Part shown: positions 1-64,000 of the stretch, in pieces
Layout: every line of letters begins with the position of its first letter
How positions within the stretch are numbered: the first letter of the stretch is position 1
Source of the DNA: Rufibacter radiotolerans
GTDB lineage: Bacteria > Bacteroidota > Bacteroidia > Cytophagales > Hymenobacteraceae
Direction: 5' to 3'
Length of the DNA stretch: 64,000 bases
NCBI RefSeq assembly: GCF_001078055.1
Contig: NZ_CP010777.1
Coordinates: forward strand, 3,005,001 to 3,069,000
Position numbers and translations under genes: made by a program
Notes under the pieces: generated by a model
Seen by the model: only the letters and a program-made list of their open reading frames with translations
What the model was told of the DNA's origin: nothing
The model's database searches: none

Positions 1-2205
1 GCGCACTTTGCGCTGGGTGAACACCGAGGCAATAGAGGTAAAGATGGCAATACCGGCGCTGGGCCCATCTTTCGGCACGGCCCCTTGAGGGAAGTGGATG
101 TGCAGGTCGTACTGGTCAAACAGGCGGTAGTCAATGCCCATTTCCTCGGCGCGGGCGCGCAGGTAAGAGACCGCCGTAATGGCCGATTCCTTCATCACGT
201 CACCCAACTGGCCCGACAAGGTCAGTTTCCCTTTTCCGCGGCTTAGCAGAGACTCAATGAACAGTATATCGCCGCCCACGCTGGTCCAGGCCAGCCCGGT
301 CACCACGCCGGCGGTTTCGTTGTCCTGATAGAGCTCCTTGTCAAAGATTTCGGGACCCAGAATACGCACCACGTCCTTCGGCTCCAGCTTGGCCGGCCAC
401 TGCTCTTCCATGGCTTTGGACTTGGCAATGTTCCGGACCACCGCCCCCAGCTTGCGTTCCAGGTTTCGTACCCCAGATTCACGGGTGTAGTCTTCAATCA
501 CTTTCTGGATAGCCGCGGTGGAGAAGGCCACATCTTTGGCCAGCAGGCCATGGTCTTCCTTAAGCTTGGGCAAGAGGTGGCGCTTGGCAATCTCGGTTTT
601 CTCTTCAATGGTATAGCCCGTCACCTCAATAATCTCCATCCGGTCACGCAGGGCGGGGTGAATGGTATCCAGGGCATTGGCGGTGGCAATGAACAGCACC
701 TTAGATAGGTCATATTCTACCTCCAGGTAATTATCGGCAAACGTATGGTTCTGCTCGGGGTCCAGCACCTCCAGCAACGCGCTGGACGGGTCACCCCGGA
801 AGTCTGAGTTTAGCTTGTCTACCTCATCCAGAATCATGACCGGATTAGAAGAACCCACTTTCTTGATCTGACTAATGATGCGGCCCGGCATGGCGCCCAC
901 ATAAGTTTTACGGTGGCCTCTGATCTCGGCTTCATCGCGCACGCCGCCTAAGGCAATGCGTATGTATTTACGGCCCAGTGCCTTGGCTACCGACCGGCCC
1001 AGCGAGGTTTTCCCCACGCCCGGAGGCCCGTAAAGGCACAGGATAGGCGCTTTCATGTCATTCTTAAGCTTAAGCACCGCCAGATACTCCAAAATACGCT
1101 CCTTTACCTTCTCCAGGCCGTAATGGTCGGCGTCCAGGATCTTTTTGGTGCGCTTCAGGTTGAAGTTGTCCTTGGTGTAGTCATTCCAGGGCAGGTCCAG
1201 CAGAAACTCGCAGTAATTGAGGGCAATAGGGTACTCAGCGGCCTGCGGGTTAAGGCGGGTAAGCTTATCCAGTTCCTTGTTGAAGTGCTTGGCTACGGGC
1301 TCGGGCCACTTTTTCTTGAGGGCGGCGGCGCGCATTTTCTCCACTTCCTGCTCGGGGCCTTCCATGCCCAGCTCGTCCTGCAGAACCTTGATCTGCTGGC
1401 GCAGGAAATAGTCGCGCTGCTGCTCGTCAATATCAGTGTGCACCTTGCTGTGTATCTCCTGCTTTATCTCCAGCATCTGGATCTCCCGGATCATCAGTTG
1501 CAGCAAGGTGGTGCCGCGCTCCACGCCGTCGTTTATCTCCAGCAGCTTCTGCTTCTGCGAGACTTCGGCGTTGATGTTGCTGGACAGAAAATGTGTCAGG
1601 AAAGATGGGCTGTCAATGTTGTCCAGGGCCACCTGCGCCTCCTGCGGAATCTCGGGATTCAGCTTCAGGATCTTGGCGGCGGCCTCCTGCAGAGACTCCA
1701 CCAAGGCCTTTACCTCTTTGCTGTTCTTTTTAGGAAATGTCTCTGGGCAGTAAGACACCTTGGCCACCATGTAGGGCTCTTCCTGGGTCACTTCCTCAAT
1801 CTTGAACCGGCTCTGCCCCTGAATGATGATGGTGGTATTGCCGTCTGGCAGCACCAGCATCTTCAGGATCTTGGCCATGGTCCCCACCTGGTATAGATCT
1901 TCCTGAGCCGGGTCTTCGGCGAGCATGTTCTTCTGGGCCACTACCCCTACGGTCTTGTCGCCGCGGTAGGCCTTGCGCACCAGCCGCACAGATTTCTTCC
2001 GGCTTACGGTGATAGGAATCACTACCCCCGGAAACAAAACGGTGTTTCTGATGGGCAATAGTGGTAATGAATCTGGATTATGTTTTTCCGCTCCTTCGGC
2101 ATCATCCAACTCAGAGGTAATGATGGAAATCAGTTCCCCATTGCTGTCGTCAGATAAATCTGACAGCATGAGTTGCTGGAGGAGGTTCTCTTGGGTATAA
2201 TTCAT
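1..2205 (-). CDS. lon: Lon ATP-dependent protease (3' end beyond window)
   Basis: AAA+ serine protease that degrades misfolded and regulatory proteins in the cytoplasm. 735 residues are visible from the ATG at 2203-2205. In order: Lon substrate-binding N domain (about 38-250), coiled-coil linker, AAA+ module with Walker A GPPGVGKT near residue 393 and a Walker B ending in LDEVDK, then the start of the protease domain with GPSAG (catalytic Ser near 716, codon 58-60). The catalytic Lys and C-terminus lie left of base 1. Start chosen because the reading begins MNYTQENLL and leads into the N domain. Family assignment is certain from the motifs. Confidence 0.97.
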   Translation of the reverse strand, partial: MNYTQENLLQQLMLSDLSDDSNGELISIITSELDDAEGAEKHNPDSLPLLPIRNTVLFPGVVIPITVSRKKSVRLVRKAYRGDKTVGVVAQKNMLAEDPAQEDLYQVGTMAKILKMLVLPDGNTTIIIQGQSRFKIEEVTQEEPYMVAKVSYCPETFPKKNSKEVKALVESLQEAAAKILKLNPEIPQEAQVALDNIDSPSFLTHFLSSNINAEVSQKQKLLEINDGVERGTTLLQLMIREIQMLEIKQEIHSKVHTDIDEQQRDYFLRQQIKVLQDELGMEGPEQEVEKMRAAALKKKWPEPVAKHFNKELDKLTRLNPQAAEYPIALNYCEFLLDLPWNDYTKDNFNLKRTKKILDADHYGLEKVKERILEYLAVLKLKNDMKAPILCLYGPPGVGKTSLGRSVAKALGRKYIRIALGGVRDEAEIRGHRKTYVGAMPGRIISQIKKVGSSNPVMILDEVDKLNSDFRGDPSSALLEVLDPEQNHTFADNYLEVEYDLSKVLFIATANALDTIHPALRDRMEIIEVTGYTIEEKTEIAKRHLLPKLKEDHGLLAKDVAFSTAAIQKVIEDYTRESGVRNLERKLGAVVRNIAKSKAMEEQWPAKLEPKDVVRILGPEIFDKELYQDNETAGVVTGLAWTSVGGDILFIESLLSRGKGKLTLSGQLGDVMKESAITAVSYLRARAEEMGIDYRLFDQYDLHIHFPQGAVPKDGPSAGIAIFTSIASVFTQRKVR

Positions 2206-2397
2206 ACGTTGTCTTTCTGAGGGTGCCAAATTGGCAGCATTCCTCCCGTAGTTCTGTTGTTTGTCTTGAAGATAGATACTTGTCAAGAGCTGTGCCAATA
2301 TATCACCGGAAATCTGCAGGCCTGCAGATAAATTTCCCCAGAAAGAGTACATTTGGTACTGTATTCTGGAACAATGCTTTTCAGATCTTCATCTGTT

Positions 2398-4383
2398 ATG
2401 TACCGCATGCGTCATTTTTTACTTTTCCTGTTCTTCTGGGCGTTCGGTTTGGCCGCGGTGGCGCAGACCAAGTCTCCCCTGCGTCTCAGGCAAAAACCCG
2501 TTTCTGATTCGCTCCGGCAGAAAGCCCCCAAGCCCGAGGTGGTGTTGGAGTTCCCCAACATCAACCGCGTGCCTTACTATTACAACAAGGCCAAGTATGA
2601 AAATATTCTGAAGCTGGAGAATAAAAATGCCTGGGAAAAAGTGCTGCCTTTACTGGAAGACTACGTGGGCAACTTCGGAATTGACAATTTCCATAGAGAC
2701 ACCAAATTGCTCTGGCGCCTGGGCCAGTTGTATGAACGCGAAGGGCAGCTGGAAACCGCCATCGCCTATTACCGCCTGGTGCTTAAACACCACCGTACCG
2801 ACATAAAACAGGTGCAGCAGTACTATGACTCCCTGGAGGCAAAATCAGAGAGTATTTATTTGCCCCTGGCTCACTATTATGACCTGGTGGAATACCGCAA
2901 GTCGGTGGCTACGTTCAAGCCCCCGCGCGGCGTGTACACCAACATGGGCGATGCCATCAACTCCAAGGTAGAAGATTACGGCCCTGCGGTGCACCGCGAC
3001 GAGGAACTGTTCATCTATACCTCGCGCCGCAAGGGCGTGAAAGCCACCGGCACCGATGAGGACCTGTACTTCTCCCGCTATGAGAACGGCTTCTGGCAGG
3101 AAGGACAGTCGTTTGGCAAGCCCATCAACAGCATTTACAACGAAGGCTCCGCGTGCCTTAGCCGCGACGGCAAGACCCTTTACTTTGCCCGCTGCGAAAG
3201 CCCCGATGGGTTTGGCAACTGCGACCTGTACACCGCTACCCGGCTCTCTGACGGTTCCTGGGGACAGATAAAGAACCTGGGCGCCAGCGTGAACAGCAAA
3301 GCCTGGGACTCCCAGCCTACCCTGTCACCCAATGAAGACACCCTATACTTCGCCTCTGACCGCCTGGGCGGCTTTGGCATGTCTGATATCTACTACACCT
3401 ACAAAATGAAGAGCGGCCTTTGGTCGCCGGCCGATAACCTGGGGCCGGTGATCAATACCCGGGAAAGCGAGGTGAGCCCGTATTTCCACCCGCTGTACCA
3501 GGTGCTGTATTTCAGTTCACGGGGCCAGCTTCTCAACTTTGGGGATTTTGACATCTACAAGTCTTACCGGGTGAACGGGCAGTGGCAGGAACCGCGCAAC
3601 ATTGGCCCTCTGGTGAACGGCAAAGGCAGTGAGTATTACTTCACCATCAACGCCGCCTCCACCAACCTGTACTACGCCCGCTCAGAACCCACTGACCTCA
3701 AGAACCTGGACCTTTTCTCGTTCCCGCTGCCTATGGAGGCGCACCCGTTGGCTGTGACCAAACTGACTGGCGTGCTCACAGATTCCATTACCAACAAACC
3801 CCTCAACGGCATCATCTCCATCATTGACCTGGACAACGGCATTGAGGTGGCCAGCAAATATCTGCGCGAAGACGGCTCTTTTGACTTTGACCTCATTGAC
3901 AACAGCCGCTACATGATGCTTATTCAGAGCCCAGACTTTTTCTCCATTGAGAAAGAGATTGACCTCAAGAATGACACGGTCATGAAGATCATGAGCACCT
4001 TGATTGACTACAGCATTCCGCTCATTTTCAAGAACATTGAGTTTGATGAGGCCAAGGCCGAGATAAAAGATGCCATGAAGCCCACCCTGGACCGCATTGT
4101 GCTGTTTCTGGTAGACCACCCCAAAGTACGACTCAGCATTGAAGGCCACACCGACAGTAGCGGTGACCCAGACGCCAACGTAGAGCTGTCGCAATGGCGG
4201 GCCTTCTCTATCCAGAAGTACCTGGAAAACAAGGGTAAACTGGAGCCCGGCCGTATAGACGCGGTAGGCAAAGGAAGCGCGGAACCTATAAAACCAGAAA
4301 TAACCCTGGAAGACCGCGCCGTAAACAGAAGGGTAGAATTCAAGCTCATTAAACCCACTGAGGGCGGGACCGGCAACTGGTAA
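2398..4383 (+). CDS. TPR-PD40-regulatory-OmpA envelope protein (PorE-like)
   Basis: Exported protein of about 661 residues. Signal peptide ending AAVAQ, TPR-like helices (about 50-150), PD40/WD40-like propeller blades with repeated LYFAS-type strands (about 190-450), a carboxypeptidase-regulatory-like beta domain (about 465-540), and a C-terminal OmpA peptidoglycan-binding domain with EGHTDSSGD near 581. This order matches PorE of the type IX secretion system in Porphyromonas, but the same order occurs in other Bacteroidota OmpA proteins, so the role is inferred. ATGs at 2353, 2398 and 2407 are in frame; 2398 and 2407 give a proper signal peptide. It converges on the lipoprotein gene at 4481. 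Confidence 0.85.
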   Translation: MYRMRHFLLFLFFWAFGLAAVAQTKSPLRLRQKPVSDSLRQKAPKPEVVLEFPNINRVPYYYNKAKYENILKLENKNAWEKVLPLLEDYVGNFGIDNFHRDTKLLWRLGQLYEREGQLETAIAYYRLVLKHHRTDIKQVQQYYDSLEAKSESIYLPLAHYYDLVEYRKSVATFKPPRGVYTNMGDAINSKVEDYGPAVHRDEELFIYTSRRKGVKATGTDEDLYFSRYENGFWQEGQSFGKPINSIYNEGSACLSRDGKTLYFARCESPDGFGNCDLYTATRLSDGSWGQIKNLGASVNSKAWDSQPTLSPNEDTLYFASDRLGGFGMSDIYYTYKMKSGLWSPADNLGPVINTRESEVSPYFHPLYQVLYFSSRGQLLNFGDFDIYKSYRVNGQWQEPRNIGPLVNGKGSEYYFTINAASTNLYYARSEPTDLKNLDLFSFPLPMEAHPLAVTKLTGVLTDSITNKPLNGIISIIDLDNGIEVASKYLREDGSFDFDLIDNSRYMMLIQSPDFFSIEKEIDLKNDTVMKIMSTLIDYSIPLIFKNIEFDEAKAEIKDAMKPTLDRIVLFLVDHPKVRLSIEGHTDSSGDPDANVELSQWRAFSIQKYLENKGKLEPGRIDAVGKGSAEPIKPEITLEDRAVNRRVEFKLIKPTEGGTGNW

Positions 4384-4408
4384 AACCCAAGCTGGACCAT
4401 AAAAAGAC

Positions 4409-4460
4409 CGGGAGCCGTTTTGAGCCTGTTTTTCAGAAAACAGGCTCAAAACGGCTCCCG
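4409..4460. repeat. Class 1 double-word palindrome, copy 1
   Basis: Near-perfect inverted repeat with outer arms CGGGAGCCG / CGGCTCCCG and internal words GTTTT-GAGC-CTGTTTT then the inverse. It lies between two convergent genes and probably acts as a two-way terminator. Confidence 0.85.
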
Positions 4461-4480
4461 GCGTTAAGGCTAATTCTAAC

Positions 4481-5290
4481 TTACAGCTTGATGGTCTTGA
4501 TCTGGTCTTTGATAGGCGGAATCTTCTGCCGCGGCTCACGGCCCTCTTTCAATTTGCGCCCACCCACGTTCACAATAAAGCCCACGCTAAACACAGAGTT
4601 ACCGGCGGTCATGAACTCGCGGTTCTTCAGCCCGAAGTTGCTGCCGCTGGTGTATTGCAGCTGCAAAGACGGGGTAAGGGTCATGCGGGTGTAGAAGATA
4701 GGCTCAAAAAAGATGTTGTCCTCGGTGGCCTGCTTCACGTCATTGCGCACAAACTCACTCATGTTCACGTAGCTCAGGCGCAGGGCGGTGCCGTAATTCA
4801 ATGGAAAATCCTTCCCGAAGAGGCCGATGGATTTCTTTTTCTTGGAGGAGTAGTTCACCTGCATGAAATACTTGTTGAAGCTGGTCTCCTGGCGGTCATA
4901 GGTAATTAGGCCCTCAGAGGTTTTGTCTTTGTAGGTACGGTCACTGCTTCCCTTGCCCAGACCGGCGTACACTTCCAGAATGCGGTTCTCATCTGGCCCA
5001 AAGGTGGTGAAATACCCGCCCCCGGCCTCCAGCAGGTTATGCCGGAAGTCTTTCTTTTTATTGTTATTGTTCATCATGGCCCCGCTCAGCAAAACGCCCA
5101 CGTGGTCAGTGACCGCGTAGGCCGAGTTGAAGGTGGCATTCCCTTTCAGGGTGATGTGCCCGCTGGTGCTCAACTCGCCTTTTGAGCTCAGCATGGGGGT
5201 GTTGGGGGTGTTGGGCATGTACACAGAAGAACAGCTTGCCGTGCCCAGGACCAGGCAAAGCCCGGCCAGTTTTAGAAAATGTTTTTTCAT
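4481..5290 (-). CDS. Outer-membrane-type lipoprotein, unknown function
   Basis: 269 residues. Lipoprotein signal MKKHFLKLAGLCLVLGTASC with lipobox Cys at about 20, followed by SSVYMPNTPNTPM. The rest is rich in alternating hydrophobic and polar stretches with Gly and aromatic residues (AGGGYFTTFG, VYAGLGKG, SLQLQYTSG, VFSVGFIVNVGG), which fits a small beta-barrel or beta-sandwich. Bacteroidota genomes often hold lipoproteins with a YxPNxPN stretch after the Cys. No enzymatic motif is visible. Likely sits in the outer membrane; function unknown. Confidence 0.8.
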   Translation of the reverse strand: MKKHFLKLAGLCLVLGTASCSSVYMPNTPNTPMLSSKGELSTSGHITLKGNATFNSAYAVTDHVGVLLSGAMMNNNNKKKDFRHNLLEAGGGYFTTFGPDENRILEVYAGLGKGSSDRTYKDKTSEGLITYDRQETSFNKYFMQVNYSSKKKKSIGLFGKDFPLNYGTALRLSYVNMSEFVRNDVKQATEDNIFFEPIFYTRMTLTPSLQLQYTSGSNFGLKNREFMTAGNSVFSVGFIVNVGGRKLKEGREPRQKIPPIKDQIKTIKL

Positions 5291-5398
5291 AAAGTACTCT
5301 TAATAATTCCTTTCATCTTTCTGCCTGCCAACCCAAAACCTGGTCCTCTCCTTTCCGGAACTTACCCCAGCCTAAGCCTCAATAAGCCACCTGTTCTG

Positions 5399-5902
5399 CT
5401 ACAGCGCCAGGGTCTTCTGCACATCGCCGGTACGGCACAACACAGAGCGTTTCTTGCCCGCTATTTCCAGGTTCAGAATATTGGTCTGGTCTGAGAATAC
5501 TTCGGTGAGGAGGGCGTTCTGCACAAACAGTTGCCCGCTGGGGACTTTGCCCGCCGGAATCTCCAGGTACAGCCAGACCGCGTCTGCCTCTTCCTGGGCA
5601 CCCAGAAACTTCTGCGGCACCTTGGTTCCCTTAGCCCCTGAGATGGACAGGTGGGCCTGCAGGTACTCAGCGAGGAGTTTGTTTACCCGTTCAGAGCGGT
5701 CTAACCTGATGTTGGTTTTGTGTCGCCGGCTCAGGGCTTCTTCCAGGTCATTGGCAAACACCCGCACGGCCAGCTCATAGGTCTGGGTTTTGGGGTTATA
5801 GTGGGCGTCTGTGATACTGGTATGGAACTCATGGGCCCAGGCGGACAACGGAAGCACCAAGGCACACACCAAAGCAAAATATAAAGCCTTCTTAATATTC
5901 AT
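5399..5902 (-). CDS. DUF6702 family exported protein
   Basis: 167 residues with a signal peptide (about 1-23, ending LSAWA) and a mature start HEFHTSITDAHYN, typical of the DUF6702 family of Bacteroidota. The central ANDLEEAL stretch is part of the same conserved block. Function of the family is not known to me. It is transcribed in the same direction as the lipoprotein gene at 4481, with a 108-base gap, and lies downstream of rseP. Confidence 0.8.
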   Translation of the reverse strand: MNIKKALYFALVCALVLPLSAWAHEFHTSITDAHYNPKTQTYELAVRVFANDLEEALSRRHKTNIRLDRSERVNKLLAEYLQAHLSISGAKGTKVPQKFLGAQEEADAVWLYLEIPAGKVPSGQLFVQNALLTEVFSDQTNILNLEIAGKKRSVLCRTGDVQKTLAL

Positions 5903-5915
5903 ATGTACTTTTAAA

Positions 5916-5951
5916 CAGGAAGAGACGCAAATTTATTGCGTCTCTTCCTGA
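5916..5951 (-). terminator. Hairpin terminator after rseP
   Basis: Inverted repeat CAGGAAGAGACGCAA / TTGCGTCTCTTCCTG with a short AT loop. On the minus strand it is followed by TTTAAAAG. It lies between rseP and the DUF6702 gene, so it probably ends the dxr-rseP transcript. Confidence 0.65.
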
Positions 5952-6003
5952 TCTCTTAAATGATTGTTATGCCAAGACCGAAGCCTTTTATTTTTCTCTG
6001 TGC

Positions 6004-7317
6004 CTAGTTGAATAGCAGTTTGAAGAAGTCATTGAAGATGGCAAAGGCCATAAGCCCCAGCAACAGCACCATGCCTACTTTCTGCGCATTCTCCAGGAAC
6101 TTGTCTGACGGCTTGCGGCCCGAGATCATCTCATAGGTCAGGAACATGACGTGCCCGCCGTCCAAGGCCGGGATAGGCAGAAAGTTCATGAACGCCAGCA
6201 CCATAGACAACATGGCGGTCATGGCCCAGAAGTTGATCCAGTTGAAGTTACCGCCGTAGATCTGGGCAATACCAATAGGTCCGCTCAAGGCCTTTGAGGC
6301 AGAAACCTCAGCTCTAAAGATCTTCGCGAAGCCTTTGATGTTGGTGGTGATCACCGAGAACGCTTTCTCAGCGCCTACCGGAATAGCGGCTAATAAACCA
6401 TACTCACGGGTGGCGCGGGGCAGCAGCATTTCTGGGTAGAACCCAATGGTACCGTCCTCATCTACCGTCGCCTGCAGGGTTTTGGTCTGACCGCCTCTGG
6501 AAACTTCCAGGGCCACCGCCTTGCCTTTGTTCTTCTGCAGCTCCTGGGTTAGTTCATGGTAGAACTGGATAGGCTGGTTACCGATTTTGGTGATACGGTC
6601 ACCGGGCTCTAAACCAGCTGCTGAGGCAGGTGTCTTCGGTTTTACAGATTTCACCGCGAAAGGCTCACGAGCGGCAATAAAGCCCATGCGGTCGCCGTCG
6701 GCTAGTTTATCAATCAGGTTAGTGGGTACCGGTACCTGTACCTGCTGTCCGGCGCGATCTACAGTATAGGAACCGTTCCGGCCCAGGATCACGTCTGGGT
6801 TGTAGACATCCTGGAATTCTACCAGCGGTTTACCATTCACGGCCACAATCTTGTCACCGTCCCTAAGGCCCATTTCCTTGCCAATCTCAGAGGTGACAAT
6901 GCCGTATTTCACGTCTTTGGCCAGCAGATAGCTTTCGCCATATAGGTAGGTAAGGCCGGCAAAAATGATGATACCCGTTATCACGTTGAAAATAATGCCG
7001 CCCATCATGACAATAAGGCGCTGCCAGGCCGGCTTGGCCCGGAACTCCCAAGGCTGAGGCTCCTGTGAAAGGGAAGCCGTGTCCAGGGACTCGTCTACCA
7101 TGCCTGATATCTTCACGAAACCGCCCAGCGGGATCATGCCAATCATATATTCTGTCTCGCCTACCTGCTTGCTTACCAGTTTGGGAGGAAACCCGATAGC
7201 GTATTTCTCTACGCGCATCCCAAACCATTTGGCGGCCAGCATGTGGCCTAACTCATGTATTCCTACCAAGATGGTCAGGCCCAGAATCAACTGGCCGGCC
7301 ATTACTAATGCATCCAT
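6004..7317 (-). CDS. rseP: RIP metalloprotease RseP (site-2 protease)
   Basis: Membrane-embedded zinc protease of the site-2 family that cuts transmembrane anchors such as those of anti-sigma factors. 437 residues. Zinc motif HELGH near residues 21-25 in the first membrane helix, two PDZ-like regions (about 120-190 and 205-290), and the second metal-binding segment PALDGGH near 385, followed by C-terminal membrane helices. Lies 95 bases downstream of dxr in the same direction, a pairing common in bacteria where envelope and isoprenoid genes cluster. Confidence 0.95.
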   Translation of the reverse strand: MDALVMAGQLILGLTILVGIHELGHMLAAKWFGMRVEKYAIGFPPKLVSKQVGETEYMIGMIPLGGFVKISGMVDESLDTASLSQEPQPWEFRAKPAWQRLIVMMGGIIFNVITGIIIFAGLTYLYGESYLLAKDVKYGIVTSEIGKEMGLRDGDKIVAVNGKPLVEFQDVYNPDVILGRNGSYTVDRAGQQVQVPVPTNLIDKLADGDRMGFIAAREPFAVKSVKPKTPASAAGLEPGDRITKIGNQPIQFYHELTQELQKNKGKAVALEVSRGGQTKTLQATVDEDGTIGFYPEMLLPRATREYGLLAAIPVGAEKAFSVITTNIKGFAKIFRAEVSASKALSGPIGIAQIYGGNFNWINFWAMTAMLSMVLAFMNFLPIPALDGGHVMFLTYEMISGRKPSDKFLENAQKVGMVLLLGLMAFAIFNDFFKLLFN

Positions 7318-7338
7318 TTACTATGTTTATAAGGTAAT

Positions 7339-7376
7339 TGCCAGACCGCGTGAAGGCGTGGTCTGGCTTTTTTTGT
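7339..7376 (+). terminator. Hairpin with T-tract between dxr and rseP
   Basis: Inverted repeat GCCAGACC-GCGTGAAGGC-GGTCTGGC followed by seven T on the plus strand. As an intrinsic terminator it would stop plus-strand transcripts, although both flanking genes are on the minus strand; on that strand it has only a short T stretch. It may instead shape the dxr-rseP message. Confidence 0.5.
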
Positions 7377-7411
7377 TCTGTATTCTGGGTCCTTGTAAGG
7401 CAGCGGGAAAC

Positions 7412-8566
7412 CTAGGCGTGAAGCAGGTCAAGCGCCCGAAGACGGGTCTCTTTGTCTGTTTCCACGAAGTCCGCCAGCGAAGGCTCGGCAATATACGCAA
7501 CTTTAGCGAGACAGTCAGAGATGAGGTCAGACATCTCCAAAAAGCCCACCTCCTCGCGCAGGAAGGCTGCCACGGCCACCTCATTGGCGGCATTGAGCAC
7601 GCAAGGCGCGTTCCCGCCTTTCTCCATGGCGGCAAAGGCCAATCCCAGATTTCTAAAAGTCTCCAGGTCTGGCTGCTCAAACGTAAGCTGCGGGTAATTG
7701 AGGAAATTGAACCGCGGGAAATCAGACTTAAGCCGGTTGGGATAATTGAGCGCATACTGGATGGGCAGTTTCATGTCTGGCAAGCCCATCTGCGCCTTCA
7801 AAGAACCGTCTTCAAACTGAACGAGAGAATGCACGATAGATTGCGGGTGCACCACCACGTCTACCTGGTCGTTGCGGAGCCCGAACAACCACTTGGCCTC
7901 AATCACTTCCAGGCCCTTGTTCATGAGCGAGGCCGAGTCAATGGTGATCTTGGCGCCCATTTCCCAGTTGGGGTGCTTTAGGGCCTGCGCCTTGGTCACG
8001 GTCTGCAGATAATCGCGGTCCTTGCCCCTAAAAGGACCACCGGAGGCCGTGAGGATGATTTTCTCAATGGGGTTATGGAATTCGCCGGCCAGGCACTGAA
8101 AAATAGCGCTGTGCTCAGAGTCCACCGGGTAAATGTTCACGCCTTTCTCACGGGCCAGCTGGGTTATGAGTTGGCCGGCCACCACCAGGGTTTCCTTGTT
8201 GGCCAGGGCAATGGCTTTGCCGGCCTCTATGGCTTTGATAGTAGGGAGCAGCCCGGCATAGCCTACCATGGCGGTCAGGACAATGTCAACGGTCTCCATC
8301 TGCACCACTGAGCTCACGGCGTTCATGCCAGCGTAAACCTTGATGGGGTGCGGCGCCAGGGCCTCGCGCACGGTCTCGTAGAGGTCGTCTCGGGTAATGA
8401 CCACCGCGTTGGGCTGAAAGGCAATGGCCTGGGCAATGAGCAGGTCTGCGTTGGAATGGGCCGTCAATACCTCTACCTCAAAGGCCTGCGGCTGGGCTTG
8501 TATCACTTCCAGGGCCTGGGTACCTATGGAGCCTGTTGAGCCAAGAATGGCAACTCGTTTCTTCAT
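7412..8566 (-). CDS. dxr: 1-deoxy-D-xylulose 5-phosphate reductoisomerase
   Basis: Second step of the MEP isoprenoid pathway: NADPH-dependent conversion of DXP to MEP in the cytoplasm. 384 residues, the usual length. N-terminal NADPH-binding GSTGSIGTQ (residues 9-17), the metal and substrate motif VDSEHSA near 148-154, and a C-terminal helical domain. ATG at 8564-8566 gives MKKRVAILGSTG, the standard start. A degenerate class 1 palindrome lies upstream at 8581-8618. Confidence 0.96.
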   Translation of the reverse strand: MKKRVAILGSTGSIGTQALEVIQAQPQAFEVEVLTAHSNADLLIAQAIAFQPNAVVITRDDLYETVREALAPHPIKVYAGMNAVSSVVQMETVDIVLTAMVGYAGLLPTIKAIEAGKAIALANKETLVVAGQLITQLAREKGVNIYPVDSEHSAIFQCLAGEFHNPIEKIILTASGGPFRGKDRDYLQTVTKAQALKHPNWEMGAKITIDSASLMNKGLEVIEAKWLFGLRNDQVDVVVHPQSIVHSLVQFEDGSLKAQMGLPDMKLPIQYALNYPNRLKSDFPRFNFLNYPQLTFEQPDLETFRNLGLAFAAMEKGGNAPCVLNAANEVAVAAFLREEVGFLEMSDLISDCLAKVAYIAEPSLADFVETDKETRLRALDLLHA

Positions 8567-8580
8567 GTAAAATTCAAATG

Positions 8581-8618
8581 GCCGTTTTGAGGCTATTTCT
8601 GCGAAGTTAAGGGAAAAC
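8581..8618. repeat. Degenerate class 1 palindrome upstream of dxr
   Basis: The left arm GCCGTTTTGAGGCTATTTCTG is close to the family, but the right arm (AAGTTAAGGGAAAAC) has decayed. It is one of the few copies near a gene start. Confidence 0.4.
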
Positions 8619-8734
8619 TACGACTCTCTTCCTGCCATGGGCCCTTTCCTTCCTGGTAGGAACCAACTCACGGCCGTATTGTTGCGGACGGCAAGGGTTT
8701 CTGGCCCGCAGAGACGGATTAGCCGGCAGGGATT

Positions 8735-8776
8735 CCTGTTTTAAGGCTGTTTTTGGGAAATCAGGTCTAAACCAGG
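8735..8776. repeat. Class 1 double-word palindrome, overlapping a stop codon
   Basis: CCTGTTTTAAGGCTGTTTTT with an imperfect inverse ending AAACCAGG. It contains the stop codon and about the last ten codons of the CNNM transporter gene, so the repeat supplies the protein's C-terminus. Confidence 0.6.
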
Positions 8777-10063
8777 ATCTGGGGCGGGCAGCATCTCTTT
8801 GAGCAGCAGCTTATCTATTTTGGTACCGTCCATGTCCACTACCTCTATCTCAAAGCCATTGTGCTCCAATTTTTCGCCGGTGACCGGAATGCGGCCGAGC
8901 CGGTGCAGGACAAAACCAGCCAGCGTAACATATTCCGCCGGGTCTTTCTGGATGAAGTCATGCTTTAGTTTCTCATTCAGTTCCTCTACCGGCAGCATGC
9001 CACTGACCAAAAAACTGCTTTGGTCCCTTTGGATAAATTCCGGCTCTTCTACCTCATCTGGGTCCGGCATGTCGCCTACAATGGCCTCCAGGATATCATG
9101 GAGCGTGATAATGCCTTCCACGGAGCCAAACTCGTCTACCACCACCCCCAGGTACTGTTTGTGTTTTTTAAACAGGTTCAGCACCACGCTGGCGTACATG
9201 GTCTCCGGCACAAAAATAGGGTCATGGATAAGGGCGGTAAGCGGCACGTGCTGGCCCAACAGGTTCTCATAGAATTCCTTGGCGTTCAAAATACCCACCA
9301 CCCGGTCCTGCAGGCGGTCAAATACCGGAAACTTAGAGTGGCCGCTTTCCCGCAGCTTCTCCTTGATCTGTTCCTCAGAATCCTGTAGGCTCACCCACTC
9401 CACCTCCCGGCGGTGGGTTTTCAGATGTTTGGCTTTCTGTTCTGAGTAGTGGAAAATATTCTGGTGCAGGTCGGTTTCCTCCTGGGCCAGTACCCCCTGC
9501 CGGCCGGCGGTTGCAATCAAATGCCGAAGGTCCTCCTCAGACAACTTCTCTTCCTGGGGTGCCTTCACGCCCAGCAACCTAACCACCAGACTGGTGGAGC
9601 CAGACAGCACCTTCACCAGGGGCAGCGCCATTCTGGTGAAAACTTTAATGATGGGGGCCACCAGTAAAGCAATGCGTTCACTATTGCCCAGGGCTATGGT
9701 TTTAGGGATGAGTTCGCCTAGCACCATGGAAAAATACGTGATTAAACTCACCACCAGGACAATGGAGAGGGTTTCGGCGTAGGGCGCCAGCCAGGGAACC
9801 CGCTGCAGGACCACTTGCATGTCCCCGGAGAGGGTGGTGCCGCCATAGACCCCCAGGACAATCCCGATCAGGGTAATGCCCACCTGCACGGCAGACAGGA
9901 AGTCCTCGGGCTCTTCCAAAAGGTCCAGCACTGCCTGGGCGCTTTTGTTCCCGGCGCGGGCCTTCTGCCGGATCCTATGTTTTCTAACGGAGATGATGGA
10001 AACCTCAGACAGGGCAAAGAAACCGTTTAGCAGGGTTAAAATGACCATGATCAAGAATTCCAT
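8741..10063 (-). CDS. CNNM/CorC-type hemolysin family transporter
   Basis: Inner-membrane protein of 440 residues. N-terminal DUF21/CNNM membrane domain with about four helices (1-190, starting MEFLIMVILTLLNGFFALSE), two CBS domains (about 205-335, including YLGVVVDEFGSVEGIIT), and a C-terminal CorC_HlyC domain (about 345-430). Family members are linked to magnesium or cobalt export; substrate here is not shown by the sequence. The last residues GLDLISQKQP are encoded by a class 1 palindrome. It lies 23 bases downstream of the GH3-like gene, so both may be one transcript. Confidence 0.9.
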   Translation of the reverse strand: MEFLIMVILTLLNGFFALSEVSIISVRKHRIRQKARAGNKSAQAVLDLLEEPEDFLSAVQVGITLIGIVLGVYGGTTLSGDMQVVLQRVPWLAPYAETLSIVLVVSLITYFSMVLGELIPKTIALGNSERIALLVAPIIKVFTRMALPLVKVLSGSTSLVVRLLGVKAPQEEKLSEEDLRHLIATAGRQGVLAQEETDLHQNIFHYSEQKAKHLKTHRREVEWVSLQDSEEQIKEKLRESGHSKFPVFDRLQDRVVGILNAKEFYENLLGQHVPLTALIHDPIFVPETMYASVVLNLFKKHKQYLGVVVDEFGSVEGIITLHDILEAIVGDMPDPDEVEEPEFIQRDQSSFLVSGMLPVEELNEKLKHDFIQKDPAEYVTLAGFVLHRLGRIPVTGEKLEHNGFEIEVVDMDGTKIDKLLLKEMLPAPDPGLDLISQKQP

Positions 10064-10086
10064 AGCATGGATGATAAGAGGTTATC

Positions 10087-11586
10087 TCATTTCTGCACCG
10101 CCTCCAATAGGCCGTCGGCCAGGGTGCGGTCATTGCTGAGCCGGGGCACCTTGTTCTGCCCGCCCAGTTTGCCTTGCCGCTTCATATACACCTGAAACGC
10201 GTCTGAGGGCAAGGGGGTCACCTGCAGGGTAGCCAGGATATTGCCCGTGATCAGGTCATCATAGTAGCTGTTGCGCTTACGCAGGTGCCAGTTGAGGGCC
10301 TTGGCAAAGCGCTCGGGGTCATGGGGTGGCTGCGCAAACGCCACCAGCCACTCATGGTAAGACGGGTCTTCCCCCTGACTTACATACGGGGCCACCGTGA
10401 ATTCTGTCACGGCTACCTCCGGAAATTCTGCCATAGCGTCTTGCAGGGCGCCTTCCACCTCTTCGGCGATCACGTGTTCGCCAAAGGCGGAGATAAAATG
10501 CTTGAGGCGGCCGCTCACCACCACCTTATGCGGGAACAGGGAGGTAAACTTAACGGTGTCGCCAATGGAATAGCCCCAGAGCCCGGCGTTGCTGTTGATG
10601 ATGAGCGCGTAATTCACCCCGGTCTTCACCTCGGCCAAGGTGAGGCGCCGCGGATGGGGCTGGTAGAACTCCTCTGCCGGAATGAACTCGTAGAAAATAC
10701 CGCTGTCGGCTAGCAGCAGCAGGCCCGGGTCATCCTGCACGTTCTGGAACGCGAAAAAGCCCTCAGACGCCGGGAACGTCTCAATGGAATCCACCTTGCG
10801 GCCAATGCTCTCCATCAGTTTCGCCCGGTACGGGGCAAAGTTCACGCCTCCGTACACAAACAGGTTAAAGTCTGGGAACACGTCTTTGATGTGCTTGCCG
10901 GTGCGCGACATGATCTTGTCAAAATACATCTGCACCCACGGCGGTATGCCGGAGATCAAGGTCATGGGCTGGCCCAGGGTCTCGTTGACAATGGCGTCCA
11001 GCTTGGTTTCCCAGTCTTCAATGATATTGGTCTGGTAGCTAGGCAATTGGTTTCCGCGCAGGTATGCGGGAATGTGGTGGTTCACGATGCCAGACAATCT
11101 TCCGGTATTAATGCCGGCCACCTGCTCCAGCACCGGGCTTCCGCTCAGGAAAATAAGCTTACCATCCAGAAACTGAGCCTTCCCCGTTTCATGAATATAG
11201 TTGAGCAGCGCGTTTTTGGCGCCGTTGATGTGGTTAGGAATAGAATCTGGGGTGATGGGAATATACTTGGTGCCCGAGGTGGTACCGGAGGTTTTGGCGA
11301 AGTACAGCGGAAGCCCGGGCCAGAGCACATCGCGCTCGCCGGTCTTGAGGCGGTCAAAGTAAGGCCGCAACGCTTCATAGTCGCGCACGGGTACCGCCTG
11401 GGCCAGGTCTTTGGGCGTTTGAATGTCTTTAAAGTAATGATCCTTCCCGAAGGCCGTGCCCGCCGCTTTCTGAATAATGCCCTGGAAAACCCGTTGCTGG
11501 GCCTCGGCGGGCCGCTCCATCCAGTTTTTCTGCCGGGCGTGCACCCACGCGGCCAGTGGCTTACTCAAGAACGCTTTAACTCCCAT
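10087..11586 (-). CDS. GH3 family acyl-adenylate/thioester-forming enzyme
   Basis: 499 residues, typical for the bacterial GH3 family, which is related to acyl-CoA synthetases and plant auxin-conjugating enzymes. The nucleotide-binding Ser/Thr-rich stretch AKTSGTTSGTKYIP lies near 100-115, followed by NPI-type adenylate-binding segments (ETFPASEGFFAFQ near 265) and IGDTVKFTS near 340. The real substrate in bacteria is unknown. Same direction and close to the CNNM gene downstream. Confidence 0.88.
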   Translation of the reverse strand: MGVKAFLSKPLAAWVHARQKNWMERPAEAQQRVFQGIIQKAAGTAFGKDHYFKDIQTPKDLAQAVPVRDYEALRPYFDRLKTGERDVLWPGLPLYFAKTSGTTSGTKYIPITPDSIPNHINGAKNALLNYIHETGKAQFLDGKLIFLSGSPVLEQVAGINTGRLSGIVNHHIPAYLRGNQLPSYQTNIIEDWETKLDAIVNETLGQPMTLISGIPPWVQMYFDKIMSRTGKHIKDVFPDFNLFVYGGVNFAPYRAKLMESIGRKVDSIETFPASEGFFAFQNVQDDPGLLLLADSGIFYEFIPAEEFYQPHPRRLTLAEVKTGVNYALIINSNAGLWGYSIGDTVKFTSLFPHKVVVSGRLKHFISAFGEHVIAEEVEGALQDAMAEFPEVAVTEFTVAPYVSQGEDPSYHEWLVAFAQPPHDPERFAKALNWHLRKRNSYYDDLITGNILATLQVTPLPSDAFQVYMKRQGKLGGQNKVPRLSNDRTLADGLLEAVQK

Positions 11587-11891
11587 GTAGACATGTTGCT
11601 AGTGACTACCCAATACCTGAAACACCTATTCTAAAGAACGCTGGTCTGGTGGTTTACTTATTGAGTTTGGGTAAAGATAGTAATCTTACGCAAGTTCTGG
11701 TCTGCCCCTGCCTGCCAGCCGTTTCGGGGCTGTTTTTCGTGAAACGGCTCTAAAACGGAAGACCAAACCTGATGGAAGCAAACAGATTTATTTCAGGTAT
11801 AGGAAAAATCGTCTATTCTCTGCCCTGCAAAACCAATTGTCATTTTTTCTAGTACCTTAAGGCTATTCAACCTAACACTAATCTAAAGACT
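11587..11891. other. Intergenic gap with divergent starts
   Basis: 305 bases between the divergent GH3-like and OsmC genes. It holds one class 1 palindrome (11719-11758) and an AT-rich stretch just before osmC with TAGTACCTTAAG at about 11849, a weak match to a -7 element. No gene is seen. Confidence 0.6.
11719..11758. repeat. Class 1 double-word palindrome
   Basis: CCGTTTCGGGGCTGTTTTTC with an imperfect inverse ending CTAAAACGG. Unusually, it lies between divergent gene starts rather than after a stop codon. Confidence 0.7.
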
Positions 11892-12332
11892 ATGGCAACT
11901 AACACTGGCACCGCCGTTTGGCAAGGAGGCCTTAAAGAAGGCAAAGGAACGGTTTCTACCCAAAGCGGCGCATTAGATGATGCCCGTTACTCCTTCGGGT
12001 CACGTTTTGAGGAGGGTGTTTCTGGCACCAACCCAGAAGAATTAATTGGCGCGGCCCACTCAGGCTGCTTCTCCATGTTTCTGGCCGGACTGCTGGAAGG
12101 TAACGGCACCCCGGCTACTTCTATAAAGACCGATGCCAAGGTTTTGCTGGGCAAAGACGACACCGGCCCGTTCATTAGAAGAATTGACCTGGTGACCGAA
12201 GCAGACGTGCCTGGCATCTCTAATGATGACCTGCAGAAGCTGGGCCAGAAGGCCAAAGAAGGCTGCCCTATCTCCCGCGCGCTGGGCGCGGTGAAGGAAA
12301 TCACGCTCAACATTTCACTAAAGGGCGCCTAA
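11892..12332 (+). CDS. OsmC/Ohr family peroxide-reducing protein
   Basis: Cytoplasmic peroxiredoxin-like protein that reduces organic peroxides through two cysteines. 146 residues, the family's length. The two catalytic Cys are in AHSGCFSM (near 60) and EGCPISRAL (near 124), and the central PEELIGAA is the OsmC signature. It starts MATNTGTAVW. The gene sits with a membrane protein and a convergent 1-Cys peroxiredoxin, which suggests a peroxide-defence neighbourhood. Confidence 0.93.
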   Translation: MATNTGTAVWQGGLKEGKGTVSTQSGALDDARYSFGSRFEEGVSGTNPEELIGAAHSGCFSMFLAGLLEGNGTPATSIKTDAKVLLGKDDTGPFIRRIDLVTEADVPGISNDDLQKLGQKAKEGCPISRALGAVKEITLNISLKGA

Positions 12333-12395
12333 GCCAGGCCAGGGTTTAAGAGCTTGCTTAGAATTTTCACTATATTTGCCCGATAAAATTAATGC

Positions 12396-12896
12396 ATGAG
12401 ATCATTGGCTAGAGTAGGTTTGCGCCCTTCGCGCGACCATAAAATTTCTTTTGGAGTACAGTTGGCCCTGGTGCTGCTGTGGATTATCTACAGTTTGTTT
12501 CTGATTTTTACAGAGCCCGGAAGTTCCACCAATGACCGCCATTTTATACACTATGTTTTCATGGCACTGGCCATTGGCTACCTTCTGTTCATTCTGGCCC
12601 AGAACACGTCACTGTTCGGGACCCAGTCTTACCTGGAGATCACGCCGGCTTATGTGGTAGAAAAACGCGGGCACTTTAAAAAGAAGGTGGCCATTTACCT
12701 GCAAGAGGTGACCGGCATTGTGCTTAATAACACGCTGGCCAAGTTCACCATGCGCGACGGCACCCGCTGCCAGATAGACCTGAAACTGGTGAACAACCGC
12801 AAAAGCCAGAACTTGGTAAAAGAAAAACTGATGGAGGTGGCCAAGAAGCATGACATTCCGGTTACGGACAACTCTGCTCCCAACCGCCGAAAATAG
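12396..12896 (+). CDS. Small membrane protein with PH-like C-terminus
   Basis: 166 residues. Two membrane helices (about 22-42 and 55-75) followed by a soluble beta-rich region that starts SYLEITPAYVVEKRGHFKKK and resembles bacterial PH domains, with a basic tail PNRRK. Function unknown. A -7 type element TATATTTG is at 12371-12378, 17 bases before the start codon. It converges on the peroxiredoxin gene across a strong terminator. Confidence 0.75.
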   Translation: MRSLARVGLRPSRDHKISFGVQLALVLLWIIYSLFLIFTEPGSSTNDRHFIHYVFMALAIGYLLFILAQNTSLFGTQSYLEITPAYVVEKRGHFKKKVAIYLQEVTGIVLNNTLAKFTMRDGTRCQIDLKLVNNRKSQNLVKEKLMEVAKKHDIPVTDNSAPNRRK

Positions 12897-12897
12897 A

Positions 12898-12935
12898 CGT
12901 TTCCGGCCTGTTTTGGCTAAAACACCCTTAAAACA
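12898..12935. repeat. Class 1 double-word palindrome, degenerate
   Basis: CGTTTCCGGCCTGTTTTGGC then CTTAAAACAG. The right arm merges directly into the strong hairpin at 12930-12974. Confidence 0.55.
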
Positions 12936-12974
12936 GAAACGGCCCCTCTTTGCGGAGGGGCCGTTTCTGTTTTA
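12930..12974. terminator. Two-way terminator between convergent genes
   Basis: AAAACAGAAACGGCCCCTC and its inverse with a TTTGCG loop, ending GTTTT. A-rich on the left and T-rich on the right, so it can stop transcripts from both directions. Confidence 0.85.
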
Positions 12975-12989
12975 GACCTTTTCTGGTGC

Positions 12990-13628
12990 TTAGTCCAGGT
13001 TAGGCTGCGGCGTGGTACGCAGGTAAGGCTTGATCACCACGTGGCCCTTCGGGAATTTAGAGGCAACCTCCTCCTGCTTCACCGAGGGCAGAATTACACA
13101 GTCCTGGCCGTTCTCCCAGTTAGCCGGTGTGGCCACGCTGTGGTTGGCCGTTAACTGCAAGGAGTCTATCACGCGCAGAATCTCGGCGAAGTTACGGCCG
13201 GTGGAAGCCGGGTAGGTAAAGATCAGCTTCACTTTCTTGTCTGGCCCAATCACAAACACAGACCGTACGGTGAACGTGTCGCTGGCGTTGGGGTGGATCA
13301 TGTCATACAGGTTAGACACGTTACGGTCTGCGTCTGCAATAATAGGGAAGTTGACGGTGGTGTTCTGGGTCTCGTTGATGTCCTGGATCCAGCCGTGGTG
13401 TGAGTCAAGGGGGTCTACGCTCAAAGCAGCCACCTTCACGTTGCGGCGGTCAAACTCATCTTTTATTCGGGCTACCGCTCCCAGCTCAGTGGTACATACC
13501 GGGGTATAGTCCCGCGGGTGCGAAAACAGAACGGCCCAGCCATCGCCAATCCACTCATGGAAATTAATGGTACCCTCAGAGGTCTCAGCCGTGAAATCTG
13601 GTGCGATATCGCCTAATCGTAATGCCAT
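12990..13628 (-). CDS. 1-Cys peroxiredoxin (Prx6 type)
   Basis: 212 residues. Thioredoxin-fold peroxidase with peroxidatic Cys in PVCTTELG near 46 and the C-terminal Prx6 dimer domain (PANWENGQDCVILPSV near 165-185). Reduces H2O2 and alkyl peroxides in the cytoplasm. The ATG at 13626-13628 gives MALRLGDIAPDF, the family start; an upstream in-frame ATG at 13721 would add a non-conserved tail. Confidence 0.93.
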   Translation of the reverse strand: MALRLGDIAPDFTAETSEGTINFHEWIGDGWAVLFSHPRDYTPVCTTELGAVARIKDEFDRRNVKVAALSVDPLDSHHGWIQDINETQNTTVNFPIIADADRNVSNLYDMIHPNASDTFTVRSVFVIGPDKKVKLIFTYPASTGRNFAEILRVIDSLQLTANHSVATPANWENGQDCVILPSVKQEEVASKFPKGHVVIKPYLRTTPQPNLD

Positions 13629-14020
13629 GGTCTTATTTGTTAAGGTGGTTAATGGTATGGATATTTTAAATGCGCATTGGTGTGATTCCTTTTCAAGATG
13701 TATTGCCTCTATTAGTTTCAATAATCCCTATAGGTTCAGTAGACAAATTAAGAGACCAATTGCCTCAAATCCAACTAAACCCGAAGATAATTATCAAGTT
13801 GACATGGAAATTATGAGTATACATAAATATTTATTAAAAGCAGAGGTAGGTGGTTGATGAAGGCGTGGGGAGAAGGGTTTAGCTGCTATTTAAATGAGGC
13901 TGAGTTTGTTAGTACCTTCGGTAATCATTGACCGGAAGTGGTGGAGCCGTTTTTAAGGAGGGTGGTTTGAAGATGTTTTCCGGAAAACGGGCTGGAAGCG
14001 CAGGCTGGTCAGTAGGAGTG
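13629..14020. other. AT-rich gap upstream of the 1-Cys peroxiredoxin
   Basis: About 390 bases without a credible gene. The first 230 bases are AT-rich and probably hold the peroxiredoxin promoter. A decayed class 1 palindrome (GATGTTTTCCGGAAAACGGG and flanks) lies at about 13947-13998. Confidence 0.5.
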
Positions 14021-14292
14021 ATCATCCCCCTACCCCCTTCAAAGGGGGACGCAGAAGAGGGCAATGCGTGCGAACAGGTCAAGCCCTGTCCCTACAGGGA
14101 ATGCGTGGGGAATACACCGGGAATGGTAGAGACAATGGCACCGCCTTGTCTTTTACGGATCAGGTGGCAATGCCGCCCGCTCGCAGGCCCTGCGAGCGTC
14201 TGTGCCAGCGGCATCTCCCTGTGTGCATCTGCTGGTGTAAACATCCCCCTTCGCACCCTCAAGGGGGGAGTCTGCGTTTAATTGGCGGTGAT

Positions 14293-14332
14293 GCGTTTTG
14301 AAGCTGTTTTCCTAAAAACGTACTTAAAACGC
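14293..14332. repeat. Class 1 double-word palindrome inside repeat module 1
   Basis: GCGTTTTGAAGCTGTTTTCC with inverse ending TTAAAACGC; central right word is AAAACG. Confidence 0.7.
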
Positions 14333-14370
14333 AAATCTTAAAACACGCATCTCCACGCTTTCTCCGATTT

Positions 14371-14499
14371 CCAGTCTTTACTCTGAGCGCCTCGCTTGTG
14401 GCCCTGCAACAGCTTTACCTAAGAGCAGATAGCAAAGCGGCCGCAAGGGCAGTGCGAGGGGGAAAGACGGGGCCCCGCGGCCGTGAGCGCTCGGAGGGA
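14371..14499 (+). ncRNA. Candidate structured RNA/repeat core, copy 1
   Basis: 129 nt almost identical to 22317-22444. Nested complementary arms: GAGCGC (14385-14390) with GCGCTC (14487-14492), CTCGC (14391-14395) with GCGAG (14454-14458), GCCCT (14401-14405) with AGGGC (14446-14450), GCTTT (14412-14416) with AAAGC (14434-14438), and ACGG (14467-14470) with CCGT (14481-14484). A one-base indel between copies argues against coding. The strand is not certain. Confidence 0.4.
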
Positions 14500-14654
14500 A
14501 CAAATGAAACGTAGAAGCATAAGGACTCAGGGAAGAAAGGACACTACGCTAGCTAAAGCGGAATAGGAAATACCTAAGCGAAAGCAAAAACACGCCAGCA
14601 AAGGCAGAAGGTGAAATACCGAAGACAAGCTCCCTCTTCCCCCTAAAAACAAAA

Positions 14655-14700
14655 CTGCTGTTTTGAGCCTGCTTTCGTAAAAACAGGCTCAAAACAGCAG
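14655..14700. repeat. Class 1 double-word palindrome, near perfect
   Basis: CTGCTGTTTTGAGCCTG and the inverse ending CTCAAAACAGCAG. Lies 21 bases after the Rrf2 gene's stop codon and probably ends its transcript. Confidence 0.85.
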
Positions 14701-14720
14701 CAAAAGAAATTAAAAGGGAA

Positions 14721-15170
14721 TTAAATCTGATTCGCCTCTTCCTCCACTACCAGCGCGGTGACCTTAGAAAAATCAGAAAGGAAGGTAGTGTCCAGAATAT
14801 CACAGGTGGCATCGCGCACGCGCTTCATAAGCAGCCTGATCTCACAGGTAGCCTCGTCCACGCATTCCTCGCATTTCTTGTAGTAGAGGTGACTCACGCA
14901 GTGCACGGGGGCCAGCGGTCCGTCTACCATGCGGATCACGTTGCCCACCGACAGTTGCGCCGGGTCTTTGACCAGGGTATAGCCGCCGTTTTTTCCGCGG
15001 GTGCTTTGTACTACCTGCTGCACCTTCAGGTCTACCAGAATGGCTTCCAAGAACTTACGGGGAATGCGCTCGGCGGCGGCTATCTCAGAAATGAGCACCA
15101 GGCCGCGCTCATGTTGCTTCGCTAGGTAGAGAAGCGCTTTTAAGGCGTACTTGGCTTTTTTTGAAATCAT
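14721..15170 (-). CDS. Rrf2 family transcriptional regulator
   Basis: 149 residues, usual for the family. N-terminal winged helix starting MISKKAKYALKALLYLAKQ, then a dimerisation helix. A Cys-rich stretch near 97-116 (HCVSHLYYKKCEECVDEATC) has four Cys in a spacing like the Fe-S ligands of IscR/NsrR, so it may sense iron-sulfur or redox state; this is inferred. It lies 23 bases downstream of dnaA in the same direction. Confidence 0.9.
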   Translation of the reverse strand: MISKKAKYALKALLYLAKQHERGLVLISEIAAAERIPRKFLEAILVDLKVQQVVQSTRGKNGGYTLVKDPAQLSVGNVIRMVDGPLAPVHCVSHLYYKKCEECVDEATCEIRLLMKRVRDATCDILDTTFLSDFSKVTALVVEEEANQI

Positions 15171-15193
15171 AGGGTGTGAGAGAAAACGCGTTA

Positions 15194-16624
15194 TTAAACC
15201 GCCTTCACCTTGAACTTCTTCTGCAGCTCCTGAATGGAAGCCTTGAATTTCTTGTCGGTATCAATCAGGTCAGACACGGTCTGCACCGAGTGGATCACCG
15301 TGGAGTGATCTCTGCCGCCGAAATGGTAGCCTATAGACTTCAACGAGTGGCTGGTAAACTCTTTCGCGAAATACATGGCCACCTGACGCGCCGTCACAAT
15401 TTCTTTCTTGCGGGTCTTGGCTTTCAGGGAATCCAGGGTTACCTGGAAATACTCGGCTACGGTCTTCTGGATGAAATCCAGGTTTACCTCGGTCTCCACA
15501 TCTTCAATGATGTGCTTGAGCGCCGACTTAGCCAGTTCCAGATCAATCTCTTTTCGGTTCAAGGAGGACTGCGCTATTAACGAAATAAGCACGCCTTCCA
15601 GTTCCCGCACGTTGGTATCCACGCTGTAGGCCAGGTACTCAATCACGTTGTCAGGGATATGAATCCCGTCACTCTGCATCTTCTTGTAGATGATGGCCAT
15701 GCGGGTCTCAAAGTCCGGGCTCTGCAAATCGGCCGTGAGGCCCCACTTGAAGCGGGATAACAGACGCTCTTCCAGGCCTTTAAGGTCACGCGGCGGGCAA
15801 TCTGAGGTCATCACAATCTGCTTGCCACTTTGGTGCAGGTGGTTGAAGATGTGGAAGAACATCTCTTGCGTTTTCTCTTTGCCGCTCAGGAACTGCACAT
15901 CATCAATGATGAGGATGTCTACCAAAAGGTAGAAATTGGCGAAGTCCTGCACGTTGTTGGTCTTGAGAGACTCAATGAACTGGTTCACGAATTTCTCAGA
16001 AGACACGTAGAGCACAAACTTATCTGGGTTGTTGCTCTTGATATGGTTGCCTATGGCCTGTACCAGGTGGGTCTTGCCCAAACCTACGCCGCCATACACC
16101 ATTAAGGGGTTGAAAGACGTGGTACCAGGCTTATTGGCGACGGCGTAGCCCGCTGAACGCGCCAGACGGTTGCAGTCACCTTCAATGTAGTTCTCAAAGG
16201 TATAGCTCTGGTTGAGCTGCGAGTTGAAGAAGTGCCGGTCAATGGCTTTCGACTCAAACGGGTTCTTGAGGAAGCTGCGCTCCGGGCTGTAAGAGTTCAC
16301 TACCGCACTGGGCACTTTCTTGGTTGGGATGTTAACGGTCTGCGGCTTGCTGTGGTCGTTTCCCTGGTCTACAATTATAGAGTACTCCAAGCGGCCCTCA
16401 GAGCCCAGTTCCTGAAACACCACTTTCTTGAGCAGGCCCACGTAATGCTCTTCCAGCCACTCATAGAAGAACTGGCTGGGCACTTGTATGGTCAGCACGT
16501 TACTTACCAGAGACAAAGGCACGATCGGCTCGAACCACGTTTTGTAGCTCTGCTCGCCTATGTTGTCCCTGATAACTTGTAAACAGTTATGCCAGACGGT
16601 TGTACAGTCTTTTACCATTAACAT
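15194..16624 (-). CDS. dnaA: Chromosomal replication initiator DnaA
   Basis: Binds DnaA boxes at the origin and opens DNA for replication. 476 residues from the ATG at 16622-16624 (MLMVKDC); ATG at 16616-16618 is equally possible, and a TTG at 16634-16636 is less likely. Domain I about 1-85, AAA+ domain with Walker A GGVGLGKTH near 165 and Walker B ILIIDDVQF near 228, and the C-terminal DNA-binding domain IV with signature GGRDHSTVIHS near 440. I saw no clear cluster of DnaA boxes next to the gene. Confidence 0.96.
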   Translation of the reverse strand: MLMVKDCTTVWHNCLQVIRDNIGEQSYKTWFEPIVPLSLVSNVLTIQVPSQFFYEWLEEHYVGLLKKVVFQELGSEGRLEYSIIVDQGNDHSKPQTVNIPTKKVPSAVVNSYSPERSFLKNPFESKAIDRHFFNSQLNQSYTFENYIEGDCNRLARSAGYAVANKPGTTSFNPLMVYGGVGLGKTHLVQAIGNHIKSNNPDKFVLYVSSEKFVNQFIESLKTNNVQDFANFYLLVDILIIDDVQFLSGKEKTQEMFFHIFNHLHQSGKQIVMTSDCPPRDLKGLEERLLSRFKWGLTADLQSPDFETRMAIIYKKMQSDGIHIPDNVIEYLAYSVDTNVRELEGVLISLIAQSSLNRKEIDLELAKSALKHIIEDVETEVNLDFIQKTVAEYFQVTLDSLKAKTRKKEIVTARQVAMYFAKEFTSHSLKSIGYHFGGRDHSTVIHSVQTVSDLIDTDKKFKASIQELQKKFKVKAV

Positions 16625-16713
16625 CGCTTCTTCCAATCCCGCGTTTTTGAGTGTCTAAAATTCCCAGAGGGCTACAAAAATGAAAAAAAACTCTTGAACA
16701 AAAAACTTGAACC

Positions 16714-17649
16714 TTACGAAATATTGACACTATTATTCAAAGGCAGAACAGAGGCCGTAGTGGCAGTTTTTGTTTTCTTCTTTCTGTCAAAAGTAAAATC
16801 TATGCGGCCTAAATTAATGCCTGACCAGCCCACTTGGTTCACCAAGGTCACGTGTCCGCTGGAATGGGTCACGCGGTCTGGCTCATCCAGAAACGTATGG
16901 GTGTGCCCGCCAATAATCAGGTCTATGCCGCTTACCTGGGTAGCTAGTTTCACGTCATCAATTTTCTGGTACTCATACTTATAGCCCAGATGCGACAAGC
17001 AGATGACCAGGTCTACTTTCTCCTGCTCGCGCAAGGTTTTCACCATGTTTTGAGCCGTAGCCACCGGGTCTAAGTATTTGGTATTGCCGAAGTTATTATC
17101 CGCCACTAAGCCTGCCAGCTGAATCCCCAAACCGAACACGCCAATCTTGAGCCCTTCTTTCTGGAACACCTTGTAAGGTTGAAAGCGCCCCTGCAGAATG
17201 GTGTCTGTGAAATCATAATTGGCGATGATAAACGGGAAGCCCGCGTTTGGCAACTGCTTCTGCAAGCCTTCCAGGCCGTTGTCAAAATCATGGTTGCCCA
17301 GGGTGGCGGCGTCATAGCCCATCTGGGTCATGAGCTTATACTCCACCTCACCGCCAAAGAAGTTGAAATACGGGGTCCCCTGCCAGATGTCGCCGGCGTC
17401 CAGCAACAGCACGTTAGGTTCCTGTGCCCTGATCTGCTTTACCAGCGTGGCCCTCCGGGCCATGCCGCCCATACCCCCGTTCTTGCGCCCGTCATTGGGG
17501 AACGGGTCAATGCGGGAGTGCATGTCATTGGTGTGCAGAATAGTCAGTTTAATGGGGGCAGCGGCGGCGCTACCAATGCTAGGCAAGCCCAACACCGCTA
17601 AACCAGCCGTCCCGGCCAAGGTACTCTTTATAAAATCCCTGCGTTTCAT
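16714..17649 (-). CDS. 5'-nucleotidase-like metallophosphatase domain, exported
   Basis: 311 residues. A twin-arginine-like signal (MKRRDFIKSTLAGTAGLAVL) leads into a calcineurin-like phosphoesterase with metal motifs HTNDMH (near 37), DAGDIWQG (near 80), GNHDFDNG (near 118) and GGHTHTFLDEP (near 246). It has only the catalytic half of a 5'-nucleotidase; the substrate-binding C-terminal half is encoded by the upstream gene at 17770-18543. The two together likely hydrolyse nucleotides or related phosphoesters outside the inner membrane. Confidence 0.88.
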   Translation of the reverse strand: MKRRDFIKSTLAGTAGLAVLGLPSIGSAAAAPIKLTILHTNDMHSRIDPFPNDGRKNGGMGGMARRATLVKQIRAQEPNVLLLDAGDIWQGTPYFNFFGGEVEYKLMTQMGYDAATLGNHDFDNGLEGLQKQLPNAGFPFIIANYDFTDTILQGRFQPYKVFQKEGLKIGVFGLGIQLAGLVADNNFGNTKYLDPVATAQNMVKTLREQEKVDLVICLSHLGYKYEYQKIDDVKLATQVSGIDLIIGGHTHTFLDEPDRVTHSSGHVTLVNQVGWSGINLGRIDFTFDRKKKTKTATTASVLPLNNSVNIS

Positions 17650-17656
17650 TTTAGTT

Positions 17657-17773
17657 GTATCAAGTATCGCGTATCAAGTAACGCGATGTCTTTAAAACTT
17701 AATTTCTTTTAGCGTACCAGGGCACCACACCTTTCTAGGGTCGTGTTTCCTGATACTTGCTACGTGCTACTAG
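17657..17773. repeat. Word palindrome between the two nucleotidase genes
   Basis: Left arm holds TATCAAGTATCGCG and TATCAAGTAACGCG; right arm holds GATACTTGCTACGTGCTAC. A further copy of the right-arm type lies at 25751-25782 (CTACGTGATACCTGCTACTT). The right edge overlaps the upstream gene's stop codon. Confidence 0.5.
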
Positions 17774-18543
17774 TTAAGCACTTTCACCCGGCCGTCTTTC
17801 TCGGCGGTAACGGGCTTGCCCTGGGCGGTGCGTTGCTTTATCTCTTTCATGATGGCATCACGGGCCAGCAAGCCTGCCTGCTCTGTTTTAAGGGCCTTTT
17901 TCAGGAAACTCATGTTATCACCGCCGTTGGCCAGGTAATCTGAGATGGCAATGGTGTAGGTCTTGGCACGGTCAAAAGGCTTCTTGTCTATAAAGATGCT
18001 CTCCACTTTTCCGTTGCGCATGGTGTAGGTGGCGTTGGCCACCGAAAGAATCTGGGTGCGGGCGGCAAAATCAAACATCTCCTGGACTGTTTCGCCAGAC
18101 AGGGTCAAGACCAATATTTCATTTTCAAACGGCATGAGTTCAAAGACATCGCCTACCGTGATGGGACCTTTGTCTATGGGGTTGCGCAGGCTTCCGCTGG
18201 TGACCCCTGCCATGTCAATGGGCTTCTTGTACACGGCCATGGTCTGGCTGCGGGTCAGGTCGGCCACGAAATTACCCAGGGCAGATTCTATCACGCCTTT
18301 CTCCAGGGCTACGGGCGATTGCCCTATCACCTCGTTCATGGTCTGGTCCACGCGGGCGCGGTAAGGGACAATGGTTTTCTCGGCGGTTGGGTCTGCGGCC
18401 ACCTGCACGTTCACCAGAATATCAGTGGGTTGGCTAAGCTGTGCGGAAGGGGTGAGCGGGCGTTGGCAACTGGTAAAAGCGAAGGCAAGCCCAAGGCCTA
18501 AGGCTACACAACGGGCTGAAAAACTATCCAAAAAAAACTTCAT
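17770..18543 (-). CDS. 5'-nucleotidase C-terminal domain lipoprotein
   Basis: 257 residues. Lipoprotein signal ending AFTSC (Cys near 26), then a 5_nucleotid_C domain with typical stretches ESALGNFVADLTR, SGSLRN, ITVGDVFELMPFEN and DYLANGGDNMSFLK. It lacks the metallophosphatase half, which is the next gene downstream. The product is likely membrane-anchored and supplies substrate binding to the partner. Confidence 0.88.
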   Translation of the reverse strand: MKFFLDSFSARCVALGLGLAFAFTSCQRPLTPSAQLSQPTDILVNVQVAADPTAEKTIVPYRARVDQTMNEVIGQSPVALEKGVIESALGNFVADLTRSQTMAVYKKPIDMAGVTSGSLRNPIDKGPITVGDVFELMPFENEILVLTLSGETVQEMFDFAARTQILSVANATYTMRNGKVESIFIDKKPFDRAKTYTIAISDYLANGGDNMSFLKKALKTEQAGLLARDAIMKEIKQRTAQGKPVTAEKDGRVKVLN

Positions 18544-18682
18544 GTTGTAAATACGGATTTGCTCAAAGATACGCCTGCCTTTGTTAAAAACCCAAAGCGC
18601 TTTAGCCGCCGTTAAACCGCGGTTGGCCGTTAAATAATTCTAAAACCGTAGTTAAACGCCAATCGGTTCCAGTTATAACCTA

Positions 18683-18713
18683 TTGACAATGAAGTAGTTT
18701 TTTGCTATACTTG
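18683..18713 (+). promoter_or_regulatory. Bacteroidota-type promoter
   Basis: TTGACA at 18683-18688 and TATACTTG at 18706-18713, 20 bases between TTG and TA. This is one mismatch from the TTG-N20-TAnnTTTG pattern. Transcription would begin near 18721, about 450 bases before the next gene. Confidence 0.6.
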
Positions 18714-18720
18714 TTTCATA

Positions 18721-19172
18721 CCGGTAGTTAGCCGGTTGTTAATGGTCTTACTGCCTGTACACCCATGTCACGGTTACCTTTGGAGATAGTCCGCCTGGTG
18801 GGGCGCAGGGCTCCGGTCCTTTGCCGGCCCCTGTTCAGGACAGGTAAAGACCAGAAGATGACTGGGTACCGGCCGGCAGGAAAGCCTTTACAGAGGCGCC
18901 TGCCCTCACCTATTGCGCGGCCCCTAAAAAGGCCGGCTCCTGATTCGCCGCAGGTTACAACCTGGGTCGCCAGCGGGACCATTCCTCTCCTATTCCCGTA
19001 CCGCGCCACCCTGGGAGTACTTGCTTCTCCGGCGAATCTTATTTTCACCAGAAGTACTTTACGCTTTCGATCTCCGTTAATTCAGTAACCTGCCACCCAG
19101 CAGCCAGAATTCATTTCCCGTTCCTGTTACTACCACCTTCGCGCAACTTACCTAACCACCGTCTTAGAAACC
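18721..19172 (+). ncRNA. Candidate structured leader or small RNA
   Basis: Hairpins: CCTGTTCAGGACAGG at 18830-18844, GCCGGCC (18823-18829) with GGCCGGC (18871-18877), GGCAGGAAAGCCTTTACAG with AGGCGCCTGCC at 18874-18904, and CAGGTTACAACCTG at 18951-18964. The hairpins partly exclude one another, so a switch is possible. I do not recognise a known RNA family. Confidence 0.3.
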
Positions 19173-19427
19173 ATGAGCATTTCTTACCTGCAGTACAGTA
19201 AATTCATTCTCCTTAAAGTTAGTTTTGACGTGGACTTATTTGAGAAAGAACTCAGAAAATGTTTGCGGCTGTTACTCACCCATGAGATAAGAGAACTGAA
19301 GCGCTGGTGCCGGGCCACTTTTCCTAAAAGTTTCAGAAGCATTATGGGCCGTTGCTTCCGCTATTTCTGGCGCATAAAGGCCATATCCTTTAAAAAGGGA
19401 ACACCAGCAACTCCAAAGGCAGTCTAA
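19173..19427 (+). CDS. Small basic hypothetical protein
   Basis: 84 residues, starting MSISYLQYSKFILLKVSFDV. Rich in Lys, Arg and Trp (RELKRWCRATFPK, RYFWRIK) with a predicted helical core containing FEKELRKCLRLLL. No membrane helix or known motif. I recall no named family, but the ordered N-terminus and the promoter upstream support a real gene. It may bind nucleic acid; this is a guess from the charge. Confidence 0.55.
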   Translation: MSISYLQYSKFILLKVSFDVDLFEKELRKCLRLLLTHEIRELKRWCRATFPKSFRSIMGRCFRYFWRIKAISFKKGTPATPKAV

Positions 19428-19473
19428 TTCCCTAACCGTTCTTTACAAACCCTTTATATCTTTCTGGTCCATC

Positions 19474-19513
19474 CCGTTTCGGGGCCGTTTTCATGAAAAC
19501 GGCCCCGAAACGG
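19474..19513. repeat. Class 1 palindrome, perfect
   Basis: CCGTTTCGGGGCCGTTTTC, AT, then the exact inverse to CCGAAACGG. It is followed by TTTTTCTTTTTT, so this copy can also act as an ordinary terminator on the plus strand. Confidence 0.88.
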
Positions 19514-19619
19514 TTTTTCTTTTTTACACCTGGCTGAACGCGTACGCTAGGCACATTTCCCCCTGTCGGTTTCCTGAATTGCCGTATCTTGCGCCTACCA
19601 TCATTGAACAGGCCCCGCC

Positions 19620-20570
19620 ATGGAAACCAACCAACTCCCTACCCACCCCACGTATCCTTTAGCCACCCAGGTGCTGCTGGTGCGCCCCTCGGCCTTTGGA
19701 GCCAACCCGGAGACCGCCGCCAGCAACGCGTTCCAGCAAGAGGTGCCGGCGGGCGCCGAACAGAAGGTGCAGCAAAAGGCTTTGGATGAGTTCAACCAGT
19801 TCTTGCTCAAGCTCTGGGCCGCGCGGGTAAACGCCGTAGTAGTCAATGACCCAGAAACGCCCCTTACCCCAGACGCCATCTTCCCCAACAACTGGATCTC
19901 CTTCCATAAAGGCGGCAAAGTGGTGCTGTACCCCATGCTCTCCCCTACCCGCCGCCAGGAGCGCCACCCAGAATTGCTGGCCCAACTGCAGGAAGAGCAC
20001 GGCCTGCCGTTCACCGAGGTGATAGACCTCACCTATTTTGAAAAGGAAGGCAAGTTTCTGGAGGGCACCGGCAGTCTGGTGCTGGACCGACAGCATAAAA
20101 TCGCCTACGCCTGCCTCTCTGACCGCACCCACCTAGAGCCCCTGGAGGTGTTCTGCGAGAAGATGGGGTACCGCCCCGTGGTGTTCCATGCCGTAGACAG
20201 CAATAACGTGCCCATCTACCACACCAATGTGATCATGAGCATTGGGGTAGACTTTGCATTGGTATGCCTGGAGGCGATACAGGATGAAGAGGAACAGGGC
20301 CTTTTACTGGAGGCACTGGTAGATACAGGCAAGGAGATCATTGACCTGAGCCTGGCCCAGATCAAGAAGATGGCTGCCAACATGCTGCAGGTCCGCAACA
20401 AAGCCGGCGAACCGGTTTTGATCATGTCAGAGAAAGGCTACAGGGCGCTTCGGAAAGACCAGTTTGAAGTACTCAACCAACTCACCAAAATGGTCCGCGC
20501 CGACCTAAGGACCATTGAGGCCCACGGAGGCGGAAGCGCCCGTTGTATGCTGGCGGAGATTTTTGTGTAA
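19620..20570 (+). CDS. ctlX: Citrulline utilization hydrolase CtlX family (amidinotransferase fold)
   Basis: 316 residues. Arginine deiminase/amidinotransferase fold, with DAIFPNNWISFH near 82-93, YHTNVIMSIG near 200 and the C-terminal catalytic Cys in GGGSARCMLAEIF near 310. The family is named CtlX and linked to citrulline or arginine-derivative hydrolysis; the exact substrate here is inferred. Immediately followed by a perfect 26-bp palindrome. Confidence 0.87.
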   Translation: METNQLPTHPTYPLATQVLLVRPSAFGANPETAASNAFQQEVPAGAEQKVQQKALDEFNQFLLKLWAARVNAVVVNDPETPLTPDAIFPNNWISFHKGGKVVLYPMLSPTRRQERHPELLAQLQEEHGLPFTEVIDLTYFEKEGKFLEGTGSLVLDRQHKIAYACLSDRTHLEPLEVFCEKMGYRPVVFHAVDSNNVPIYHTNVIMSIGVDFALVCLEAIQDEEEQGLLLEALVDTGKEIIDLSLAQIKKMAANMLQVRNKAGEPVLIMSEKGYRALRKDQFEVLNQLTKMVRADLRTIEAHGGGSARCMLAEIFV

Positions 20571-20632
20571 TTGTTGATTGTTAATTGCTGATTGTTAATC
20601 CTCCTAAACAATCAGCAATTAACAATCAACAA
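20571..20632. repeat. Class 2 palindrome, perfect 26-bp arms
   Basis: Left arm 20571-20596 has GATTGTT twice, separated by AATTGCT. Right arm 20607-20632 is its exact inverse; loop is 10 bases. It begins the base after the ctlX stop codon. A decayed class 1 copy follows at about 20640-20685. Confidence 0.85.
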
Positions 20633-20709
20633 TCCTATTTCCAGCTTATTTTCAGAAAAACGGGCGTAAAACGCTTTTCCTATTTGCAGGGCAATTATCG
20701 CAATAAAGA

Positions 20710-21099
20710 ATGTGGCAAAAACTTAAGGCGTGGGCCAAACGATTGAAGGCCGATATCAAAGCCCTTACCCTGGCGCTAGGCGATGCGCGGGTGCCTTGGT
20801 TCGCCAAGCTCATGGCCGGTATTACGGTGGCCTACGCCTTAAGCCCCATTGACCTTATCCCCGATTTTATTCCCGTATTAGGCTACCTGGATGACCTTCT
20901 CCTGCTGCCGCTGGGTATCTGGCTTTCCATAATATTGATTCCGCCGCACTTACTGGAAGAATTCCGGCAGCGAGTGGCGCAGGAAGGCAGCCTGCCCCTC
21001 AAAAAGAACCGGATTGCCGCCGCCGTCATTATTCTGCTCTGGCTTTTGGCCGCCTGGTGGGTGGGGCAATGGGCTTGGCACCGGTATCAAAGAAATTAA
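20710..21099 (+). CDS. YkvA/DUF1232 family membrane protein
   Basis: 129 residues. The DUF1232 core (VPWFAKLMAGITVAYALSPI, DLIPDFIPVLGYLDD, about 30-75) is followed by helices at about 73-90 and 102-122. Function unknown. The stop codon overlaps by four bases the stop codon of the convergent DUF72 gene, so no terminator separates them. Confidence 0.88.
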   Translation: MWQKLKAWAKRLKADIKALTLALGDARVPWFAKLMAGITVAYALSPIDLIPDFIPVLGYLDDLLLLPLGIWLSIILIPPHLLEEFRQRVAQEGSLPLKKNRIAAAVIILLWLLAAWWVGQWAWHRYQRN

Positions 21100-21845
21100 A
21101 GGTTTAGCAGTAATTGCCGAAGCTTCTGGGCATCTGAGGTCGCATTCCCGCCGATGGTGTTATTGAAAAAGCACCACACCGTTTTCCCGTCTAACAGCCA
21201 GTCCTGCGCCATGTAGGCGAAGCGCTCCAACTCTTCTTCGGGGTAGGCCCCGCGGTACAATTGTTCATGGCCGTGCAGCCGCATGTACACCGTGTCTGTG
21301 GTAGACGTGGCCAGGGCGGGCCATCTTTTGCCGGCGCTAATCACCACCAACGTGATATTGAATTCCTCCAGCAATTCCAGCACTTCGTCTGTGTGCCACG
21401 AGGCATGGCGCACCTCCAGGGCAAACACCGTCTCTGGGTAAAGCTTCCGGAGCAAGGTAAAAAAGTGTTTGGCTACCATTTCATTGTAATGGAAAGAGCC
21501 CGGCAACTGCACCAATACCGGCCCCAGTCGTTCGCCCATCAGGAGGAAACGGTCCATCCATTTCTTAAGCGGTTCCTCTACGTTCTGAAGTCTGCTCTCA
21601 TGCGTGATGGAGCGGTGCAGCTTAGGCGCGAACTTAAAATGCGGCGGCGTTATCTCCAGCCACTTCAGAATAGTTTTCTCCATGGTGAAATGGTAGAAGC
21701 TGCTGTTGACCTCGGTGCAGTTGAAGTGCTGCGCATAAAAGGGCAACATCTCCGCCGATTTGATGTCTTCCGGGTAGAAGATGCCTTTCCAGGCGTAACT
21801 GTAGCCAGAGGTTCCTATGTATAATTTGTCTTCTTCGATGTCCAT
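21096..21845 (-). CDS. DUF72 family protein (YecE-like)
   Basis: 249 residues with a TIM-barrel-like DUF72 fold. Typical stretches are YIGTSGYSYAWKG (8-20), CTEVNSSFYHF near 45, FKFAPKLHRSITH near 70 and FALEVRHASW near 135, plus CFFNNTIGGNA near the end. The ATG at 21843-21845 (MDIEEDKLYIG) fits the family; an upstream ATG at 21938 adds a tail without conservation. Role not known for certain. Confidence 0.9.
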   Translation of the reverse strand: MDIEEDKLYIGTSGYSYAWKGIFYPEDIKSAEMLPFYAQHFNCTEVNSSFYHFTMEKTILKWLEITPPHFKFAPKLHRSITHESRLQNVEEPLKKWMDRFLLMGERLGPVLVQLPGSFHYNEMVAKHFFTLLRKLYPETVFALEVRHASWHTDEVLELLEEFNITLVVISAGKRWPALATSTTDTVYMRLHGHEQLYRGAYPEEELERFAYMAQDWLLDGKTVWCFFNNTIGGNATSDAQKLRQLLLNL

Positions 21846-22245
21846 GTGGAGTAGAGACGGAGATTGAGGGGTTATGGTTTTTGAAAGGCTCCGTTTGGAC
21901 GTGATCTGAAGGTATGCGTCACCCCCTACCCCCTTCAAAGGGGGACGAGAAAGAGGGCAATGCGTGCGGACAGGTCAAGCCCTGTCCCTACAGGGAAGGC
22001 GTGGGAAGGTTGTTTTGCCCCTTCACCGCAAGAGAACTTGTCTCTACAGAGGAAATGCATTGGGAATGGTAGAGACAATGGCACCGCCTTGTCTCTGAAG
22101 GTATCAGGTGGCAATACCGCTTGCTCGCAGCGCCCGCAGGTCCAGCGGCGTTCCGTGCCAACAGTTTCTCTATGCGTACACCTGCTGGGTTAACACCCCT
22201 CTTCGCTCCCCTCAAGGGGAGAGTCTGCGTTGAATGTGAGCTATT

Positions 22246-22287
22246 CTGTTTTGAGGCTGTTTTGAGAAAAACGTGCTTAAAACACAG
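22246..22287. repeat. Class 1 palindrome inside repeat module 2
   Basis: CTGTTTTGAGGCTGTTTTG then an imperfect inverse ending TTAAAACACAG. It occupies the same place in the module as the palindrome at 14293-14332, although the arms differ. Confidence 0.65.
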
Positions 22288-22316
22288 CATCGCAGCCTTC
22301 TACGCATTCCCCAATT

Positions 22317-22444
22317 CCAGTCTTTACTCTGAGCGCCTCGCTTGTGGCCCTGTAATAGCTTTACTAAGAGCAGATAGCAAAGCGGCCGCAAGGGCAGTGC
22401 GAGGGGGAAAGACGGGGCCCCGCGGCCGTGAGCGCTCGGAGGGA
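22317..22444 (+). ncRNA. Candidate structured RNA/repeat core, copy 2
   Basis: Matches 14371-14499 with only a few changes: two C-to-T changes (CTGCAACAGC to CTGTAATAGC) and one missing C (TTACCTAAG to TTACTAAG), all in loop regions of the proposed fold. All nested arms are kept. Confidence 0.4.
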
Positions 22445-22613
22445 GACCATGAAACAATCCAGCATTAGGACTCAGGAGACAACAGGCACTACGCTAGCAA
22501 AAAGCGGAATAGGCAATAAGTAAGGCCTCTGGCATCAATAGCCTATTCAAGGCAAACAATTAAACTCCTTATCTCAAATAAACCTCACATTCCAACATCG
22601 CCCCACCCATTTA

Positions 22614-22652
22614 TGCAGCCTTTTTACCAAAACGCCCCTAAAACGGCTGGCT
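22614..22652. repeat. Degenerate class 1 palindrome before mutA
   Basis: GCAGCCTTTTTACCAAAACGCC then CCTAAAACGGCTGG. The right half keeps the AAAACG word; the left half has lost the outer GTTTT. It lies about 72 bases before the mutA start. Confidence 0.4.
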
Positions 22653-22723
22653 GATTTCCCTTGGTAGCCGTAGAACAGTTCAGCCAAAAAGCTATATTTA
22701 CTCCTTCATTCGCTTGCTATTTT

Positions 22724-24559
22724 ATGACTGATATCCCCTCTTCTGAGGCATTATTCCCGGAGTTCGGGCCGGTAACGGCAGAGCAATGGGCCTCAAAAAT
22801 AAGACATGAACTAAAAGGCGCCGACCCGGCAGACCTGTATTGGCAGAGCTATGAGGGCATTGGCGTGGCGCCTTTCTATACCAAAGAGGACCTCCCCACC
22901 GACCCGGCCTATGCCTCGGCTCCCGGACAATTTCCGTTTCTACGCACCTCCAAGACCACCAAGAACAGCTGGCTGAACCTGCAGGCGATTCATGCCGCCG
23001 GCAAGGGCCATGAGGCCGTTGACAAGGCGGTTGATGTGCTGACCCGTGGGGTGGATGGCATCCATTTCATTATTGAGAACGGGTACGAATTTGACTGTGA
23101 TTACCTGATTCAACACCTGGACCTTACCAAGGTTCCGGTGTCTTACACCGTATCCACGGAGGCCGCCAATTTCCTGCATCACCTCATTACCGGGCTCCGC
23201 AGGCAAGATATCAACCTTAGCCAGTTGCAGGGTTTTCTGAAGTGCGCGCCTATCCTGGCCTCAGAAGGCTATAAGCTGCTGGACATGGACCACGTGAAGC
23301 ATCTGGTGGAGCAGTCTCTGGACGCCGACAAGTTTTACGCCCTCACCATCAACGGCTCCCATTTCAGTAACAAAGGCGCCACCCTGGTGCAGGAGATTGC
23401 CATTACCCTGGCCATTGCTGTCTGCTATACCAACGGGTTAACGCATGAGATTTTACCGGTAGAGCGCATTTTCCAGAACATGCAGTTTCACCTTACCGCC
23501 GGAACCAACTACTTTTTTGAGATAGCCAAGCTGCGGGCTGTACGTCTGCTCTGGGCCAAAGTAGTGGAAGCGTATGGTGCCTCGGAAGAGATAGCAGGCG
23601 CCCTGCGCATACACGTTTCTACCTCCCGGTGGCACCAGGCCACCCTTGACCCGCACACCAACCTACTGCGCCACACCACCCAGATGATGAGCGCCATAAT
23701 TGGCGGGGCAGACTCCGTGGAAGTGGAACCGTTTGACAGCACCTTCCGGGAGAACAACGCCTTTAGTGAGCGCATCGCCCGCAATATCCCCCTCATCTTA
23801 AAAGAGGAAGCGTACCTGGACCAGGCCATTGACCCTGCAGCCGGCTCTTATTATCTGGAGTACCTCACGCAGGAGATGTGCGAGAAAGCCTGGGCGTTGT
23901 TCCAGGAGATTGAAGGCTACGGAGGGTTTCTGCCGGCCTCTACCGCAGGCTTCATCCAGAACCTCATCAAGGAAACCACCCACCAGAAGTTCAAAGACAT
24001 TGCCAGCGGGAAAGAAGTGATTCTGGGCACCAACAAGTACCCAAACCCCAATGAGAAGCATGATTATGACCCTGAGAGCCTGATCCAGAGCAAGCAGTTT
24101 GACAACACCCGCGCCTCTTATTCCTATGAGGTGATGCGGCTGGCCACCGAACTGCATTTCCGGAAGAAGAACCGCCGTCCGCACGCGTTGGTGGTGCATT
24201 TGGGCAATGCCATTCAGGAACACATCCACGCCTCTTTCGCGCGCGAGTTCTTCACCTGCTCTGGCTTTACCACCCAGGTGGTGAAGTTTGACACCCCGTC
24301 GGCGGCGCTGGCGGCCGTGAAAGACCTGGATGCCCAGGTAATTGTGATGGCCGCCCCCGAAAAGGAGTTCCAGCAGTTTGCCGAACCCTTCGCCCGGGGC
24401 ATGCGTTCCCAGCAACGGCAGGGCCCGGCCTTGGTCCTCGCTGATGATCCCATGCACCTGAAAGAAGAGCTCCGGACCCACGGCTTTGATGAGTTTCTCT
24501 TCCAGGGCTGTGACACCGCCGAGATCATTGCCCGTATTCAGGAACGGCTGGGCGAGTAG
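22724..24559 (+). CDS. mutA: Methylmalonyl-CoA mutase, small (non-catalytic) subunit
   Basis: 611 residues. TIM-barrel mutase fold with GQFPFLRTSKT near 62-75 and the IIGGADSVEVEPFD segment near 330. The C-terminal domain has the cobalamin-binding fold but no DxHxxG, as expected for the subunit that does not hold B12. Partner of the large subunit at 25789. The ATG at 22724 (MTDIPSSEALFPEFG) fits; a TTG at 22661 is in frame but gives an unusual tail. Pathway: interconversion of succinyl-CoA and methylmalonyl-CoA. Confidence 0.94.
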   Translation: MTDIPSSEALFPEFGPVTAEQWASKIRHELKGADPADLYWQSYEGIGVAPFYTKEDLPTDPAYASAPGQFPFLRTSKTTKNSWLNLQAIHAAGKGHEAVDKAVDVLTRGVDGIHFIIENGYEFDCDYLIQHLDLTKVPVSYTVSTEAANFLHHLITGLRRQDINLSQLQGFLKCAPILASEGYKLLDMDHVKHLVEQSLDADKFYALTINGSHFSNKGATLVQEIAITLAIAVCYTNGLTHEILPVERIFQNMQFHLTAGTNYFFEIAKLRAVRLLWAKVVEAYGASEEIAGALRIHVSTSRWHQATLDPHTNLLRHTTQMMSAIIGGADSVEVEPFDSTFRENNAFSERIARNIPLILKEEAYLDQAIDPAAGSYYLEYLTQEMCEKAWALFQEIEGYGGFLPASTAGFIQNLIKETTHQKFKDIASGKEVILGTNKYPNPNEKHDYDPESLIQSKQFDNTRASYSYEVMRLATELHFRKKNRRPHALVVHLGNAIQEHIHASFAREFFTCSGFTTQVVKFDTPSAALAAVKDLDAQVIVMAAPEKEFQQFAEPFARGMRSQQRQGPALVLADDPMHLKEELRTHGFDEFLFQGCDTAEIIARIQERLGE

Positions 24560-24629
24560 TTTCCGCTTTTGAGTATCCCCAGATATGGGAAAGGCTTCTA
24601 TCTTATATAAAGTTATTTAATCCAGTACT

Positions 24630-25058
24630 GTGCTTCCACCGCTGCAAACCAATTACCTGAACCCCAATAAAGAGAACACCGCAACCAACGACAACCCGGT
24701 AGAGGCTGCCAAAACCGGACTGCAAGGTCAGGTGAATGCTTGGAACGCCGGTGACCTGGAGCAGGCCATGGACTTCTACTGGAACTCACCAGAAATGCTC
24801 TGGATTAGTAAAAGCGGTATAGAAAAAGGCTGGCAACCGGTATTGGAAATGTTTCAGCAGGATTTTAAAGACCGCAGCACCATGGGCGTATACACCTATG
24901 TGCCGCTGCATCTGGAAGATTTGGGAAAAGAAGCTACCCTCTTTGTCTTCCGGTGGAAGATTGAACTGGAGGGAAAGCAATTAATGGGCGGCATCTCTTC
25001 GCAGGTCTGGAAGAAGATGAACGGCAAATGGGTGATTACCTCTGAGCATGCCTCTTGA
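24630..25058 (+). CDS. SnoaL/NTF2-like protein
   Basis: 142 residues with a cone-shaped NTF2/DUF4440 fold: GLQGQVNAWNAGDLEQAMDFY (near 30-50), MLWISKSG near 57 and a C-terminal strand VWKKMNGKWVITSEHAS. The start codon is a GTG at 24630; there is no ATG before the conserved region. Family members are binding or enzyme scaffolds of varied function; no specific role can be read here. Confidence 0.78.
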   Translation: MLPPLQTNYLNPNKENTATNDNPVEAAKTGLQGQVNAWNAGDLEQAMDFYWNSPEMLWISKSGIEKGWQPVLEMFQQDFKDRSTMGVYTYVPLHLEDLGKEATLFVFRWKIELEGKQLMGGISSQVWKKMNGKWVITSEHAS

Positions 25059-25103
25059 ATTAGTTAAGAGGTGAAAACTAAGAGTTATGAGCTGAAAGCC
25101 GTC

Positions 25104-25144
25104 CCTCCCCTCTTTGTCATCCTGAAAGGACCTTGTGAGCGAAC
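25104..25144 (+). repeat. Inverted repeat, left copy (GTCATCCTGAAAGGACC)
   Basis: Contains TTGTCATCCTGAAAGGACC and TTGTGAGCGAAC. The right partner at 25678-25715 is the inverse, with about 33 of 36 bases matching. The pair brackets the AT-rich lipoprotein gene. Confidence 0.75.
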
Positions 25145-25240
25145 GAGAAAGGCAGAAGCTAAGAAAATGCATAATTACATTGCTTAAATGACAGGCATAT
25201 TTCATACAAGAGTCACGCTAAAGCTTTATAACATTTTATA

Positions 25241-25606
25241 ATGAAGTTATTTTTAATCGTAGTCTTGTCAATTTTAACTGCCTGTTCATCAGACAACGAC
25301 AAACTCGATTATCCTAAGAGAATAGAAGATGTTGTTAAAGCAGAATTATTTCGGCCTGATGAAAAGACGAATGGAGGGGTTGTAGAAATAAAGAAGCTTT
25401 CAGAGAGCGAAATAGTTGAATTATTAAATGCATTGAGAAAAGGCAAACCAGTAGGGCCTGTAAAATTCAAACCTGACTTCTTCATTATTCTTTCAACAAA
25501 AACCGATGGAACTAAGAAGCTGAAGGTAAATGGAAGAACGGTAAAAGGATTTCAAAATGACTTTGGCTATGAAATACCGGAGTTAGATTTTTTGAACAAC
25601 TTCTAA
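25241..25606 (+). CDS. Short AT-rich lipoprotein
   Basis: 121 residues. Lipoprotein signal MKLFLIVVLSILTACSS (Cys near 15), then a soluble part with KLDYPKRIEDVVK, SESEIVELLNALRKG and KPDFFIILSTKTDGTKKLKV. No known family. The codon use is far more AT-rich than the mutase genes on either side, and it is flanked by inverted repeats, which suggests it came by transfer. Confidence 0.75.
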   Translation: MKLFLIVVLSILTACSSDNDKLDYPKRIEDVVKAELFRPDEKTNGGVVEIKKLSESEIVELLNALRKGKPVGPVKFKPDFFIILSTKTDGTKKLKVNGRTVKGFQNDFGYEIPELDFLNNF

Positions 25607-25677
25607 ATGACAGAGGAAATATCAATAAAGCCAAGAAACATTATAATGAGCTTTTGTGCATAGCAAGCTAAATTACA

Positions 25678-25715
25678 GTTCGCCCACAAGGTCCTTTCTG
25701 GATGACAAGAGGGAG
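25678..25715 (-). repeat. Inverted repeat, right copy
   Basis: GTTCGCCCACAAGGTCCTTT then CTGGATGACAAGAGGGAG, the inverse of 25104-25144. About 530 bases separate the two. Confidence 0.75.
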
Positions 25716-25750
25716 AGCGAAACACATAATATAAGACAACAACCGCAGGC

Positions 25751-25782
25751 GTCTTGCTACGTGATACCTGCTACTTGATACC
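25751..25782. repeat. Single word-repeat arm before mutB
   Basis: GTCTTGCTACGTGATACC and TGCTACTTGATACC, a tandem word also found at 17657-17773. No inverse arm is nearby. Confidence 0.4.
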
Positions 25783-25788
25783 AACACA

Positions 25789-27921
<2,133 letters not shown>

Positions 27922-27939
27922 AACCGTCTGGGTTTTGCC

Positions 27940-27996
27940 TGGCGCGAGTCTTAAGACTCGTGACATGAGATGGGTGGAGTCTGAAGACTCCCGCCA
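27940..27996 (+). repeat. REP unit left of the RAYT gene
   Basis: Two perfect 16-base palindromes, CGAGTCTTAAGACTCG (27945-27960) and GGAGTCTGAAGACTCC (27976-27991), 15 bases apart, bounded by TGGCG/CGCCA. The inverse arrangement lies at 28675-28727. Confidence 0.85.
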
Positions 27997-28007
27997 GAAG
28001 TTAGATA

Positions 28008-28057
28008 AACCTCTGTTTTTGGCCTGTTTCCTAGAAAACAGGCCAAAAACAGAGGTT
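28008..28057. repeat. Class 1 palindrome, near perfect
   Basis: AACCTCTGTTTTTGGCCTGT and the inverse ending CCAAAAACAGAGGTT, followed by TTTTTTT within a few bases. It sits between mutB and the RAYT gene and probably ends the mutB message. Confidence 0.85.
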
Positions 28058-28090
28058 TGCTTTTTTTAGGCGCCAACGTATACTTTCGCC

Positions 28091-28642
28091 ATGAGCACTA
28101 AGTACAAAACCCATAACCAAGACGGGATTTACTTTATCAGCATAGCAACGGTTGAATGGGTAGATGTCTTCACAAGGCGGGAGTATTGTGAAATAATTGT
28201 GGACAGCCTCAGATATTGCATAGAACACAAAGGTTTGGTCCTGCACGCTTGGGTCATTATGCCTAACCACCATCACTTGATCGCTTCAAGTACAGATGAC
28301 AAACCACTAGCAGCCATTCTCAGGGACTTTAAGAAATTTACCGCTACTAAACTTTTAACGGCTATTCATGAAAACCCACAGGAAAGTAGAAAACGTTGGT
28401 TGCAATGGATTTTTGAAAGTAACGGACGACGTAACCCAAACAACACCCATCAGCAGTTTTGGCAACATAGCAATCATCCCATAGAACTAGATACCATTTT
28501 ATTAATGGGGCAGAAGCTGGGGTATTTGCATCAGAATCCGGTGGAAGCCGGCTTTGTGGAAGAAGCATCGCATTGGATTTATAGCAGCGCGGCAGATTAT
28601 GCGGGCGGTAAAGGTTGGTTGCCATTAGTTCTATTAGAATGA
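28091..28642 (+). CDS. REP-associated tyrosine transposase (RAYT)
   Basis: 183 residues of the Y1/HUH superfamily. Metal-binding HHH in VIMPNHHHLIASS (near 55-63) and a candidate catalytic Tyr in LGYLHQNPVEAGFV (near 142), followed by YSSAADYAGG. It cuts and joins single-stranded DNA at REP hairpins; the flanking inverted REP units at 27940-27996 and 28675-28727 are its likely substrates. GC content is lower than the neighbours. All key residues appear intact. Confidence 0.93.
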   Translation: MSTKYKTHNQDGIYFISIATVEWVDVFTRREYCEIIVDSLRYCIEHKGLVLHAWVIMPNHHHLIASSTDDKPLAAILRDFKKFTATKLLTAIHENPQESRKRWLQWIFESNGRRNPNNTHQQFWQHSNHPIELDTILLMGQKLGYLHQNPVEAGFVEEASHWIYSSAADYAGGKGWLPLVLLE

Positions 28643-28674
28643 CTCAACTAAATTAGAATTAGACGAAGGCAAAG

Positions 28675-28727
28675 GGAGTCTGGAGACTCCAACAATCCCA
28701 TGTCACGAGTCTGAAGACTCGCGCTAG
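28675..28727 (-). repeat. REP unit right of the RAYT gene
   Basis: GGAGTCTGGAGACTCC (28675-28690) and CGAGTCTGAAGACTCG (28706-28721), 15 bases apart, inverted relative to the left unit. The spacer AACAATCCCATGTCA is the inverse of the left spacer with few changes. Confidence 0.85.
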
Positions 28728-28734
28728 ATTTTAA

Positions 28735-28780
28735 GAAGCGTTTTACGCCTGTTTCCCCAAAAACAACCCTAAAACGCTTC
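28735..28780. repeat. Class 1 double-word palindrome
   Basis: GAAGCGTTTTACGCCTGTTT then the imperfect inverse ending CCCTAAAACGCTTC. It follows the right REP unit directly. Confidence 0.75.
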
Positions 28781-28789
28781 CTGCTATCC

Positions 28790-28842
28790 CACCCGTTTGA
28801 ACAGGTAATTAAATTTTCACCTGCTTAAACGGGTGATTTTTA
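28790..28842 (+). terminator. Hairpin with T-rich tail
   Basis: CACCCGTTT...CAGGT and ACCTG...AAACGGGTG with an AT loop, followed by ATTTTTATTG. It is the likely end of the RAYT transcript. Confidence 0.6.
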
Positions 28843-29016
28843 TTGGGAAAGCCTTAAATTATATACCCCGACTGCTCACAATCGTTAATTACTCACTTTC
28901 AATTACTTACTACTAAGTAGTTTTAAGTTAAATTATGTTAAAACTTAGATAATTGCTAGTATTTATAATTAAAGTTAATATATTCGAATCCCCGCTCCAA
29001 TCTAACGCTACCCTTT
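28843..29016. other. AT-rich gap before a small peptide gene
   Basis: Very AT-rich. It probably holds a promoter for the small gene at 29017, but no clear pair of elements was found. A sequence resembling a tRNA 3' end (TTCGAATCCCCGCTCCA) lies at 28982-28998 without the rest of a tRNA. Confidence 0.4.
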
Positions 29017-29208
29017 ATGAAATTACGTGTCACCCTAGGCATCACCTTGATGCTCTTCCTGAACTCGGTAACCAACTTATCAGATAGCAAAGGCATTTCT
29101 ATGGATGTTAGGAAAAGCCTGGCCGAAGGCTCTCTGCACCAGCATTCGCCTGAGTTGGCCAAATCTTTCTGCGCTGTCTATAACAAACCAGTAAAGGAGA
29201 AAATCTAA
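29017..29208 (+). CDS. Possible small exported peptide
   Basis: 63 residues starting MKLRVTLGITLMLFLNSVTN, a plausible signal sequence, then a polar tail (SLHQHSPELAKSFCAVYNK). No known family. The AT-rich upstream region and signal-like N-terminus support it; the lack of homology knowledge and its size do not. Uncertain. Confidence 0.4.
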   Translation: MKLRVTLGITLMLFLNSVTNLSDSKGISMDVRKSLAEGSLHQHSPELAKSFCAVYNKPVKEKI

Positions 29209-29477
29209 GTAACTATTATTTCACCTGGCTCTTGTTTACCCAGTTCTTAAGGACTATCTCCCCTTCTTCCTATAATTTAGAACCGCATCTTCATTCCTTT
29301 CTGCCCTGCTCAAAGCATGGCCAAAGGGCGTGAACGCCCCACAACTTTTTCTTTCCCAGGCTATGTCACTTTCACCGTGGCCGGCGTTTAATTAAAGCAG
29401 CGGTGCTGTCGGGTTTGCGCCTGAGAAGTTGGCGCAATCTTTGATTTCTGCCTGCTGGTTTACTAGTTGTGAAAGAG

Positions 29478-30641
29478 ATGAAGACGTACGTGCAGTATTT
29501 ATTGTTTTTGCCTTTATGGTTACTGGCGCTGGGAGCGATGGCCCAGAAAGAAGCCACTAACTGGTACTTCGGCCGGAGAGCGGGAATCTCCTTCGCACAG
29601 CCGGAGCCTGCCCCTCTCAAAAACGGAATGCTGTTCAGTGAAGAAGGCAGCGCCGTAATCTCAGATGCCCAAGGCAATCTCCTGTTTTACTCCAACGGCA
29701 TGCAGGTCTGGAACAAAAACCACCAGGTCATGGCCAACGGCAGCGAGTTGAAAGGCCATGAATCCTCGGTACAGTCGGCGTTGATCTTGCCTAAACCGGG
29801 GTCCTCTACCCTCTTTTACCTCTTTACTACCGACTTCCAGGGACAGGACCACGGGCTTCAGTACCACGTGGTGGACATGAGCAGAAACGGGGGTCTGGGC
29901 GAAGTGGTCTCAAAGAACAACTTAATCTTTGCGCCCGTCACCGAGAAACTGACCGCCGTGAAGCACCGCAACGGCCGTGACTTTTGGGTGCTCACCCACC
30001 GCTGGAACAGCACCGCCTTTTACGCCTACCTTATTACGGCCAATGGCATCACCTTCACCCCTGTAGAGAGCCGTATTGGTGCCATGCACACCGGTGACAA
30101 CGGGGCGGCCATCGGGTTCCTGAAAGCCTCGCCAGCCGGCGATAAACTGGCCGTAGCAACTTGGGCGCCCGTGAATAAAATTGAGCTGTTCGACTTTGAC
30201 AACGCCACCGGCCTGGTGAGCAATGTGGTAGATTTAGGCAAGTTTGAGGAAGCCTACGGCGTGGAGTTCTCGCCAGACGGCAGCAGGCTGTACGGCGGCA
30301 AAAACGGCATTGCCGGTGGCGAAGCCCGTATCTTCCAGTTCAACCTGAAAGCCGGAACGCCAGACGCCATCATTCACTCTGGCCAGCAGGTGGCCAAAAG
30401 CCTGAGCCGCAAGATTGGTGCCCTCCAACTGGGCCCCGATGGCCGTATCTACGTGGCCCGCAATAGCAGCGGATACCTGGGCGTGATCAGGAACCCCAAT
30501 GCGCTGGGCCCCAACTGTGACTACAAAGACAACGGCCTGAACCTGGGCAACCAGAAAAGCGAGCTTGGTCTGCCTAACTTCCCGGGCTTCTATTTCCATA
30601 ACCTCACCCCACCCACCGGGTACGTGGTACAGCAGCGGTAA
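29478..30641 (+). CDS. Exported beta-propeller protein (T9SS-associated type)
   Basis: 387 residues from the ATG at 29478 (MKTYVQ); an ATG at 29469 is three codons upstream. Signal peptide to about residue 22 (GAMAQ), then the family start NWYFGRRAGISF and blades with AVISDAQGNLLFYSNG, GMQVWNKNHQVM and LQLGPDGRIYVARNSS. This N-terminal module usually heads larger type IX-secreted proteins that end in a sorting domain. Here it stops at YVVQQR without one, so it may stay in the periplasm or on the surface. It lies between mutB and meaB without obvious relation. Confidence 0.82.
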   Translation: MKTYVQYLLFLPLWLLALGAMAQKEATNWYFGRRAGISFAQPEPAPLKNGMLFSEEGSAVISDAQGNLLFYSNGMQVWNKNHQVMANGSELKGHESSVQSALILPKPGSSTLFYLFTTDFQGQDHGLQYHVVDMSRNGGLGEVVSKNNLIFAPVTEKLTAVKHRNGRDFWVLTHRWNSTAFYAYLITANGITFTPVESRIGAMHTGDNGAAIGFLKASPAGDKLAVATWAPVNKIELFDFDNATGLVSNVVDLGKFEEAYGVEFSPDGSRLYGGKNGIAGGEARIFQFNLKAGTPDAIIHSGQQVAKSLSRKIGALQLGPDGRIYVARNSSGYLGVIRNPNALGPNCDYKDNGLNLGNQKSELGLPNFPGFYFHNLTPPTGYVVQQR

Positions 30642-30648
30642 AAGATTG

Positions 30649-30693
30649 TTAATTACTGATTGTTCTGCCGTGAGAGCAACAATCAGTAATTAA
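30649..30693. repeat. Class 2 palindrome
   Basis: TTAATTACTGATTGTT (30649-30664) and its exact inverse AACAATCAGTAATTAA (30678-30693). It begins seven bases after the stop codon of the propeller gene. GATTGTT occurs twice in the extended left arm. Confidence 0.8.
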
Positions 30694-30736
30694 TTAGTAC
30701 TTTTCGCGTAGTTCGCAGAAAACAGCCCTGAAACAC

Positions 30737-31723
30737 GTGCCTAAAAGATTTTCCCCAGAGGAGTATGCCGCCGGAGTTCTGTCCGGGAACCGGGTTCTCC
30801 TGAGCCGCGCCATTACCCTGGTAGAAAGCACCCTGCCTTCTGACCAGCTTCTGGCTCACCAGGTCATGGAAAAAATCCTGCCACATACCGGCAAATCCGT
30901 TAGGGTTGGGATCACGGGCGTGCCAGGCGTGGGCAAGAGCACGTTTATAGAGGCCTTCGGGAATGTGTTGGTGGAGCAGCACGGCAAGAAACTGGCGGTG
31001 CTGGCCATTGACCCCACCAGCCAACGCACGGGCGGCAGCATCTTAGGCGATAAAACCCGCATGGAAACCCTATCGGTGCACCCCCAGGTGTACATCCGGC
31101 CTTCTCCGGCGGGCAAGACACTGGGCGGTGTGGCCCGCAGCACCCGTGAAAGCATTCTGCTCTGTGAGGCCGCCGGCTTTGACGTTATTTTCGTGGAAAC
31201 CGTGGGGGTAGGTCAGTCCGAGACGGCCGTGCATGAGATGGTGGATTTTTTCCTGCTGTTGATGCTGGCCGGGGCCGGCGATGAACTGCAGGGCATCAAG
31301 AAAGGCATCATGGAAATGGCAGATGCAATTGCCATCACCAAGGCAGACGGTGCCAACCTGCATCCTGCCACCAGCGCCCAGGCCGAATACCAAAGCGCCC
31401 TGCACCTTTTCCCGCTAGGCGCCTCCAAATGGAGCCCCAGGGTGAGTGTCTGCTCAGCGTATGAAAAAACGGGATTGGAGCCTATCTGGGCCACCGTGAA
31501 GGAATATGTGACCCTCACGCAAGGCAACGGCTATTTCCAGCGCCGCCGACAAGACCAGAACCTGCATTGGCTCAAACACAGCATCAGGCAAAGCCTGGAA
31601 GAGCGGTTCTACCAGCACCCCGCCGTACAAGCGCAATGGGAACAGATAGCCCACCAAGTAACCGCCGGCCAGAAATCTCCCTTCGCGGCTGCGGAAGAAC
31701 TTTTAAATGCTGCCCATTCTTAG
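30737..31723 (+). CDS. meaB: Methylmalonyl-CoA mutase-associated GTPase MeaB
   Basis: 328 residues. G3E-family P-loop GTPase that loads and protects adenosylcobalamin in the mutase. Walker A GVPGVGKST near 59-67, then LAIDPTSQRTGGSILGDK near 95-112, and FVETVGVGQSE near 155-165, all typical of MeaB/ArgK. The start is a GTG at 30737 giving MPKRFSPEEYAAGV; no ATG precedes the conserved region. The gene lies 2.8 kb downstream of mutB. Confidence 0.95.
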   Translation: MPKRFSPEEYAAGVLSGNRVLLSRAITLVESTLPSDQLLAHQVMEKILPHTGKSVRVGITGVPGVGKSTFIEAFGNVLVEQHGKKLAVLAIDPTSQRTGGSILGDKTRMETLSVHPQVYIRPSPAGKTLGGVARSTRESILLCEAAGFDVIFVETVGVGQSETAVHEMVDFFLLLMLAGAGDELQGIKKGIMEMADAIAITKADGANLHPATSAQAEYQSALHLFPLGASKWSPRVSVCSAYEKTGLEPIWATVKEYVTLTQGNGYFQRRRQDQNLHWLKHSIRQSLEERFYQHPAVQAQWEQIAHQVTAGQKSPFAAAEELLNAAHS

Positions 31724-31728
31724 CCTTT

Positions 31729-31767
31729 CTGTTTTGCGCCTGTTTTTAGAAAAACGGCCTCAAAATG
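31729..31767. repeat. Class 1 double-word palindrome
   Basis: CTGTTTTGCGCCTGTTTTTA with an imperfect inverse ending CCTCAAAATG. It begins six bases after the meaB stop codon. Confidence 0.7.
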
Positions 31768-31790
31768 CTTTTAGCTTCCTCCTCCTTTTG

Positions 31791-31866
31791 TGTAGGGGCA
31801 GGTCGCGACCTATCCGTAAGCATTGCCTTCTTTTTCGTCCCCCTTTGAAGGGGGTGGGGGATGACA
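31791..31866 (-). repeat. Module part A, inverted partial copy
   Basis: The inverse matches the first 75 bases of the composite module (CCCCCACCCCCTTCAAAGGG, GGCAATGC, then CAGGTC-like and CCCTACA). The middle of the copy reads GGTCGCGACC instead of GGTCAAGCCC. Confidence 0.65.
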
Positions 31867-31980
31867 AGGCATTATCAAGTTTAAGAGGCTTTTACTACAA
31901 GTGACTTGAAAGGCTGTTTGGGTTGTTGGCCCCTGGAAATACCAACCAAGAAGGGAATTCCATTTGAGGTTGGCCGCCTC

Positions 31981-32035
31981 ACTGAAGTTGAAAACTTCAG
32001 CCCAAGGTAGGTCCAAGTTGAAAACTTGAACCAGA
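31981..32035. repeat. REP-like double hairpin of a second type
   Basis: GAAGTTGAAAACTTC and CAAGTTGAAAACTTG, about 18 bases apart. This resembles the design of the REP units at 27940 but with a different sequence, and no transposase gene is nearby. It is a likely non-autonomous unit mobilised by another RAYT elsewhere in the genome. Confidence 0.65.
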
Positions 32036-32067
32036 AGACAAGAGTTAGAGAATCTCAGCACAGGGAG

Positions 32068-32098
32068 TTATCCCCCTCCCCCCTTCAAAGGGGGACGG
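32068..32098 (+). repeat. Module part A, short copy
   Basis: TATCCCCCTCCCCCCTTCAA then AGGGGGACGG. It is in inverse orientation to 31791-31866, so the pair forms an inverted repeat around the REP-like unit. Confidence 0.6.
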
Positions 32099-32213
32099 AA
32101 CGTGTGTAAAGCCGTCCCGCCGTTGTTTGTTTTCCCAGGGACCAATAACCATAAGTGATGGCCCCTATGTGTTAGCCGTTCGGTATTTCAAGAAGAAACA
32201 ATCACCTATCCAA

Positions 32214-33113
32214 CTAACTCCTGGGGTGGAATTCCTGCATCACTTGCTTGAGGTAATCGCGGTCCAGGTGGGTGTAGATCTCGGTGGTGGTGATGGACTC
32301 ATGGCCCAGCATCTCCTGCACGGCCCTTAGATCGGCGCCGCCTTCAATGAGGTGCGTGGCAAATGAGTGTCGGAACGTGTGGGGGCTGATGCTTTTCTCC
32401 AGGCCGGTTTTGGCGGCCAGGTCTTTGATGATGCTGAACACCATGACCCGGGTAAGGCTGGTGCCGCGGCGGTTCAGGAACACGAAATCCTCATGCCCTT
32501 TCTTAATGGTTTGGTGCCGGCGCACGCCATCCATGTAGATCTTAATGTACTTGAGGGCATCGCGGCCGATGGGCACCAGGCGTTCTTTGTTGCCCTTGCC
32601 CGTGATGCGCAGAAAGCCCAGGTCTTCGTACAAATTGCTTATCTTGAGCTCTATCAACTCCGTGACCCTAAGGCCTGAGCTGTAGAGGGTTTCCAGCATG
32701 GCTTTGTTACGGGTGCCTTCAGGGGTACTCACGTCAATGGCGTCAAAAAGACTGACAATCTCGTGGTAACTGAGCGTGTCTGGCAGTTTGCGTTTGAGCT
32801 TGGGGCTTTCAATGGTTTCGGTGGGGTCTGCGTTGAGCAGGTCTTCCATGATCAGGAACTTGTAGAAAGCCCTGATGCCCGAGATGGTGCGCGCCTGGGT
32901 GTGCGGGGTCATGCCCAACGTATTGATCCACTCCAGGAAGCCCTGCAGGTGCGTGGGTTCCACGGCCAGCGGCCCCACGGTTTGCTGGGTTATCTCAAAA
33001 TAGTGCACCAGCTTGCCCACATCGCGTAGATAGGCCTCCACTGAGTGGCCAGACAAGGATTTCTCCAGCTGGAGATAGCCTTTAAATTGGGTTAGACTTA
33101 CAGACCAGTTCAT
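32214..33113 (-). CDS. xerD: Tyrosine recombinase XerD
   Basis: 299 residues, usual length. N-terminal SAM-like DNA-binding domain (1-95) and catalytic domain with the Arg in YSSGLRVTEL near 147, HTFRHSFATHL near 244-254, LGHESITTTEIYTHL near 268-282 with nucleophile Tyr in EIYTHLD. Resolves chromosome dimers at dif with XerC. The length and organisation fit XerD rather than an integrase, but XerC is not excluded by sequence alone. Confidence 0.93.
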   Translation of the reverse strand: MNWSVSLTQFKGYLQLEKSLSGHSVEAYLRDVGKLVHYFEITQQTVGPLAVEPTHLQGFLEWINTLGMTPHTQARTISGIRAFYKFLIMEDLLNADPTETIESPKLKRKLPDTLSYHEIVSLFDAIDVSTPEGTRNKAMLETLYSSGLRVTELIELKISNLYEDLGFLRITGKGNKERLVPIGRDALKYIKIYMDGVRRHQTIKKGHEDFVFLNRRGTSLTRVMVFSIIKDLAAKTGLEKSISPHTFRHSFATHLIEGGADLRAVQEMLGHESITTTEIYTHLDRDYLKQVMQEFHPRS

Positions 33114-33203
33114 AGGGGGAGGGATTTTGAACTACAGAATGGGCCTTTTGCCGGCATGCTTAGAAAAGGCGTACCGGCTAGCCGCCCAAAGGTAGTTATT
33201 CAT

Positions 33204-33211
33204 TACCTTTG
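33204..33211 (+). promoter_or_regulatory. -7 element upstream of aroQ
   Basis: TACCTTTG, a full match to TAnnTTTG, 52 bases before the aroQ start. No clear -33 TTTG at the usual distance. Confidence 0.45.
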
Positions 33212-33263
33212 GACATGACGCTAGCCTACTTTTTTTGGGCAATGGCCAAATTCTCACCGAACC

Positions 33264-33722
33264 ATGAAAATATTAATACTGAACGGACCCAACCTTAATT
33301 TGCTGGGCCGCCGTGAAAAATCCATCTACGGGTCGCGCTCTTTTGAAGACTACCTGGAGAAAGACCTCATTCCCGCTTTCCCAGACATGGAGCTGGAGTA
33401 TTTCCAGTCTAACGTGGAGGGTACGCTCATAGACAAACTGCACGAGGTGGGCTTCCATTACCAGGGCATCATCTTTAACGCCGGGGCTTACACGCATTCC
33501 TCCCTGGCGCTGGCAGACGCTATTGCCGCCATTGAAACCCCGGTCATTGAGGTGCACATTTCCAACGTGTTCGCGCGGGAGGCCAACCGGCACGTGACCT
33601 TTATTGGGGGCCGGGCCGTGGGCAGCATCAGTGGGTTTGGGTTGGAAAGCTATCGGCTTGCCTTGCAGTACTTTGAGCGCCAGAAGCCTACTAAAGTGGG
33701 TTTTAACTACACCAAAGCGTAA
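33264..33722 (+). CDS. aroQ: 3-dehydroquinate dehydratase, type II
   Basis: 152 residues, usual length. Third step of the shikimate pathway: dehydration of 3-dehydroquinate. Motifs are GPNLNLLGRRE near 7-17 (with the active-site Tyr in IYGS near 22), NAGAYTHSS near 73-81, VIEVHISN near 97-104 and REANRH. It forms dodecamers in known members. Confidence 0.96.
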   Translation: MKILILNGPNLNLLGRREKSIYGSRSFEDYLEKDLIPAFPDMELEYFQSNVEGTLIDKLHEVGFHYQGIIFNAGAYTHSSLALADAIAAIETPVIEVHISNVFAREANRHVTFIGGRAVGSISGFGLESYRLALQYFERQKPTKVGFNYTKA

Positions 33723-33772
33723 CCTAGCGGCGTTTTTCACGTGTTGCACAGGTCGGCAGGTCGGCCATTTTC

Positions 33773-33812
33773 CTGTTTTGGGCCTGTTTTCTGCAAAACG
33801 CCTTTAAAACAG
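33773..33812. repeat. Class 1 double-word palindrome
   Basis: CTGTTTTGGGCCTGTTTTCT then an inverse ending CCTTTAAAACAG, 50 bases after the aroQ stop codon. Confidence 0.75.
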
Positions 33813-33882
33813 ACCAACTGCCTACCGCTTACGCGCCGTGCCGCTGCCCTTATCAAAATCTTCACCACCAAATCCTACAGTC

Positions 33883-34944
33883 ATGCTTAATTTTTATCCG
33901 GGTCCCTCCAAAGTCTATCCTGAGGTTCGTGATTATTTGACCATGGCCTATGACGAGGGAATTCTCAGTATTCCGCACCGCGGAGAGCGTTTTGTGCTGA
34001 TGATGCGGGAACTGGTGGGGCTGCTGCGCCTTAAACTCAACATTCCGCAGGACTACTATATTTTCTTTACCTCCTCGGCCACCGAGTGCTGGGAGATCAT
34101 TGCCCAGAACCTTACGCCCAACAAAAGCCTGCACCTGTACAACGGGTCTTTTGGCGAGAAGTGGTGCGAGTACGCCAAACGCCTGAAGCCCGACTGCTAC
34201 GGCCAGGCCTTCGGGCTGGATGAGGTGGTGGATGCCCCCAACCTGCCCGTGGAGGAAGACACCGACGTGATCTGCGTAACCCAGACCGAAACCTCCAACG
34301 GCACGCAGGTGAGCATGAACACCCTGCTCAAGCTTCAGAACCAGTTCAAGGATCCTTTGCTGGCCGTAGACGCCACCTCCAGCATGGCAGGGCTCAACCT
34401 CAAGTTCATCAGGGCCGATATCTGGTTTGCCTCGGTGCAGAAATGTTTTGGGTTGCCGGCCGGGCTGGCGGTAATGGTCTGCTCCCCGCGCACTATTCAA
34501 CGGGCCAAGGCCCTCAATGACCGCCGGCATTACAATAGCCTGGTATTCATGTATGAGAAAATGCTCAATTACCAGACGGCCTACACCCCTAACGTTTTGA
34601 ATCTGTACCTGCTCAAGAAGATGCTGGAGGCGCGGGTACTCATTAAAAACGTGGACCAGCACCTGGTGCAGCGCGCCCTAGACCTGTATGCGTTTCTGGA
34701 AGAGGAGCCCCAGATGCAGCTGCTGGTAGAGAACCCCGAGGTGCGTTCCCACACGGTACTGGCCGTGAAAGGCCCCGACAAATGGGTGCAGGAAGTGAAG
34801 CGCCAGGCCAACGGGCAAGGCATCACCCTGGGCAACGGCTACGGCCAGTGGGCCAAGGGCACGTTCCGGATCGCTAACTTCCCGGCCATCGTAGATTCTG
34901 AATATGACACCCTCCGCGATTTTATTTCCACGCATTATCACTAA
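33883..34944 (+). CDS. Class V aminotransferase (SerC/alanine-glyoxylate type)
   Basis: 353 residues of the PLP-dependent class V fold. It starts MLNFYPGPSKVYPEV, the phosphoserine/alanine-glyoxylate aminotransferase pattern. PLP Lys near 187 in SVQKCFGLPAG, and TSSATECWEII near 60-70. Probably transfers amino groups in serine or glycine metabolism; whether the substrate is phosphoserine is not shown. An upstream in-frame GTG at 33838 adds a Pro-rich tail, so 33883 is preferred. Confidence 0.85.
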   Translation: MLNFYPGPSKVYPEVRDYLTMAYDEGILSIPHRGERFVLMMRELVGLLRLKLNIPQDYYIFFTSSATECWEIIAQNLTPNKSLHLYNGSFGEKWCEYAKRLKPDCYGQAFGLDEVVDAPNLPVEEDTDVICVTQTETSNGTQVSMNTLLKLQNQFKDPLLAVDATSSMAGLNLKFIRADIWFASVQKCFGLPAGLAVMVCSPRTIQRAKALNDRRHYNSLVFMYEKMLNYQTAYTPNVLNLYLLKKMLEARVLIKNVDQHLVQRALDLYAFLEEEPQMQLLVENPEVRSHTVLAVKGPDKWVQEVKRQANGQGITLGNGYGQWAKGTFRIANFPAIVDSEYDTLRDFISTHYH

Positions 34945-34989
34945 TTTCGCGTTGTGAACGGCTTTCCTGCCGCCTAGACCAGCGCCCCT

Positions 34990-35562
34990 ATGATTGAATT
35001 CAGCTTCAAAGAGATAGTATCTGTCAGCCTAATCCTGTTTGCCATCATTGATATTCTGGGCTCTATTCCTATTATCATTCAGCTGCGCCAGCGCGAAGGC
35101 GTCATTCAATCTGAGAAAGCCACCATTGTAGCGGGCGTTTTAATGATCGTGTTCCTGTTTGTGGGAGACGGTATTCTAAAGCTCTTCGGGATTGATTTCG
35201 CCTCCTTCGCCATTGCCGGGGCCATTATTATTTTCCTCATGGGCATGGAAATGGTGCTGGGCATTCACCTGTTCCACTCCAACCCCGAGGTGAAGACCGG
35301 CTCCATTGTCCCCCTCGCCTTCCCCCTCATTGTAGGCGCCGGCACCATGACCACGCTCCTTTCCCTGCGCTCAGCGTACGCGTTGCCTAACGTGCTAGTG
35401 GGCATCTTGCTCAACCTTCTGTTTGTCTACCTGGTGCTCAAAAGCTCTAACTGGCTGGAGCGCAAACTGGGCCAGAACGGCACCGAGGTGCTGCGCAAGG
35501 TGTTTGGCGTCATTCTGCTGGCCATTGCCATTAAGCTCTTCAAAACCAACGTGAGTTTCTAA
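34990..35562 (+). CDS. MarC family integral membrane protein
   Basis: 190 residues with about six membrane helices. MarC features are the N-terminal FAIIDILGSIPI near 17-28 and the central VPLAFPLIVGAGTMTTLL near 107-124, which contains the family's Pro- and Gly-rich loop. Inner-membrane protein of unknown transport role; the old link to multiple antibiotic resistance is not supported for the family. Confidence 0.93.
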   Translation: MIEFSFKEIVSVSLILFAIIDILGSIPIIIQLRQREGVIQSEKATIVAGVLMIVFLFVGDGILKLFGIDFASFAIAGAIIIFLMGMEMVLGIHLFHSNPEVKTGSIVPLAFPLIVGAGTMTTLLSLRSAYALPNVLVGILLNLLFVYLVLKSSNWLERKLGQNGTEVLRKVFGVILLAIAIKLFKTNVSF

Positions 35563-35564
35563 AC

Positions 35565-35604
35565 CCGTTTTAGGGCCGTTTTGGCCAAAACAGGCTTAAA
35601 ACAG
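35565..35604. repeat. Class 1 double-word palindrome
   Basis: CCGTTTTAGGGCCGTTTTGG and inverse ending GGCTTAAAACAG. It begins three bases after the marC stop codon. Confidence 0.8.
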
Positions 35605-35670
35605 CTGTGATCTTTTGCGGCGACGACAACCATTGGCTGCTTTTGCGCACCTTTCTGAAAATCCCATTCC

Positions 35671-36498
35671 ATGAAGAACCCTCTCCTTTACCTGCTGTTG
35701 CTCGTCTCCTTTTTCGCGCAGGCCCAACGCTTCCAGGGCAAAATTGTGGACCAGGAAAACGCGCCGCTGCAGTACGTGAACATTGGGGTGGTGGGCAAAG
35801 ATGTGGGCACGGTTTCCTCAGCTAGAGGGGAATTTACCCTCACTATGCCTGATTCCCTGAACGCCCAGACGCTGCTTATCTCGGCTATTGGCTATACGCC
35901 CGTTAAATTCAACGTCAGTGAGTTCAAGCAGAGATTCTCTGGCCGGGTGGCCGAAATCCAGTTAAAAGAGCAGTCCGTGGCCCTACAGGAAGTGGTGGTA
36001 CGCCCCAGAAAGTACAAGACCAAAGTAGTAGGCAACAACGCTACCTCCAAACGGATTAGGGGCGGCCTTATCAGCAATGACCTGGGCTCAGAGATTGGCA
36101 CCGTGCTGGATATTGACAAACCTTCCTTTCTGGAGAAGGTCACGTTCCATGTGGTCCGGAATGAATATGACACCCTGTTCTTCAGGATCAATCTGTACAA
36201 GATGGAGGCATCCGGTCCGGGGGCCAACCTATTAAAAGAGCCTATTTATCTGAACATCAGCAAAAAAGACTTTATAGAAGACATCTCTTTAGACCTGCGG
36301 GACCGTAACATCTACCTTGACTCTGACACCTTTCTGTCGCTGGAGCTGGTCAGAAACTTGGGCAAGGGTGGTCTTTTTTTTAGCGCCGGCTTCCTGAATA
36401 ACCACTCTTACTCCCGAAAAACCAGCCAGGGAAACTGGACCAGGATTCCCCTGAAAGCCGGTCTGGGTTTCAACGCCACCGTGAGCCAGGAGAAGTAA
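35671..36498 (+). CDS. Exported protein with carboxypeptidase-regulatory-like domain
   Basis: 275 residues. Signal peptide to about residue 18 (FAQAQ), then a CarboxypepD_reg-like beta sandwich starting RFQGKIVDQENAPLQYVNI (19-100), with SVALQEVVVRPRK near 104-116 as in TonB-receptor-like N-termini. The C-terminal 160 residues are beta-rich and unrecognised. No TonB-receptor barrel follows. Family members of this build are common in Bacteroidota; function unknown. Confidence 0.82.
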   Translation: MKNPLLYLLLLVSFFAQAQRFQGKIVDQENAPLQYVNIGVVGKDVGTVSSARGEFTLTMPDSLNAQTLLISAIGYTPVKFNVSEFKQRFSGRVAEIQLKEQSVALQEVVVRPRKYKTKVVGNNATSKRIRGGLISNDLGSEIGTVLDIDKPSFLEKVTFHVVRNEYDTLFFRINLYKMEASGPGANLLKEPIYLNISKKDFIEDISLDLRDRNIYLDSDTFLSLELVRNLGKGGLFFSAGFLNNHSYSRKTSQGNWTRIPLKAGLGFNATVSQEK

Positions 36499-36518
36499 GC
36501 GGCTGTTCTAGGAATGGC

Positions 36519-36558
36519 TAGTTTTGGCTTGTTCCACGAAAAACAGGCCCAAAACGGG
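36519..36558. repeat. Class 1 double-word palindrome
   Basis: CTAGTTTTGGCTTGTTCC then an imperfect inverse ending GGCCCAAAACGGG, 21 bases after the stop codon of the preceding gene. Confidence 0.65.
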
Positions 36559-36645
36559 TTTGACCTTTATTCTTCTCTTCCTCTGATCGCAACCCAATTT
36601 TAAAATAATCTTCTGCCCAACCGCCACTCCTAACCCGGCAATAGG

Positions 36646-36653
36646 TAATTTTG
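36646..36653 (+). promoter_or_regulatory. -7 element upstream of rnhA
   Basis: TAATTTTG, 22 bases before the TTG start of rnhA, leaving a very short leader. Confidence 0.4.
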
Positions 36654-36675
36654 TAGCAGACTAACCCTACCCGTT

Positions 36676-37131
36676 TTGATAAATATTTATACCGATGGCG
36701 CTTCCCGCGGCAACCCCGGCCCCGGCGGCTATGGTGCCATCTTGCGCTATGGCCGGCACGAGAAGGAGCTGAGCGCCGGCTTTAGGAAGACCACCAACAA
36801 CCGCATGGAACTGCTGGCCGTGATTGTGGCCCTGGAGTCCATCACCAAGCCCGGCATACCCGTGACGGTGCACTCAGACTCTAAATACGTGGTAGATGCC
36901 GTAGACAAGAAATGGGTGTTTGGCTGGGAGAAGAAAGGCTTTACCGGCAAGGCCAATCCAGACCTTTGGCAACGCTTCCTCAAAATCTACCGCCAGCACC
37001 AGGTGCGTTTTGTCTGGGTGCGGGGCCACAACGGCCACCCTGAGAATGAGCGTTGCGACGAACTAGCAGTAGCCGCCGCCCTGCAACCCAACCTCCCGCC
37101 AGACAAAGGATTTGAAGCGAGTAATTCATAA
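36676..37131 (+). CDS. rnhA: Ribonuclease HI
   Basis: 151 residues. Cleaves RNA in RNA-DNA hybrids. Catalytic acids are in IYTDGASRGNPGPGG (Asp7), NRMELLA (Glu), VHSDSKYVVD (Asp) and near the end NERCDELA (Asp). A TTG start at 36676 gives MINIYTDG, the normal N-terminus; no ATG is in frame upstream of the first catalytic Asp. Confidence 0.95.
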   Translation: MINIYTDGASRGNPGPGGYGAILRYGRHEKELSAGFRKTTNNRMELLAVIVALESITKPGIPVTVHSDSKYVVDAVDKKWVFGWEKKGFTGKANPDLWQRFLKIYRQHQVRFVWVRGHNGHPENERCDELAVAAALQPNLPPDKGFEASNS

Positions 37132-37275
37132 TGTGCTAATGGATTAATGTGCTGATGTGCTAGTTGATTTATTTTAAATATGGATAAATACAGAAACTGC
37201 CTTTAGCCTCATTTAACCATTCATGTTTTCAAACATTAATTAGCACATCAGCACCTTACCTCATTAGCACATTAA
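37129..37275. repeat. Word palindrome (TAGCACAT type) with long loop
   Basis: Left arm 37129-37169 holds the word ATGTGCTAA/ATGTGCTGA three times; right arm 37231-37275 holds the inverse TTAGCACAT and CAGCAC. It begins at the rnhA stop codon and ends just before the next gene's start. The 60-base loop is AT-rich. Confidence 0.7.
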
Positions 37276-37279
37276 CCAA

Positions 37280-37993
37280 GTGGCCAACGATTACTTCCAG
37301 TTTAAGCAGTTTCTGATCAGGCAAGACCGGTGCGCCATGAAAGTATGCACCGATTCCTGCGTACTGGGGGCGTATGCAGAGGTAAGCGGCGCGCGGCGCA
37401 TTCTGGATATTGGGGCAGGTACCGGCTTGCTGAGCCTGATGGTGGCGCAGCGCACTCTTGAGGCCTGCATTGATGCTGTGGAAATAGATCAGGACGCCTC
37501 GGCCCAGGCCGAAGAGAACATTGCCCAAAGCCCCTGGGCGAATCAGGTGCGGTTGTTCCCCGTCAGTCTGCAGCAGTTTGCCCAGACCTCGCCAGTACCC
37601 TATGACGTCATCTTAAGCAACCCGCCGTTTTTTCAGGCCTCTTTGAAATCTCCGGACGAAGCCAAAAACAAAGCCAAGCACACCCAGACTTTGGCTTTTT
37701 CAGAAGTAACCGACTTCGCGACGCGGTTTCTGGCACCTACCGGCAAACTGCATATCTTGCTGCCCCCGCATGAGGCCCGGGTCTTTGAGCGCGAAGCCCA
37801 GGCGGCAGGCTTTCAAACGGAAAATATCCTGTGGCTAGAGGCCACGCCCGGCGGAAAACTGCTTCGCGGCATCTTCACGTATTCCTGGCAAGCCTCGCAC
37901 GTAACCGAGCAGACACTGCCCGTCCGGGAGAAAGACCACCAGTATACCAACGCCTTCCGAGAACTGCTGCGGGACTACTACCTCATTTTCTGA
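37280..37993 (+). CDS. tRNA1(Val) A37 N6-methyltransferase-like (TrmN6/YfiC)
   Basis: 237 residues. SAM-dependent N6-adenine methyltransferase fold. Substrate-site stretch FLIRQDRCAMKVCTDSCVLG near 8-27 includes a Cys pair, SAM motif ILDIGAGTGLLSL near 38-50, and the catalytic NPPFFQASL near 114-122. The start is a GTG at 37280 (MANDYFQFKQF); no ATG precedes it. The tRNA substrate is inferred from family. Confidence 0.88.
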   Translation: MANDYFQFKQFLIRQDRCAMKVCTDSCVLGAYAEVSGARRILDIGAGTGLLSLMVAQRTLEACIDAVEIDQDASAQAEENIAQSPWANQVRLFPVSLQQFAQTSPVPYDVILSNPPFFQASLKSPDEAKNKAKHTQTLAFSEVTDFATRFLAPTGKLHILLPPHEARVFEREAQAAGFQTENILWLEATPGGKLLRGIFTYSWQASHVTEQTLPVREKDHQYTNAFRELLRDYYLIF

Positions 37994-37996
37994 TTT

Positions 37997-38036
37997 CTGT
38001 TTTGGGCCTGTTTTCAGGAAATTAAGCCCAAAACAG
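37997..38036. repeat. Class 1 double-word palindrome
   Basis: CTGTTTTGGGCCTGTTTTCA and an inverse ending AGCCCAAAACAG, just after the methyltransferase stop codon. Outer arms pair fully; the inner right word has decayed to AAATTA. Confidence 0.75.
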
Positions 38037-38119
38037 GAAGCCTACCCCACAGCACCATTTTTGGCAGAGAGAATTTAGCCTGAAAAGAAAAGACTTGCCC
38101 CTGCCAGATTGCCTGTAAG

Positions 38120-39457
38120 TTAGAACTCCGTCTTTTCTGTGAAGTTTATGCCGTATTGCTCCAGTTCGTCCAGAATGGGTTCATAGATTTCTGGCTGCAG
38201 CGGTACTACTACCCCGGTCACGTTCAGTTTTCCCTGCATCAATAACCGGGCGGCAATGCCTACGGGCAGCCCCACGGTTTTGGCCATGGCGGTATGCACT
38301 TCGTCTTCGCCTAGCACCACTAAGGAAGAGGAAAGCTGGTGCCGCTGGCCGGCCAGTTCATACTCAAAGAGGTGCAGCATCACAATCATGTCTTTGTCGC
38401 CGGGGCTAAGTTTCCATTTCTGGGTCAAAAGCTTTTCCAGGGCCTGGGCGGGTGTGGCCTGGGCCAGGGCAATGGGCAGATCAGAAAACAAACCGGTCCA
38501 TTCCACCAGATCCAGTTCTGGCGCCTCCGGCGGAATTCCCACATAATGGGCCACGCGGCCCCTAAGGTCACCCTCCTCCTGCCTTGCGGCAGGCAGGAAG
38601 CTCTCCACCAGTTGCCGGTAAGTCATCCCCTCGGTCATCTCCAAGTGGTAGGTATCATCGGTGAGGCCCAGTTGCACCAACACGTTCCAGGCCTGGCAGT
38701 AACCGGGCCGGCGAAGGGTGCCCCGCAGCATAGTGGGGATATCCTCCAAACCATAAGGAGCGCGGTAAGCCAGGGAGTTCCGGTTGGCATAACCGTCAAA
38801 GGCCCCAAACCCGTCAATCATGAACGTCTCCGTGCGCCGGAACAGCTGCGGGTACGGAATGTACTTGTAGGTACCCTCTTCCATGTACATGGCCGTGCCT
38901 TGCCCGGCCAGCACCACGTTGCGGGGGTTCCAAGTGAATTTATAGTGCCAGGGGTTCGTATCTGACTCAGGCGCCATAAGGCCGCCCGTAAAGCTCTTGA
39001 AGGAGGTAATCTTGCCGCCCTGGTTCTGGATGTGATGGATGATCTTCATGGCCGACATATGGTCAATGCCCGGGTCCAGACCACACTCCATCAATAAAGT
39101 AAGCCCTTTGGCCTGTGCCTCGGCATGCATGGCTTTGATTTCTTCGGGCACGTAAGAGGCGGTGACCAGGTGCTTGCCCATGGCCAGGCAACTTTGGGCC
39201 ACCAGTGGGTGAAACAGGGCCGGCAGCAGGGAGATAACCACGTCGGCGCGGGCAATCTCCGCTTCGCGCTGGGCCTCATCCAGTACATCTACCGCAAACG
39301 CCCGCACCACCGGGTTCTGCCGTACCGCCAGGGGCAGATGCTCCACCGATACATCGCCAATGGCCACCTGCCATCCTTCCAGGGCCGCATGGCGGAGCAG
39401 GTAATCTACAAGAACCGAAGCAGAGCGGCCGGCGCCCAGGAGGAGTAGCTTTTTCAT
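38120..39457 (-). CDS. Saccharopine dehydrogenase-like oxidoreductase
   Basis: 445 residues. N-terminal Rossmann fold MKKLLLLGAGRSASVLVDYLLRH and a DVLDEAQREAEIARADVVISLLP segment, then a C-terminal saccharopine dehydrogenase domain with LLMECGLDPGIDHMSAMKII near 140-158. NAD(P)-dependent; family members act on saccharopine or related amino acids. It is divergent from cdd, 120 bases apart. Confidence 0.88.
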   Translation of the reverse strand: MKKLLLLGAGRSASVLVDYLLRHAALEGWQVAIGDVSVEHLPLAVRQNPVVRAFAVDVLDEAQREAEIARADVVISLLPALFHPLVAQSCLAMGKHLVTASYVPEEIKAMHAEAQAKGLTLLMECGLDPGIDHMSAMKIIHHIQNQGGKITSFKSFTGGLMAPESDTNPWHYKFTWNPRNVVLAGQGTAMYMEEGTYKYIPYPQLFRRTETFMIDGFGAFDGYANRNSLAYRAPYGLEDIPTMLRGTLRRPGYCQAWNVLVQLGLTDDTYHLEMTEGMTYRQLVESFLPAARQEEGDLRGRVAHYVGIPPEAPELDLVEWTGLFSDLPIALAQATPAQALEKLLTQKWKLSPGDKDMIVMLHLFEYELAGQRHQLSSSLVVLGEDEVHTAMAKTVGLPVGIAARLLMQGKLNVTGVVVPLQPEIYEPILDELEQYGINFTEKTEF

Positions 39458-39579
39458 AGCAGGAGAAGGTATGGACGGGTAAAATGCGGAATTTCTGCCG
39501 GACAGGCAACCACTTCTTGCTTTTTCGGGCCAACTTATTAACTTTGACTCCCGTACGTGCTCGTGCGGCTACCGCAAAT

Positions 39580-40065
39580 ATGACTGAACAAGTACAACTC
39601 AACATTACCTATGAGGTAGTGTCCTCTTCTGACGGATTGACCGACCAAGAACGGCAGGTATTGCACCTGGCCCAGAATGCCACCAACAATGCGTATGCTC
39701 CCTATTCCAACTTCATGGTGGGGGCCGCTTTGCTTCTTTCCAATGGCAGCACCCACCAAGGCACCAACCAGGAAAACGCCGCGTATCCTTCGGGGCTTTG
39801 CGCCGAGCGCACCCTGCTTTTTGGCGTGGGCTCCAACTACCCCGCTGAGAAAATAGAGATTCTAGCCGTGACGGCCCGTCGCCGCCATGAGGATTTTTTC
39901 CTGCCCGCCTGCCCCTGTGGCGCCTGCCGCCAGGTGATGGCCGAGTACCAGAACCGTCAGAAATCCCCTATCAAGCTGTTAATGCAGGCCGCCGACGGCA
40001 AGATTGTCCGGTTCCAGAGCGTGAGTGATCTGCTGCCCTTCACGTTCTCCAAAGAGAATCTGTAG
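39580..40065 (+). CDS. cdd: Cytidine deaminase
   Basis: 161 residues. Zn-dependent deamination of cytidine and deoxycytidine in pyrimidine salvage. The substrate stretch YAPYSNFMVGAALL (near 40-53), the first Zn site CAERT near 76 with Glu, and the second Zn site CPCGACRQV near 111-119 are all present. The ATG at 39580 (MTEQVQLNIT) fits; an upstream ATG at 39484 gives a non-conserved tail. Confidence 0.95.
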   Translation: MTEQVQLNITYEVVSSSDGLTDQERQVLHLAQNATNNAYAPYSNFMVGAALLLSNGSTHQGTNQENAAYPSGLCAERTLLFGVGSNYPAEKIEILAVTARRRHEDFFLPACPCGACRQVMAEYQNRQKSPIKLLMQAADGKIVRFQSVSDLLPFTFSKENL

Positions 40066-40069
40066 ACTG

Positions 40070-40720
40070 TTGACCTCCGCCACGCACCATACCCTTCAAG
40101 TACCGCGCACCGCCCACCTCCACCAATTGGGTTCCTTATCTGCAGAGACCAAACATCTTTGGGTGGTTTGCCATGGGTACGGGCAATTAGCCAGGTACTT
40201 TATCCGGCATTTTGAGGGCGTGGCAGACGCGCAGACCGTGGTGATTGCGCCTGAGGCACTGTCCCGATTTTACCTTAACGGCTTTTCGGGCCGCGTGGGT
40301 GCCACCTGGATGACCAAGGAGGAACGCCTTTCTGAGATTGAAGACTATATTGCTTACCTGAACATGGTGCGCCAGACGGCGATGGCAAAAGCCCCGGAGG
40401 CCACCTTGCACGTGCTGGGCTTCTCACAGGGAGCGGCCACCGTTTGCCGGTGGCTGGCCCAGGCGAACTGGCCGGTAGCCGAACTGATTCTGTGGGCCGG
40501 CGTCTTCCCCGAAGACATGGAACTGGCCACCGTAGAACATACTCTGGCCCATACCAAGCTTACCTATGTCTATGGCCTACAAGATAAGATGGTGACCCCT
40601 GAACGGTTACAGGAGCAACTGGCTAAAATAGCCAAGGCAGGGCTTCAGCCCAACCTCATTACCTTTCAGGGCATACATGAATTGAACGCCCAGGTGCTGC
40701 GGCAACTGAAAGACGGGTAA
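40070..40720 (+). CDS. Carboxylesterase/phospholipase-like alpha/beta hydrolase
   Basis: 216 residues. Alpha/beta hydrolase with the nucleophile in LGFSQGAATVCRW near 120-132, HGYGQLARYF near 36-45 for the oxyanion hole, and a C-terminal FQGIHELN with the likely catalytic His near 203. Start chosen at a TTG at 40070, four bases after the cdd stop codon; the open frame extends into cdd from a GTG at 40025 but that part is unlikely to be translated. Confidence 0.85.
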   Translation: MTSATHHTLQVPRTAHLHQLGSLSAETKHLWVVCHGYGQLARYFIRHFEGVADAQTVVIAPEALSRFYLNGFSGRVGATWMTKEERLSEIEDYIAYLNMVRQTAMAKAPEATLHVLGFSQGAATVCRWLAQANWPVAELILWAGVFPEDMELATVEHTLAHTKLTYVYGLQDKMVTPERLQEQLAKIAKAGLQPNLITFQGIHELNAQVLRQLKDG

Positions 40721-40759
40721 ATGGCAGACAGTTTGCTTGAGCAGAGAGTATTGCACTTT

Positions 40760-40799
40760 CTGTTTTGAGGCTGTTTTCCTGAAAACAGGGGTAGAACAG
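40760..40799. repeat. Class 1 double-word palindrome
   Basis: CTGTTTTGAGGCTGTTTTCC then an imperfect inverse ending GGGGTAGAACAG. It lies between the convergent esterase and VOC genes. Confidence 0.7.
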
Positions 40800-40801
40800 A
40801 G

Positions 40802-41197
40802 TTACTCCTTCTCCCAGATGCCGGGCACCACAATCTCCAGCAGGTGCTGGTCCGGGTCCCGGAAGTAGCAGGACTTCCGGCCGTGCGGCCAGGTCTGTTC
40901 ATGTTCTATAGCTGTGCCCGCCTCCGTGAGTTTCACTTTCCAGGGTTCATATTCAGCGGTCTGGCACTCAAAGGCCACGTGCAGTTGGCCCTGCCCGTAA
41001 TGCGGGGGCAGGTCTTTGCTCTCACGCGTTTTCTCGGCGTTGAAACAAAGCAATACAGAAGTCCCCACCCTGAAAAACACATGCCGGTCCTCTACCTGCC
41101 CAATCACCGGAAATTCCAGCACCTTGGCGTAGAAGGCGGTGGAGCGTTCCAGGTCCTGCACATACAGACAGGTTTCTTTTATTTGGGTGAAAGTCAT
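40802..41197 (-). CDS. VOC (glyoxalase/bleomycin resistance) family protein
   Basis: 131 residues of the vicinal-oxygen-chelate fold: two beta-alpha-beta-beta-beta halves with LYVQDLERSTAFYAKVLEFP near 11-30, QLHVAFEC near 72-79 and SCYFRDPDQHLLEIV near 109-123. Metal-ligand positions include His and Glu residues in these strands. The substrate is not readable. The ATG at 41195-41197 (MTFTQIKETCLYV) is preferred over an upstream one at 41227. Confidence 0.9.
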   Translation of the reverse strand: MTFTQIKETCLYVQDLERSTAFYAKVLEFPVIGQVEDRHVFFRVGTSVLLCFNAEKTRESKDLPPHYGQGQLHVAFECQTAEYEPWKVKLTEAGTAIEHEQTWPHGRKSCYFRDPDQHLLEIVVPGIWEKE

Positions 41198-41247
41198 AGG
41201 CCATGGTGCTTTTGTCTTCCAACGCATATGCCCAAAGGAAAGATATT

Positions 41248-41287
41248 CTGTTTTAGGCCTGTTTTCTAAAAAACGGGCCTAAAACAG
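41248..41287. repeat. Class 1 palindrome followed by a terminator
   Basis: CTGTTTTAGGCCTGTTTTCT and inverse ending CGGGCCTAAAACAG. It shares its right edge with the hairpin at 41284-41327. Confidence 0.8.
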
Positions 41288-41327
41288 AAACGCCTCACCG
41301 GTTATAGAACCAGTGAGGCGTTTCTGT
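41284..41327 (-). terminator. Hairpin after the SDR gene
   Basis: ACAGAAACGCCTCAC and the exact inverse GTGAGGCGTTTCTGT with a 14-base loop, then the class 1 palindrome on the left. It is 13 bases downstream of the SDR stop codon. Confidence 0.75.
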
Positions 41328-41339
41328 GCTTTACCTTTC

Positions 41340-42092
41340 TTACTGCTTGTACACCACCGTGGCCGAGGCCTGCGCGGCAGGCAAGATCAGCACTTCTGCA
41401 ATGTTCACGTGCTTGGGTCTGGTTACCATGAAAACAATCACATCGGCAATGTCTTCGGCTTGTAAGGGCTCAAAGCCTTTGTACACGTTGGCGGCGCGTT
41501 CCTTGTCGCCTTTGAAGCGCACCTCAGAGAAGCCGGTTTCCACCAGCCCGGGGTTTACCTCAGAGACCTTCACGCCTTCATGCACCAAGTCAATGCGCAT
41601 GGCTTTGGAAAGGGCATCTACCGCGAATTTACTGGCGCAGTACACGTTGCCGTTGGCATAGGCCTCTTTGCCGGCAATGGAGCCGATGTTGATGATGTGC
41701 CCAGATTTGCGTTCCACCATCACAGGCAAAACTTCTTTGGTCACGTACAGCAGGCCCTTCACGTTGATGTCAATCATGGCGTCCCAGTCCTCAATATCAC
41801 CGGTTTGGATAGGAGACAGGCCGTGAGCGTTGCCCGCGTTGTTCACCAGCACGTCAATGGCCCGCCATTCCGCCGGGAGGCTGGCAATGGCTTCACGTAC
41901 CACCTCGCGGTCACGCACATCAAACAAAAGCGGATAGACAGACTCAGGGCCTATCTCCTGCGCCAGTTCCTGCAACTGCTCATTGCGGCGGCCGGTGATA
42001 ATGACTTTATAACCGTGCAGGGCTAACTGTATTGCTGTTGCTCTTCCTATACCAGAGGAGGCACCGGTAACCAGGGCAATTTTCTGCGCCAT
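41340..42092 (-). CDS. Short-chain dehydrogenase/reductase (YdfG-like)
   Basis: 250 residues. Rossmann-fold classical SDR with cofactor motif GASSGIGRATA near 10-20, NNAGNAHG near 86, catalytic Tyr and Lys in YCASKFAVDALSKA near 151-164. Family members of this YdfG type reduce 3-hydroxy acids such as L-allo-threonine with NADP; substrate here is inferred. It lies nine bases downstream of porT. Confidence 0.93.
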   Translation of the reverse strand: MAQKIALVTGASSGIGRATAIQLALHGYKVIITGRRNEQLQELAQEIGPESVYPLLFDVRDREVVREAIASLPAEWRAIDVLVNNAGNAHGLSPIQTGDIEDWDAMIDINVKGLLYVTKEVLPVMVERKSGHIINIGSIAGKEAYANGNVYCASKFAVDALSKAMRIDLVHEGVKVSEVNPGLVETGFSEVRFKGDKERAANVYKGFEPLQAEDIADVIVFMVTRPKHVNIAEVLILPAAQASATVVYKQ

Positions 42093-42101
42093 GATGGTAG
42101 A

Positions 42102-42851
42102 TTATTCAAAGTTCAGGTAAAGGGTGATGGTGTTGGTGCCCAGCTTCTGGATGCTGTTGTTATACAAGCTTTCATAGGGCTCATGGATATTGCTGATGCC
42201 CCTGGAATACCTAAGCTCAGGCGAGAATTTGAAGAACGGGTAGAACATGTCCAACCCCACGCCATATTCAATGGAGAAATCAAAAGGCTTGATCTGGAGC
42301 ACCTCGGGGTTACCTTTTTTAGGCCCGCCCACCACATAGGTTGGTTTAATCCCCCCAATGAAATACATCTGGGTGTTCTTGCGGCGCTTAGACTCATATT
42401 TCACCAGCAAAGGCAACTCCCCGGAGAACGTGTTCACCTCCTGCAGCTTCATGCCGTTCTCAGAACCTTCAAAGCTTCCCATGTATTCCACGGCCCGGCT
42501 ATGGTAGCCCACACCCGGCTGCGCGCGCAGCACTACATCCGGCGATAGCCGATAGGTAGTGATAAAATTCACATTGAAGCCAATCCCGAACTTTTCATTG
42601 ACCGTAAAGTTTGGCTCCTGCTTTATTTTATCAATGTAATACTGCGAATGCTCCAGCGTGTACCAGGAACTGTTTACCCCCAGGGAGAAGCCCCACCTGA
42701 GTTTCTTGTATTCATACCCCGGTAGGTTTTCGCCACTAAGTTTCCCCTGCCCCATAGCCTGCTGGCCCAGCGTAGATAAAACCAGAAAGAGAAAAGGGAT
42801 TACTTTGTTCCTATGTAAATAGAGCTGATGCCGAAGGTAAGTGAGTGCCAT
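42102..42851 (-). CDS. porT: PorT family outer membrane protein (type IX secretion)
   Basis: 249 residues. Signal sequence to about residue 34, then a beta-barrel-like chain with RWGFSLGVNSSWYTL near 51-65, FSGELPLLVKYESKRRKN near 143-160 and a terminal aromatic strand NTITLYLNFE. PorT is an outer-membrane protein needed for the type IX secretion system. Its start overlaps ubiE by 52 bases; the ubiE-porT order is known in other Bacteroidota, which supports the call. Alternative: another PorT-like barrel of unknown role. Confidence 0.85.
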   Translation of the reverse strand: MALTYLRHQLYLHRNKVIPFLFLVLSTLGQQAMGQGKLSGENLPGYEYKKLRWGFSLGVNSSWYTLEHSQYYIDKIKQEPNFTVNEKFGIGFNVNFITTYRLSPDVVLRAQPGVGYHSRAVEYMGSFEGSENGMKLQEVNTFSGELPLLVKYESKRRKNTQMYFIGGIKPTYVVGGPKKGNPEVLQIKPFDFSIEYGVGLDMFYPFFKFSPELRYSRGISNIHEPYESLYNNSIQKLGTNTITLYLNFE

Positions 42852-43522
42852 TCTGTGTTTTTAAATCCTATTTTCCGGAAGATAGCAAGGAAGTCTTTGC
42901 CGTCTGGAAACGCCTGCACTGATTCAGGCAGGTACGTATACGCAGCATTGTCTTTTGAGATTAGCTTCCCGAAAACTGGTAAGATATTCTTGAAATAAAA
43001 GTTGTAGCCTTGTTTCATGGGGAACCGCTGCGGCTTGGAGAACTCCAGGATCACGGCCATGCCGCCCGGCTTCAAAACCCGGTACATCTCTGAAAGGCCT
43101 TTCTCCAGATTCTCAAAGTTACGCACCCCAAACGCCACGGTAATGGCATCAAAATGGTTGTCTGGGTACTGGATGTTCTCAGAGTCGCCCAGGTAGAGTT
43201 GCACCAGGTGGTTTAATCCGCGCTTGGCAATCTTCTCCCGGCCCACCTGCAACATGCCCTCAGAGATATCAATCCCGATTACCTGCTTTGGTTTAAGGCT
43301 AAGGGTCTCCAGGGCAAAGTCTCCGGTACCGGTGGCAATATCCAGAATGACCTGGGGTTTGGTACGGGCCAGCAGTTTCACCGCTTTCTTGCGCCAAAGG
43401 ATATCAATTCCCGCACTCAGAAAATGGTTTAGAAAGTCATACCGCTTGGCAATGCTGTTGAACATCTGCGCCACCTGCGTTTTCTTACCGCTCTCCTGGT
43501 CTTTGTATGGAACTACTGACAT
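42800..43522 (-). CDS. ubiE: Demethylmenaquinone methyltransferase UbiE/MenG
   Basis: 240 residues. SAM methyltransferase that makes menaquinone. Motifs are NSIAKRYDFLNHFLSAGID near 22-40, SAM site ILDIATGTGDFALE near 60-73, and GVRNFENLEKGLSEMYRVLKPG near 132-153. The usual product in this group is menaquinone, so MenG is the better role. It overlaps porT by 52 bases, so the pair is likely co-transcribed. Confidence 0.95.
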   Translation of the reverse strand: MSVVPYKDQESGKKTQVAQMFNSIAKRYDFLNHFLSAGIDILWRKKAVKLLARTKPQVILDIATGTGDFALETLSLKPKQVIGIDISEGMLQVGREKIAKRGLNHLVQLYLGDSENIQYPDNHFDAITVAFGVRNFENLEKGLSEMYRVLKPGGMAVILEFSKPQRFPMKQGYNFYFKNILPVFGKLISKDNAAYTYLPESVQAFPDGKDFLAIFRKIGFKNTEWHSLTFGISSIYIGTK

Positions 43523-43609
43523 GTACTAGTCTTTATTAAAGAAAACAAAGCTACTATGGATTAACTAGATTTCCTCCATTATGTTGTATCCAAACTCCAT
43601 AGAAAAAAA

Positions 43610-43640
43610 CAGCGCCCTGGCCAGTTTGGCCAGGGCGCTG
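43610..43640 (-). terminator. Intrinsic terminator after the PorE-like gene
   Basis: CAGCGCCCTGGCCAGTTTGG and inverse CCAGGGCGCTG, with a run of seven T in the minus-strand message just after the stem. Confidence 0.85.
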
Positions 43641-43667
43641 TAAAGTATCTGATCTTAAACAGAGTTC

Positions 43668-45614
43668 TTATTGCTCGTCTCCTGCTTTGATCACGTTGAA
43701 CTCAGTGCGGCGGTTAAGCTGCATGTTCTCAGGAGAATCGTTTGGCGCAGCAGGACGACGCTCACCGTAGCTTACAGTGATCATGCGGTTGCTGGAGATA
43801 CCTTGTTTCAACAGGTAGTTGTAAGCAGCCATGGCACGGTTCTCACCAAGTGTGATGTTATAGGCATCTGAGGCACGAGAGTCGCAGTGACCGTCAATGG
43901 AGATACGCAGCGAAGGATTGGCCTTCATTACTTTAGCTACGTTGTCCAACTCAGAGATAGACTCAGGACGCAGATTGTACTTGTCAGTGTCATAGTAGAT
44001 GCGTTTGAAGGCATAAGCACCGGTTCCCACTGCTGAAGTATCTTCAAAGGCAATGTAGAAGTCTTTCTCTACCACGGTGGTGTCATTCAAAGACAAAGGA
44101 ACCTCAAAAGACTCGGTAGTAATGTTCTTACCGTCTTTAGAAAGAGCTACCTGGTACGGACGGGCAGAAAGCACAGTCACCTGGTAGTTTCCTGAATCTG
44201 GCTTGGTCACGTCACGGTACTCAAGCGGCGTGTTGTTAGCGGTCTTACCAGTGAACACCAATTCCACACCTGGGATAATGGTTGAGTCACGCAGGCTGTA
44301 CACATGGCCACGGATAATGGCGTTGCGGATGTAGTTAATGGTGTAGATGTCTTTTTCACCGTAACCACCCATGCGGTAAGAAGAAAGATACGCGTAAGAG
44401 CCATCTGGGCTTAAACGGTAGTAGGTATCATCATCTGGCGTGTTTACCGGGTAACCCATGTTCTCAGGTCTGCTCCAGCGACGGGCTACGGTGTCAAATT
44501 CAATTTTGAATACATCGTATCCACCCATGGTGTTATGGCCACGTGAGCTGAAATACATGGTTCTGCCATCTGCCGTAAAGTAAGGGCTGTCCTCATCATA
44601 GGCTGTGTTCACACCATTTCCGAAGTTCTTGGCAGTTCCCCAGTCACCATTTGGCTGGCGCTCAGAGAAATAGATATCCAGGTCACCGTTCTCAGAGTAC
44701 TGGTTGGTAGAGAAGAAAAGGGTGCTTCCGTCTTTGGTAACAAAGGCATCGCTTTCAAAGCCTTTGGTGTTGATATTCTTGCCTAACTTCTGAGGAGTTC
44801 CCCAGTCGCCACCTTCCGCACGGGTAGATACAAAGATATCTCCGTTCTCATCCTGGCGGTACATCAGCAATTTGTTGTCATTGTCAAACAACTGAATAGA
44901 GGCATCATGGCCGGTACCGTTCAAGCGGCTACCCAAAGATTTAGGGGCTTCCCACGAATCTGGTCCTAAACGGCGGGTCTCAAAGATATCTTCATAGTAC
45001 TCTCCGTCATCTGCTTCTTTACCACCGGTTACGGCAGCGCTACGAGAAGTGAATAACAGGTAGTTGTCATCAGAAGAAATAACAGGGCTGTGCTCTGAGT
45101 AAGGAGTGTTCACCGTTGGTCCCAGGTTTTTCACGAAGAAATCCTTAGGGTTGGCTACCTCTCTTTTGGCGTTACGGGCGTGCTGTAAAAGCAGAGCGGC
45201 CTGCTCTTTTCCTTCGTCATCGCGTTTGCCCAGGGTGGCCTGGTAGGCAGTGGCATTTTTGATGGCGTTGTCAAACTCATAGTTCACCAGGTCTACTCTA
45301 CCTAACCAGTAAAGAACGTCATCCCCTACTTTTGGTTTGAGTTTGTAAGCTTTATAGATGTATTCGCTTGCTTTTTCTTTATCAAAGGCGATTAAGCTGA
45401 TACCGGCCCGGTAAAGCGCCTTGGCATTGTCTGGCTCACGCTCCAGTGCTTTTTCGTAGAAGGGAAGCGCGGCCCTAAAGTTAGCCTGGTTGAACATTTT
45501 ATCCCCGCTCCTGATAAGCTTACGCGTACTCTGGGCCATGGCCCCATAAGCCATGAGAAACAGCGTAAGAAAGAGAAAGGACGTTCTTAACAACCGCTTG
45601 TCTAAGTGATTCAT
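43668..45614 (-). CDS. TPR-PD40-regulatory-OmpA envelope protein, second copy
   Basis: 648 residues. Same domain order as the gene at 2398: signal peptide ending AMAQ, TPR repeats (about 35-155), PD40 blades (about 165-420), regulatory-like beta domain (about 430-520), OmpA domain (about 535-645) with DGHCDSRASD near 600. PorE-like. Codon use is more AT-rich and uniform than most neighbours, which may reflect high expression. A strong terminator follows. Which of the two copies works in type IX secretion is not known. Confidence 0.87.
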   Translation of the reverse strand: MNHLDKRLLRTSFLFLTLFLMAYGAMAQSTRKLIRSGDKMFNQANFRAALPFYEKALEREPDNAKALYRAGISLIAFDKEKASEYIYKAYKLKPKVGDDVLYWLGRVDLVNYEFDNAIKNATAYQATLGKRDDEGKEQAALLLQHARNAKREVANPKDFFVKNLGPTVNTPYSEHSPVISSDDNYLLFTSRSAAVTGGKEADDGEYYEDIFETRRLGPDSWEAPKSLGSRLNGTGHDASIQLFDNDNKLLMYRQDENGDIFVSTRAEGGDWGTPQKLGKNINTKGFESDAFVTKDGSTLFFSTNQYSENGDLDIYFSERQPNGDWGTAKNFGNGVNTAYDEDSPYFTADGRTMYFSSRGHNTMGGYDVFKIEFDTVARRWSRPENMGYPVNTPDDDTYYRLSPDGSYAYLSSYRMGGYGEKDIYTINYIRNAIIRGHVYSLRDSTIIPGVELVFTGKTANNTPLEYRDVTKPDSGNYQVTVLSARPYQVALSKDGKNITTESFEVPLSLNDTTVVEKDFYIAFEDTSAVGTGAYAFKRIYYDTDKYNLRPESISELDNVAKVMKANPSLRISIDGHCDSRASDAYNITLGENRAMAAYNYLLKQGISSNRMITVSYGERRPAAPNDSPENMQLNRRTEFNVIKAGDEQ

Positions 45615-45993
45615 AGTGTAAAAGGTTTAGGTATAGTGCTACTAATTGGCGCAAAATCTTAAGATGCTACCCTTTGAGAGTATCCCATAGAGCAACTCTT
45701 TTATGGCCAAGGGCATAAAAGAGAAGTACAATTATATTTAAAAATTGTTAGATATTTATTTCAAAGAAAGAAATAATTAAACTAAAATATTGGCAAAGTG
45801 CCTAAATTTCAAAATATGGCCCTTTTCTATATATGTACAGTAGATACTCTCATCGCCATACGATACTCCCAAATTGGGCAAATGGTTACTAAAATGCATA
45901 GAATATTGTTTAATAAATTACCTGCCACGGGTGCAGAAAATGGTATGTTTTTATTTTGATACCTTTGCAGTCTTAAACACGAGTATAAAAACC
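45615..45993. other. AT-rich divergent promoter region
   Basis: About 380 bases, very AT-rich, between divergent genes (PorE-like and engB). A -7 type TACCTTTG lies at 45960-45967 before engB. Nothing else is seen. Confidence 0.6.
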
Positions 45994-46602
45994 ATGGTCA
46001 TTAAAGAAGCAAAGTTTGTCACCAGTAATACCCGCGCTGACTTATGCCCGCAGACGGATTTACCGGAATATGCCTTTATAGGCCGCTCAAATGTAGGAAA
46101 GTCTTCCTTAATAAACACACTTACCAATAGACTGAAGCTGGCCAAGACCTCCTCTTTCCCGGGAAAGACCCAGTTGATCAACCATTTTCTCATTAATGAT
46201 GACTGGTATCTGGTAGATTTACCGGGCTACGGCTGGGCCAAGGTAAGCAAGGAATCACGGGAGACGTGGCGCAAAATGATCAACTTTTACCTGCGCAACC
46301 GCCCTAACCTGGCCTGCGTGTTTGTATTGATTGACTCCCGGCTGCCGCCACAGAAGCCAGATCTTGAATTTATGGAGCAACTTGGAACCATGGGGGTACC
46401 TTTTGTGCTTATCTTCACAAAGATTGACAAGCAGTCTAAAATAAAGACGGAGGCCAATATTGCCTTGTTTATGAAGACGCTGAAGGAAACCTGGGAGGAA
46501 CCTCCCATGTATATGACCAGTTCCTCTACTACCAAAGAGGGCCGCGAGGAAATCCTTCAGTTCATAAGTGACGTAAACCGCCGTTACAATGAAGAACGTT
46601 AA
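45994..46602 (+). CDS. engB: Ribosome biogenesis GTPase YsxC/EngB
   Basis: 202 residues. Small GTPase that helps assemble the large ribosomal subunit. G1 is GRSNVGKSSLIN near 29-40, then SSFPGKTQLINHF near 52-64, G3 LVDLPGYGWAKV near 75-86, and G4 IFTKIDK near 141-147. The ATG at 45994 (MVIKEAKFVTSNTR) fits the family; a longer frame from 45874 lacks support. Confidence 0.96.
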   Translation: MVIKEAKFVTSNTRADLCPQTDLPEYAFIGRSNVGKSSLINTLTNRLKLAKTSSFPGKTQLINHFLINDDWYLVDLPGYGWAKVSKESRETWRKMINFYLRNRPNLACVFVLIDSRLPPQKPDLEFMEQLGTMGVPFVLIFTKIDKQSKIKTEANIALFMKTLKETWEEPPMYMTSSSTTKEGREEILQFISDVNRRYNEER

Positions 46603-46642
46603 GCGTTAAGAGTCCTTTACCAGTCTATTTATTTCTACTAAA

Positions 46643-47023
46643 ATGAAAGTAAGAAACACACTAGTAGTTGCCTTTTTTGTTTTCTTTGCCGCCGGAGCAT
46701 TTGCTTTGCCTGGCGCTACCCCCGCCTATGTGCAGACTGGCAAGTTACCGGTAGCTGAACATTACCCCGGCGGCCAGGATTCTTTGGTGGCGCATTTGCA
46801 GCGCAGCATCCAGTATCCGGCCCTGGCCAAGCGTAACCGCACCATGGGTACTTGCATTGTTGGCTTCACCCTCACAGATGAAGGAGCCATCACCAATGTG
46901 AAGATCCTGAAGGAAGTGGGCGGCGGCCTGGGCCAGGAAGCGGTACGGGTAGTGAAACTCCTTAAATTCAAAGCCCCCGGTTACAGCCAGCAATACAGTG
47001 TTCCGGTAAACTTCAAACTCTAA
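46643..47023 (+). CDS. TonB C-terminal domain-like exported protein
   Basis: 126 residues. Signal peptide to about 22 (AGAFALPG), then a TonB_C-like fold: GGQDSLVAHLQRSIQYPALAKRNR near 46-68, GTCIVGFTLTDEGAITNVKI near 70-89, and a final VPVNFKL strand. It lacks the TonB membrane anchor, so it may act in the periplasm rather than as a full energy transducer. It lies 40 bases after engB, same direction. Confidence 0.85.
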   Translation: MKVRNTLVVAFFVFFAAGAFALPGATPAYVQTGKLPVAEHYPGGQDSLVAHLQRSIQYPALAKRNRTMGTCIVGFTLTDEGAITNVKILKEVGGGLGQEAVRVVKLLKFKAPGYSQQYSVPVNFKL

Positions 47024-47049
47024 ATTAACCTCATAATCAACTTTTCCCT

Positions 47050-47547
47050 ATGCCGTTTGACTTGAAAGAGATCGCTTCTATTTCCGGTATGCCGGGCTTA
47101 TACAAAATCATAGCCCCTACCCGTAGCGGAATTATTGTAGAAAGCCTCGCTGAAAAGCCAGTAAGGAGTGTAGCGCAGTCACGTAACCGCGTTTCCATTC
47201 TGCAAGAAATTTCCATGTATACCAATGATGAGGAGCAGACTGTTCCTTTGGCAGACATATTTGACAAAATCAGAGAGCAGTACGGCTCTGATTTGCCGGT
47301 AAATGCCAAGTCAAGCAGCCAGGAGCTATCTTCTTTTATGGAAACGGTACTCCCAGACTATGACCGGGAGCGGGTGTACAGCTCAGACATGAAGAAACTG
47401 GTGCAGTGGTACCAAACCGTAAACCAGTTTGTGCCTTACTCTCAGGAAACTGTGTCTGAGGCTGCTACAGAAGCAGCCACCGAGGTAGAAGCAGCCACTG
47501 AGACAGAAGCTGAACCAGCCAAGAAAAAGAAGTCTTCGGCTAAATAG
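47050..47547 (+). CDS. DUF5606 family protein
   Basis: 165 residues. The first 125 residues (MPFDLKEIASISGMPGLYKI and onward, with SQSRNRVSILQEISMYTND-type stretch near 45-60) match the DUF5606 family, found in Bacteroidota. The C-terminal 40 residues are an Ala/Glu/Thr-rich tail ending KKKKSSAK, with no fold. Function unknown. It lies 26 bases after the TonB-like gene. Confidence 0.85.
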   Translation: MPFDLKEIASISGMPGLYKIIAPTRSGIIVESLAEKPVRSVAQSRNRVSILQEISMYTNDEEQTVPLADIFDKIREQYGSDLPVNAKSSSQELSSFMETVLPDYDRERVYSSDMKKLVQWYQTVNQFVPYSQETVSEAATEAATEVEAATETEAEPAKKKKSSAK

Positions 47548-47561
47548 GTAACTGCTTACCG

Positions 47562-47615
47562 CCATATAACAGAAGAGGCCCCTGCCAGTTGGCAGGGGCC
47601 TCTTCTGTTATATGG
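47562..47615. terminator. Perfect 26-bp palindrome between convergent genes
   Basis: Left arm begins CCATATAACAGAAGAGGCCC, right arm is its exact inverse, with only two bases at the centre. It has no T-tract and differs from both palindrome classes. It lies between the DUF5606 gene and fbp. Confidence 0.8.
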
Positions 47616-47648
47616 GCCGGTTACTGGAACACAGGCGCCTCTTGCGGT

Positions 47649-48677
47649 CTATACCAACTGAGTGTTGCGGACCGGACGGGCCACCAGCAGGCTCTCCACC
47701 TCTTCTACCATCTCCTTGGAGCCGATATAGAAGGTGCACCGCTGGTGCAGGTCAGAAGGCTGAATCTCCAGAATACGCTGTCTTCCGTCTGAGGCCTTTC
47801 CGCCTGCCTGTTCTACTATGAAAGACAAGGCGTTGCACTCATATAACAACCGCAGCTTTCCGCCCGGCGACTTTAAGGTATTGGGGTACATATAGATACC
47901 ACCCTTAAGCAGGTTCCGGTGGAAGTCCGCCACCAGGGAGCCAATGTAGCGGGCGGCGTAGTTGCGTACGCGGCAAAGCTCTATGTAGTCTTTTATGGCT
48001 TCGGGGAAGTAATTGTAGCCGCCCTCGTTCACTGAGTAGATGCTACCGTTCTTGGGGGTGGTGATATTGGGGTGCGAAAGGAAGAATTCGCCCAGCGAGG
48101 TCTCATAGGTAAACCCGTTCACGCCGTTGCCGGTGGTGTAAACCAGCATGGTGCTGGAGCCATAAATAATATAGCCGGCGGCCACCTGCTCGGTACCTTT
48201 CTGGAAGCAGTCTTCAATGGTACCTTCGGTGCCCAGCTCAGAGATGCGTCTGTAAATAGAGAAGATGGTACCAATAGACACGTTCACGTCAATGTTAGAC
48301 GAACCGTCCAGAGGGTCAATGGCGACAATGTATTTCCCTTTGAGGTTACCGGTCTGGATCACCTCATCCTCTTCTTCAGAAATAATGGTGCAAACCTCCC
48401 CGCCGTTCCGGAGCGCCCTTATGAAACGAATATTTGCAACCACATCTAATTTTTGCTGTTCTTCGCCCTGCACATTCTGTTTGCCGTAGGCTCCTCCAAT
48501 ATCTGTGAGGCCCGCATGGTTGATAGCACGGTTTACAATTTTAGCCGCCAGCGCTATATCACGCAGTAACTGAGACAGTTCACCGGTGGCATAAGGAAAA
48601 TCCTCTTGCTTCCGCATAATGAACCGGTCTAGCGTGGTGCCAACCGGAAGAGCCAGGTTTTCTTTGATATTGTTCAT
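47649..48677 (-). CDS. fbp: Fructose-1,6-bisphosphatase class I
   Basis: 342 residues. Removes the 1-phosphate of FBP in gluconeogenesis. The metal and substrate motif [17 protein letters not shown] near 124-140, GYIIYGSST near 185, and GGIYMYPN near 285 are present. The ATG at 48675-48677 ([13 protein letters not shown]) is preferred over an upstream frame start. It diverges from lysC. Confidence 0.96.
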
Positions 48678-48731
48678 AGGAAAGATGTTAAAGGATAAGG
48701 GGATTAGTGTGTACGGCAAGTAAATCAATTA

Positions 48732-48748
48732 CAAAAATAATAATTTTG
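48732..48748. promoter_or_regulatory. Back-to-back -7 elements between fbp and lysC
   Basis: Plus-strand TAATTTTG at 48741-48748 and minus-strand TATTTTTG at 48732-48739, one base apart. Both match TAnnTTTG. -33 elements are not clear. Confidence 0.4.
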
Positions 48749-48800
48749 ACCGGATTAAAAATTCGGCTATTACCATTTTTAATAAAACGAAGGGCAATTA

Positions 48801-50078
48801 ATGATAGTTTATAAATTCGGCGGCGCTTCTGTAAAAGACGCGGCGGCGTTTAGAAACCTCTTCCAGATTTTGCGGGGTCTTCCTAAGAACGCAAACCCAC
48901 TGGTTGTGGTTTCGGCCATGGGCAAGACCACCAATGCGTTGGAGATGTGTTTTGGGCAAGCGTTTAAAGGAGAAAGCTACGCCGCGGCGGTGCAGGAAAC
49001 CCGCCAGTACCATGACCAGATCCTGCGCGAGCTTTTCCCAGACCCCAACCACCACGTCTATGAGGCGGTAAGCAGCCAGTTCGCGCAGCTGGAAAAAACC
49101 TTACACCAGACCCAGCCCCGGGAGTTTGACCGGCAGTATGACCAGGTCATTAGCATAGGCGAACTTTTATCCAGCCTTATCCTGCACCATTATCTCTGCC
49201 AGCAAGGCTACCAGAACCAGTGGCTGGACGCCCGCGATTACCTCCGCACCGATGATACGTGGCGCGAGGCCCGCCTGGACTGGGCTTGGACCGAGCGGGA
49301 GATCGCCAGCAAACTGCCTCCTATCCTGGAGAAAATGGCCGCCGTGACCCAGGGCTTTATTGGGCGTACCGCCAATGGCCAGACGACCACCCTGGGCCGC
49401 GAGGGTTCAGACTTCAGTGCCGCCATCTTTGCCTATTGCCTGCAGGCCCCGGCCCTCACCATCTGGAAAGACGTGCCCGGCCTACTCAATGCCGACCCCA
49501 AGCTGTTCAAGGACACCATCAGGTATGATGAGATCGCCTACCAGGAAGCCATTGAGATGGCCTACTACGGGGCCTCGGTTATTCACCCTAAAACGGTGCA
49601 GCCGCTGGCTAAACGGGGCATTCCGCTGTACATTAAATCTTTTCTGCACCCCGAGGAGCCGGGCACGGTCATCCACAACTGCCAGCATGACCGTATTGCG
49701 CCGGCCTATATTCTCAAGCAGAACCAGTGCCTGCTGTCTTTCCACACCAAAGACCTGGGGTTTATTACGGAGCAACAGCTGGGCACCATCTTCCAGGCCA
49801 TGGGCAGATACCGGCTCAAGATCAACATGATGCAGAACTCCGCTATCTCCTTCTCTGCCTGCGTAGACTTTGACCAGGCCAGAATAGACGGTCTCAAGGC
49901 AGACCTGGCCACTGAGTTCAACATCCTTTACAACCAACCCCTCTGGCTGTACACCATCAAAAACTATGACGAGCCAAGCCTGGAGAAGCTCACCGCCGGC
50001 AAGGAAATACTGCTGGAGCAGCGCAGCCGCCTAACGTTCCAGTTCGTTTGCCGTCCTCCGGAAAGTAAGAAATCCTAA
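48801..50078 (+). CDS. lysC: Aspartate kinase
   Basis: 425 residues. Phosphorylates aspartate in the first step of lysine, threonine and methionine biosynthesis. Kinase motifs KFGGASVKD near 4-12, GREGSDFSAAIFA near 200-212 and DVPGLLNADP near 226-235; regulatory ACT-like region from about 305. The family is usually monofunctional at this size. Regulation by end products is not readable here. Confidence 0.94.
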   Translation: MIVYKFGGASVKDAAAFRNLFQILRGLPKNANPLVVVSAMGKTTNALEMCFGQAFKGESYAAAVQETRQYHDQILRELFPDPNHHVYEAVSSQFAQLEKTLHQTQPREFDRQYDQVISIGELLSSLILHHYLCQQGYQNQWLDARDYLRTDDTWREARLDWAWTEREIASKLPPILEKMAAVTQGFIGRTANGQTTTLGREGSDFSAAIFAYCLQAPALTIWKDVPGLLNADPKLFKDTIRYDEIAYQEAIEMAYYGASVIHPKTVQPLAKRGIPLYIKSFLHPEEPGTVIHNCQHDRIAPAYILKQNQCLLSFHTKDLGFITEQQLGTIFQAMGRYRLKINMMQNSAISFSACVDFDQARIDGLKADLATEFNILYNQPLWLYTIKNYDEPSLEKLTAGKEILLEQRSRLTFQFVCRPPESKKS

Positions 50079-50084
50079 GTTTGT

Positions 50085-50120
50085 GTTTTAAGGCCGTTTT
50101 CCGGAAAACGGCCTTAAAAC
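50085..50120. repeat. Class 1 palindrome, perfect
   Basis: GTTTTAAGGCCGTTTTCC and its exact inverse. It lies six bases after the lysC stop codon, followed by GGGTTTTCCC. Confidence 0.88.
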
Positions 50121-50198
50121 GGGTTTTCCCGTTCGGCTTAAATCGCCTTTGGGATGGAAGGCGGTATACTCCAGGAACAGGAACATCTTTCAACTTGT

Positions 50199-50230
50199 TT
50201 TGCAGAAAGAGCCTGGGTGTCGTACCTTTG
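50199..50230 (+). promoter_or_regulatory. Promoter of the 2-Cys peroxiredoxin
   Basis: TTTG at 50199-50202, 20 bases, TACCTTTG at 50223-50230. This is the full Bacteroidota pattern. Transcription would start near 50237, giving a leader of about 60 bases. Confidence 0.75.
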
Positions 50231-50297
50231 CGGCATGAACGCGCATGCTCCTTTACAGGGTGTGCATCATGTAATTACTTAAACTTTTAAAAAGACC

Positions 50298-50927
50298 ATG
50301 GCAGTATTAATAGGTAAAAAAGCCCCTTCTTTCAAAGCAACCGCCGTTGTTGACGGTGAGTTTGAGGAGGATTTCTCATTAGAGCAGTACATTGGCAAGC
50401 AGCACGTGGTGTTCTTCTTCTACCCCCTGGATTTCACGTTTGTGTGCCCTACGGAGATTATCGCGTTCCAGGACCGTCTGGAAGATTTCAAGCGCAAGAA
50501 CGTGGCCGTGGTAGGTTGCTCCGTTGACTCCCATTTCTCGCACTGGGCCTGGTTGAACACCCCCCGCGACAAAGGTGGTATTGAAGGCGTTACCTACCCG
50601 TTGGTAGCCGACAACTCTAAGACCATTGCCAAGAACTTTGATGTTCTGGCCGGTGACTATGACTACAATGACCAGGGTGAATTGATCTTCGTGGGTGACC
50701 CAGTAGCTTACCGCGGCCTGTTCCTGATTGACAAGCACGGCGTAGTGCGTCACCAGGTGGTGAACGACCTTCCGTTGGGCCGCAGCATTGATGAGGCTCT
50801 GCGCATGGTTGATGCCCTGCAGTACTTTGAAGAAAAAGGCGAAGTTTGCCCAGCCAACTGGGAAGAAGGAAAAGAAGCCATGCAGGCTACCCGCGAGGGT
50901 GTTTCCAGCTACCTGGCTGCTAACTAA
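50298..50927 (+). CDS. 2-Cys peroxiredoxin (AhpC/TSA type)
   Basis: 209 residues. Thioredoxin-fold peroxidase with peroxidatic Cys in PLDFTFVCPTEI near 51 and resolving Cys in EVCPANWEEG near 182. Reduces H2O2 and alkyl peroxides. It is a different family from the 1-Cys enzyme at 12990. Its promoter is the best match in the window, so it is probably well expressed. Confidence 0.95.
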   Translation: MAVLIGKKAPSFKATAVVDGEFEEDFSLEQYIGKQHVVFFFYPLDFTFVCPTEIIAFQDRLEDFKRKNVAVVGCSVDSHFSHWAWLNTPRDKGGIEGVTYPLVADNSKTIAKNFDVLAGDYDYNDQGELIFVGDPVAYRGLFLIDKHGVVRHQVVNDLPLGRSIDEALRMVDALQYFEEKGEVCPANWEEGKEAMQATREGVSSYLAAN

Positions 50928-50949
50928 TCTGGTTAAACCACCCTACCTT

Positions 50950-50981
50950 AAAAGCCTCTCTGCAAAGGAGAGGCTTTTTTA
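50950..50981 (+). terminator. Intrinsic terminator after peroxiredoxin
   Basis: AAAAGCCTCTC, loop, GAGAGGCTTTTTT: an ordinary rho-independent terminator. Confidence 0.88.
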
Positions 50982-51030
50982 TTTCCCGCTTGTTGGTCCT
51001 CCAGATCATAATCTCATTTTCAACCCGTTT

Positions 51031-51070
51031 CTGTTTTAAGCCTGTTTTCTGGAAAAGAGGCTTAAAACGT
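51031..51070. repeat. Class 1 double-word palindrome
   Basis: CTGTTTTAAGCCTGTTTTCT and inverse ending GGCTTAAAACG. It follows an ordinary terminator, so it is not needed to end the message. Confidence 0.75.
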
Positions 51071-51156
51071 CATGATTTTTCACCTGGCCGTATAGCCAAA
51101 CCCTGAGGTGTTTCGTTATTTAACAGGTGCGGCCCTGCAAAATACCCCGAAGGCCG

Positions 51157-51164
51157 TACCTTTG
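51157..51164 (+). promoter_or_regulatory. -7 element of the waaA-rsgA operon
   Basis: TACCTTTG, 77 bases before the waaA start. No clear -33 element. Confidence 0.45.
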
Positions 51165-51241
51165 CAGTGAACCGGGTCACCTCCTACTGTAGGAAGGTAT
51201 TAAATGTTTCCCCCCATTTTATACTTTTTAACCCCACCAAG

Positions 51242-52498
51242 ATGTCTACTATTTTATACGAAGTTGGAATTCGGGCGTATGGCCTGGGCGTGCGGCTGGC
51301 GGCTCCTTTTGTGCCCAAGGCGGCCCTATGGGTCAAGGGCCGAAAAGATATCTTTCAGGAGATAAGAGAGAAACTCAAAGGCAATACCGCCCCGTTGGCC
51401 TGGTTCCACTGCGCCAGCTTAGGCGAGTTTGAGCAAGGCCGTCCGCTCATGGAAGCCTTCAAAGAGAAATTCCCTGACTTTAAGATCGTGCTTACCTTCT
51501 TCTCCCCTTCGGGGTATGAGGTGCGCAAAAACTACCCCGGCGCCGATTTCATTTTTTACCTACCCCTTGACACTGACCACAACGCCCGCTGCTTTGTCTC
51601 TTTGGTAAAGCCCAAGCTGGCCGTGTTTGTGAAGTACGAGTTCTGGCACCATTACACCAAGGCGCTGCGCAAACGGCATATTCCCATGTTCTCGGTGTCA
51701 GCTATTTTCAGGCCCAACCAGGTTTATTTTAGAAAGGGTGGCGGCTTTTACCGCCGAATTCTGGAGCGCTTCTCGCACATCTACACCCAGAACCAGGAAT
51801 CACTGGAATTGCTGGCCGGCCTTGACTTTAGTAAGGTGAGCCTGGCCGGCGATACCCGCGTGGACCGGGTGCTGCAAACCGCCGAAAAGGCGGCGCCCAT
51901 CCCGGTGGCCCAGGCCTTTAAAGGCAGTGACCCGGTGATGGTGATTGGGAGCAGCTGGCCCCAGGACCTGAAAGTGCTGGTACCCTTTATGCAGGGAGAG
52001 TTGGCCACCCTTAAGTTTATCCTGGCGCCTCATGAGATCAAAGAACATGAGTTAGCCGAACTGGAAGCCCAGTTCCCGGCCAAGGCCATTCGGTTCTCCC
52101 AAGCAGACCCAGCCACCGTGGCCAACTACCGCCTGTTGCTCATAGACAACATTGGCATGCTCTCCAGCCTCTACCAGTACGCGAATTACGCCTACGTGGG
52201 CGGCGCCTTTGGGAAGGGGCTGCACAATACCCTGGAGCCCGCGGCCTTTGGGCCACCCATCTTTTTTGGGCCCAAATACGCCAAGTTCCAGGAAGCCATA
52301 GACCTGGTGGAGATAGGCGCCGCGTTCCCGGTGCACTCTGCGCAGGAACTGAGCAAAGCCTTTAAAGCGCTGGAAGAAAACCCTTCGGCGAGAGCCAACA
52401 TCAAAACCAATATCCAGGAGTACCTGAAAAAACAGGCCGGCGCCACCGAACGTATCTTAACGGCGTTGGAATATTGGTTACCTTCGCGGCAAGCATGA
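51242..52498 (+). CDS. waaA: Kdo transferase (lipid A glycosylation)
   Basis: 418 residues. Moves Kdo onto lipid A precursors at the inner membrane. N-terminal hydrophobic segment, FHCASLGEFEQGRPL near 57-71 with the catalytic Glu, KYEFWHHY near 133-140, and GGAFGKGLHNTLEPAAFG near 318-335, all typical of WaaA. The ATG at 51242 (MSTILYEVG) fits; an upstream frame start at 51167 does not. It overlaps rsgA by four bases (ATGA). Confidence 0.93.
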   Translation: MSTILYEVGIRAYGLGVRLAAPFVPKAALWVKGRKDIFQEIREKLKGNTAPLAWFHCASLGEFEQGRPLMEAFKEKFPDFKIVLTFFSPSGYEVRKNYPGADFIFYLPLDTDHNARCFVSLVKPKLAVFVKYEFWHHYTKALRKRHIPMFSVSAIFRPNQVYFRKGGGFYRRILERFSHIYTQNQESLELLAGLDFSKVSLAGDTRVDRVLQTAEKAAPIPVAQAFKGSDPVMVIGSSWPQDLKVLVPFMQGELATLKFILAPHEIKEHELAELEAQFPAKAIRFSQADPATVANYRLLLIDNIGMLSSLYQYANYAYVGGAFGKGLHNTLEPAAFGPPIFFGPKYAKFQEAIDLVEIGAAFPVHSAQELSKAFKALEENPSARANIKTNIQEYLKKQAGATERILTALEYWLPSRQA

Positions 52499-53418
52499 CA
52501 GGCATAGTAATAAAATCAACCGGCTCTTGGTATCTGGTACGCTCGCTCCAGGGAGGGCAGCTGTACAAATGCCGCCTGCGCGGGAAGTTCAAGAACAAGG
52601 GGCTCAAGGTTAGCAACCCGTTGGCGGTAGGCGATGAGGTGACCATGGAACTGGAGGGCGGCGAGCACCAGGCCGTGATCACCGAAATAAAACCACGCCG
52701 CAACTACATCATCCGTAAATCAACCCATAAGGCGCACCACGCGCACATTGTGGCCTCTAACCTGGACGTGGCCTACCTGGTGGTCACGCTGGTATCTCCG
52801 CGCACCTCGTTCGGGTTCATTGACCGGTTTCTGGTAACCGCCGAGGCGTACCAGATTCCGGCTACGCTTTTGTTTAACAAGATTGACTTGTATGACGAAG
52901 AGGCACTGGCCTACATGAACCAGGTGATGGGCTTGTACGAGCGCATTGGCTACCCCTGCCTGCCGCTCTCGGCGCAAACCGGAGAGGGCCTGCCCGAGGT
53001 GCAGAAACTGTTGACCGGAAAAACCTCGCTGTTCACGGGCCACTCGGGGGTGGGTAAAAGCACGCTGGTGAATGCCCTGGTGCCTGACCTGGCCATCAAG
53101 ACCCAAGAAATCTCCTCGTTCTCAGACAAGGGCGTGCATACTACTACCTTCGCGGAGATGTTTGAGGTGGAACCCGGTACCTACCTAATTGACACCCCGG
53201 GCATCAAAGAACTGGGCGTGGTGGAGATGAAGAAGGAGGAGATTGGCCATTACTTCCCGGAGATGCGCGCGCTCCTCAACAAATGCCGGTTCAACAACTG
53301 CATCCATATCAATGAGCCGGGCTGCGCCGTGCAGGAGGCCGTGAAAAAAGGCAAAATCGCCCTGCCCCGCTATGAAAGCTACCTAAGCCTTCTCCAGGAC
53401 GAGGACTCGCACCGGTAA
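52495..53418 (+). CDS. rsgA: Ribosome small-subunit GTPase RsgA
   Basis: 307 residues. Circularly permuted GTPase that helps mature the 30S subunit. OB fold first (1-75), then G4 FNKIDLYDEE near 123-132, Walker A TGHSGVGKSTLVNAL near 181-195, DTPGIKELG near 241-249, and a C-terminal Zn knuckle (CRFNNCIHINEPGC near 265-278). The ATG at 52495 overlaps the waaA stop codon, so the two are translationally coupled. Confidence 0.95.
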   Translation: MTGIVIKSTGSWYLVRSLQGGQLYKCRLRGKFKNKGLKVSNPLAVGDEVTMELEGGEHQAVITEIKPRRNYIIRKSTHKAHHAHIVASNLDVAYLVVTLVSPRTSFGFIDRFLVTAEAYQIPATLLFNKIDLYDEEALAYMNQVMGLYERIGYPCLPLSAQTGEGLPEVQKLLTGKTSLFTGHSGVGKSTLVNALVPDLAIKTQEISSFSDKGVHTTTFAEMFEVEPGTYLIDTPGIKELGVVEMKKEEIGHYFPEMRALLNKCRFNNCIHINEPGCAVQEAVKKGKIALPRYESYLSLLQDEDSHR

Positions 53419-53487
53419 GGTAGAGTTCTGAGTCCAGAGTTTCTTCTTCAATGAATTTGATGGCTTTTCCAACCCGTTAGACATTTT

Positions 53488-53527
53488 CTGTTTTGGGGCT
53501 GTTTTGCGGAAAACAGGCTCAAAACGC
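53488..53527. repeat. Class 1 double-word palindrome
   Basis: CTGTTTTGGGGCTGTTTTGC and inverse ending GGCTCAAAACG, 70 bases after the rsgA stop codon. Confidence 0.75.
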
Positions 53528-53577
53528 CAGCATTGCCTCATCTCCTGAGGTCTCAAAGGGAAGAGTGAAAATTTCCG

Positions 53578-53585
53578 TATCTTTG
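53578..53585 (+). promoter_or_regulatory. -7 element upstream of the cyclophilin gene
   Basis: TATCTTTG, 73 bases before the start codon. No clear -33 element. Confidence 0.45.
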
Positions 53586-53658
53586 CGGACTGAAACAACG
53601 TTCTGAGGCAAGCTTAGCTTCTTTTGAACCGTTGCAACACCTATAAAAAACACACCAT

Positions 53659-54117
53659 ATGAAAACCGCAGAAATCCATACCGCGAAGGGCGTCATGAAA
53701 GTAGAATTCTACGAGAAAGACGCTCCTAAAACCGTGGAGAACTTCACCAAACTTGCCAAAGAAGGCTTCTATGACGGCCTTTCTTTTCACCGCGTATTGC
53801 CTGACTTCGTGATTCAGGGCGGCTGCCCTAATTCAAGAGAAGGCGCCAAAGGCGTGCCCGGCACCGGCGGACCAGGCTACAAAATTGACTGCGAGGTAAC
53901 CGGTGGCAATCAGTTCCATGACAAAGGCGTGTTGTCAATGGCCCACGCAGGCCGTAACACCGGCGGGTCTCAGTTCTTCATCTGCCACAGCCGTAACAAC
54001 ACCGCGCACTTGGACCGCAACCACACCTGCTTCGGGAAAGTGGTAGAAGGCCAGGATATCATTGATGACATCCGCCAGGGCGACCGCATTGAAAAAATTG
54101 TAGTGAACGAAGACTAA
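53659..54117 (+). CDS. ppiB: Peptidylprolyl isomerase, cyclophilin type
   Basis: 152 residues, cytoplasmic size with no signal peptide. Cis-trans prolyl isomerase with FHRVLPDFVIQGGCP near 46-60, GGSQFFICHSRNNTAHLD near 98-115 and HTCFGKVVEGQDIID near 118-133. All active-site Arg, Phe and His positions seem present. Confidence 0.95.
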   Translation: MKTAEIHTAKGVMKVEFYEKDAPKTVENFTKLAKEGFYDGLSFHRVLPDFVIQGGCPNSREGAKGVPGTGGPGYKIDCEVTGGNQFHDKGVLSMAHAGRNTGGSQFFICHSRNNTAHLDRNHTCFGKVVEGQDIIDDIRQGDRIEKIVVNED

Positions 54118-54118
54118 T

Positions 54119-54175
54119 TTATTGTTAATTGCCAATTGCTGGTCTAAAAACAATCAACAATTGACAATCAGCAAT
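54119..54175. repeat. Class 2 word palindrome, imperfect
   Basis: TTGTTAATTGCCAATTGCTG and CAATCAACAATTGACAATC then AGCAATC. Words match the palindrome at 20571-20632 but in a shuffled order. It begins just after the ppiB stop codon. Confidence 0.6.
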
Positions 54176-54176
54176 C

Positions 54177-54218
54177 AAAAAAGGCGAAGGACAGCAGCTG
54201 TCCTTCGCCTTTTTTTTT
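54177..54218. terminator. Two-way intrinsic terminator
   Basis: AAAAAAGGCGAAGGACAGC and GCTGTCCTTCGCCTTTTTTTTT. Runs of A and T on each side let it stop both ppiB and the convergent ZIP-like gene. Confidence 0.9.
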
Positions 54219-54951
54219 AGAGCAGCAGCAACAGGAGCGAGTAGGTGGTGGCCCCTATAAGAAAGGCGGAGAAGCGGCTTTCACGTTCTTCGGGGAGTTC
54301 TTCCTTGAGCACGTTGAGCACCACGCCGCCGGCCAGAAACGCCAGCAACAAAGCGGTGACCAGTTCCGTCACCTCTACTACCTGGCCTACGGCCCAACCC
54401 AGGGCCAGCGCCAGGACCAGAATCCAGCGGCCAGCATACCGGTAACGGTCTTTGTAGTGTTCGCGCAGGCCAAAGTCATTGACCAGAAAATGCAGCGCCA
54501 TAGCCGAGAAATAAAAGAACACCTCCTGCCAGTCCTGCTCCTCGCGCTTGTGCAGCAGGTAGCCAATCAGGGCATTGTACAGCCCAAAGGAAAGCACATG
54601 GATCCAGAAGACGGATGGAGGCGTGGCATTGCCGGTTCCCTTGCCGCCGCGCCTTGACCTAATGGCCATGCGCTCCAGCCCGTAAAATACCACCAGACCC
54701 GCTAAGGCCGTGAGGTACACATGATGCTTAAGGAAGAACAGCCCCTGGGAATGGGCGGCCTCCTGTACCTGCCCCTGCCCTTCCTGCAGTTCGGGGAACA
54801 AGTGCAGAAACACATAGGCCACAGATACGCCGCCGGCCCCCGAAAGCCAGATGCTGCGTGGTATCCCTTCCAGAAACTTAAGCTTGCCGGCAAACATGTG
54901 CACCAGCATTAAACCTAATAGCGGGAGCAGGCTCAGGAAAAAGTTTTGCAT
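54217..54951 (-). CDS. ZIP-like integral membrane protein
   Basis: 244 residues with about seven to eight membrane helices. The layout and the VAYVFLHLFPELQEG near 42-56 and His residues in the middle helices (HFLVNDFG near 155) resemble ZIP-type metal transporters, but the signature is weak, so another family of unknown transporters is possible. The ATG at 54949-54951 (MQNFFLSLLPLL) gives a good first helix. Confidence 0.65.
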   Translation of the reverse strand: MQNFFLSLLPLLGLMLVHMFAGKLKFLEGIPRSIWLSGAGGVSVAYVFLHLFPELQEGQGQVQEAAHSQGLFFLKHHVYLTALAGLVVFYGLERMAIRSRRGGKGTGNATPPSVFWIHVLSFGLYNALIGYLLHKREEQDWQEVFFYFSAMALHFLVNDFGLREHYKDRYRYAGRWILVLALALGWAVGQVVEVTELVTALLLAFLAGGVVLNVLKEELPEERESRFSAFLIGATTYSLLLLLL

Positions 54952-55038
54952 GGATAAAGAATTGGGGATTTCTATTCTACTCCTGACCACTGCAAAAGTT
55001 GGCGGCCCCGTACCTTTTCCGCTGGGTCATAAAAGGTC

Positions 55039-55410
55039 TTAGGTGATATCTTCTATGGTAGTGATTTTATTTCCTCTGAAGGTAAAAATGGATTTGCCTT
55101 TTAGGTTAAGGGTTTGGCCCGCTTTGAGCTCAGGCGAGAAGTCAACCGCCAAAACCGCGGTGTAATCAATCAGGACGGTTACATTATTTTCTGCCTCTTC
55201 CAGAGCCGTGATCTTCTGTTCCCTTTCCAGAAACAGAGCTTTCGCCTTCTCTGCCTGTTCTCTGAACGCGGCAAGGCCTTTTAGCTCCAGATTTACCTTT
55301 CCTTCAGACACGTTCTTAAACACCACCCCTTCGGCTAAATTGGCCACCATGCCGTCCACGTCAAAGCGGTTATAGGCGGCTATGTAATTCTCTACCATTT
55401 CACTTTTCAT
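55039..55410 (-). CDS. SnoaL/NTF2-like protein
   Basis: 123 residues from the ATG at 55408-55410 (MKSEMVENYIAAYN). Cone-shaped fold with YNRFDVDGMVANLAEGVVFKN near 13-33 and a final strand GKSIFTFRGNKITTIEDIT. Members often bind small ligands; no catalytic residues are evident. A separate gene of the same fold lies at 24630. Confidence 0.8.
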   Translation of the reverse strand: MKSEMVENYIAAYNRFDVDGMVANLAEGVVFKNVSEGKVNLELKGLAAFREQAEKAKALFLEREQKITALEEAENNVTVLIDYTAVLAVDFSPELKAGQTLNLKGKSIFTFRGNKITTIEDIT

Positions 55411-55509
55411 CAAACAGAATTTAATAATAATGGGGCTACGGCCCGAATTTGGGAATACTCCAAGCAGATTCCTAACCCCAATAGAGAAAAGCGGGCTGTT
55501 GGCCGCACC

Positions 55510-55557
55510 AAAAAAGGGAAAGCCCGGCGTACCAAAGTATCCGGGCTTTCCTTTTTT
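55510..55557. terminator. Two-way terminator before the AAA+ gene's end
   Basis: AAAAAAGGGAAAGCCCGG and CCGGGCTTTCCTTTTTT with a loop. It sits between the SnoaL-like gene start and the class 1 palindrome. Confidence 0.8.
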
Positions 55558-55558
55558 A

Positions 55559-55598
55559 GCGTTTTAAGCCTGTTTTAAGAAAACGGCTTAATAACGTC
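55559..55598. repeat. Class 1 palindrome, overlapping a stop codon
   Basis: GCGTTTTAAGCCTGTTTTAA and an inverse ending TAATAACGTC. It contains the stop codon and last two codons (RY) of the AAA+ gene. Confidence 0.7.
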
Positions 55599-57135
55599 TT
55601 TTATCCTCTTCATCCTCGTCGTCATCCTCGTCTTCCAGGCTGAAGCTGCCCCCGGAGAACATGCTGCTGAGCAGGTCCTTGAACTGAAGGCCGGCGGTGA
55701 GGCGGTTGCGGGAGATGAGGCTGTACTCGGCCAGGCCGTGCAGGCAGAACTCCATCCAGAAGAGATGCTCGGCCTCGTCTTTGGGCGTGGGCTGGAACTT
55801 CTCTGCCACCTCAGAGAGGCCCGGCACCTGAAGCAGCTCGCGCTTGTACTCTTCATCTGAGGCGTCGCTCAGAAGGTCAAGGGTGTGCCCGTCTGAGAAC
55901 CAGGCCGTCACTTTCTTGTAGGGGTCTTTCTCTTTCTGCTTCTTGAACTTATCTGGGTCCGGGAAATAGTTCAGGAACTGGGTTCTGATGGCTTTGCCCA
56001 TTAACCGGTAGGCCACGCCGCCGGCTCCCTCCTGCTCACCTTCATACACCAACTCCACCTTACCGGTCACGGCAGGCACGGCGGCCAGGAAATCTGCCAC
56101 GCGCACGTGGGTCTGGGCTTCACCGTTGAGCAGCACACGGCGCTCTGCGGCACTGACCACGTTCTCATACGCGGAGATGGTCAAGCGGGCCGACACCCCG
56201 CTTTTGGCGTCTACGTACTCGCTCTCGCGGGCCTCAAAGGCAATCTGCTCCACCAGGTCATGGATGAGCTCATGCCCCAGCACGCGCTCCTGCTGGGCGG
56301 GCGTGATACGCGCCTCCTGCTTGGTGATGCGCTTACCCACCTCAATGCTTTTGGGGTAGTGGGTAATGATCTGGGAGTCAATCCGGTCTTTGAGCGGCGT
56401 CACAATGGAGCCCCGGTTGGTGTAATCTTCTGGGTTGGCGGTGAACACAAACTGAATGTCCAGCGGCAGCCTGATCTTGAAGCCCCTGATCTGGATATCG
56501 CCTTCCTGCAGGATGTTGAACAGAGACACCTGAATACGGGCCTGTAAATCTGGCAGCTCATTGATCACAAAGATCCCCCGGTGCGCCCTCGGGATCAGCC
56601 CGAAATGGATCACGCGCTCATCTGAGTATGGCAACTTAAGCGTGGCGGCTTTGATAGGGTCGGCGTCACCGATGAGGTCCGCTACGGATACGTCTGGGGT
56701 GGCCAGTTTCTCAGTGTAGCGGTCATCGCGGTGCAGCCAGGCAATAGCGGTCTCGTCTGCGTGGTGCAGAATCTGATCATGGGCAAAGCGTGAGAGCGGC
56801 TGCAGCGGATCATCATTGAGCTCAGAACCGGCAATCACGGGTACGTACTCATCCAGCAGCTGTACCAGGAGGCGGGCAATACGCGTCTTGGCCTGCCCGC
56901 GCAAACCCAGCAGGTTTATGTGGTGACGGCTAAGGATGGCGCGCTGCAGGTCTGGAATAACGGTTTCCTCGTACCCGAAGATACCAGGGAACACTTCTTC
57001 GCCGCTGCTCAGCTTCTTGATAAGGTTGGCGCGCAACTCTTCTTTGACAGAACGGGGCTCATAGCCGCTGGCCTTTAACTGGCCCAGTGTTTTAATGCGG
57101 TGCAGCTGTTCTGCGGGAATATCTGTGTATAACAT
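55588..57135 (-). CDS. ChlI/MoxR-like AAA+ ATPase
   Basis: 515 residues. Magnesium-chelatase-type AAA+ ATPase: Walker A GLRGQAKTR near 77-85, Walker B GIFVINELPD near 190-199 (Asn-Glu in place of Asp-Glu), and the sensor segment FTANPEDYTNRGSIVTPLKDRI near 231-252. The C-terminus from about 485 is very acidic (EDEDDDEDEED) before RRY. With the VWA protein upstream it likely forms an ATP-driven pair like ChlI-ChlD or MoxR-VWA systems that load cofactors or mature proteins. The target is unknown. Confidence 0.88.
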   Translation of the reverse strand: MLYTDIPAEQLHRIKTLGQLKASGYEPRSVKEELRANLIKKLSSGEEVFPGIFGYEETVIPDLQRAILSRHHINLLGLRGQAKTRIARLLVQLLDEYVPVIAGSELNDDPLQPLSRFAHDQILHHADETAIAWLHRDDRYTEKLATPDVSVADLIGDADPIKAATLKLPYSDERVIHFGLIPRAHRGIFVINELPDLQARIQVSLFNILQEGDIQIRGFKIRLPLDIQFVFTANPEDYTNRGSIVTPLKDRIDSQIITHYPKSIEVGKRITKQEARITPAQQERVLGHELIHDLVEQIAFEARESEYVDAKSGVSARLTISAYENVVSAAERRVLLNGEAQTHVRVADFLAAVPAVTGKVELVYEGEQEGAGGVAYRLMGKAIRTQFLNYFPDPDKFKKQKEKDPYKKVTAWFSDGHTLDLLSDASDEEYKRELLQVPGLSEVAEKFQPTPKDEAEHLFWMEFCLHGLAEYSLISRNRLTAGLQFKDLLSSMFSGGSFSLEDEDDDEDEEDKRRY

Positions 57136-57207
57136 TTTTTGTATCAGGTTATTATGATAGATAGCAATAAAGATTGCGTACCTTGTAGATTCATTTATTT
57201 ACCAACT

Positions 57208-57387
57208 ATGCGTCTACTTGCCCTTTCTTCTTTTATTATGGTAGTGGCGCGTCTTCTGGTGTTTGCGGGCATTGGCCTGTGCATTGCCCAGGTTGATTTC
57301 GTTAACCTGGCCATTTTCTTTATTGTGGCAGGAAGTATTCTCAGCCTTGTGTCTTACCTCATGAAAAGCAAAAGGTTAGCGCGTTAG
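57208..57387 (+). CDS. Small membrane protein between the AAA+ and VWA genes
   Basis: 59 residues from the ATG at 57208 (MRLLALSSFIMVVARL), with two membrane helices and a basic end KSKRLAR. It is on the opposite strand to both neighbours. No known family. Length and helices make it plausible, but with low certainty. Confidence 0.5.
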   Translation: MRLLALSSFIMVVARLLVFAGIGLCIAQVDFVNLAIFFIVAGSILSLVSYLMKSKRLAR

Positions 57388-57391
57388 TCTT

Positions 57392-57431
57392 CTGTTTTGA
57401 GGCCGTTTTTTGAAAACCAGGCTCAAAACGG
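57392..57431. repeat. Class 1 double-word palindrome
   Basis: CTGTTTTGAGGCCGTTTTTT and inverse ending GGCTCAAAACGG. It lies between the small membrane gene and the convergent VWA gene. Confidence 0.75.
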
Positions 57432-57436
57432 TTTTC

Positions 57437-58537
57437 CTACATCCTTCTCTTCCGGTTACGGCCATAATCCCTGAACACCAGATCTCCCAGCCCTTGCAAG
57501 CCGCTGTAGTAGGCCTGCCCGTTGTTTACCTGGGTGAACTCCTCCACAAACTGCTGCAGGTACGGATCTGAGGCAATCATGAAGGTGGTAATAGGAATGT
57601 TCAGCCGCCGGCACTGGGCCGCCAGGTTGAGCGTCTTGTTCACCACCTTTCTATCCAGCCCGAAACTGTTCTTGTAATACTTCAGCCCTTCTTTCAGACA
57701 CGTGGGCTTGCCGTCTGTGATCATGAAGATCTGCTTGTTGCTGGTCTTGCGGCGGCGCAGCAGGTCCATGGCCAACTCCAGCCCCGCCACGGTGTTGGTG
57801 TGGTACGGGCCCACCATGAGGTACGGAAGGTCTTTCACACTTATCTGCCAGGCGTCATTCCCGAAAACAATGATGTCCAGGTTGTCTTTGGGGTACTTGA
57901 TTTTAACCAGCTCGGCGAGGGCCATGGCCACTTTCTTGGCGGGTGTGATGCGGTCTTCGCCGTACAGGATCATGGAGTGCGAGATGTCAATCATGAGCAC
58001 GGTGCTGGTTTGGGACTTGTGCTCGAGCTCGGTTACCTCCAGGTCTTGCTCTGTCAAAAAGAAATCATCGCCTATGCCGTGCTCAATCTGCGCGTTGCGG
58101 ATAGATTCAGTGAGCTCAATCTGCTCGGCGGCATCCCCGAAGCGGAATTCGCGACGGTCTGCCGAGGGTTCATCACCGATGCCGGTTTTGGGCGTGGTGT
58201 GATCTCCGCGGCCCCCTCTCTTCAGTTTCCCGAAGATCTCCTCCAGCGCGCTTTTCCTGATCTTCTGCTCGCCTTTGGCCTGTAGTTTGAACTGCCCATC
58301 GGGGCCTTTGTCATCTATGTAACCCTTTTTCTTGAGGTCCTCAAAGAAATCGCCCAGCCCATAGGAGTCATCTGTTAAGTTGTACTTCTTGTCCAGCTCG
58401 CTCATCCAGGACATGGCTTCGGCCACGTCTCCGGCGGTAAGTGTAATCAATTGGAGGAAAATCTGGAGCAAAGACTCAAAGCCCTTGTCCTGGGTTTCCT
58501 CCGGCACATAATCTGAGAATCTATATCCGGCTGCCAT
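57437..58537 (-). CDS. VWA domain protein, partner of the AAA+ ATPase
   Basis: 366 residues. N-terminal helical region, then a von Willebrand A fold from about 175 with the MIDAS motif MIDISHSMILYG (DxSxS) near 180-190, and later IFMITDGKPTC near 265-276 and GGAYYSG-type end. The tail DYGRNRKRRM is strongly basic, opposite to the acidic tail of the ATPase. The ATG at 58535-58537 (MAAGYRFSDY) is preferred. Metal-dependent binding of a partner is expected. Confidence 0.88.
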   Translation of the reverse strand: MAAGYRFSDYVPEETQDKGFESLLQIFLQLITLTAGDVAEAMSWMSELDKKYNLTDDSYGLGDFFEDLKKKGYIDDKGPDGQFKLQAKGEQKIRKSALEEIFGKLKRGGRGDHTTPKTGIGDEPSADRREFRFGDAAEQIELTESIRNAQIEHGIGDDFFLTEQDLEVTELEHKSQTSTVLMIDISHSMILYGEDRITPAKKVAMALAELVKIKYPKDNLDIIVFGNDAWQISVKDLPYLMVGPYHTNTVAGLELAMDLLRRRKTSNKQIFMITDGKPTCLKEGLKYYKNSFGLDRKVVNKTLNLAAQCRRLNIPITTFMIASDPYLQQFVEEFTQVNNGQAYYSGLQGLGDLVFRDYGRNRKRRM

Positions 58538-58844
58538 ACTTCTATTTTTTAAAAATGGAGACACAAGATAAAGGATGCAAGACACAAGAGGTAGCTGGGG
58601 GAGGTATGCTTTCCTATACCATCTGGCCTTCGGCCGCTGTCTCTTGCAAGCGTAGCGGAAAGCGCCCCGGCATTGGAAAAGCGGCGTAGCTTTTGAAATC
58701 TCTCCTTTCTATTGTCTGGAATCTGGTGTCTCTCTACTAACAACGTGTAAACGCAAATGTTCACCACATGGGTAACCTTCTAGGGTAAAAGGAGTAAACA
58801 AGAGGGATTAGTCCTATCGTTTTATTATTAGAATTCAATTTTAG
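58538..58844. other. Gap with a word-type inverted repeat
   Basis: 307 bases. The left part holds GACACAAGATAAAGG and GACACAAGAG; the right part (about 58700-58734) holds TTGTCTGGAATC and GTGTCTC, an imperfect inverse, as in other word palindromes. No gene. Confidence 0.5.
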
Positions 58845-59168
58845 ATGCGTGCAATCTGGAAAAATACTGTTCTGGCGGAGAGTGATACCACGATTGAGGT
58901 AGAGGGGAACCATTATTTTCCGCCCACTTCGCTCCGTTGGGAATTCTTCAAGCCCAGCATCAGGCACTCTACCTGCAGCTGGAAGGGCCAAGCCTCTTAC
59001 TTCAACCTACAGGTGGGCCATTTTGAGAACCCAGACGCGGCCTGGACCTACCCCCAAACCAAGGAGAAGGCCAAAAACATTGAAGGCTACATTGCCTTCT
59101 GGAAGGGCGTGCAGGTGGTAGATGACCACTTTGTTGCCCACGGCTCCAGACAGGAAGTGCTCGCCTAG
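58845..59168 (+). CDS. DUF427 family protein
   Basis: 107 residues. The whole chain matches DUF427: MRAIWKNTVLAES, EVEGNHYFPPTSL near 21-33, STCSWKGQASYFNL near 43-56, NPDAAWTYP near 64-72 and an end with FWKGVQV. A small beta-rich fold, possibly a lipid or ligand binder; function unknown. Confidence 0.88.
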   Translation: MRAIWKNTVLAESDTTIEVEGNHYFPPTSLRWEFFKPSIRHSTCSWKGQASYFNLQVGHFENPDAAWTYPQTKEKAKNIEGYIAFWKGVQVVDDHFVAHGSRQEVLA

Positions 59169-59201
59169 AAAACCGTTTTTAAAAATGGTGATGTTGGAAG
59201 C

Positions 59202-59234
59202 AAAACGCCCGGCTAAGAATGGCCGGGCGTTTTT
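59202..59234 (+). terminator. Intrinsic terminator after DUF427
   Basis: AAAACGCCCGGC, loop, GCCGGGCGTTTTT. Confidence 0.85.
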
Positions 59235-59375
59235 GTGCTGTTTTGGGAAAAATAGGCTGGAAATGCCTCTTCGTCTCTACTTCCATTTTTTAGCCTTAGG
59301 TGGGGAATATAGCGGCGGTTATGCCTCCTGGTTTGAAACAGAAATCCCTTGAATGCTCATTTAACCTTTAAAACA

Positions 59376-59406
59376 AAAACGCCCGACAGTTTCCTGCCGG
59401 GCGTTT
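59376..59406 (-). terminator. Intrinsic terminator after the desaturase
   Basis: ACGCCCGACAG, loop, CTGCCGGGCGT, with TTTTT on the minus-strand side. A decayed class 1 palindrome (GCTGTTTTGCTAAAAAAGGG and CCTGAAACGGC) lies next to it at 59409-59441. Confidence 0.8.
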
Positions 59407-59447
59407 CGCTGCTGTTTTGCTAAAAAAGGGCCTGAAACGGCTTTGTC

Positions 59448-60431
59448 TTAGCTATCAATCCATTTGAACTTGTATTGCAACTGAGGAATCTTCATGCGGT
59501 CTGCCACGCGACGAAGGCGCTCAGGAAGGGCCATTAAGTAGTCACGGGCACGCTCGCCAGACTCGTTAAGGCCTGACATGCTGCCAATTTTCCACTCGCG
59601 GTTCAGGGTTTCTATGATCTCCACGTAGTCAGCAGAGGTATAGACGCCGGTACGCTGGGCGGCATCTGTGAAGTGCCCGAAGGTCTGGCCCTGGTCAATG
59701 CCCAGTTCGCGTAGGTAGTGAGCCGGCATCACAATTTTCTTGCGCATCATATCTTCATAGGCCAACATCATTTCAGACGGGTCTACCTCAAAGATTTTCT
59801 TTACGAAGGTTTTGTACGCCTTGGCGTGGCGTCCTTCATCAGCGGCAATGAAATTACATATACGTGACAAGGTGGTTTCGCCTACTTTCTTGGCCAGCGC
59901 GCCCACCCGGCGGTGCGAGTAGTTGGTGGCGGTTTCCTGGAAAGAGGTATAGACAAAGCTGCGGTACGGGTCATTATCTGTTTTAATGTCCATGCCGTCG
60001 GCAATGAGGTACTGGGTAGAGGCCTCCATCTGGCGCATGTCAATGCGGCCGGTCAGGTAGAGGTAGCGGTTGAGGAGATCGCCGTGGCGGTTTTCCTCGG
60101 CGGTCCAGCCGCGGTTCCACTTCATCCAGGAGCTGTGCTCATCATTGTTGATGTCATGAATGCTCATGATCCAACTCTCATAGGTAGGCAAGGCCTCCTC
60201 GGTGATAGTATCACCAATCAGGACGGCCAATAAATCATAAGATAATTCGCGGGCCCGCTCTTTCAGGTCGCGTATCTCGTCAAAGAAATTATCAAGGCGC
60301 GCGTCTGGCAGAAAGTCTGCCGGCTGCCAGCTATCTTCAACAGATTTCAGGAACTCCGGAAGGGTATCATCCAGAAAGTTCTCAAGGTATTTCATCACCT
60401 CTGTGCGGGTGTACATGACCGATGATATCAT
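59448..60431 (-). CDS. Acyl-ACP desaturase
   Basis: 327 residues. Soluble diiron enzyme that puts a double bond in acyl-ACP. Iron-binding motifs are EENRHGDLL near 112-120 and DEGRHAKAY near 198-206, in the helical bundle typical of plant-type stearoyl-ACP desaturases. Start M at 60431; alternative starts at codons 6 and 13 are also possible. It needs an electron donor such as ferredoxin. Confidence 0.93.
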   Translation of the reverse strand: MISSVMYTRTEVMKYLENFLDDTLPEFLKSVEDSWQPADFLPDARLDNFFDEIRDLKERARELSYDLLAVLIGDTITEEALPTYESWIMSIHDINNDEHSSWMKWNRGWTAEENRHGDLLNRYLYLTGRIDMRQMEASTQYLIADGMDIKTDNDPYRSFVYTSFQETATNYSHRRVGALAKKVGETTLSRICNFIAADEGRHAKAYKTFVKKIFEVDPSEMMLAYEDMMRKKIVMPAHYLRELGIDQGQTFGHFTDAAQRTGVYTSADYVEIIETLNREWKIGSMSGLNESGERARDYLMALPERLRRVADRMKIPQLQYKFKWIDS

Positions 60432-60653
60432 AAACTCAATAGATATTGGATGACAAATATAAACATTTTAAAACAGAAATTCTGGAAGAAGGTCTCTGCA
60501 CCGGAGGTGTTCACTTTACCAGGTCTTCTCTTCCCCTTTGGATTGAACTAATCCGTACGTATAAAATGGCCATAAGGTGACAAATTAATAGAAAGCGCCT
60601 CTGGGAAAAGTAGTTGCAGAATGCTATATTTGGTTATACCGTTGGCCAAAGAT
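60432..60653. other. Short promoter region
   Basis: About 220 bases between divergent genes with AT-rich stretches. I see no strong promoter match or repeat. Confidence 0.4.
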
Positions 60654-61424
60654 ATGTCACTGCCGTTGCTAAAAAAAGTACTTCCGGCTAAAACCCGGCT
60701 CTCTTTGCGGAAGCTCTACTGGTATTCCAGGGGCTGGCTTTACCTGGGTAACAAAGTGTACTGCCCGCTCTGCGAAGATTCTTTCAGGATGTTCCTGCCC
60801 TTTGGCCCCGAACGCCGGTCGCAGGCCCTCTGCCCGCGGTGCCATACCCTGGAGCGCCATCGTCTGCTGTGGCTATACCTGCAGGAGCGGGTGCATATTC
60901 AGGAACAGCATCTGGAGGTACTACACTTCGCTCCGGAACCTATTCTGCAGCAGCGCCTGAAAAGCCTTTTGAACCTGAAATACCGCAGCGCGGACCTTAC
61001 CTCGCCGGAGGCGATGGACCACGTGGATATTCAGTCTTTGCCGTACCCAGATCATACCTTTGACCTTATCCTGTGTTCGCATGTGTTGGCCCACATACCC
61101 CAGGACCGCAAGGCCCTGCAGGAAATACGGCGTGTGCTTCGCCCTAACGGCCGAATCTTAATCCAGGCCCGCATACACCCCAACCCAACCACCCTGGAAG
61201 TCCCTGGGGCCCGCACCCCCGCCCAGCGCCTTAAAGCCTATGGCCAGGCCGACCGGTACCGGAATTACGGTCAGGATTTTGCGCAACGCATAGCCGCTGA
61301 GGGGTTCACGGTAGAGACGGTGGATTACGCCCAAACCCGCAGCCCAGAGGAACAAGCCCATTTGGGTCTGGGTCAAGGCCATTTTATCTTTGTGGCCACC
61401 CCCACCATGAATGAAGCGAAGTAG
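60654..61424 (+). CDS. SAM-dependent methyltransferase with zinc ribbon
   Basis: 256 residues from the ATG at 60654 (MSLPLLKKVLPAK). A CPLC...CPRC Zn-ribbon-like segment (near 37-66) precedes a class I methyltransferase domain: VLHFAPEP near 89, DIQSLPYPDHTFDLILCSHVLAHI near 124-147 and RVLRPNGRILIQ near 158-169. Probable sugar or lipid methylation in surface polysaccharide synthesis, from its neighbours. Confidence 0.87.
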   Translation: MSLPLLKKVLPAKTRLSLRKLYWYSRGWLYLGNKVYCPLCEDSFRMFLPFGPERRSQALCPRCHTLERHRLLWLYLQERVHIQEQHLEVLHFAPEPILQQRLKSLLNLKYRSADLTSPEAMDHVDIQSLPYPDHTFDLILCSHVLAHIPQDRKALQEIRRVLRPNGRILIQARIHPNPTTLEVPGARTPAQRLKAYGQADRYRNYGQDFAQRIAAEGFTVETVDYAQTRSPEEQAHLGLGQGHFIFVATPTMNEAK

Positions 61425-62847
61425 AAGATTGGCGCATTTGTTTCCGGGCCTGCAAAGGCAACTCCTTAAAGTTGCGGGTCCGCTGCGTCATTGGGCGTGG
61501 CGCCTGAAACCCAAGCCACCTATTCCCCGGGATGAGGTAACGCAAGACATGCTTCCCGAGGCCCTGGAAGGCTACACCTCCCAGCCTTTTTACCTCCCCG
61601 GCCAGATAGTGGGGTTTCACCTGAAGGCCAAATTACCCCACAACCACCTATTTCTGGAACATTATCAGGCCGACCTGGAATGGGAACCCATAGCAGAACA
61701 TGCTTTTCCTGAGCTGCTTCTGACCAATACCCTGGACGAAGCCCAGAACGGCTGTCACTGGCCTATAGGGTGGGAATTTACTTTGCCTTTTAACGCTGCT
61801 CCCGGTTACTACCGCGCCACCCTTACCAATCCTGAACTGGAACAACCCACCTACATTCATTTTCTGGTGGGTTCTGCCGCGCCTAAAAGTAAAGTGGCGG
61901 TGCTGGCCCCGGTCACTACCTGGTTGGCTTACAACGCCTATGGTGGGCAATCTCTCTACCGAAACGCCCTCTCTGAAGGCCATGTCCCCTTCGTTTCCAG
62001 CCAGCGGCCTAACACCGCCCTTACTTATCATGGCACCCACTCCCTGCAGCATAACCTGCGCATAGAGGCCAACATCTACCAGTGGTTTGCCAAGAATTAC
62101 GCCGCTGACCTGTACCCAGACTTTTACCTGGAGGCGCACCCAGAATTTTTAACCGATTACAAAGTACTGGTACTAGCTTACCACGCCGAGTATTTCTCGG
62201 AGAAAATGTACCGCACCCTCTGGGACTTGGTCTTCCAAAACGGCATTTCCCTGCTGGCCCTGGGCGGCAACCAAGTATACTGGCAGGTACGGTGGCATCA
62301 GGGTTTCACCCACCTGGAATGCCAGAAAGACGGCTCTTTTTTCCAAAACGAGGCTAAACGAGGTACGCTCTGGCGCCACACCGCCCGTCCCGAGGCCCAG
62401 TTGCTGGGCGCCCAATTCTCCGAGCCCGGCATGGGAACCTATGCGCCCTATCAGGTTCTGCAACCCAAGCACTGGCTCTTTGCCGGCTCGCAGGTAAAAC
62501 AAGGTGGAATCTTCGGCACGGCCGGCATTGACGGTTTGCCTATCTGTGGTGATGAAACGGATAAGTCCCCCTGGAGCAGTCCCGATAATACGGTGGTCCT
62601 GGCTAGAGGCCTGAACAAAAAAGCAGGAGAAGAAGGAGAAATCTACGCGGTAGAAGACCCTGCCTGGAACGGTACCGGGGGCGGAGAAATCACGTTCACG
62701 GAGGTGACCGGCAAATGCGCGGTTTTGAATACCGGCTCTATCCAGAGCGGTTCAGGGCTGGGAGTAGATGGAGTTTTTACAAGGTTGGTTCAGAACTTTA
62801 TGCAGCGGTATACCCATACTTCCAACGATGGTACCACCGCCGGATAA
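61411..62847 (+). CDS. N,N-dimethylformamidase large-subunit-like protein
   Basis: 478 residues. Jelly-roll-like N-terminus (about 45-160), then a domain resembling the beta subunit of N,N-dimethylformamidase, with APVTTWLAYNAYGGQSLY near 168-185, ANIYQWFAKNYAADLYPDFY near 228-247, YKVLVLAYHAEYFSEKMY near 250-268 and ISLLALGGNQVYWQ near 280-293. It overlaps the methyltransferase by 14 bases. In polysaccharide clusters such proteins have no confirmed function. Confidence 0.83.
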   Translation: MKRSRRLAHLFPGLQRQLLKVAGPLRHWAWRLKPKPPIPRDEVTQDMLPEALEGYTSQPFYLPGQIVGFHLKAKLPHNHLFLEHYQADLEWEPIAEHAFPELLLTNTLDEAQNGCHWPIGWEFTLPFNAAPGYYRATLTNPELEQPTYIHFLVGSAAPKSKVAVLAPVTTWLAYNAYGGQSLYRNALSEGHVPFVSSQRPNTALTYHGTHSLQHNLRIEANIYQWFAKNYAADLYPDFYLEAHPEFLTDYKVLVLAYHAEYFSEKMYRTLWDLVFQNGISLLALGGNQVYWQVRWHQGFTHLECQKDGSFFQNEAKRGTLWRHTARPEAQLLGAQFSEPGMGTYAPYQVLQPKHWLFAGSQVKQGGIFGTAGIDGLPICGDETDKSPWSSPDNTVVLARGLNKKAGEEGEIYAVEDPAWNGTGGGEITFTEVTGKCAVLNTGSIQSGSGLGVDGVFTRLVQNFMQRYTHTSNDGTTAG

Positions 62848-63766
62848 ACTGCAATGGTACCCGCTTTTGGGTAAGCACCTGTAATACTTTATAGACCGGG
62901 GTGAGGCCTTGCTCTGCCTGTAAAATAGCCAGCAACTCTTCTGCCTCCTGGTAATTGGCTGTGAAATAGGCGTGCCGCGCCTCATATTTGATTCGGGTCA
63001 GCACCGCTTTTTTTTCTAGGGACGTCCTTACCAGCTTTTGGGCTTTTTGAATGACCCGCACCGTAGAGGCCAGCTGTTTGTCCCCCACCTGGTACACTTT
63101 CCTGGACAGAGAATACGGGTGAATCCGGCGTTGGCACAGCACCTGGTCCAGGAAATGGTACTGCCAGTTTCGGGAAGATCTTACCCAGAAATCAAAATCC
63201 TCATAGGCCAGTTCGGGGTCATAGCCGTTCAATTCTTCCAATACCTGCCGCCGCATCATCATGGTGGGCGGACAAATAAAATAGCGGCCCAATACTTGGG
63301 CAAACACATCTCCTTCGGCGGGCGCGGGCGTCAGTTTTCCTTGGGTGGTACGGGCGTAGAAAAATCCAAGCGACTTGGATTGTTCGTCTATTAATTCCCC
63401 ATCGGTGTACACCACGCCGTAATTGGCGGGCAAGTCTTGAAAAGCGGCGACTTGTCGGGCAACACGCTCCGGGTGCAGCACGTCATCGGTGGCGAAGTCA
63501 ATGAAAAACTCGCCCTGGCTCAGGTGGAAACCCTCATTAAAAGACGCGCAGTTGCCCTGGTTCTCAAGGTGCTTTATAAATTTTATCTGGGGAAAGCGGG
63601 TGATGTATTCTTTAATGATTTGTACGCTGGCATCGGTGCTTTTGTCATCTACCACCAGAATCTCCAAGTGAGGATACGTCTGGGCGAGCACAGAATCCAG
63701 GGCCTCGCGCAGGAAGGGAGCGTGGTTGTAGCAGAGACAGATAATAGAAACCAGCGGCGGCGTCAT
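62798..63766 (-). CDS. Family 2 glycosyltransferase
   Basis: 322 residues. GT-A fold with ICLCYNHAPFLREALDSVLAQ near 9-28, ILVVDDKSTDASVQII near 35-50 (DD motif) and FATDDVLHPERV near 93-104 (DxD-like). Adds a sugar to a lipid-linked chain. It overlaps the convergent DMFase-like gene by 50 bases and its start overlaps the flippase stop by four bases. Confidence 0.92.
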   Translation of the reverse strand: MTPPLVSIICLCYNHAPFLREALDSVLAQTYPHLEILVVDDKSTDASVQIIKEYITRFPQIKFIKHLENQGNCASFNEGFHLSQGEFFIDFATDDVLHPERVARQVAAFQDLPANYGVVYTDGELIDEQSKSLGFFYARTTQGKLTPAPAEGDVFAQVLGRYFICPPTMMMRRQVLEELNGYDPELAYEDFDFWVRSSRNWQYHFLDQVLCQRRIHPYSLSRKVYQVGDKQLASTVRVIQKAQKLVRTSLEKKAVLTRIKYEARHAYFTANYQEAEELLAILQAEQGLTPVYKVLQVLTQKRVPLQFIRRWYHRWKYGYTAA

Positions 63767-64000
63767 GAACTAAAAAAGTAAGACCTAAACAGGAACAGGT
63801 GGAAAAGCAGGTACAGCCCGTACCGGATGGCGTGCGCCATAGGCAGACCGTCCAACCCCAGCAGCGGCATCAGCCAGGCCACCAGCGCCACATATACTAC
63901 CCCTGAGGCCAGCTGTGTGAACACGTACAGTTTTACGCGCGCCTGCACCGTAATGATGTACGACAAAACCCAGGCACTCATCTTCAGGAAATCGCCCAGC
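63763..64000 (-). CDS. Polysaccharide flippase (5' end beyond window)
   Basis: About 79 residues of the C-terminal end, with three hydrophobic segments (VLSYIITVQARVKLYVF, VVYVALVAWLMPLLGLDG, YGLYLLFHLFLFRSYFFSS). The pattern fits the last helices of an O-antigen/Wzx type flippase. The first coding bases lie beyond 64000. It is translationally coupled to the glycosyltransferase (ATGA overlap). Confidence 0.75.
   Translation of the reverse strand, partial: LGDFLKMSAWVLSYIITVQARVKLYVFTQLASGVVYVALVAWLMPLLGLDGLPMAHAIRYGLYLLFHLFLFRSYFFSS

Follow-up and report, generated by a model that had tools for sequence, protein, structure and literature searches.

A folded, multi-copy intergenic repeat with an A-rich tail in Rufibacter radiotolerans and related Hymenobacteraceae

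What kind of element is kept almost unchanged at two places in a genome while the DNA around it differs more? The question is raised by two segments of a 64-kb window, by which we mean the whole stretch of Rufibacter radiotolerans DNA that was analysed, numbered from its first letter. A sequence-only reading of the window had described the pair as a near-identical core with more divergent flanks, had drawn nested complementary arms with every change between the copies (two C-to-T and one missing C) in the proposed loops, and had left two options, a structured RNA and a small mobile element of which this would be the core, to be followed up by a covariance search of related genomes and a search for compensatory changes in the arms. 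In a global alignment, copy 1 (14371-14499, 129 nt) and copy 2 (22317-22444, 128 nt) do show only three differences, namely C>T at 14407, C>T at 14410 and the absence of C14418 from copy 2, every one of them between the P3 arms, in the apical loop region. The flanks diverge more, as had been described (about 88% over 14419-14557 and 86-94% in the upstream modules). These upstream modules, common to copies 1 and 2 on the + strand (14026-14340 and 21922-22290; repeat families D3, D5 and D1), are not constant parts of the family, since in other species, and ahead of other copies, they are missing or differ. Within the window, the CCCCTACCCCCTTCAAAGGGGG module is found at four places, two of them upstream of the repeat (14027-14048 and 21923-21944, before copies 1 and 2) and two without it (31839-31860 and 32073-32094).

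Both segments are members of an unnamed multi-copy intergenic repeat family on the R. radiotolerans chromosome, the closed 4.82-Mb replicon that hosts the window. A search pattern of 21 nt, drawn from the 3' part of the segment, was found at 52 sites (24 forward and 28 reverse, with none for a control pattern). A covariance model based on 45 diverged copies likewise gave 52 matches in this chromosome, 51 of them at E <1e-14. The copies in this genome form two subfamilies, a main one and one with CCAGCCTTTCGTCTGAGCGCCTAGCACTCGACCCGGTGCCGC. Applied to related genomes, the covariance model located the family in 60 of 120 sampled Hymenobacteraceae genomes and in three of six genera: Rufibacter, in which all 16 genomes carry it, and Pontibacter and Adhaeribacter, in which many do. 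Pontibacter genomes differ in copy number, between none and 30 or more; some genomes hold few and decayed copies, and in those with one to three the copies are degenerate, for which reason the idea of a master copy in low-copy genomes was rejected. Copies in low-copy Pontibacter genomes (L264, L267, L269, L276, L284, L287, L289 and L290) are interrupted, at differing places, by about 22-25 nt of GC-rich sequence around GGGGTAGGGGCCCTC (or the reverse complement of it), which may be a separate kind of tiny insertion.

The sequence-only reading had known of no matching family, and none of the 4227 families of Rfam matched the repeat. No Rfam match at gathering threshold was obtained for the whole 64-kb window, and at a relaxed threshold nothing rose above chance for copy 1 or for a Rufibacter ruber variant, and thus a known RNA family was rejected. 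The repeat family is also absent from the plasmid and phage collections searched, and a phage or plasmid origin was likewise rejected; the lone IMG/VR match (L231) looks like chance and has no stem. The open literature that we searched contained no description of this repeat. The family is previously unnamed, and the kind to which it belongs, the structured intergenic repeat, is already known.

The head of the repeat, about 120 nt in length, folds into a long stem (P1-P2-P3) whose tip is variable, followed by a near-invariant GACGRGGCCYCGCGGCCGTGAGC segment. In copy 1, the structured head, made up of a conserved 5' lead-in, the stem P1-P4 and an invariant 3' segment, spans 14362-14488 on the + strand, according to CM R1 match G000:C1:3019370-3019487 and an alignment of 30 copies. 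P1 pairs 14374-14383 with 14459-14468, and nine of its ten pairs covary across 45 copies; P2 pairs 14387-14390 (GCGC) with 14452-14455, with GA at 14385-14386 beside it facing GA at 14456-14457; and P3, which also covaries and whose register is shifted in some Pontibacter copies, pairs 14393-14400 with 14442-14449. P1 and P3 contain one mismatch each in both copies of the window. The variable apical region (14404-14439), which contains every difference between the two copies, includes a small hairpin, P4, proposed from arm complementarity (14412-14416/14422-14426). The near-invariant segment GACGGGGCCCCGCGGCCGTGAGC at 14466-14488 is the part conserved furthest across genera. The head of copy 2 lies at 22309-22433, also on the + strand (CM R1 match G000:C1:3027316-3027432), with complementary arms at 22320-22329/22404-22413 (P1), 22333-22336/22397-22400 (P2) and 22339-22346/22387-22394 (P3). 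Nested arms, as proposed in the sequence-only reading, are present as P1, P2 and P3 in both copies, and as P4 in copy 1. The unit as a whole is asymmetric, with one stem over approximately the first 100 nt, a separate near-invariant 3' segment, and then the tail.

Since the folding energy of single sequences is unremarkable (z -1.3 and -2.6 for the two copies), the evidence for structure is comparative. Covariation was tested on a sequence-only MAFFT alignment of 45 diverged copies from three genera, using P1, P2 and P3 plus a two-pair candidate, P5. Among these copies, 88.8% of the paired cells can pair, against 72.7% after shuffling; 19 of 24 pairs show two-sided changes; and 160 cells are changed on both sides of a pair, against 65 in shuffled alignments. 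The covariation measure was 0.450, compared with 0.196 for shuffled alignments and at most 0.178 when the pairing was slid by 1-3 columns. None of 500 shuffles reached the observed value on any measure, a count that is not to be read as a probability because the copies are related by descent, a history that the slid controls retain. The P1 pairs switch freely, one of them being C-G in 21 copies and G-C in 20. A second alignment has, in its paired columns, 102 G-U and 7 A-C combinations, and the great excess of G-U identifies the + strand as the folding strand. Taken together, the comparative evidence shows that the fold of the head is real, that the + strand is the one that folds, and that the fold is under selection. 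The compensatory changes in the arms that the sequence-only reading had named as a check are thus strongly in evidence, and such compensatory evolution across three genera is unusually clear for an intergenic repeat.

The head is followed by a tail that is variable in sequence, A-rich and T-poor over 150-200 nt. In copy 1 the non-coding tail occupies 14489-14650 on the + strand (AT skew 0.58), carries the motifs TGAAAC and CGC(C/T)AGC, and has no sharp 3' limit; in copy 2 it occupies 22434-22590 on the + strand (AT skew 0.36). In each of four Rufibacter species, the skew of A over T is 0.4-0.57 in the first 50 nt, fades by about 200-250 nt and is near zero by about 250 nt, and Pontibacter tails have the same bias with a shorter reach. 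TGAAAC-like motifs were found in the tails of 70% of 273 copies (4% when shuffled), and CGC(C/T)AGC motifs in 36% of copies (1% when shuffled). A small ORF after GGAGGGA..ATG was considered and rejected, as its frame is not kept: the recurrent ATG is followed by in-frame stops in many copies (six codons on in most copies of subfamily 2), and frame 0 is hardly more open than frame 2. No reading frame is conserved across copies; the sequence-only reading had remarked that the indel between copies 1 and 2 shifts any frame. Judged by these sequences, the repeat is non-coding and the recurrent ATG is not the start of a conserved frame. A sigma-70 scan gave nothing on the + strand, with a consensus that does not cover Bacteroidota promoters.

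To describe the genomic positions, gene context was counted for 201 copies, with genes defined as ORFs of at least 130 aa. The gene upstream is co-oriented with the copy in 134 of the 201 (p 2.6e-6), the gene downstream has no orientation preference, convergent gaps outnumber divergent ones by 71 to 29, and there is no recurrent neighbour gene beyond orthologous sites. In one Rufibacter congener (G002), nine of 30 copies lie at sites also occupied in the R. radiotolerans genome, eight of these sites being supported by both flanking genes and one by one side. Orientation is the same at all nine, which indicates that part of the copies is inherited in place. The heads at these nine sites are still species-typed, and five of the nine rank among the eight closest R. 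radiotolerans copies, which leaves a weak trace of orthology. Three other congeners (G008, G009 and G015) have few shared sites, with a single shared position between G009 and G015 among 20 x 27 copies. Their shared-site copies are no closer to each other than random cross-species pairs, and mean core identity is 0.89-0.91 within species versus 0.84-0.87 between species.

The two sites in the window were followed through the genus. Copy 1 lies between a peroxiredoxin gene and an Rrf2 gene, a site occupied in 4 of 16 congeners, all in the same orientation. Copy 2 has a DUF72 gene on one side and a methylmalonyl-CoA mutase gene on the other, and its site is occupied in 8 of 16, with the R. radiotolerans copy inverted relative to the other seven; the gap measures 516-898 bp where occupied and 102-322 bp where empty. 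Neither a target duplication nor a precise empty site was found in the copy 2 gap of the 16 congeners, which are too diverged for the junction to be placed. No terminal inverted repeats were seen by eye at the conserved edges, which are not sharp.

We think it probable that the copies, each with a folded head and an A-rich tail, are mobile: short, non-autonomous intergenic repeats that make up a new family in Rufibacter, Pontibacter and Adhaeribacter. This reading is based on the dispersal of the copies, their homogeneity within species and the turnover of their positions; the repeat is dispersed, multi-copy, intergenic and without coding capacity, as MITE-, bcr1- and ERIC-like repeats are. 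The two halves of the initial suggestion, structured RNA and mobile-element core, are not mutually exclusive, and both hold, the one through compensatory changes and the other through dispersal, homogeneity and positional turnover. An enzyme acting in trans would recognise the folded + strand, in the form of either RNA or single-stranded DNA, and would both spread the element and overwrite existing copies. Insertion would be easiest close to gene 3' ends, and recognition by the enzyme would be what keeps the fold under selection. Neither a transposase nor another gene was found next to the copies. A Y1 transposase is a possible mover that the neighbourhood does not support, as none of the Y1_Tnp matches listed adjoins a copy and the nearest among those listed is about 5 kb away. 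Y1 transposases are common also in genera without the repeat. Many-copy Pontibacter genomes mostly have a Y1 match and several repeat-free ones have none, a pattern that is uncontrolled for kinship and that we do not count as evidence.

The main rival to mobility is a multi-copy functional RNA kept uniform by gene conversion rather than spread by transposition, with a protein-bound head whose transcription would often start in the 3' region of the gene upstream, and with a tail whose role would be copy-specific. Strand-specific covariation with abundant G-U pairs would be expected of such an RNA, as would a tail that is strand-biased for 150-200 nt in each of the four sampled Rufibacter species, the sense orientation after genes and the positions conserved with orientation kept. 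However, most positions are not common to congeners, some Pontibacter genomes have no copies or only degenerate ones, and neighbour genes do not recur, and we consider this explanation a serious one that is nevertheless rather unlikely. A more specific RNA system, in which a protein-bound head present some 50 times carries copy-specific single-stranded tails as its variable functional part, with concerted evolution within species, strikes us as unlikely.

It is also conceivable that the repeat serves at transcript ends, its stem and unstructured tail either stabilising the transcript from the 3' untranslated region or forming part of a Rho-type terminator there. The preference for the 3' side of genes, the excess of convergent gaps and the predominance of C over G in most Rufibacter tails would suit this function, but one third of the copies do not follow a co-oriented gene, the bias of C over G is absent from the first 100 nt of Pontibacter tails, and the near-invariant 23-nt segment would not be needed for termination alone; we regard it as quite improbable. 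The RNA-like folded head with its A-rich tail also brings to mind a SINE-type retro-element copied via RNA by a reverse transcriptase. That reading is very doubtful, since no RVT_1 match at E 1e-5 was found in the R. radiotolerans genome or in six other many-copy Rufibacter genomes, making reverse transcription unlikely.

Some further features of the window and of the genomes searched were recorded. A hairpin family CTGTTTTGAGGCTGTTTTCC..AAAACAGG..TTAAAACAG occurs between genes at 17 places in the window (for example, 4413, 14291, 14656 and 57390) and looks like a set of bidirectional terminators. At 25102-25720, inverted repeats of 43 nt surround a small lipoprotein-like ORF (25241-25606). 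Reverse transcriptase matches number 14 in the Pontibacter genome G112, where several form pairs about 2 kb apart; genomes G134, G110 and G156 each have a Y1 transposase match with a reverse transcriptase match about 1-2 kb away.

The repeat offers a natural test of how folded repeats stay uniform within a genome despite shifting positions. It also matters for the annotation of the genomes that carry it, because mechanical ORF calls cross it. If transcribed, its roughly 50 copies would be among the most repeated RNA loci in these bacteria.

Several known systems invite comparison. The repeat resembles the structured RNA families of Rfam in its covariation-supported fold, with a match to none of the 4227. 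REPINs and REPs are hairpin-forming, non-autonomous, extragenic repeats thought to be moved in trans by a RAYT transposase (PMC3116915), and our repeat is like REPINs in its population behaviour. Unlike a REPIN, it does not consist of two inverted REP units in one hairpin, no RAYT lies beside a copy among the matches listed, and the presence of Y1 does not mark carriers across genera, and a REPIN/RAYT identity was rejected. The window does contain a RAYT-like Y1 transposase gene (28091-28642, within 27939-28727) between 54-nt inverted repeats with GAGTCTGAAGACTC-type palindromes; these inverted repeats are a REP-like family of its own, unrelated to the head-tail repeat. We have not assigned the repeat to bcr1, ERIC, REPIN or MITE, since it departs from the REPIN definition and neither the terminal repeats nor the target duplications that define MITEs were found. 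ERIC/NEMIS-type repeats are intergenic, fold into a long stem-loop and number tens to hundreds of copies (PMC2267715), and the Rufibacter repeat is likewise intergenic, stem-loop forming and present in many copies. In contrast to them, its stem is confined to about the first 100 nt, and the asymmetric stem is joined to a near-invariant segment and a single-stranded tail. Finally, bcr1 of the Bacillus cereus group is an intergenic repeat of about 150 nt with tens of copies, a predicted shared fold and MITE-like character, often found in untranslated regions (PMC3446304, PMC2267715). The Rufibacter repeat, compared with bcr1 by description and not by sequence, is likewise intergenic, present in tens of copies, endowed with a shared fold and MITE-like in behaviour, but it belongs to another phylum and is built as a folded head with an A-rich tail.
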